A DNA stretch of 22,052 nt, taken from positions 1-22,052 of the IMG/VR virus record IMGVR_UViG_3300050017_000056; one strand, given 5' to 3'. Below the pieces are notes generated by a model. The model made no database searches and had not been told where the DNA came from. It saw only the letters and a list, made by a program, of their open reading frames with translations. This document shows positions 1-22,052 of the stretch, piece by piece. The DNA is from a virus. Every line of letters starts with the position of its first letter. Position 1 is the stretch's first letter. Both the position numbers and the translations under genes were made by a program.

Positions 1-180
1 ACCTAAAAAATTTCAAAATTTTTAAATGGTAACATTTTACATAAACCTCTTTAACCTAAAAAATTTCAAAATTTTTAAATGGTAACATTTTACATAAACC
101 TCTTTAACCTAAAAAATTTCAAAATTTTTAAATGGTAACATTTTACATAAACCTCTTTAACCTAAAAAATTTCAAAATTT
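1..180. repeat. 53-bp tandem repeat, 3.4 copies, cut by window edge
   Basis: Three identical 53-base units (1-53, 54-106, 107-159) are followed by the first 21 bases of a fourth at 160-180, after which the sequence diverges. Each unit begins ACCTAAAAAATTTC and contains TTTTACATAAACCTC. The copies show no differences, which suggests recent expansion. There are no unique spacers, so this is not a CRISPR array. The array may extend to the left of the window. Confidence 0.95.
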
Positions 181-515
181 CTGAGAGAGGTTATATAACT
201 GGAATTCAATGTCCGAGAACCGTTTTTGGCTAAAAATGCTTCACCTCACTACCACAATCACTTGAGTGTGTCTCAAATGAATAAGGTTAAGTTATGTTTA
301 TGTCATGTAATATAACTTATACCCTCGTTATCATGTTACTCTAGTAGTAGTTTGCCATTGTTATACAATGTACTCTACATAAAAACTATACTTAATATAT
401 CTAAATAATGATGTTAGGTTAAATCAATCCTAATCATTGTTCCATTGTTTTAACTTTGATTAATATCTTGATGTTTATATCATTGCAATGTTAATATCAA
501 TCCTTAGACATTCTT

Positions 516-609
516 TTAACTTCGTGGTACATCTCTAATTAACTTCATGGTTCATATCTAAATTAACCTCATGGTTCATATCTTATTAATACCATGATTC
601 TAATTATTG
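516..609. repeat. Degenerate 23-24-bp tandem repeats, about 4 copies
   Basis: Units beginning near 516, 539, 563 and 586 follow the pattern TTAACyTCrTGGTwCATvTCT with substitutions; the fourth copy is most diverged. The function is unknown. They may be protein binding sites or simple slippage products. Confidence 0.7.
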
Positions 610-773
610 TAACCAATCCTAATCAATGTCATATCTATCGTTATATGTTTATATCCTTGCAAACTGTTTGTTTAGTATAATGCACAACTTCAAATAAACT
701 AATAGCATATATAAATACAAATTAAATATAATGTTAATGTTGTAACCTAGTTATAGCACCAATGTTATATCAG

Positions 774-799
774 TTTCGCTAAATACTGTTTTAGCGAAA
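774..799. repeat. Perfect 10-bp inverted repeat, 6-base loop
   Basis: Arms TTTCGCTAAA (774-783) and TTTAGCGAAA (790-799) are separated by six bases. The structure lies 37 bases past the terS stop. No T-run follows on either strand, so it is not a typical intrinsic terminator. An operator or recombination site is as likely. Confidence 0.7.
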
Positions 800-835
800 G
801 TGGATTATCATTTATTATCAATACCAATCATCATT

Positions 836-1681
836 TTATCCTAACAACTTACCTATTCTATTCTTTATTTCATCTTCACTCATATTCATAATGACATTGT
901 TTTGCTGAACTTTTATATTAACACCATCTGTTATCAGGTTCATATACTTGGCTAACATATCAAGTGCTTTCATTTTGTCATACAACTTTATTGACACCCC
1001 ATCTTTGCCTTGTTTAACTTCACTGATCAATGTAGTATCCACCTCTGAACTTTCCTTGAAGTCTACATAACTGATGGTTTTCATTACTGGGTTACCTTTT
1101 TTATCTAATACTGGACCAAAAGCACCCATAACTTTTACTTCCTTTTTTCCAAAAGAAAGATAATCAGTTATATCAGAACCTGCAATTTTCAGATACTCCA
1201 TAATAATTCTTTGTGGTGTTAATCCTAGATTATCAAACAGTGCTTCAGTCTGTTTTTTAATTTCTTGTTGAATTGAAGTTTTGTGAAGCATTTGATATCC
1301 TTGTTCTGATGCTGAATTTTTACTATATCCAACTGTTATTGCAGCTCTTGTTGCATTAAAGTCTTTTAAATATTCAGCTACAAAGAACCTTTGTTTTTTA
1401 GTAAGTTCACTTACTATTTTTTCATTATCTTTTAAAGCTAGATTTTTTACCTCAACCTTTTCTATTGTTGCAACCTTTTCTGCAACCTTTTCTGCAACCT
1501 TTTCTGCAACCTTTTCTGCAACCTTTTTGTTCTTTGGTTTTTTCCAAGGTTGACCTTTATCTCTATCTCGACCAGCCCAACTCTTAATAGTTCCATCACT
1601 AGCTCCATAGCTTACAGCTAAGGTTTTAAATGTACCTTCTCCTGCTTCATAAGCTTTTCTTATTATTTCTTTTTCACTCAT
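836..1681 (-). CDS. terS: Phage terminase small subunit
   Basis: TerS recognises phage DNA and hands it to the large terminase for packaging into proheads. Counting from an in-frame GTG at 1687, residues 5-40 form an N-terminal helix-turn-helix of the kind found in clostridial TerS proteins. Residues 55-73 are a KVAE tandem linker, and about 96-150 match the Terminase_2 core, with a KQRFFVAEYL start and an NATRAAITVGYS segment. I prefer the ATG at 1681 (281 residues), with AGGTGG ten bases upstream; the GTG at 1687 adds two residues. It lies directly after the ArpU-like regulator, as in complete phages. Oddly, no TerL gene follows. The 12-bp DNA repeat in the linker may vary in copy number between strains. 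Confidence 0.9.
   Translation of the reverse strand: MSEKEIIRKAYEAGEGTFKTLAVSYGASDGTIKSWAGRDRDKGQPWKKPKNKKVAEKVAEKVAEKVAEKVATIEKVEVKNLALKDNEKIVSELTKKQRFFVAEYLKDFNATRAAITVGYSKNSASEQGYQMLHKTSIQQEIKKQTEALFDNLGLTPQRIIMEYLKIAGSDITDYLSFGKKEVKVMGAFGPVLDKKGNPVMKTISYVDFKESSEVDTTLISEVKQGKDGVSIKLYDKMKALDMLAKYMNLITDGVNIKVQQNNVIMNMSEDEIKNRIGKLLG
1471..1527 (-). repeat. 12-bp in-frame tandem repeat inside terS
   Basis: About 4.7 copies of CAACCTTTTCTG (plus-strand reading) encode successive KVAE tetrapeptides in the linker between the helix-turn-helix and the Terminase_2 core. The period is a multiple of three, so copy changes would keep the frame. Confidence 0.95.
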
Positions 1682-1703
1682 TGTCACCTCACCACCTAGC
1701 TAG

Positions 1704-1734
1704 TAAAATTAAAAAAGAGCCTTTTACAGCTCTT
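1704..1734 (-). terminator. Intrinsic terminator between late regulator and terS
   Basis: Reading leftward, AAGAGC, an eight-base loop and GCTCTT form a six-bp stem followed immediately by a T-rich run. It sits between the stop of the ArpU-like gene (1785) and the start of terS (1681). It would separate early transcription from the packaging gene. Confidence 0.75.
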
Positions 1735-1784
1735 AGGCATTATGAAATCTTTGCCTCGTTATTATACAAGTACTATTATATCAC

Positions 1785-2267
1785 CTATTTATTAACAATA
1801 TCGCTTGTATTTAAGGGGTTTTTCGCTTGTATTTCACCAAACATTATCTCAACCAATGAATTTATTGCTCTATTTCTTAATTCTCTCAGCCAACTAACAT
1901 CATATTTCATTTCACAGCTTATTTGTAGCCATGTTAGCTGTCTTTCCCATCTATTTAATTTCATATATCTTAATTCAATTATTCGTCTTTCCTTGTCCTC
2001 TAATTGTTTCACACCTTGGTCCACTACTAGCCTTCTATTTTCTAAATGATTTATTGTAGTTTTTAAAGTTGCTAACTGAATGGCTTCATTTTCAACTTGT
2101 GAATTAAACTTATTAGTTCCACTTAATTTATCTTGGTCATATTGAACTGGATCACCATTTTTAACATGTAATTCTATCTCTTCATATAGCATTTTATAAG
2201 ATTCAAGTTGTATATTTATTTCATTATAATCTCTTAGCCATGTTTCAATTACTTTTTTGTAATCCAT
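1785..2267 (-). CDS. ArpU/sigma-70-region-4-like phage late regulator
   Basis: This 160-residue protein is mostly helical, with a C-terminal helix-turn-helix resembling sigma region 4 (about residues 86-140). That part includes LEDKERRIIELRYM and a recognition-type helix around SWLRELRNRAINSL. Proteins of this type (ArpU, RinA and related late transcription factors) switch on the packaging and structural genes, and they usually lie just upstream of terS, as here. The start has the strong site AAGGGGGG and overlaps the helicase gene by 23 bases, suggesting translational coupling. The family call rests on the HTH, the length and the position; DNA binding was not shown. Confidence 0.75.
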   Translation of the reverse strand: MDYKKVIETWLRDYNEINIQLESYKMLYEEIELHVKNGDPVQYDQDKLSGTNKFNSQVENEAIQLATLKTTINHLENRRLVVDQGVKQLEDKERRIIELRYMKLNRWERQLTWLQISCEMKYDVSWLRELRNRAINSLVEIMFGEIQAKNPLNTSDIVNK

Positions 2268-3630
2268 ATTTACCCCCCTTAATTCTAGCCTTTATAGCCT
2301 CAAGTAATGCGCTCTGATTTATTTCCTTATTACTTAGTGCTTTTATAACATCTTCATCGGCGGTACCTCTGCATACTAAATGATGAATTATTACTGATTC
2401 CTTTTGTCCTTGTCTGTGAAGTCTTGCATTTGCTTGCTGATATAATTCTAGGCTCCAAGTTAATCCAAACCAAACAATTATATTTCCACCATATTGAAGA
2501 TTTAAACCATGACCTGCTGATGCTGGATGTACTATTAAAATTGGTATTTCTCCATTATTCCATTTCTTAATATCTTCGGTTCCACCGAGTCCTACTGCAG
2601 TTAATTTCTTAGCTTTTAAAAAACTTACTATTCTATCAAAATCATGCCTGAAGCTATAAAATATTAATAATGGTTTTCCATTAGCTGCTTCTATGATTTC
2701 TAATAAAGCTTTTAGTTTTTCTTCATGTATTTCCACTACCTGCTTAGTTTCTGAATAAATAGCACCATTAGACATTTGTAATAACTTGTTTGTAAGGACT
2801 GCTGCATTAGCAGCCGTAATATCATCTTCACCCAGCTCTAATACTAGGTCCTTTTCTAACTGCTTATATTTATTAACTATATTTATAGGTAAATTGATAC
2901 TTATTATATTATCTATTCTTTCAGGTACATCTAAATAATCTTTAGCCAGCATTGAAATGCATATATCACCTATTTTATTTTTTATTGCTTCCTGAGATCC
3001 AGCCTTTAGGTTCCATTTATAAATTACATATTGATTTCTATCACCAGGTGTAAAATACTGCTCCCTATAACTTGAAATAGTCTTACCTAATCTTTTCCCA
3101 CCATCAAGTAAATAAAGTTGTGGCCATAAATCTATTAAACTATTTGGTGCTGGTGTTCCTGTGAGTCCTACTATTCTTTTAAAATAGGGTCTTACTTTTC
3201 TTAAAGCTCTGAATCTAATAGCCTTAGATGATTTAAAAGAACTTAATTCATCTATAACTACCATATCAAAAGGCCATTTATCAAAATATTCTTTAACTAG
3301 CCATTCTACATTTTCTCTATTAGTTATATAAATATCTGCGGGTATATTCATTGCATTTAATCTTGTTTTAGGATTACCTAAGACTTTAGATATTTTTAAA
3401 TGCTTAAGATGATCCCATTTTTCCACTTCAGTGCTCCATGTATCTTCTGCTACTCGTAGAGGTGCTATCACTAAAACCTTATGTACATCTCCAAGCCATA
3501 ATAAATTATCAACTGCAGTTAAAGTACTAACAGTTTTCCCCATGCCCATATCTAGGAATAGGCCTGAAGCTTCATGATCTATTATGTGATTAATTGCATA
3601 GGCTTGATAATTCCAAGGTTTAAATAACAT
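2245..3630 (-). CDS. SNF2-family DEAD/DEAH-box helicase
   Basis: A 461-residue superfamily-2 ATPase. Visible motifs are Walker A in LDMGMGKT (26-33), motif Ia IAPLRV (55-60), Walker B VIDE (125-128), motif III GLTGTP (155-160), and motif VI QQANARLHRQGQ (398-409) with the arginine finger. The helicase C-terminal domain spans about 305-430. Compact SNF2 proteins are standard in Firmicutes phage replication modules, where they probably remodel or translocate on DNA; the exact substrate is unknown. It starts with ATG after GAGGTG, overlaps the VRR-NUC gene by 11 bases, and likely works with that nuclease. Confidence 0.93.
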   Translation of the reverse strand: MLFKPWNYQAYAINHIIDHEASGLFLDMGMGKTVSTLTAVDNLLWLGDVHKVLVIAPLRVAEDTWSTEVEKWDHLKHLKISKVLGNPKTRLNAMNIPADIYITNRENVEWLVKEYFDKWPFDMVVIDELSSFKSSKAIRFRALRKVRPYFKRIVGLTGTPAPNSLIDLWPQLYLLDGGKRLGKTISSYREQYFTPGDRNQYVIYKWNLKAGSQEAIKNKIGDICISMLAKDYLDVPERIDNIISINLPINIVNKYKQLEKDLVLELGEDDITAANAAVLTNKLLQMSNGAIYSETKQVVEIHEEKLKALLEIIEAANGKPLLIFYSFRHDFDRIVSFLKAKKLTAVGLGGTEDIKKWNNGEIPILIVHPASAGHGLNLQYGGNIIVWFGLTWSLELYQQANARLHRQGQKESVIIHHLVCRGTADEDVIKALSNKEINQSALLEAIKARIKGGKYGLQKSN

Positions 3631-3907
3631 TATCTTTCACCTCACTTATAATTTCCATTATTCCTTCAATCGAATCTAAGCATTCCACTCTGAATCCTAA
3701 TTTCCTTAATTCTTTAGCTCTATATTCTTGTATTACTTTTAACTTTTTACCTGGTGCTTTAAGTTCTATAAAAATAATCTTTCCTTGTGGAAAAAGAACA
3801 ATTCTATCTGGCACACCAATCATTCCTGGACTAACAAATTTTAATGCTTTTCCACCTATTTTCTCTACTTCTTTTTTAAGTCTTTTTTCAATTTTACTCT
3901 CCTGCAT
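3620..3907 (-). CDS. VRR-NUC domain nuclease
   Basis: A 95-residue single-domain PD-(D/E)xK nuclease of the VRR-NUC family. Counting from an upstream in-frame TTG at 3910, it shows GVPD (32-35), the FIELKAPG strand with E49 and K51, and Q61. These are the expected metal-binding and catalytic residues, so it looks intact. Stand-alone VRR-NUC proteins next to SNF2 helicases are common in phages and are thought to process branched DNA. The ATG at 3907 lies inside the end of the upstream gene, with GGAG just before it, so translation is probably coupled. Confidence 0.9.
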   Translation of the reverse strand: MQESKIEKRLKKEVEKIGGKALKFVSPGMIGVPDRIVLFPQGKIIFIELKAPGKKLKVIQEYRAKELRKLGFRVECLDSIEGIMEIISEVKDNVI

Positions 3908-4166
3908 CAAACTCCACTAAATAAAGTAATAAAGCATCTTTAATGTTTCCTCTTGAATTATCTACACCATATTTTTTGGAAAGAATATTTCTTAAAATTG
4001 CACCTTCTATGCTACCCCAAAGATATTTCATAGCTAATCCGGATTTTGTTGTTATACTTCTTTTTCTTGGTTTAAATTCCATTTTTAGAATTTCACTCTT
4101 ATTTATTAACTCTTGTATTTCTTGATCTTCTTTTATAATATTTAATAAATCTTCTATGGTTTTCAT
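3894..4166 (-). CDS. Hypothetical phage protein (90 aa)
   Basis: I do not recognise this family. The protein has an acidic helical N-terminus, a basic patch (FKPRKRSITTKSG, about 32-44) and a second helical part around YLWGSIEGAILRNIL. A clear AGGAGG site precedes the ATG. It is the first gene downstream of the candidate origin and overlaps the VRR-NUC gene by 14 bases, so it probably belongs to the replication/recombination group. The basic patch allows nucleic-acid binding, but this is a guess. Confidence 0.75.
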   Translation of the reverse strand: MKTIEDLLNIIKEDQEIQELINKSEILKMEFKPRKRSITTKSGLAMKYLWGSIEGAILRNILSKKYGVDNSRGNIKDALLLYLVEFDAGE

Positions 4167-4193
4167 TGTTTCTCTACCTCCTATAATTTATAA

Positions 4194-4440
4194 GTGGTGA
4201 TAGTGGTAACCTATAACCCTATGTGTATATATATAATAGGGTATATAGGTATGTATATAGTATAGCTACCCCCTACTCTCTATATATAATAGAATAAGTT
4301 ACCACTGTTACCACTAATACATTCTAAGTATTGATATAACTAACATTTAAAGTGATAACCCCTCTATTTTTAGATACCACAGGTTACCACAGGTTACCAC
4401 TGCACTCATGAAATTAGTGGTAACCTTTTTGAGAAGTGGT
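4194..4440. other. Candidate replication origin: iterons plus AT-rich hairpin region
   Basis: This gap between the VapE gene and the next gene carries six exact copies of GTGGTAAC or its complement: 4203-4210, 4298-4305, 4307-4314, 4383-4390, 4393-4400 and 4417-4424. Degenerate copies lie near 4194, 4351 and 4373. An imperfect inverted repeat (4209-4222 with 4236-4250) and an AT-only tract (about 4225-4265) lie inside. Repeats plus an AT-rich unwinding stretch beside a primase/helicase gene is the usual form of a phage origin. The origin role is inferred. Confidence 0.6.
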
Positions 4441-4443
4441 CAT

Positions 4444-6783
4444 CTATGATTTTGATTGAAAATCTACTATATTTTTTATCATTATCATTGGAGGTAAATT
4501 ATAAAAGCTGCCACTATTTTTTAATCTCCTTTTAATACCCTTGTTTAATAATATTATTTTTAAATTTTGTTTGGCCTGCCCTTTTAATCTATCTGATAAG
4601 CTTAAGCTACTCACAATATCAGAAAATTTATACTCCTGCCACTGTTCTTCAGGTGCACTCCAGTCTAACCTGTCTTCAAGTATTTGCTCTAACTCATCTA
4701 CTTCCAAGTGTAAATTTTGTTGATATTCTGCTAATAATTTTTCTTCTTTATTAGGATATATTTTCTCTCCGCTTTTATAAAGATGATATGTTTCAGCCCA
4801 AATCTGGTCACGTTCATTATCTAGATCCTTCCATATATCCTTTTTGCCTGTAAATACATCGATAGGCCAAAATCTTCTATTTCCTGTTTTGTCTTTTAAA
4901 AATTCTGTGCTATTGGTGGTACCTGCATATATCCATTGAATAGGAGCATGAGTTGATCTTTTACCGTAGGCTAGTCGTGCATTAAACTCTGTTTTTGTTA
5001 AAAAATGTTTTATTTCTTCTGACTCTGTTTTTCTCATTCCAGCCAGCTCCCCAAATTCTGCTATAAATTTTCCTTGCATAATTTCAATAACAATTTTATC
5101 ATCTACTGCCTTTAGAGAATCGGTAAACCATTCACTTCCAGCTAATTTCTCAAGAAATGTACTTTTGCCAATATCGGGTTTTCCACTTAAAACAATCATA
5201 TAATCAAACTTTATTCCAGGTTTATAGATTCTGGTTACTCCAGCAACTAACCATTTTTTCATTATAAATCTATTATATATGGTATCTTCACAACCAAAAT
5301 AATCAATTAAAATTGTATCAACTCGGTTCACACCATCCCAAATTAAACTTTCAAAATAATCTTTTACAGGATGAAATGCTTTATTTTTGAAAGCTAATGT
5401 TATAGCATGATCATAATTGTTTTTAGGATCTATATAAATTGCTCCTAAAAACTCTCTAAGTCCACTATCATCTGCTCCTGTCCAATCTCTCACCCTGTTA
5501 TCATCATCCCAGGGTAATGCCTCCAGTGCTATATTTCTATTAGAAAACTCATTTAATGCAATTTTTCCTTTAAGTAGTGGGTGATTCTCAATAATAATTC
5601 TAAAATTTTTGATAGTATTTTTTAATTTTCCAAATTCCGTATAAGATAGTTTTGATAACCAATTATCCTCGCCCTCTACCACTTCAAAATCTTCTGAAGC
5701 ATTTTCTATAATATCTTTACCAAGTTGCATTTTTACCTTATTGTCAGAACTTGCAAATTCACACATTTTAATATAAGAAGGTATTCTATTAGATGGAGTA
5801 TCTTCTTTAGCTTCATCATCAAGTTCACCGAATTTATGAATTCTAACTAAGTCGAAGGCATTACATAGTATTCCTGATGTTGGATCAGTACTATGATGAC
5901 TATAACTAAATTTATCTTCGTAAACTACAACTCCGCCTGTGGTACTTCCATCTACAAAGGTGTATCTTGTATCATCAGCACCAGCAGTATATACATCATC
6001 TAAGAACTCTGCTATTGCTTCACTTATATTATAGGTTCTGCAAAATGCACCTATGATGCCTTTCTTTTCTAAAGGATCTTCTTGTCTCTTGATAGCACTA
6101 TTTATCTTTGCTTTTGATCTTGAACTCTCTGGCCAGTAACTTACATCCTGCCAACCAAATGTATATCTTTCTAATATTTCATCAGGATTTAACCAGGCTA
6201 AGTCTTGTACTTTGAAAATATATTCCCCATTACTTGAAGTGCTTGGCCAATACATAAGTCTAAAGGGTTCATAAGTTGTGTCATCGAACTGGTCAATACC
6301 TAAATCATCTGCAATCATACGTGATATTGCTTGATATTCATCAGGTAATACTGGCCTGCTAAGTGGAATGATTAATCTTAGTCTTTGGTTATCAGGTGCA
6401 TGTGTATGAGTTGAATATATTAGACAACCAAAACCCCATAATAGCTCTATAGTGGACCATATATCACCAGCTACATAATCTAGATCTAATGTTAATAAAG
6501 TTCTATTAGCAACATTTTCAGCCTTCCTGCGACCATTTTTTAATGAACCTCCAACAAATCCACCAACATCTTTAATATTGTCTTTTTCGGTCTTAGCCAT
6601 TTTCTTATATTCTTCATAAGATTCAGGAGTTCTCATCGTATTACTTAGCTTTTCAACTAGCTCAGAATAGAGCATGTTCTTATTCTTCCAGTGAATTTCT
6701 TTTTTACTTTTTCCAGTGGCTAGTGTTATAAAACCATCAAATTTAATTTTTGTAAGTAGCTTATTTTCTTTAATAGATTCCAC
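4444..6783 (-). CDS. Prim-pol / VapE (virulence-associated E) primase-helicase
   Basis: A 779-residue two-part replication protein. The N-terminal part (about 75-205) looks like an archaeo-eukaryotic prim-pol: LTLDLDY holds the metal-binding DxD (D100, D102), STHTHAP (124-130) fits the catalytic histidine motif, and RLRLIIPLSR follows. The C-terminal part (about 440-690) is a VapE superfamily-3-like ATPase, with Walker A GKPDIGKST (534-542), Walker B around FIAEFGEL and the GTTNSTEFLKDKTGNRRFW signature. It would prime and unwind DNA at the origin. It begins with GTG after AGGAAG, seven bases from the upstream stop. The adjacent iterons (4194-4440) are its likely target. Confidence 0.92.
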   Translation of the reverse strand: MESIKENKLLTKIKFDGFITLATGKSKKEIHWKNKNMLYSELVEKLSNTMRTPESYEEYKKMAKTEKDNIKDVGGFVGGSLKNGRRKAENVANRTLLTLDLDYVAGDIWSTIELLWGFGCLIYSTHTHAPDNQRLRLIIPLSRPVLPDEYQAISRMIADDLGIDQFDDTTYEPFRLMYWPSTSSNGEYIFKVQDLAWLNPDEILERYTFGWQDVSYWPESSRSKAKINSAIKRQEDPLEKKGIIGAFCRTYNISEAIAEFLDDVYTAGADDTRYTFVDGSTTGGVVVYEDKFSYSHHSTDPTSGILCNAFDLVRIHKFGELDDEAKEDTPSNRIPSYIKMCEFASSDNKVKMQLGKDIIENASEDFEVVEGEDNWLSKLSYTEFGKLKNTIKNFRIIIENHPLLKGKIALNEFSNRNIALEALPWDDDNRVRDWTGADDSGLREFLGAIYIDPKNNYDHAITLAFKNKAFHPVKDYFESLIWDGVNRVDTILIDYFGCEDTIYNRFIMKKWLVAGVTRIYKPGIKFDYMIVLSGKPDIGKSTFLEKLAGSEWFTDSLKAVDDKIVIEIMQGKFIAEFGELAGMRKTESEEIKHFLTKTEFNARLAYGKRSTHAPIQWIYAGTTNSTEFLKDKTGNRRFWPIDVFTGKKDIWKDLDNERDQIWAETYHLYKSGEKIYPNKEEKLLAEYQQNLHLEVDELEQILEDRLDWSAPEEQWQEYKFSDIVSSLSLSDRLKGQAKQNLKIILLNKGIKRRLKNSGSFYNLPPMIMIKNIVDFQSKS

Positions 6784-6789
6784 TGTTTA

Positions 6790-7047
6790 TCACTTCCTAC
6801 TCTCTAATTGAATCAATTCTTCTGTCCTTTCTATAATCATATTTGCTCTTTCTTCGCTTACATGTGACTCTCTTGCTGCACTGAAAATGCAATCATTTAT
6901 AATTTTACTTATATTTTGAATCATTGTTGAAGCCTTCTGAATTGCCAATTTATTTATAAACTGTGTTTGCATTGGTGTTAATTTATCTACTGCTTTTGAA
7001 TATACTTTATCTAAATTGTGTTTTTCTCTTCTAGCGTTCCTGTTCAT
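6790..7047 (-). CDS. Hypothetical phage protein (85 aa)
   Basis: Not recognised. It is a small, basic N-terminus followed by an all-helical body with an IQLESRK end. The ATG follows directly on the TAG of the upstream gene, and its stop lies six bases before the VapE start, so the three genes are coupled. The position suggests an accessory replication role; no motif supports a specific one. Confidence 0.75.
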   Translation of the reverse strand: MNRNARREKHNLDKVYSKAVDKLTPMQTQFINKLAIQKASTMIQNISKIINDCIFSAARESHVSEERANMIIERTEELIQLESRK

Positions 7048-7233
7048 CTACATCTTCTCTCTTTCATTAAATTCATTATTTAATAATTTTTCTATGATAC
7101 TCACTAATTCGCCTTTGCTACAGTCCTTATCAAAATACTCCATTCTTTGGTGATAGGTGGCTTGTCTTAATTCTCTGCTATAAAATCCGAGGTCTGTATC
7201 TTTTTTATAAACTTTTATAAATATTTTTTCCAT
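7048..7233 (-). CDS. Hypothetical phage protein (61 aa)
   Basis: Not recognised. It begins with a strand-like EKIFIKVYKK segment and ends in a helical acidic tail. A GGAGG site stands before the ATG. It abuts both neighbours without a gap, which supports it as a real member of the operon. Confidence 0.75.
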   Translation of the reverse strand: MEKIFIKVYKKDTDLGFYSRELRQATYHQRMEYFDKDCSKGELVSIIEKLLNNEFNEREKM

Positions 7234-7551
7234 CTATTTAACCTCCAAATAATCTATGTATTTTTGACACATTGCTGCAATCTGAATACTTTCAGCACTA
7301 TTATATAGAGCATGTTTTTTTAATGAATTACACAATGGAATTATTTGTTCTTTTTTATGATTAAATCTTACAGAATTCCAAAGCATATCTAAAATCTTAT
7401 TAACCTTAGTATTTTCAATATCTGCTTCCTCTACTTCTTCTTTTAACACCGCCCAGGCTTCATGATTTCCATGGAACTGCGGGAAAACTGCATTTGCACG
7501 TTTTAATTCATCTATAACCAATTCATCTATATTCTCTAATAATTCATCCAT
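7234..7551 (-). CDS. Small helical phage protein, possibly MazG-like
   Basis: A 105-residue all-helical protein. The segment FPQFHGNHEAWAVLKEEVEEA, followed by a helix with ILDMLWNSVR, resembles the first helices of phage proteins of the all-alpha NTP pyrophosphatase (MazG-like) group, where paired glutamates bind magnesium. The second EExxD motif of active enzymes is not clear here, so activity is doubtful. It starts at ATG after AAGGAGG. If active, it would hydrolyse noncanonical nucleotides during phage replication. The family call is tentative; the gene itself is secure. Confidence 0.6.
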   Translation of the reverse strand: MDELLENIDELVIDELKRANAVFPQFHGNHEAWAVLKEEVEEADIENTKVNKILDMLWNSVRFNHKKEQIIPLCNSLKKHALYNSAESIQIAAMCQKYIDYLEVK

Positions 7552-7634
7552 TCTTTATCCTCCTTAAGATATTCTTGAATATTCATGTCTAATGTTATCT
7601 TCTGACATCTCTGCATAAATTAAAGTGATTCTTT

Positions 7635-8369
7635 TCAACTATTAGCTAAAATTTCCATAGCTTTTGCATATTTTTTTGTGCATTCTTTCATAGCAGTACA
7701 AACCTCAGCTATAGTTGCTTTTCTATAAGTTATTTCGTTACTATTACAAGTAAGATAGTCAACTGTTACATCATAGTAATTTGCTAACTTATTTAAAGTG
7801 GTTATATTGGGTTCTAATAATCCGTTTTCATATTTTGTTATAGTGGGTGCTGTTAAATCAATTTTTTCAGCTAATTGTTTTTGAGTTAATTCTTTTCTAA
7901 TTCTCAGTTCTCTCAATCGGTCACCTATACATGAATTTACTATTGGTGCATCTTCAACCAATTCACTCACACTTAAATCAAGAACAATTGCTATGATTTT
8001 TAAAACATCTAAACTTGGGTTACTATCTTCATTGCTCTCTATGTAAGAAATGTATTGACCAGTCTTTCCTATTCTTCTTCCTAATTCTCTTTGGCTTATT
8101 CCAATATCTTCTCTAGCCTGTTTTATTTTGTCCCCTAATGTGTTATTGCGTATACTTATACCATCAGGGGGAGTATCATCCATAAAATCAAATACATTTA
8201 TGCTCAATGCAGTTGATAATTTTTCTAAAATATTCATACTAGGGTTTTTATTCTCATTTCTTTCTAATTTCTGTATATATACAAAACTAACTCCTGAAAT
8301 TTCGCCTAATTTTCTTTGACTTAATTTATTAGCGTTTCTATATGATTTTAACTTTTTGCCTATCAACAA
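7635..8369 (-). CDS. Triple XRE-type helix-turn-helix regulator
   Basis: This 244-residue protein carries three successive Cro/CI-type (XRE) DNA-binding domains: about residues 3-61, 78-137 and 148-206. Each has the SQxxLG or TQxQLA second helix followed by the recognition helix. The last 35 residues form a helical tail. There is no peptidase or ligand domain. Most XRE regulators have one domain and act as dimers; three in one chain is unusual and could read a longer or repeated site. It starts at TTG (no ATG nearby), with AGGAG ten to eleven bases upstream. It follows the terminator of the HNH-like gene, so its promoter is unclear. Confidence 0.88.
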   Translation of the reverse strand: MLIGKKLKSYRNANKLSQRKLGEISGVSFVYIQKLERNENKNPSMNILEKLSTALSINVFDFMDDTPPDGISIRNNTLGDKIKQAREDIGISQRELGRRIGKTGQYISYIESNEDSNPSLDVLKIIAIVLDLSVSELVEDAPIVNSCIGDRLRELRIRKELTQKQLAEKIDLTAPTITKYENGLLEPNITTLNKLANYYDVTVDYLTCNSNEITYRKATIAEVCTAMKECTKKYAKAMEILANS

Positions 8370-8398
8370 TTATTTTATATCTCCTTTCAATGCTTGAT

Positions 8399-8431
8399 TT
8401 TTAATTAAAAGAGTGGACTTATTACCACTCT
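8399..8431 (-). terminator. Intrinsic terminator of the HNH-like gene
   Basis: Leftward, AGAGTGG pairs with CCACTCT (8425-8431 with 8410-8416) around an eight-base loop and is followed by TTTTAATT. The stop codon of the HNH-like gene lies in the hairpin. It would also reduce readthrough into the triple-XRE gene. Confidence 0.75.
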
Positions 8432-9186
8432 CTCAAAGGTTTATTTAAAGCTTTTTCTATGTTCCAACCTCTCATTAATCTCTTTTTAACTTGATAATAT
8501 GTAAATCCATATTCTTGAGCAAACTCTGAAACTGTCTTAGTTTTTTCTTTATAAGTTATTAACTCGCCTGTTTTTACTGGCTTAAAAGCTTCTTCAATGT
8601 TCAATCCTTTATTTATTCTTTCTTCCACTAAGTTATAATTCTTTTTATATTTTTCAGCTAATTGTGATATTGTTAAAGTTTCGCCTTTATATGCTACTTT
8701 ATGGTTGCTTCTCCTGTTGTTAGCCTGTGCTTTTATAGTTACCCAAGTACAATTCTCTTTGCAGTAATTTCCATTAACATCAATTCTTTCAATAGAAAGT
8801 CCTTCTTTAAAGGTGGCTCCCATGTCATTGTAAAATCGTTCAAAGGTATCCCATTTATCACTAATTTTTATTCCTCTACCACCATAATCTTTATAACTTT
8901 TACTTTTAATATCATTACAACGTTTTTTCATATTGCTATAAACTTCATATATCTTGCTCCCTGATAATCCATGAGTACGTCTTGAATCTCCGCTCCATCT
9001 TAAACATCCACAGCTTGTCTTATGTCCACTAGTAAGATAACTTGAAATTACAATTACTATGTTCCCACAGTCACATTGACACTCCCATTGATATGAATTA
9101 TGCTTATCATTTGCACGCTCAGAATACTCACATAAAACTTGTAATTGACCGAATTTTTTACCTTTTAAATCCAATTTCTTTGACAT
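8422..9186 (-). CDS. HNH-like/AP2-type phage endonuclease-related protein
   Basis: This 254-residue protein has an N-terminal zinc-knuckle-like part (C36, C38, C40, then C59 and C61) and a YGGRGI segment (101-106). A degenerate HNH-like core, ERIDVNGNYCKENCTWVT, lies at about 133-150. The C-terminus has two similar helix-turn-helix repeats of about 40 residues (164-204 and 210-250; compare LTISQLAEKYKK with KTVSEFAQEYGF), like the DNA-binding modules of homing endonucleases. Such proteins occur as freestanding mobile genes in phages. It has its own promoter and terminator and is divergent from a ribbon-helix-helix gene. Whether it still cuts DNA is uncertain. Confidence 0.75.
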   Translation of the reverse strand: MSKKLDLKGKKFGQLQVLCEYSERANDKHNSYQWECQCDCGNIVIVISSYLTSGHKTSCGCLRWSGDSRRTHGLSGSKIYEVYSNMKKRCNDIKSKSYKDYGGRGIKISDKWDTFERFYNDMGATFKEGLSIERIDVNGNYCKENCTWVTIKAQANNRRSNHKVAYKGETLTISQLAEKYKKNYNLVEERINKGLNIEEAFKPVKTGELITYKEKTKTVSEFAQEYGFTYYQVKKRLMRGWNIEKALNKPLREW

Positions 9187-9209
9187 AATTTATCACCTTC
9201 CATACTTAT

Positions 9210-9218
9210 ATTATAGCA
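9210..9218 (-). promoter_or_regulatory. Extended -10 promoter for the HNH-like gene
   Basis: The leftward sequence TGCTATAAT is a full extended -10 element, about 24 bases upstream of the ATG at 9186. No good -35 is seen; the upstream side is occupied by the 10-bp repeats. Confidence 0.6.
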
Positions 9219-9220
9219 TA

Positions 9221-9250
9221 CTTTAGAATACTTTTAAATACTTTTGAATA
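9221..9250. promoter_or_regulatory. Three 10-bp direct repeats, candidate operator
   Basis: CTTTAGAATA, CTTTTAAATA and CTTTTGAATA follow one another without gaps at 9221-9250, exactly between the two divergent -10 elements. A period of one helical turn places each copy on the same DNA face, as for cooperative binding of ribbon-helix-helix dimers. The adjacent RHH protein is the obvious candidate ligand, by inference. Confidence 0.6.
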
Positions 9251-9274
9251 AAATATATTAAAATGTGTTATAAT
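9244..9274 (+). promoter_or_regulatory. Promoter of the ribbon-helix-helix gene
   Basis: An extended -10, TGTTATAAT (9266-9274), with a weak TTGAAT at 9244-9249 (19-base spacer). The upstream element overlaps the third 10-bp repeat, so a bound repressor would block it. The ATG lies 18 bases past the -10. Confidence 0.6.
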
Positions 9275-9292
9275 AATTTAGAGGTGATATTT

Positions 9293-9430
9293 ATGAAAAA
9301 AGTAAAAACATCAATAAGCATAGATGAGGACATTTTTGATAAAATAAAAGCTACTGGTGAAGTTGAGGATAGAAGCTTTAGTCAGCAATTAAATAAAATA
9401 CTTAAGGATTATCTCAAAGAGAAGGAATAA
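9293..9430 (+). CDS. Arc/MetJ-type ribbon-helix-helix protein (45 aa)
   Basis: This 45-residue protein has the full ribbon-helix-helix plan: a strand KVKTSISID (about 3-11), helix A EDIFDKIKATG, and helix B SFSQQLNKILKDYLKEK. Such proteins dimerise through the strand and bind short repeated sites in the major groove. The start has GAGGTG six bases upstream. It is the only plus-strand gene inside the leftward block and is divergent from the HNH-like gene, with three 10-bp repeats between them, so autoregulation and control of the neighbour are likely. An antitoxin role is possible, but no toxin partner is seen. Confidence 0.8.
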   Translation: MKKVKTSISIDEDIFDKIKATGEVEDRSFSQQLNKILKDYLKEKE

Positions 9431-9449
9431 AAACCCTTCTCTTTATACC
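9416..9449 (+). terminator. Hairpin terminator of the RHH gene
   Basis: A ten-bp perfect stem, AAAGAGAAGG (9416-9425) with CCTTCTCTTT (9435-9444), surrounds the RHH stop codon. The T-run after it is short and broken, so strength is uncertain. It also overlaps the stop of the DUF3310 gene on the other strand. Confidence 0.6.
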
Positions 9450-9751
9450 TTTTGTTCCTGAATTAACTTTTCTATATACCATTGTGCTTTTTTTAAATCT
9501 TCTGTTCCATTCTTAAATTTATATCTGCTTATATACTTCAATATATTCCCTACTAAATACCCTTGAAATCCTTCACCTGTGACATCTTTTATTGTGTCTA
9601 TAGTTTCTCTATTGCCATTTACATAATGGCTTGGATGATTAATTGTATCTGTTTTCGCTAGATAACTTATACATTCTCTATCTGTATATACTTCCATATC
9701 TTTACATTTATTTGAATTTTTATAACTACAATTAAAACATTTTATTATCAT
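9443..9751 (-). CDS. DUF3310 protein with N-terminal cysteine knuckle
   Basis: The C-terminal part is a clear DUF3310 domain: NHPSHYVNGNRETIDTI (38-54), then GYLVGNILKYISRYKFKNG (64-82) and DLKKAQWYIEKL. DUF3310 proteins are common in phages and are often called nucleotide-kinase-like, but no activity is firmly established. The N-terminus has four cysteines (C5, C8, C16, C27) that may bind zinc. The ATG is preceded by AAGGAG. It is the last gene of the upstream early block before the RHH/HNH cassette. Confidence 0.85.
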   Translation of the reverse strand: MIIKCFNCSYKNSNKCKDMEVYTDRECISYLAKTDTINHPSHYVNGNRETIDTIKDVTGEGFQGYLVGNILKYISRYKFKNGTEDLKKAQWYIEKLIQEQKV

Positions 9752-9814
9752 TATTTTCTCCTTTTCAGTTGTCCGGGATTTCCGAACTACTGCGCCTTAT
9801 TCTTGAATGTTGCA

Positions 9815-10216
9815 TTACTTAAATAAATGACATCTTCCACAACCCTCATTTTCTTGAGTGCTACAACTATCTAAATCTTGACCATATTTCTCATAACATT
9901 CTTCAGGTACTCTTCTGATTGTTTTTGGCAATTTTAATTTTCCTTCATAAGTCCAATTTTTGTCATTACTAAAGTGTAAAACACTTTTCACGTTATACCA
10001 TTTATAAAATTTATCTCCCCAAGGGGTAGATATATTAACTCCTTTATAACTTATAAGACGTATTTCCCCATTATTAACACTACCATTTACCTCACAGACA
10101 GCTATATCTCCTATATTAACGATTTCAACTAATAGTATTTGCTTGACACTACCATGCACAAGTTTATGAAAACTTTCATTTTCTAAAATCATGGTTTCTC
10201 CTTTCACTAACGTCAT
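9815..10216 (-). CDS. Hypothetical phage protein with duplicated start region
   Basis: Not recognised. A strand-rich protein with a cysteine-containing C-terminus (CSTQENEGCGRC), possibly metal-binding. Two equally good starts exist, ATG at 10216 (133 residues) and ATG at 10192 (125 residues). Each follows an identical GTGAAAGGAGAAA site, because a 22-base block is tandemly duplicated at 10189-10210 and 10213-10234. I give the longer form; the shorter is probably the ancestral one. It lies in the leftward early operon between DUF3310 and another small gene. Confidence 0.75.
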   Translation of the reverse strand: MTLVKGETMILENESFHKLVHGSVKQILLVEIVNIGDIAVCEVNGSVNNGEIRLISYKGVNISTPWGDKFYKWYNVKSVLHFSNDKNWTYEGKLKLPKTIRRVPEECYEKYGQDLDSCSTQENEGCGRCHLFK

Positions 10217-10234
10217 AATTTCTCCTTTCACTAA
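10189..10234 (-). repeat. Tandem duplication of a ribosome binding site and start codon
   Basis: Two 22-base copies, 24 bases apart and differing at two positions, each contain the SD sequence AAGGAG and an ATG. Since 24 is a multiple of three, both starts are in the same frame. Confidence 0.9.
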
Positions 10235-10258
10235 TGAACAATATAATCAAATTATGTA

Positions 10259-10441
10259 TTAATATTTTGCTATTTTAGTACAATTTTGAATAGCTTGAAT
10301 TAGTTCATTAGCCTTAACTACATATTCAATTCCATTAACTTCTAGCTGAACCTTTCCGGGTTCACTCCAATGATTATGAATCTTAATAGTAGTTTTAGGT
10401 TCTGTCTCATAAGTTTCTACTATACATCTGACTTCAATCAT
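10259..10441 (-). CDS. Hypothetical phage protein (60 aa)
   Basis: Not recognised by name. It has a beta-rich pattern (IEVRCIVETYE, TIKIHNHW, KVQLEVNGIEYVV) followed by a C-terminal helix ANELIQAIQNC. A strong AAAGGAG site precedes the ATG. It sits alone after a 104-base gap that contains a palindrome, so it may begin a sub-operon. Confidence 0.75.
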   Translation of the reverse strand: MIEVRCIVETYETEPKTTIKIHNHWSEPGKVQLEVNGIEYVVKANELIQAIQNCTKIAKY

Positions 10442-10502
10442 ATTTTCTCCTTTCTAAAACGTACAGGTTCAAACTGTATATTTCGCAATATTTATCGAAT
10501 GC

Positions 10503-10516
10503 GTAATAATTATTAC
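10503..10516. promoter_or_regulatory. Perfect 14-bp palindrome, possible operator
   Basis: GTAATAATTATTAC at 10503-10516 is its own complement. It lies in the 104-base gap between the 201-residue gene and the 60-residue gene. No convincing promoter was found around it. The simple AT content means chance is possible. Confidence 0.35.
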
Positions 10517-10545
10517 TTAATAAATGTTATACATTGTCTTTACAT

Positions 10546-11151
10546 TTAATATTCTATATACCATTTACCCTCTAAAATTTCTTCTGGAGTTATTTCCATA
10601 AAGTCAGTTTGATCTGGTGAATAACTATCCCAACTGGTGTTACAAACGCTTTTAATGGTTTTACCCTCTTTAAAAGCTTTTACAGCTTCCATAAAACTTA
10701 CTGGTTGTTTTATTAAAGTCCATTCATGATCTAATCCTAAATAAATTTCTAATTTTTTATTCTCAAATGTCCCTTTATTTACTAAATCTAAGTAAGCGGA
10801 ATATTTAAGATCAGTTTTTAATATAGAATTATATGAATCATTTTCAAATTGCAACTTTGGATTTTCTGTAAGCAGTTTAATAACTTCCCATGTTTTATAA
10901 GTTTTCATTTTTACATCTTCCTTCCATTCGTAATATTTGCCCATATTTAGGCTACTACTCCAACTGCAACCATCTTTTGATTTTGTTAAATATCTTAAAC
11001 CCACTGGTTGAGGGTCTTTTTTTAGTCCATCTATATAAAATAGTTCATGTTTAACTTCTGACAATATTTCTTCATTTTGATATTCAAATACTATCTTTGT
11101 ATCTTCTTTAAGTTCTCCAACTTCTTTTGCTGTTAACTCTTTACCTTTCAT
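10546..11151 (-). CDS. Hypothetical phage protein, two-module (201 aa)
   Basis: The protein appears to be two joined modules. Residues 1-80 are a strand-rich part rich in K and E. From M82 a second part starts with KTYKTWEVIKLLTENPKL and ends with VSFMEAVKAFKEGKTI and PEEILEGKWYIEY, a pattern I associate with separate small clostridial phage proteins that begin at this methionine. The function is unknown for both. The start is well supported by AAGGAGGAAG. A fusion of two formerly separate genes is an inference. Confidence 0.75.
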   Translation of the reverse strand: MKGKELTAKEVGELKEDTKIVFEYQNEEILSEVKHELFYIDGLKKDPQPVGLRYLTKSKDGCSWSSSLNMGKYYEWKEDVKMKTYKTWEVIKLLTENPKLQFENDSYNSILKTDLKYSAYLDLVNKGTFENKKLEIYLGLDHEWTLIKQPVSFMEAVKAFKEGKTIKSVCNTSWDSYSPDQTDFMEITPEEILEGKWYIEY

Positions 11152-11162
11152 TTTCTTCCTCC

Positions 11163-11444
11163 TTAACTTGCATATATTATTTTTTTACCTTTTTCTTTTG
11201 CATGGTCGTGTTCAAGTGTTGCTCCTAGACTATCTTTCCAATTACTAAGCATGTACACTGTGTCACAAACATCTATCATTGCAAAACATATGTGCATATA
11301 ATCCTTCCAATGAAATCCCTCTTTTAAAACGGATGGATTCATGCAGGTACAACCCATTCCAGTTAATAAGACTTCTGCTTCATCAAACACTTTCTTGTAA
11401 TTCTTTAATCCTGTCATTTTCCCAGCTATATAAATTTTATTCAT
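11163..11444 (-). CDS. DUF4406 / nucleoside deoxyribosyltransferase-like protein
   Basis: A 93-residue Rossmann-like protein of the DUF4406 family. It starts with IYIAGKMTGL (4-13), has MNPSVLKEGFHWKDYMHICFAM in the middle, and ends in the NWKDSLGATLEHDHA motif (68-82), whose glutamate corresponds to the nucleophile of nucleoside 2-deoxyribosyltransferases. It may act on nucleotides during phage growth, but DUF4406 activity is not established. Its ATG overlaps the stop of the DUF3789-like gene by one base (TAATG). Confidence 0.88.
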   Translation of the reverse strand: MNKIYIAGKMTGLKNYKKVFDEAEVLLTGMGCTCMNPSVLKEGFHWKDYMHICFAMIDVCDTVYMLSNWKDSLGATLEHDHAKEKGKKIIYAS

Positions 11445-11629
11445 TATTTACATTCCCCACTTTCATAGAACACGCAATTATCTGTATAAGCACAATTACT
11501 GCAATCATCATCACACCATTCTTGCTTTGGAATAACACATTTCTTTAAATATTTTTGATTAACTACTAATGCTAAAATCATGAAACCCACAGATGCACCA
11601 CATACTAACCCACCTATGAACTCGAACAT
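11444..11629 (-). CDS. Small membrane protein, DUF3789-like, cysteine-rich tail
   Basis: A 61-residue protein with a single hydrophobic segment at about 4-24 (FIGGLVCGASVGFMILALVV) and a hydrophilic tail with six cysteines (C31, C39, C43, C46, C52, C60). The N-terminus fits the DUF3789 pattern of clostridial phage membrane proteins. The tail might bind metal. A GGAGG site precedes the ATG. The role is unknown; superinfection exclusion would be only a guess. Confidence 0.7.
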   Translation of the reverse strand: MFEFIGGLVCGASVGFMILALVVNQKYLKKCVIPKQEWCDDDCSNCAYTDNCVFYESGECK

Positions 11630-11660
11630 TATTTAATACCTCCATTTTTATATTTTTTTC

Positions 11661-12422
11661 TTAAGCATTTATTTTTCTACCTTCATACAATCCTTTGTTT
11701 CTTAAGTTTCTTCTATGATCTGTAATATGGTCCTTCTCTCTGCCTAATTCTTCAGCAATTCCAACATCACTTAAGCCTTTACCCTCTAGTTGCCTGAATA
11801 ATATTTCTTCCTTTGGTGACCATTTACAGATAATCTTTTGCTTGAATAGAAACCCTTTTTCTTTAAGTCTGCTTATCTTTCTTTGTATTGAATCCTCACT
11901 TCTATTCATTGACAAGCCTATTTCCTTTTGTTTCTCGCCATGTTTATAATAATTAATTAACAAAAGTTCTTCTTCTTTGGTCCATAATTGGTTATGCTTT
12001 TTTGGAACATCAATATCATTTCTTCTTTTATCTTTTAACCATTGAGGTTCACTTCCAAGTCCATAATTTTCAACTTTTCTACTATCCCATTTTTCTTGGT
12101 TTTTCTCTAACCATTTCATTAAATCATCTAGTAATATAAACCACATTTCCATTTTTATTAATGCTTTCTTCCTGGCTTTTAATCCACATTTAGCATGCCA
12201 GTAGTCAATAATGCAATGTCTGTCAACTTTCATAATTTGGGATACTACATTAGCATTAACATACTCGCTTGAGCTGTAACATTTTTGCAATCCAATTCTC
12301 TTTGCTTTTAGCAATATTGCATCTTTAGTATGTTCTAGTTTAATTTCCATGAAGCTGAGAGAAACTTGTCCCCAGTTTTCTTCTAAATACTCAATATTTT
12401 CAGGAGTCCAATGTCTTATCAT
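11661..12422 (-). CDS. Myb/SANT-like DNA-binding phage protein
   Basis: This 253-residue protein has three short tryptophan-led helical repeats: HWTPENIEYLEENW (4-17), LWTKEEELLLINYY (146-159) and KWSPKEEILFRQLE (200-213). Each is followed by a helix-turn-helix, as in Myb/SANT-like and GcrA-like domains. A helical insert (about 55-115) separates the first from the others. It is probably a DNA-binding regulator or accessory replication factor. The ribosome site AAGGAG is rather far (13 bases) from the ATG at 12422, so expression may be modest. It lies directly after the polymerase gene. Confidence 0.75.
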   Translation of the reverse strand: MIRHWTPENIEYLEENWGQVSLSFMEIKLEHTKDAILLKAKRIGLQKCYSSSEYVNANVVSQIMKVDRHCIIDYWHAKCGLKARKKALIKMEMWFILLDDLMKWLEKNQEKWDSRKVENYGLGSEPQWLKDKRRNDIDVPKKHNQLWTKEEELLLINYYKHGEKQKEIGLSMNRSEDSIQRKISRLKEKGFLFKQKIICKWSPKEEILFRQLEGKGLSDVGIAEELGREKDHITDHRRNLRNKGLYEGRKINA

Positions 12423-12439
12423 TTCTACTTTTCAACTCC

Positions 12440-14395
12440 TTAATCTTTCATATAATATTTGCATTCATATCCATCTGCTTTTAATGGTAGTCCAGGAGCC
12501 CAATCTATTGATTCTCCAAAGATTTCATTTACTTCTTTTAGACTTCCTTTATTTTTAGGAGTATCTAGTATTACTTCATCATGTACATGCATCACAATTT
12601 TATATCCAGCTTTTTCAACTTTAAACATTGCCTCAGCCAAGCAATCTCTTGCAGTAGCCTGTACAATATTCTCTACAAGCTTAGGTCCGTAAGTATCTAA
12701 TGTGGTCCATTGCTTCGAGGTCTGCTCCATACCTTCATAAGTTATTATTGGTTTGTCATAAGGTCCAGGTTCAATCTTTGGTCTTATATAACTTAACTTT
12801 CTACCTGAAGGTAATTGAATAAATAAAACTCCTGGATCATAGATAAATTTAAGTCCAAACTGCATGCATACTGTTGTTTTTTCTCCTATAGCTTTTTTAG
12901 CTGCTTTATCACAATCCCACCAAAATTTAGTTATATTAGTATTGGCATTTCTCCAACTCTTGACTAGTACTGGAAGTTCATCTTCATCTACACCCATTTT
13001 CAAAGCACCCATAGCTGTAAGAGCTCCAACACTTCCACCATATCCAAGTGCTAATTCTGATATTTTCCCTTTTTGTCTTAGCGGTGATCCTTTTTTTATA
13101 GAGTCTATTGGAACTTTAAACATTTGACTTGCTGAGGCTTCATATATTTTTCCATGAGTATTGAAAACTTCAAGTCTCCATTTTTCCCCGGCTAACCAGG
13201 CTATAACTCTTGCTTCAATAGCACTAAAATCAGATACTATAAATCTATTACCTTCTGCTGGTATAAAAGCGGTTCTAATGAGTTGACTTAAAGTATCAGG
13301 AATACTGTCATATAAGAACTCAACATCATCAAATCTTCCTTCTCTTATGCAATTTCTAGCATCATCTAAGTCAGGTAAATGGTTCTGAGGTAAGTTTTGT
13401 ACTTGAACTAATCTACCTGCCCATCTACCAGTTCTATTAGCACCATAAAACTGTAATAATCCTCTCACTCTGCCATCTTTACATCTAGCATTTTGCATTG
13501 TTTGATACTTCTTAATAGAGGTCTTTGCCATAAGTTGCCTTAGTTCTAAAATTCTTTTTACATTGTCATTAGCTTCTTCTAAAAGTACAGGAATACTATC
13601 CTTTGTAAGACTTGTTACTTCATGCCCAATTCTGTCTCCTATCCATTTTTTTAACTGAGCAGGACTATTAGGATTGCCTAATCCTGTAATCTCTCTAGCT
13701 TCATTTCCAAGCCTTTTAGCATAAATGCTGTCACAGTCAATAGCTTTTTCTATAATTACTAAATCAGTGCCAACACCTCTGTCATTTATTCTTTGGTCTA
13801 ACTCCCAGAGTCTTTGCTCTGTGTCTGTGGTTTGATATTTACTTAATTTATTTCTTATATCTCTTTCAACTTCAACATCTTGAATACAATATGTTTTAAA
13901 AATATTCCACTTTTCCATATCATGTTCAGGAAGGTTTCTAGTTCTACCATCATTAGCTTTAGTTGGTTTGCAGGGTTTACAGAAATATTGTATTAAAGCT
14001 TTACCCTCTTTCATCTTTTGCTTATCTTCCTCAAAGTGCATTGCCTTACTTACCATATCCAAACTACCAGGTAAACCCATTGTCAAGCCCTTTATCATTG
14101 TGCATTGCCATTCTTCTGGTGGTGTTGGTATGCCTAAATAGTTTCTAATAGAATTTCTTTCAAAATTTGCATTAAAAGCGGTTTTAATTATATTTTTATT
14201 AGTTAAAGCTTCACTGACCTTAATTGGTAATATTTCATCATTCATAAAGTCCACTATTTTAATTTCTTCATCATTGAATGCATAAGCGAATAGTAATATT
14301 TGAAAATCAGGGGCTTCACAATATTTGTAAGCCCCTGATGTTTTAATATCTATACTGCTATATGTCTCAACGTCTATACTTAAGACGTCAGCCAT
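12440..14395 (-). CDS. Phage family-A DNA polymerase (3'-5' exonuclease plus polymerase)
   Basis: A 651-residue DNA polymerase I-type enzyme without the 5'-3' exonuclease domain. The exonuclease part has D8 and E10 (SIDVET), an AFNANFER segment (73-80) and YCIQD with D173. The polymerase part has motif A SDFSAIEARV (388-397, D389), motif B around RQKGKISELALGYG (440-453) and motif C HVHDEV (603-608, D606). All catalytic residues are present. It replicates the element's DNA with the VapE protein. The first 16 bases overlap the upstream HNH gene, and its own SD (GGAAGTG) lies within that gene. Confidence 0.95.
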   Translation of the reverse strand: MADVLSIDVETYSSIDIKTSGAYKYCEAPDFQILLFAYAFNDEEIKIVDFMNDEILPIKVSEALTNKNIIKTAFNANFERNSIRNYLGIPTPPEEWQCTMIKGLTMGLPGSLDMVSKAMHFEEDKQKMKEGKALIQYFCKPCKPTKANDGRTRNLPEHDMEKWNIFKTYCIQDVEVERDIRNKLSKYQTTDTEQRLWELDQRINDRGVGTDLVIIEKAIDCDSIYAKRLGNEAREITGLGNPNSPAQLKKWIGDRIGHEVTSLTKDSIPVLLEEANDNVKRILELRQLMAKTSIKKYQTMQNARCKDGRVRGLLQFYGANRTGRWAGRLVQVQNLPQNHLPDLDDARNCIREGRFDDVEFLYDSIPDTLSQLIRTAFIPAEGNRFIVSDFSAIEARVIAWLAGEKWRLEVFNTHGKIYEASASQMFKVPIDSIKKGSPLRQKGKISELALGYGGSVGALTAMGALKMGVDEDELPVLVKSWRNANTNITKFWWDCDKAAKKAIGEKTTVCMQFGLKFIYDPGVLFIQLPSGRKLSYIRPKIEPGPYDKPIITYEGMEQTSKQWTTLDTYGPKLVENIVQATARDCLAEAMFKVEKAGYKIVMHVHDEVILDTPKNKGSLKEVNEIFGESIDWAPGLPLKADGYECKYYMKD

Positions 14396-14922
14396 CCGAA
14401 TTCACTTCCATTCTTAATATGATAAACAGCATGTAAACTTACTCCTGTATTTTTAGATATAAATTTGCATGCATGCCCTTCTTTTAATAATCCTTTTACC
14501 TTTTGGGCTTGTGCTTTTGTGGTATTTCTCCAGGCTTTCCCTTGCTCAAAAACATCTAATATATTTTCAGTTCTAGTTCCATAAGCTAAATTATCAAGTC
14601 TATTATTTTTAGGATTACCATCTAAATGTCTTATGTCTGCATTAGCAGGTCTTTCTCCAACAAAGGTAATCATAACTAATTTATGAACTTGCATTCCATT
14701 AGTCCCTCTGCCTAATACAACCGATACATGACCGCTCTTATTATATTGACCTGGCCTTAGATTTTTACCTTTTAGGATTCTAGTAAAATACTTTCCCCAT
14801 CTTCCTTTTTGAGTTATTTCACGAGTTAAGCTTCTGACATTACCAAGGATGCTTACTTGGTAAGCACCTTCATATCCTGGTATGTCTCTCCACAACTCAG
14901 CTCCTATAGCCAACGTATCCAT
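14380..14922 (-). CDS. HNH homing endonuclease (NUMOD4-HNH)
   Basis: A 180-residue freestanding homing endonuclease. NUMOD4 occupies about 10-55 (ELWRDIPGYEGAYQVSILGN) and the HNH core about 79-125, with VHKLV (H80), RHLDGNPKNNRLDNL (H99, D101, N107, N111) and a C-terminal DNA-binding helix pair (139-170). The catalytic residues appear intact. Such genes copy themselves into phages lacking them and favour conserved replication genes. Here it sits between the DUF2815 and polymerase genes, overlapping the latter by 16 bases. The SD before its start (AGG, then seven bases) is weak, suggesting low expression. Confidence 0.92.
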   Translation of the reverse strand: MDTLAIGAELWRDIPGYEGAYQVSILGNVRSLTREITQKGRWGKYFTRILKGKNLRPGQYNKSGHVSVVLGRGTNGMQVHKLVMITFVGERPANADIRHLDGNPKNNRLDNLAYGTRTENILDVFEQGKAWRNTTKAQAQKVKGLLKEGHACKFISKNTGVSLHAVYHIKNGSEFGWLTS

Positions 14923-14925
14923 GTA

Positions 14926-15483
14926 TTAACCTAAGAAATCATTAGTTGCGGTTTCAACAGAGTCAAAATCACTAGCAGGACTTGAAAATCCGCCTAAAGG
15001 TTCTCCTTCAGCTAACTTTTGAACATTACCAAGTCCTGCAGCAACACCTTTATTACCACTAGCACTGAATGCATAAAAGTTAAGTGTTAATCTACCATAG
15101 CACCCTGAATATACTTCAGTTGCATCTAATATAGGTTGTACATTTTGGTCAACCACTCCTGGCTTATTTTTGCTACTAGCATTTAAGAAGAAACAATTTT
15201 TATAAGCTTCATCATCTGGCCTCTCTGCATCTCCATCTCTAAGAGGTGTTTTTAAGTTAGTTGTTACCTTTCCTAATTTAGTTTTACCTAGCTCCTTGGC
15301 TTCATCTACTGCATCCTTAACTGCTTTAAGAGTTTCTACATCTGTCTTTGGGATGATTACACTAACTGAGAATTTAGGATCATTTCCTTCTATTGCATGT
15401 GCCTCGAATAAGTGAGCATAGCTTAGTCTTACTTTTCCTGTAGTTACCTTTGTTCCTGTTCTCATTGCTTTTACATTTGCCAT
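14926..15483 (-). CDS. DUF2815, ssDNA-binding-like phage protein
   Basis: A 185-residue member of DUF2815, a phage family with an OB-fold resembling T7 gp2.5. It starts GTKVTTGKVRLSYAHLFEA (10-28), has the strand FSVSVIIPKTD (38-48) and the central YGRLTLNFYAFS strand (about 129-140), and ends with an acidic C-terminal tail (DFDSVETATNDFLG), the usual contact for replication partners. It most likely coats single-stranded DNA during replication or recombination. It lies one base after the DUF2800 stop, and the two almost always occur together. Confidence 0.88.
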   Translation of the reverse strand: MANVKAMRTGTKVTTGKVRLSYAHLFEAHAIEGNDPKFSVSVIIPKTDVETLKAVKDAVDEAKELGKTKLGKVTTNLKTPLRDGDAERPDDEAYKNCFFLNASSKNKPGVVDQNVQPILDATEVYSGCYGRLTLNFYAFSASGNKGVAAGLGNVQKLAEGEPLGGFSSPASDFDSVETATNDFLG

Positions 15484-15484
15484 A

Positions 15485-16666
15485 TTATTTAATCTCCTTC
15501 ATATTTGAATTATTTTCTTTTACAAAATCTGCTTTTGCTGAATTAAAAACTTGTCTTTTATCTGTTTCAACTACTAATACAGGTTTTCCAATAGGTTTTT
15601 CAATATAATCACCAATTAATTCACTAAGATTCTTTTTGCCTATAACTTTTTCCATATTGGTTAATCCTTGAAGTTCCTGAGGCTTATATATTTTATCCTC
15701 TGCGTATTTATTTGCTAGTAATATTTCAGCTACCTTAAGAAGATCTGTATACTTCCTATTACTTCTACCTTCAACTAGCTTCCATCCCATATAGTCAATT
15801 CCTATGACTGCCTGTTCTAATGCATACTCTTGTACATCCTTGCACCACTTAGCCAGTTCATCGGCTTTTCCTAAGATATCAGCAATTTCTTCTTCAGTTA
15901 AAATGGGAGATGCTTTAAATTCATACTTAGCAAGTTCCATATTCTTGTCGGCTCTTGCCTTACATACGGCCTTTGCCCGACAAAAGGTGCAATGATTACC
16001 CGCGCAATATTCTCCTTCACCTTTAAAAGCTAACCCTGCTGTTGGTTTTAATACTTCATCAGCCCATTTAAGTAAGTCCTCTGCAGATATTTCATCAGTG
16101 CTTATACTGTCTAGTCTTGGCTGGATTATAGTCATTTTTACATTTTTAATATCATATAAGAATTCAAATTCTGCTATTGCTCCCAGTGCATACAGTCTCA
16201 TTTGTTTATTCCCTATAGCACTTACTGGAACACCTTTTCCATACTTTAAATCACATACTTCCATTGTTCCATCAGCAATTATTACAAAGTCACCTGTTCC
16301 AAAACCTTCAGGAACCCATTTACTAAAATTCAATCTTTGTTCGATTTTAAACAAGGCATCAGGTGTTTTTGACTTAGCTTCTGAGACTTTCTCCATACAA
16401 GTTTCAACATACATATTTACATAATCAGGCATGTCTTTTGTAAATAAACTATTTTCTTCTATTTTTTTAAATTCAGGATTAAACTTTCTTTTAGTGATTT
16501 CTGCTAGGCTAAGCTTTAAACTTAATTCTCCAAGGTCATGTGCTAATGTTCCTTCCTCTGCAAATGCGCTAGTTTTATTTGCATAATTTTGTTCAAGTCT
16601 TGCTGAAGGAGGACATGCTAACCATCTAGAGGATGAACTTGCGCTTAGTATCGCATGTTGTGCCAT
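15485..16666 (-). CDS. DUF2800, PD-(D/E)xK nuclease-like, probable Fe-S
   Basis: A 393-residue DUF2800 protein of the RecB/Cas4 nuclease-like group. Visible are E38 and H43 (AEEGTLAHDLGE), D126 in GTGDF, the D139-K141 motif DLKYGKG, and Q155. The cysteines C221, C226, C229 and C235, with C18 near the N-terminus, form a Cas4/AddB-like iron-sulfur cluster arrangement. The family's activity is not established, but the catalytic residues look intact, so a role in DNA end processing or recombination is likely. It shares a TAATG overlap with the upstream gene and is paired with DUF2815. Confidence 0.88.
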   Translation of the reverse strand: MAQHAILSASSSSRWLACPPSARLEQNYANKTSAFAEEGTLAHDLGELSLKLSLAEITKRKFNPEFKKIEENSLFTKDMPDYVNMYVETCMEKVSEAKSKTPDALFKIEQRLNFSKWVPEGFGTGDFVIIADGTMEVCDLKYGKGVPVSAIGNKQMRLYALGAIAEFEFLYDIKNVKMTIIQPRLDSISTDEISAEDLLKWADEVLKPTAGLAFKGEGEYCAGNHCTFCRAKAVCKARADKNMELAKYEFKASPILTEEEIADILGKADELAKWCKDVQEYALEQAVIGIDYMGWKLVEGRSNRKYTDLLKVAEILLANKYAEDKIYKPQELQGLTNMEKVIGKKNLSELIGDYIEKPIGKPVLVVETDKRQVFNSAKADFVKENNSNMKEIK

Positions 16667-17046
16667 TATATTAACTCCTCAGCTTCTTTATATATTGCTG
16701 AATAATCTTCTATCTTTATATCGGGTAATCTAGTAGCACCATATTTATCTGTAAGTTCCTTAGCTTCCTTCTGCTTACCAGCTTTTATTATTTTAGTGAA
16801 TAACCCTCTTACCATTTCTTTAGTAATTTCAATTTTAGGTTTTTCAATATCAGCCTCTTTAGAAACAATTTCTTTAATATCATCCTTCGTAGCTTCTTCT
16901 TTAGGCTTGTCTACTATCTTAAAACCATCAACTTTAACTACATCAAGTGTAGATTCAAAGGCACCTGCATGCATTGTTGTAGTACTAAATGTACTGATAA
17001 AGCTTGATAATTCTTCATTTGAATTAAATTCTGCTATTATTTTCAT
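16666..17046 (-). CDS. Hypothetical phage protein upstream of DUF2800
   Basis: A 126-residue protein with a strand-helix N-terminus (KIIAEFNSNEELSSFI), an acidic/lysine-rich linker and a C-terminal helical domain (MVRGLFTKIIKAGKQKEAKELTDKYGA, then DYSAIYKEAEEL). This C-terminal pattern recurs in many Firmicutes phage proteins beside recombination genes; its function is unknown. The start codon overlaps the upstream stop by four bases (ATGA), so translation is coupled. Confidence 0.8.
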   Translation of the reverse strand: MKIIAEFNSNEELSSFISTFSTTTMHAGAFESTLDVVKVDGFKIVDKPKEEATKDDIKEIVSKEADIEKPKIEITKEMVRGLFTKIIKAGKQKEAKELTDKYGATRLPDIKIEDYSAIYKEAEELI

Positions 17047-17276
17047 ATTAAATTTTCCTCCTTAGACTTTTTAGTTATATCTGGACCCATATCATAGAGC
17101 TCCATCACTCCATGGCTATTACCCTTTTTGGATTCATATTTAATTACAAGTTTATTTCCTTCAACATATTGGTTTATGATAATGGTTTTTTTATTTATTA
17201 GATCAATTGCTCTTTTAGGTACATATATAAAATCATTATTTTCTGTTGGATATCTTATTGTCTTTAACTTACCCAT
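17043..17276 (-). CDS. Hypothetical phage protein (77 aa)
   Basis: Not recognised. The first half is strand-rich (KTIRYPTENNDFIYVPKRAI and TIIINQYVEGNKLVIKY), a little like AbrB-type swapped hairpins, followed by a polar tail. GGGGAGG stands before the ATG. The AbrB idea is weak. Confidence 0.75.
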   Translation of the reverse strand: MGKLKTIRYPTENNDFIYVPKRAIDLINKKTIIINQYVEGNKLVIKYESKKGNSHGVMELYDMGPDITKKSKEENLI

Positions 17277-17279
17277 TAG

Positions 17280-17528
17280 TTAAGCCTCCCCAAGAAACAA
17301 CCTGTTTTCATAAGCTTCAATATCTACTCTTTGTATTATTAATTTAGTAGCATTTTTAACATGCTGTTTATTAGTCGAATACCTTGAAAAATAGCCTATT
17401 GAATAAGAATTATTGGTTGGCACTACTACAACATCATCTTCTTTTAAATCCTTTATATCTGTGAGATAAGAGTATTCCATATGGTCTGCATAGCCTTTAA
17501 ATTTGATTAAGGCTACCTGTTCATTCAT
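17280..17528 (-). CDS. Hypothetical phage protein (82 aa)
   Basis: A beta-rich protein (VALIKFKGYADHMEYSYLTDI, DDVVVVPTNNSYSIGYFSRY, KLIIQRVDIEAY). The arrangement resembles a small SH3-like or KOW-like barrel found in other phage early operons; no function is known. GGAGG, eight bases from the ATG, overlaps the end of the upstream gene. Confidence 0.78.
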   Translation of the reverse strand: MNEQVALIKFKGYADHMEYSYLTDIKDLKEDDVVVVPTNNSYSIGYFSRYSTNKQHVKNATKLIIQRVDIEAYENRLFLGEA

Positions 17529-17530
17529 GA

Positions 17531-17929
17531 TTAATCCCTCCAGAGAATTGTTTTAATACAACCATTATTTTCTAAGAGTTCTTTTTCAAGTTTTGCAATT
17601 CGCTTACCATCAAGTATTGAGCCATTTTTATATAATATATTTGCCATTTCAAGTTCCTTAATTTTGCTATGTAAATTCTTTTCAACTTCATTCATGTTTT
17701 CACAACTAACCTCAAGTTCACTAACCCTTTTCCTTAACAAATCATTCTCAGCTATTCTGTCTACTGAAGCATCAGCTTCTATAAAATCAAGTAAATCACT
17801 TAGTTCTGCAGTATAACTTTCATATATACCCATGAGTCCACTTGGATTTCCACTTTTTTTCATTATTTCGATTGTTCTGTTGTGATTATCGATTGCACAT
17901 GTTATATACCCTGTAATTTCTTTCTTCAC
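17531..17929 (-). CDS. Hypothetical coiled-coil phage protein (132 aa)
   Basis: Mostly helical, with a long coiled coil from about residue 60 to 120 (heptad leucines in LLRKRVSELEV, KNLHSKIKELEM and KRIAKLEKELLEN). It starts at GTG after GGAGG. A 62-base gap separates it from the next upstream small frame. No family is recognised; a scaffold or regulatory role is possible. Confidence 0.75.
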   Translation of the reverse strand: MKKEITGYITCAIDNHNRTIEIMKKSGNPSGLMGIYESYTAELSDLLDFIEADASVDRIAENDLLRKRVSELEVSCENMNEVEKNLHSKIKELEMANILYKNGSILDGKRIAKLEKELLENNGCIKTILWRD

Positions 17930-17991
17930 TTTTTACCTCCGTATTGATTTATTTAATTAAGATATGTTATAATTCTCTTAGATTGTTTTTA

Positions 17992-18039
17992 TTAGGGCCC
18001 TCTGGCAAGGGTTCTTTTTCTTTGCTTGTATAGTTTCAT
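17992..18039 (-). CDS. Possible 15-residue peptide gene
   Basis: ATG AAA CTA... encodes a very basic peptide (KLYKQRKRTLARGP) after a strong GAGGTG site directly behind the stop of the preceding small frame. The good SD and spacing argue for translation; the length argues for caution. A short hairpin lies within it (17998-18011). Confidence 0.3.
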   Translation of the reverse strand: MKLYKQRKRTLARGP

Positions 18040-18049
18040 TTCTCACCTC

Positions 18050-18133
18050 TTATATAGCTTCAGCTACTGTGCATCCTTGAAAATATAGTTTAACTATTCG
18101 CTGAAGCTTTTCTTCTAGAATAACTTTTTCCAT
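18050..18133 (-). CDS. Small hypothetical protein (27 aa)
   Basis: A 27-residue frame, helical and ending in KLYFQGCTVAEAI, with GAAGGTG correctly placed and 15 bases after the stop of the previous gene. The spacing fits the operon, so it is probably translated. No family is recognised. Confidence 0.45.
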   Translation of the reverse strand: MEKVILEEKLQRIVKLYFQGCTVAEAI

Positions 18134-18148
18134 TATTTCACCTTCTTT

Positions 18149-18331
18149 CTATGCACATTTTTTAAATATTGTTGCGCTTTTAACCGCAATATCTATTACA
18201 TAATCAAGGTTCGTATACTTCCCAAAACTTACTCTATTGAACTTTAAATCATCCGTAACTATTTCCATAACTATTGCAAATTCTGCATTACTAAGATAAA
18301 TACTTTTAGCTTCCAAAGCTTGTCTTAGCAT
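18149..18331 (-). CDS. Hypothetical phage protein (60 aa)
   Basis: A short helical protein (LRQALEAKSIYLSNAEFAIVMEIV) with a C-terminal part ending KKCA. AGGAGG stands before the ATG, and it lies 19 bases after the next upstream small gene. Not recognised. Confidence 0.7.
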   Translation of the reverse strand: MLRQALEAKSIYLSNAEFAIVMEIVTDDLKFNRVSFGKYTNLDYVIDIAVKSATIFKKCA

Positions 18332-18350
18332 ATTGCTTACCTCCTAATAA

Positions 18351-18470
18351 TTATTTTCTTGTAATGGTTTCTAAAAACATTTTATTTAGTATTTCATCTG
18401 CATTTTTATCATTTGTCTTTAATGCCTGAGATAACATATGTATTGCTATAAGTTTTTTTATTTTGTCCAT
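18351..18470 (-). CDS. Small hypothetical protein (39 aa)
   Basis: A 39-residue helical protein (DKIKKLIAIHMLSQALKTND, then ADEILNKMFLETITRK) with a strong GGGAGG site. It begins 19 bases after the excisionase-like gene and fits the operon. The function is unknown. Confidence 0.6.
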   Translation of the reverse strand: MDKIKKLIAIHMLSQALKTNDKNADEILNKMFLETITRK

Positions 18471-18489
18471 TTGACTTGTCCTCCCTTTT

Positions 18490-18783
18490 TTATAAAGTAT
18501 AAATATGACCTGTGCTTAACATTTGAACTTTTGCTATAATCTCTTCTGCTTTTTTAAGTTTCAATTTAAGCTCTTCATTTTCTCTCTCTAATTTTTTTCT
18601 TTCTAATGGAGAAAATCTTTCCAACTTGATACCTTCAATTTCTGCAACATGTTGTTGTGTAAATCTTACAGAAGGTAATCCTTTTACTGATGTAATTATT
18701 CCTTTTAATCTATAATCATCTATTGCCTGCTCAGACACTTGCCATCTTACTGCTAGGTCTTTTTTAGTTAAAAGCATGTCCAT
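18490..18783 (-). CDS. Excisionase-like winged-helix protein with coiled coil
   Basis: Residues 4-50 form a MerR/Xis-type winged helix (LTKKDLAVRWQVSEQAIDDY, then GLPSVRFTQQHVAEIE). Residues 58-86 form a charged coiled coil. Position in the first part of the early operon, close to the integrase, fits an excision directionality factor. However, the same fold also serves as a transcription regulator, so the Xis role is inferred. GAGGTG precedes the ATG, and its start lies two bases from the upstream stop. Confidence 0.7.
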   Translation of the reverse strand: MDMLLTKKDLAVRWQVSEQAIDDYRLKGIITSVKGLPSVRFTQQHVAEIEGIKLERFSPLERKKLERENEELKLKLKKAEEIIAKVQMLSTGHIYTL

Positions 18784-18785
18784 AT

Positions 18786-18998
18786 TTACACCTCTAATAA
18801 AAAATTAAGATCAATATATAAAACTTTAGCTATAGAAACTAAACTCTTAACACTTGGTGAATACCTACCCTTTTCCATATCTCCTAAATAACTTCTCGAT
18901 AAACCTGCTTTCTCTGCTAGTTGTAATTGTGTTAATCCCATTTTATTTCTATGTAGACTAATCATGTTTCCAATTAGTGTGTTTTGTTTTACAATCAT
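18786..18998 (-). CDS. XRE-family (Cro-like) regulator, 70 aa
   Basis: A single XRE helix-turn-helix (about 9-68): LIGNMISLHRNKMGLTQLQLAEKAGLSRSY is too clear to be other than this family. It is the second gene of the leftward early operon, whose promoter faces the repressor. A Cro-type role (competing with the CI-like repressor) is likely. GAGGTG precedes the ATG. Confidence 0.87.
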   Translation of the reverse strand: MIVKQNTLIGNMISLHRNKMGLTQLQLAEKAGLSRSYLGDMEKGRYSPSVKSLVSIAKVLYIDLNFLLEV

Positions 18999-19008
18999 TT
19001 CTTCACCT

Positions 19009-19200
19009 CTAATAAAAGATTTTTGGAACAGTTGAATTTAAAGCTTTAGCGATTTTTTCCATTACGTCTTTACTTGGATTCTTATCTCCTTCACTGTCAT
19101 TTTCTATTGTGCTTATATAACTTATTGCTACCTGTGCTTTCTCTGATAATTGTCTAAGTGTTAAATTTTGAAGGTTTCTACATTCCTTTATTTTATTCAT
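19009..19200 (-). CDS. XRE-family (Cro-like) regulator, first gene of early operon
   Basis: A 63-residue protein that is a single XRE domain (MNKIKECRNLQNLTLRQLSE, then AISYISTIEN). I take the ATG at 19200, with AAGGAGG eight bases away, over the in-frame GTG at 19209. It is the first gene transcribed leftward from the switch region and so the best Cro candidate. With the next gene it makes two XRE proteins in a row. Confidence 0.87.
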   Translation of the reverse strand: MNKIKECRNLQNLTLRQLSEKAQVAISYISTIENDSEGDKNPSKDVMEKIAKALNSTVPKIFY

Positions 19201-19242
19201 TATTTGCACCTCCTTTTGGGATTTAATTTCTTCTGTAAATGT

Positions 19243-19272
19243 ATATTACATCTTCTCTCTAGTAGAGAACAA
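19243..19272 (-). promoter_or_regulatory. Early (PR-like) promoter, leftward
   Basis: TTGTTC and TAATAT are separated by 18 bases. The first palindromic operator (19253-19269) lies exactly between them. The match to consensus is moderate. Confidence 0.5.
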
Positions 19273-19418
19273 ACTCTAAATAATCCAATATTATCCTCTA
19301 GTGGAGAAACATCTCTCTCTTTCAGAGAATTGCTACGTTTTCCTTATATTTTCATTGACAGATAAAATTTAAAACTATAAAATGTTCTTTAATAGAGAAA
19401 ATAAGTTTTTATAGAGAC
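19253..19418. promoter_or_regulatory. Repeated operators of the lysogeny switch
   Basis: The best site, 19253-19269, is TTCTCT-N5-AGAGAA. Related sites are at 19292-19308 (TATCCT-N5-GGAGAA) and 19313-19329 (CTCTCT-N5-AGAGAA). Weaker half-sites AGAGAA (19394-19399) and AGAGAC (19413-19418) lie between the repressor promoter and its start. The arrangement fits CI/Cro binding with autoregulation of the repressor. Confidence 0.7.
19355..19383 (+). promoter_or_regulatory. Repressor/integrase promoter, rightward
   Basis: A perfect -35 TTGACA (19355-19360), a 17-base spacer and -10 TAAAAT (19378-19383). It drives the CI-like repressor and, through it, the integrase. The fourth operator half-site lies at the expected transcription start. 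Confidence 0.7.
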
Positions 19419-19440
19419 CACCCCAAAAGGAGGGAATATA

Positions 19441-19833
19441 TTGATAGGTGATAATATTGTTAAGATTAGAAAATCAAAAGGAATGTCACTAAGTTTATGT
19501 GCCAAAAAAATTGGCATTTCTTCTGGGTATTTAAGTGATATTGAAAACAATATAAAGAAAAATCCTTCTGTTAAAGTATTGAATAAAATCTCTTTTGTTT
19601 TTGAAATACCAATTAGTGAATTACTTAGTACTGAAGAAAAATTAGATATTGCAATGGGATCACTTAAAGAAATACGTGATACCATAAGTCATTATCAGGC
19701 TTCAAAATCTAATGTTGATGAAATCGAGCTTGATGCTGAAACCAATTTATTCATTAATAAATTAAAAAAACTATCTAAAAAAGATAGAATGATTGTTGAG
19801 GTATTAGTTGGACAATTGCTAAAGGAGGAATAG
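19441..19833 (+). CDS. CI-like XRE repressor
   Basis: A 130-residue protein with an N-terminal XRE domain (3-62; SLSLCAKKIGISSGYLSDIEN) and a helical C-terminal part of about 65 residues. It lacks the S24 peptidase domain of lambda-type repressors, so it cannot be cleaved in the RecA-dependent way; induction must use another route. It starts at TTG after AGGAGGG. It is transcribed away from the Cro-like genes and is one base from the integrase start, so they form an operon. This makes it the likely lysogeny keeper. Confidence 0.87.
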   Translation: MIGDNIVKIRKSKGMSLSLCAKKIGISSGYLSDIENNIKKNPSVKVLNKISFVFEIPISELLSTEEKLDIAMGSLKEIRDTISHYQASKSNVDEIELDAETNLFINKLKKLSKKDRMIVEVLVGQLLKEE

Positions 19834-19834
19834 T

Positions 19835-20914
19835 ATGCAATACTCAGCTTTAATAAGAAAAAAAGACAAAGGATATCAATATGTTATTAGCTATAAAATT
19901 GATGGTAAATGGAAAACTAAAAGTAAGCAGGGCTTTCCTTCAAACAAGGCAGGTAAAGAATTAGCTAAAATTGAAATGGATAAATCAGTTTTAAAATTAA
20001 AAGATGAATTAAAAAATCAAATTGATTCTGCGATGATTGGTATAACTTTTTTGAAGTTTTCTGAAATGTATTTGGAACATATGAGTTTATACAGAGAACA
20101 TGCTTCTATTCGTGCTCTTAAAACGGCTTTTAATCGTTTTTCAGGACTAAATAATATAGAGATTACTAAGATATCTTTGATGGATATACAAAGTCTTGTA
20201 GATGCTATGACAAGAGATAAACTGAATACTAACACTATCAAAGAATACATCACTAAATTAAATACTTTGTTTTATTCGGCAATAAATGAATATAATTTAA
20301 TTCATTCTTTACCAACTAAAAATTTAAAGATAGCTAAAGATAAGATTGTTACAAATAAGAGAGCTTTGACTAAAATTGAATCTGATGAGTTATTAAAATT
20401 AACTGAAAAAAGCAGATACTATCTAGTTATATTAATTGCACTAAAATGTGGATTAAGAATAGGAGAAATTTTAGGACTTACCTGGGATGATATTGATGAA
20501 ATAAATCATGTTATTAAAGTTACTTCACAATGGAAAGTACTCCAAGATGGTACTTATGGACTTGGCAAACTTAAGTCTAAAAATTCTTATAGAGAGGTAC
20601 CAATATCACCTAGTACATTAGCTATTTTAAACAATTCTAAAAAAATAATAAATCTAAATGGTAGAATTTTTAATTTTAAAAGTACCAGTTCAACAAGTAC
20701 ATGTATAAGTAAATTGTTTAGGGATAATGGATATAACATATCTATCCACGAACTAAGACATACTTATGCTACTACATTGATAAGCAATGGAGTAGATTTT
20801 AAAACTGCTGCCAGATTTTTAGGTCATACTGTAGAGCAAACTATGAAAACTTATTCTCATGTTAATGATGATATGATTAAAAAAGCCACTAATATTATTA
20901 ATAGAATTTTATAA
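19835..20914 (+). CDS. int: Tyrosine-family site-specific integrase
   Basis: A 359-residue phage integrase. It has an N-terminal arm-binding domain (about 1-55), a SAM-like core-binding domain (about 68-165) and the catalytic domain from about 177. The catalytic residues are R208 (GLRIGEILGL), a lysine in the KLKSKNSY hairpin, H305 and R308 (HELRHTYAT), H331 (LGHT) and Y340 (TYSH). All are present, so it should be active. It is co-transcribed with the repressor and is followed by a strong terminator. Repeats downstream (from 20956) are its probable arm sites. Confidence 0.95.
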   Translation: MQYSALIRKKDKGYQYVISYKIDGKWKTKSKQGFPSNKAGKELAKIEMDKSVLKLKDELKNQIDSAMIGITFLKFSEMYLEHMSLYREHASIRALKTAFNRFSGLNNIEITKISLMDIQSLVDAMTRDKLNTNTIKEYITKLNTLFYSAINEYNLIHSLPTKNLKIAKDKIVTNKRALTKIESDELLKLTEKSRYYLVILIALKCGLRIGEILGLTWDDIDEINHVIKVTSQWKVLQDGTYGLGKLKSKNSYREVPISPSTLAILNNSKKIINLNGRIFNFKSTSSTSTCISKLFRDNGYNISIHELRHTYATTLISNGVDFKTAARFLGHTVEQTMKTYSHVNDDMIKKATNIINRIL

Positions 20915-20917
20915 GAA

Positions 20918-20955
20918 AAGCTTTGATTAATTTCAAAGCTTATTTTTTATTTTAT
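20918..20955 (+). terminator. Intrinsic terminator after the integrase
   Basis: A nine-bp perfect stem, AAGCTTTGA with TCAAAGCTT, around a six-base loop, followed by TATTTTTTATTTT. It begins four bases after the integrase stop. Confidence 0.88.
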
Positions 20956-20980
20956 AATTTTTGACGAAATTTTTGACGAA
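20956..20980 (+). repeat. Direct repeat pair, candidate integrase arm sites (first pair)
   Basis: Two copies of AATTTTTGACGAA, 12 bases apart and overlapping by one base. The same 13-mer occurs twice more at 21152-21175. Pairs of short direct repeats beside an integrase gene are typical arm-type binding sites. Confidence 0.65.
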
Positions 20981-21070
20981 TCGCACATTACCATTGATAT
21001 ATAAGGGCTTGAAGGTTGTAATTGTGCTTTTACTATCATATAGTGAATAGAAACTTTTATATTATTAAAT

Positions 21071-21121
21071 TTAATAGAACCAAGTAATATCAACAGCTTT
21101 AATATTACTTGGTTCTATTAA
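21071..21121. repeat. Perfect 20-bp inverted repeat, 11-base loop
   Basis: The left arm (21071-21090, core AGAACCAAGTAATAT) pairs perfectly with the right arm (21102-21121). The structure lies between the two arm-repeat pairs. No T-run follows on either strand, so it is not a standard terminator. It may be a recombination-related structure or a hairpin RNA. Confidence 0.75.
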
Positions 21122-21151
21122 CATAGTTATATTTAGTTAATGTTTATGTAT

Positions 21152-21175
21152 AATTTTTGACGAATTTTTGACGAA
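21152..21175 (+). repeat. Direct repeat pair, candidate integrase arm sites (second pair)
   Basis: Two more copies of AATTTTTGACGAA in the same orientation, 11 bases apart, about 195 bases after the first pair. Confidence 0.65.
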
Positions 21176-21191
21176 GCCATGTTTTTATATT

Positions 21192-21338
21192 TCAACATAA
21201 GATAGTGGCATTCAATATCTTATGAATATTTATAATAACTTCTTCCTGTTTTGTATTTATTATTTTCAACTCTTCAATTTCTAAATTTAAGGCATCATTT
21301 TTTTCTTGTAATATTAACATTTCGTTTTGATACTTCAT
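21192..21338 (-). CDS. Small coiled-coil protein (48 aa)
   Basis: A 48-residue protein dominated by a coiled coil (EMLILQEKNDALNLEIEELK). It has AGGAG eight bases before its ATG. It is divergent from the XRE gene at 21436 across a 97-base gap. No family is recognised. Whether it belongs to the phage or the host is unclear. Confidence 0.55.
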   Translation of the reverse strand: MKYQNEMLILQEKNDALNLEIEELKIINTKQEEVIINIHKILNATILC

Positions 21339-21396
21339 AATGTCATCTCCTATTTATATTTGTCTGCTAAACAAGCCTTATCTAAATTAAGACAAT

Positions 21397-21430
21397 CCCT
21401 CCATGATATACTAATTTTATAATTGGAGGG
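21397..21430. promoter_or_regulatory. Inverted repeat across promoter and ribosome site of XRE gene
   Basis: CCCTCCA (21397-21403) and TGGAGGG (21424-21430) are exact complements; the second holds the Shine-Dalgarno of the XRE gene. An extended -10, TGATATACT (21404-21412), lies between them. It may be an operator, or a hairpin that hides the ribosome site if transcription starts further upstream. Confidence 0.5.
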
Positions 21431-21435
21431 CCGGT

Positions 21436-21666
21436 ATGCAATTTAATGATAGATTAAGATCTTTAAGACAAGATAATGATTTAACCCAAGATGCATTATC
21501 AAAAAAATTGCATATAGATAGAAAAACTTTAAGCAATTATGAAACTGCTTATAGGACTCCTAATATTTATTTAGTTGTTAAGATGGCTAATTATTTTAAT
21601 GTATCCATAGATTATTTATTATGTAATACCGATGTGCCCAACATTTACCCTAAAAACCATAAATAA
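21436..21666 (+). CDS. XRE-family regulator outside the switch
   Basis: A 76-residue protein: one XRE domain (5-62; LRSLRQDNDLTQDALSKKLH and the YETAYRTPN turn) plus a short tail. The ATG follows GGAGGG after a six-base gap. It is separated from the lysogeny switch by the integrase and the attachment-like repeats, and it is divergent from a small coiled-coil gene. It may be a lysogenic accessory (moron) regulator or a host gene. Confidence 0.85.
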   Translation: MQFNDRLRSLRQDNDLTQDALSKKLHIDRKTLSNYETAYRTPNIYLVVKMANYFNVSIDYLLCNTDVPNIYPKNHK

Positions 21667-21681
21667 TTTTATAAGATTCAT
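21619..21681 (-). CDS. Possible 20-residue peptide gene, antisense to XRE 3' end
   Basis: A 20-codon frame giving a hydrophobic, basic peptide (NLIKLFMVFRVNVGHIGIT). AGAGGTG is ideally placed six bases from the ATG, and an extended -10, TGTTATGAT (21720-21728, leftward), lies about 40 bases upstream. It overlaps the 3' end of the XRE gene on the other strand. The signals are good, but such a short frame can be chance. Confidence 0.35.
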   Translation of the reverse strand: MNLIKLFMVFRVNVGHIGIT

Positions 21682-21883
21682 TTTGTTCACCTCTTAAATA
21701 TTTCTTTGTCTTAATATGTATCATAACACTTATTACTACCAAATTTACCATTGTCAATATTTGCATGTTTATACTTATTTTTAACTAATGCCCCCTATTA
21801 AAATCATATCATAATTAAATAACGTTATTGTCTATTAATTTCGACAAATAGTGTCAAGAAAGGTTACATAAACAGGATTAGAA
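21682..21883. other. Intergenic stretch right of the XRE gene
   Basis: Apart from the candidate leftward promoter at 21720-21728 for the 20-residue frame, I see no gene here. A short TTGTC-N10-GACAA inverted repeat (about 21831-21850) may be chance. Confidence 0.5.
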
Positions 21884-21910
21884 AAGCCTCGGGATATAAT
21901 TCCGAGGCTT
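21878..21910 (-). terminator. Terminator of the right-end gene
   Basis: AAGCCTCGG (21884-21892) pairs with CCGAGGCTT (21902-21910). In leftward reading it is followed by TTTTC. The stop codon of the right-end gene overlaps its first bases. GC-rich and perfect, it is the strongest terminator in the window; it could also act rightward. Confidence 0.85.
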
Positions 21911-22052
21911 ATTTGTTATTTAATTTTTTAATTGGTTTAGGTAACTTACTTATAAAGGCTGCTGTTCCTCCACTATAATAAATTATATTTAGGGAGCTAT
22001 ATGGTTTCATGTCTTTTAAATCATCATAGTCAAAACCCTCAAGCTTATTCTC
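21909..22052 (-). CDS. Unrecognised protein, C-terminal end only
   Basis: Only the last 47 codons lie in the window; the gene continues to the right. The visible part reads LEGFDYDDLKDMKPYSSLNI and then YYSGGTAAFISKLPKPIKKL before the stop. The small domain cannot be placed in a family. Its own strong terminator suggests a host gene flanking the element, but this is inference. Confidence 0.65.
   Translation of the reverse strand, partial: ENKLEGFDYDDLKDMKPYSSLNIIYYSGGTAAFISKLPKPIKKLNNK

Follow-up and report, generated by a model that had tools for sequence, protein, structure and literature searches.

Divergent RHH and HNH genes in a leftward operon

The window, that is, the whole stretch of 22,052 nucleotides analysed here, is a 22-kb virus record that carries an integrase gene and replication genes for PolA, primase, helicase and an SSB-like protein. 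Prophages of Clostridium magnum, C. manihotivorum and others contain close relatives of the replication genes, with 70–81% identity for polA. Because relatives of polA reside in Clostridium prophages and an integrase is present, the window is best read as a temperate Clostridium phage. Genes point leftward between about 19.2 kb and the small terminase gene (836), in which a tandem array encoding KVAE repeats (1465–1608) separates the N-terminal region from the terminase domain. A cassette of divergent HNH and ribbon-helix-helix (RHH) genes occupies positions 8404–9445 on both strands. As proposed in an earlier sequence-only reading, this 1-kb block interrupts the leftward operon: it is flanked by a DUF3310 gene (9443–9751, minus strand) and by a triple-HTH gene (7635–8369, minus strand), with the HNH gene oriented like the operon and the RHH gene opposed to it. 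The cassette lies in the polA–primase interval, which in relatives is anything between 50 bp and 6 kb long. The triple-HTH gene, located directly downstream of the HNH hairpin, encodes a 244-aa protein with three tandem Cro/CI-type HTH domains (HTH_3, 3e-44, three stretches); relatives were sought in viral contigs and none was confirmed.

The minus-strand gene of the pair (8422–9186), previously called HNH-like, encodes a 254-aa HNH-type endonuclease. It matches PHROG 374 'HNH endonuclease' (1.1e-67) and PHROG 3377 (8e-59), and no Pfam model above its cut-off. The protein consists of an N-terminal Cys-rich segment (CxC..C..CGC), an HNH core and two C-terminal repeats. Residues Y80, R89, W112, R134, N145, W148, Q154 and N157 are invariant in 13 HNH homologues, and the structure model (pLDDT 81.6) displays the beta-beta-alpha order at residues 131–156. 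Comparison with the PDB gave no sequence match, and the fold search gave no confident family, one weak row being the HNH nicking enzyme 4h9d. Relatives of the window HNH are present in 969 annotated phage records. Since Arc-like genes (PHROG 3180) are absent from, or kilobases away in, the viral records with a PHROG 374 HNH, most members of this family appear to lack an RHH leash. The close HNH relatives of the window nuclease have no RHH partner, and a search of 207 Clostridiaceae genomes for a close relative of the cassette returned HNH proteins of at most 43% identity, again with no RHH partner. A second nuclease gene of the window (14380–14922), with NUMOD4 and HNH_3 domains and no RHH, is located between the SSB-like gene and polA. 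It occupies the same place in the contigs L049 and L119 (about 61% identity), is missing from most relatives, and is likely another homing gene.

The plus-strand gene lies, as the sequence-only reading stated, on the strand opposite the HNH gene. Within an open reading frame at 9263–9430, the ATG at 9293, preceded by the ribosome-binding site GAGGTGAT (9281–9288, plus strand, read from the sequence), is favoured as start over that at 9263. The gene (9293–9430) thus encodes a 45-aa repressor-like protein beginning MKKVKTSISIDEDIFDKIK, which matches the Arc-like repressors of PHROG 3180/582 (about 1e-5). Its AlphaFold model (pLDDT 92.6) matches the CopG, Arc and SvtR folds with TM scores of about 0.8–0.87, so that the profile and the structural comparison both assign a ribbon-helix-helix fold. 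No Pfam model passed its cut-off; weak BrnA, ParD and CcdA profile matches lie below it. Among 50,697 annotated phage records, no close relative of the RHH of the window, L164 or L176 (two of the related cassettes described below) was found, the weak matches being confined to Sulfolobus viruses and small faecal viruses.

The two genes share a divergent promoter region with three contiguous 10-bp repeats, as had been described: ACTTTAGAAT ACTTTTAAAT ACTTTTGAAT at 9220–9249 on the plus strand (ATTYAAAAGT units when read on the minus strand). The tandem array has a score of 17/20, which none of 2000 dinucleotide-shuffled versions of the intergenic region reached, and it is conserved, as to both position and sequence, in the eight related cassettes. 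It occurs at this one place in the window, where single 10-mers with at most one mismatch are not enriched (23 found, 16.5 expected). The predicted operator overlaps the −35 side of both divergent promoters. The nuclease promoter (9210–9238, minus strand) comprises TTTAAA (9238–9233), a 17-bp spacer and TATAAT (9215–9210) preceded by TG; the repeat units occupy its spacer and −35, and its geometry is the same in all related cassettes. The RHH promoter (9244–9274, plus strand), read from the sequence, comprises the extended −10 element TGTTATAAT (TATAAT at 9269–9274) and, at a spacing of 19, a weak −35 (TTGAAT, 9244–9249) that falls within the third repeat. In several related cassettes, TTTACA or TTGCAT is found 16–17 bp from TATAAT or TATACT and overlaps the first repeat. 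Tandem direct repeats overlapping a promoter are also the arrangement of omega-type operators, in which the repeats are of 7 bp.

Each gene ends in its own hairpin, another feature noted earlier, with the stop codon in the loop. The hairpin at the nuclease 3′ end (8405–8436, minus strand) has a T-rich 3′ side and a folding energy of −15.7 kcal/mol (z −4.3); that at the RHH 3′ end (9416–9444, plus strand; −12.5 kcal/mol, z −4.0) forms the cassette boundary and abuts the DUF3310 stop codon. Similar hairpins to the latter are present in L108 and L164. A stricter terminator scan called neither end hairpin.

Related cassettes with unrelated nucleases

IMG/VR viral contigs were searched with an RHH alignment and with strict and looser operator patterns, and these routes converged on the same cassettes. 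The sequence-only reading had allowed that the RHH and HNH genes might never be found together elsewhere; eight further cassettes were found (L108, L164, L176/L177, L182, L184, L187, L174 and L199), making nine with the window. The strict operator pattern matched five stretches in 2.9 million viral contigs, all five with a cassette, including L108 and L164; L182, L184, L187 and L199 were gained from the RHH alignment search and the looser pattern. L108 and L164 are polA relatives of the window in which the RHH gene is found on the side of polA that it occupies in the window, opposed to the operon and with the same repeats, next to an HNH of a different family. The window RHH is 69–78% identical to those of L108 and L176 (69% for L108) and 48% identical to that of L164. 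No occurrence of the operator pattern was found in 331 Clostridia genomes. One match in 226 genomes of the order, at a response-regulator gene, and the relaxed-pattern matches L192, L194, L195 and L196, which have no RHH, were taken as chance.

All nine cassettes follow a common plan, with related RHH genes directed against the operon, a divergent nuclease gene oriented like the neighbouring phage genes, and 83–115 bp between the two starts; contig ends cut the L108 nuclease and the L174 RHH. The operators consist of 2–4 AAAGTAT-like units at 10-bp spacing. Across the nine, the distance from the last unit to the nuclease TATAAT is constant, with a −35-like hexamer 17 bp upstream, and the RHH promoter −35 overlaps the first unit in most. 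The nucleases fall into seven profile assignments, covering HNH of several types, GIY-YIG/NUMOD3 and PD-(D/E)XK, and carry the nuclease domains of free-standing homing endonucleases. Beside the PHROG 374 HNH of the window, these are PHROG 1035 endonuclease VII/HNH in L164, L174 and L108 (the last by similarity), PHROG 1271 HNH in L176/L177, PHROG 119 HNH in L199, GIY-YIG with NUMOD3 (PHROG 314 'homing endonuclease') in L184 and L187, which are 29% identical to each other, and PDDEXK_5 in L182.

The N-terminal strand of RHH proteins such as Arc, CopG and omega enters the major groove. In the cassettes, this strand reads KTSIS in the window, L108, L176 and L182, KTSVS in L184, and KIAIT in L164, L187, L199 and the L174 fragment. 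The bases between the AAAGTAT units vary with it, being TTT, TTC or TTA in the five KTSIS/KTSVS cassettes and GAT in the four with KIAIT. Such covariation is the pattern that a protein–operator pair would show. Nuclease class is independent of RHH subtype: because GIY-YIG and PHROG 1035 HNH nucleases each occur with both subtypes, the leash (RHH plus operator) and the nuclease are exchanged as modules.

Among distinct loci of the RHH subfamily, a nuclease is adjacent in 9 of the 10 with the operator compared to 0 of the 4 without it (Fisher p 0.005), and a divergent adjacent nuclease is missing from all of about 21 RHH loci that are more distant and mostly clostridial (p 1e-5); these figures are descriptive, the loci having been found through the RHH or the operator and the classes assigned by hand. 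A search by RHH only, which provides a cleaner sample, gave 6 of 11 distinct contigs with both operator and nuclease and no adjacent nuclease in the other five. The related phage RHH loci L183, L185, L186 and L189 have no directly adjacent nuclease. A genuine exception is L193, in which the operator adjoins another small RHH-like gene and no nuclease. Geobacillus phage NIIg9.7, whose sole reverse gene is an RHH, was considered as a candidate and set aside, since no nuclease is adjacent.

Insertion sites

The cassettes occupy varied positions in phage genomes. Those of the window and L164 lie in the polA–primase interval, and that of L108 lies downstream of polA, where the contig ends. The L176/L177 cassette adjoins the small terminase gene, that of L174 precedes the portal gene, and that of L184 is located between the portal and head protease genes. 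The L187 cassette lies beside the replicative helicase gene, that of L199 before a replication protein gene, and that of L182 inside a DNA methylase gene.

In L182, codons 1–30 of the methylase are left on one side of the cassette, ending ...LVIAD, with the break just before the ADIPYN motif. A complete methylase stands on the other side and carries its own, 70%-similar version of codons 1–30 as a replacement 5′ end. Of 80 methylase loci, 78 are intact at this break point, the other two being L182 itself and a truncated locus. For L184, the corresponding portal and protease genes of Geobacillus phage GBSV1 overlap by 26 bp where L184 has the cassette, and because of this overlap L184 appears to have gained a block of about 1.15 kb. 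Judged from the sequences, the variety of sites, the interruption in L182 and the gain in L184 are the marks that would be expected of homing insertion.

The sequence-only reading had pointed to related phages with the same flanks and no cassette. Such empty sites were recovered at gene level for L182 and L184. None was found for the window copy: relatives without the cassette exist, with flanks too variable for an exact empty site, and the DUF3310 and triple-HTH genes, used as anchors, were not found together in relatives and gave no informative matches.

A nuclease probably under its own repressor

We consider it likely that the cassette is a self-contained mobile nuclease of the homing type, silenced by an RHH autorepressor that it carries itself. 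That the cassette proteins bind DNA, repress, cleave and home is inferred. RHH dimers would sit side by side on the 10-bp repeats and cover the −35 regions of both divergent promoters, so that the RHH would repress the nuclease and itself, and a resident phage or prophage would keep the nuclease silent. Silencing in lysogens may not be a general feature, since only 3 of 11 records, many of them fragments, contain an integrase. More speculatively, the nuclease might be synthesized briefly on entry into a cell free of RHH, or when transcription of the lytic operon reads through. Because the hairpin at 9416–9444 has no U-run on the strand of the early operon, read-through from that operon into the nuclease gene may indeed provide a lytic source. 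The nuclease might then cut cassette-free DNA at a matching site, the cassette would be copied in, and RHH would shut the nuclease off. This timing, expression on entry followed by shut-off, is suggested by analogy with zygotic induction and with restriction-modification regulators.

Three readings had been offered for the pair, a regulated homing cassette, a moron and a toxin/antitoxin-like pair; the recurrence of the pair and the gene-level empty sites of related cassettes favour the first. As a moron, the cassette would be transcribed autonomously from the prophage under a small autoregulator, to exclude superinfecting phages or benefit the host in some other way, and would not move by homing. 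Its own promoters and hairpins, its place between polA and primase, an accessory interval, and the integrase of the phage fit the autonomy that this reading implies; mobility is what it leaves out. Related cassettes are found in structural, replication and packaging regions, one of them interrupting a gene with replacement of its 5′ end, and their nucleases belong to homing families (PHROG 314, NUMOD3, PDDEXK_5), which makes a moron improbable.

We regard as very unlikely a toxin-antitoxin-like addiction pair, with the nuclease as a host-killing toxin and the RHH as an antitoxin that also represses. Many type II antitoxins commonly bind DNA through an RHH domain, and the sub-threshold BrnA, ParD and CcdA matches point the same way. 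However, the cassette RHH is bare (45–50 aa), with no toxin-binding tail, and the genes are divergent rather than co-transcribed in one operon as type II pairs are. Moreover, the partner switches between HNH, GIY-YIG and PD-(D/E)XK while RHH and operator stay constant, and PADLOC gave no convincing defence assignment for either gene. Phages commonly carry free-standing HNH genes (the 969 records above) as well as Arc-like genes, and an ordinary regulator of phage functions could have come to lie beside an unrelated HNH by descent or chance. This is hardly credible given an operator confined to the cassette within the window, an arrangement that recurs with unrelated nucleases at unrelated places, and the absence of a divergent adjacent nuclease from all of the approximately 21 distant RHH loci.

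The favoured reading, a homing-type nuclease held down by its own repressor, has partial counterparts in known systems. The seg and mob genes of T4-like phages are likewise HNH or GIY-YIG nucleases placed between phage operon genes, co-directional with them, and spread selfishly by cutting cassette-free DNA. Most of these free-standing nucleases have no promoter of their own or are kept low by RNA hairpins and terminators, and, unlike for the cassette, no partner repressor gene is described for them in the T4 review (PMC2988022). I-TevI represses itself (PMC2988022), so that, as in the model proposed here, a protein over the promoter holds nuclease transcription down; in I-TevI the nuclease is the repressor, whereas the cassette has a separate RHH common to unrelated nucleases. 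The nearest regulator is omega of omega-epsilon-zeta, an RHH that is strictly a repressor and shows cooperative binding at repeats within its promoter (PMC3874152), although the likeness to the cassette RHH is in mode of action only. Omega and PaaR (paaA-parE), both small RHHs like that of the cassette and both strictly repressors (PMC3874152), control toxin-antitoxin operons and have no nuclease partner. C proteins of restriction-modification systems are also cassette-borne DNA-binding proteins that time nuclease expression on cell entry (PMC3874152), but they activate and thereby delay expression, whereas the cassette RHH would be a repressor that ends it. A large survey of phage nuclease genes (PMC10448857) makes no mention of ribbon-helix, and the literature searched, which did not include subscription papers or preprints, yielded no description of homing nucleases controlled by an RHH.

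It has long been asked how free-standing homing nucleases spare their carrier, and the answers, drawn for the most part from T4, have been the choice of promoter and the structure of the RNA. A swappable repressor–operator module common to HNH, GIY-YIG and PD-(D/E)XK nucleases would be a new answer. We tentatively suggest, as a possibility more doubtful than the reading of the cassette itself, that RHH and tandem 10-bp operator form a general, interchangeable leash travelling with selfish nucleases of unrelated folds, under which the nuclease would be expressed zygotically in naive cells and stay silent in resident ones. Carriers of the same subtype might be mutually immune, and a second family, RHH_3, would apparently play this part beside another HNH and perhaps beside an IS200-type transposase. 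If the leash model holds, expression should be triggered by entry, immunity should be specific to the subtype, and the rules for swapping operators should depend on a few beta-strand residues. Searching with the operator pattern is also a cheap way to find unannotated mobile nucleases.

Other RHH arrangements were observed during these searches. In L186 (approximately 4977–5132), the RHH gene faces a small RHH-like gene followed by an HNH_3 protein; by eye, the C-terminal part of this protein resembles an RHH, with no Pfam support. The L176 record contains a second divergent pair (6816–7799) of an RHH_3-family protein (7623–7799) and an HNH; the tandem operator over the −35 is again of 10 bp but differs in sequence (AAGTCCTTGC/AAGTCCTTGG). 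No literature was found on RHH_3 beside an IS200-type transposase. Finally, L218 pairs an RHH_3 protein (PF12651, 2e-21) with a divergent transposase of this type (Y1_Tnp, 8e-32), possibly as the same kind of leash on a transposon; L226 is a related copy of this locus, and both are located in genome G183.
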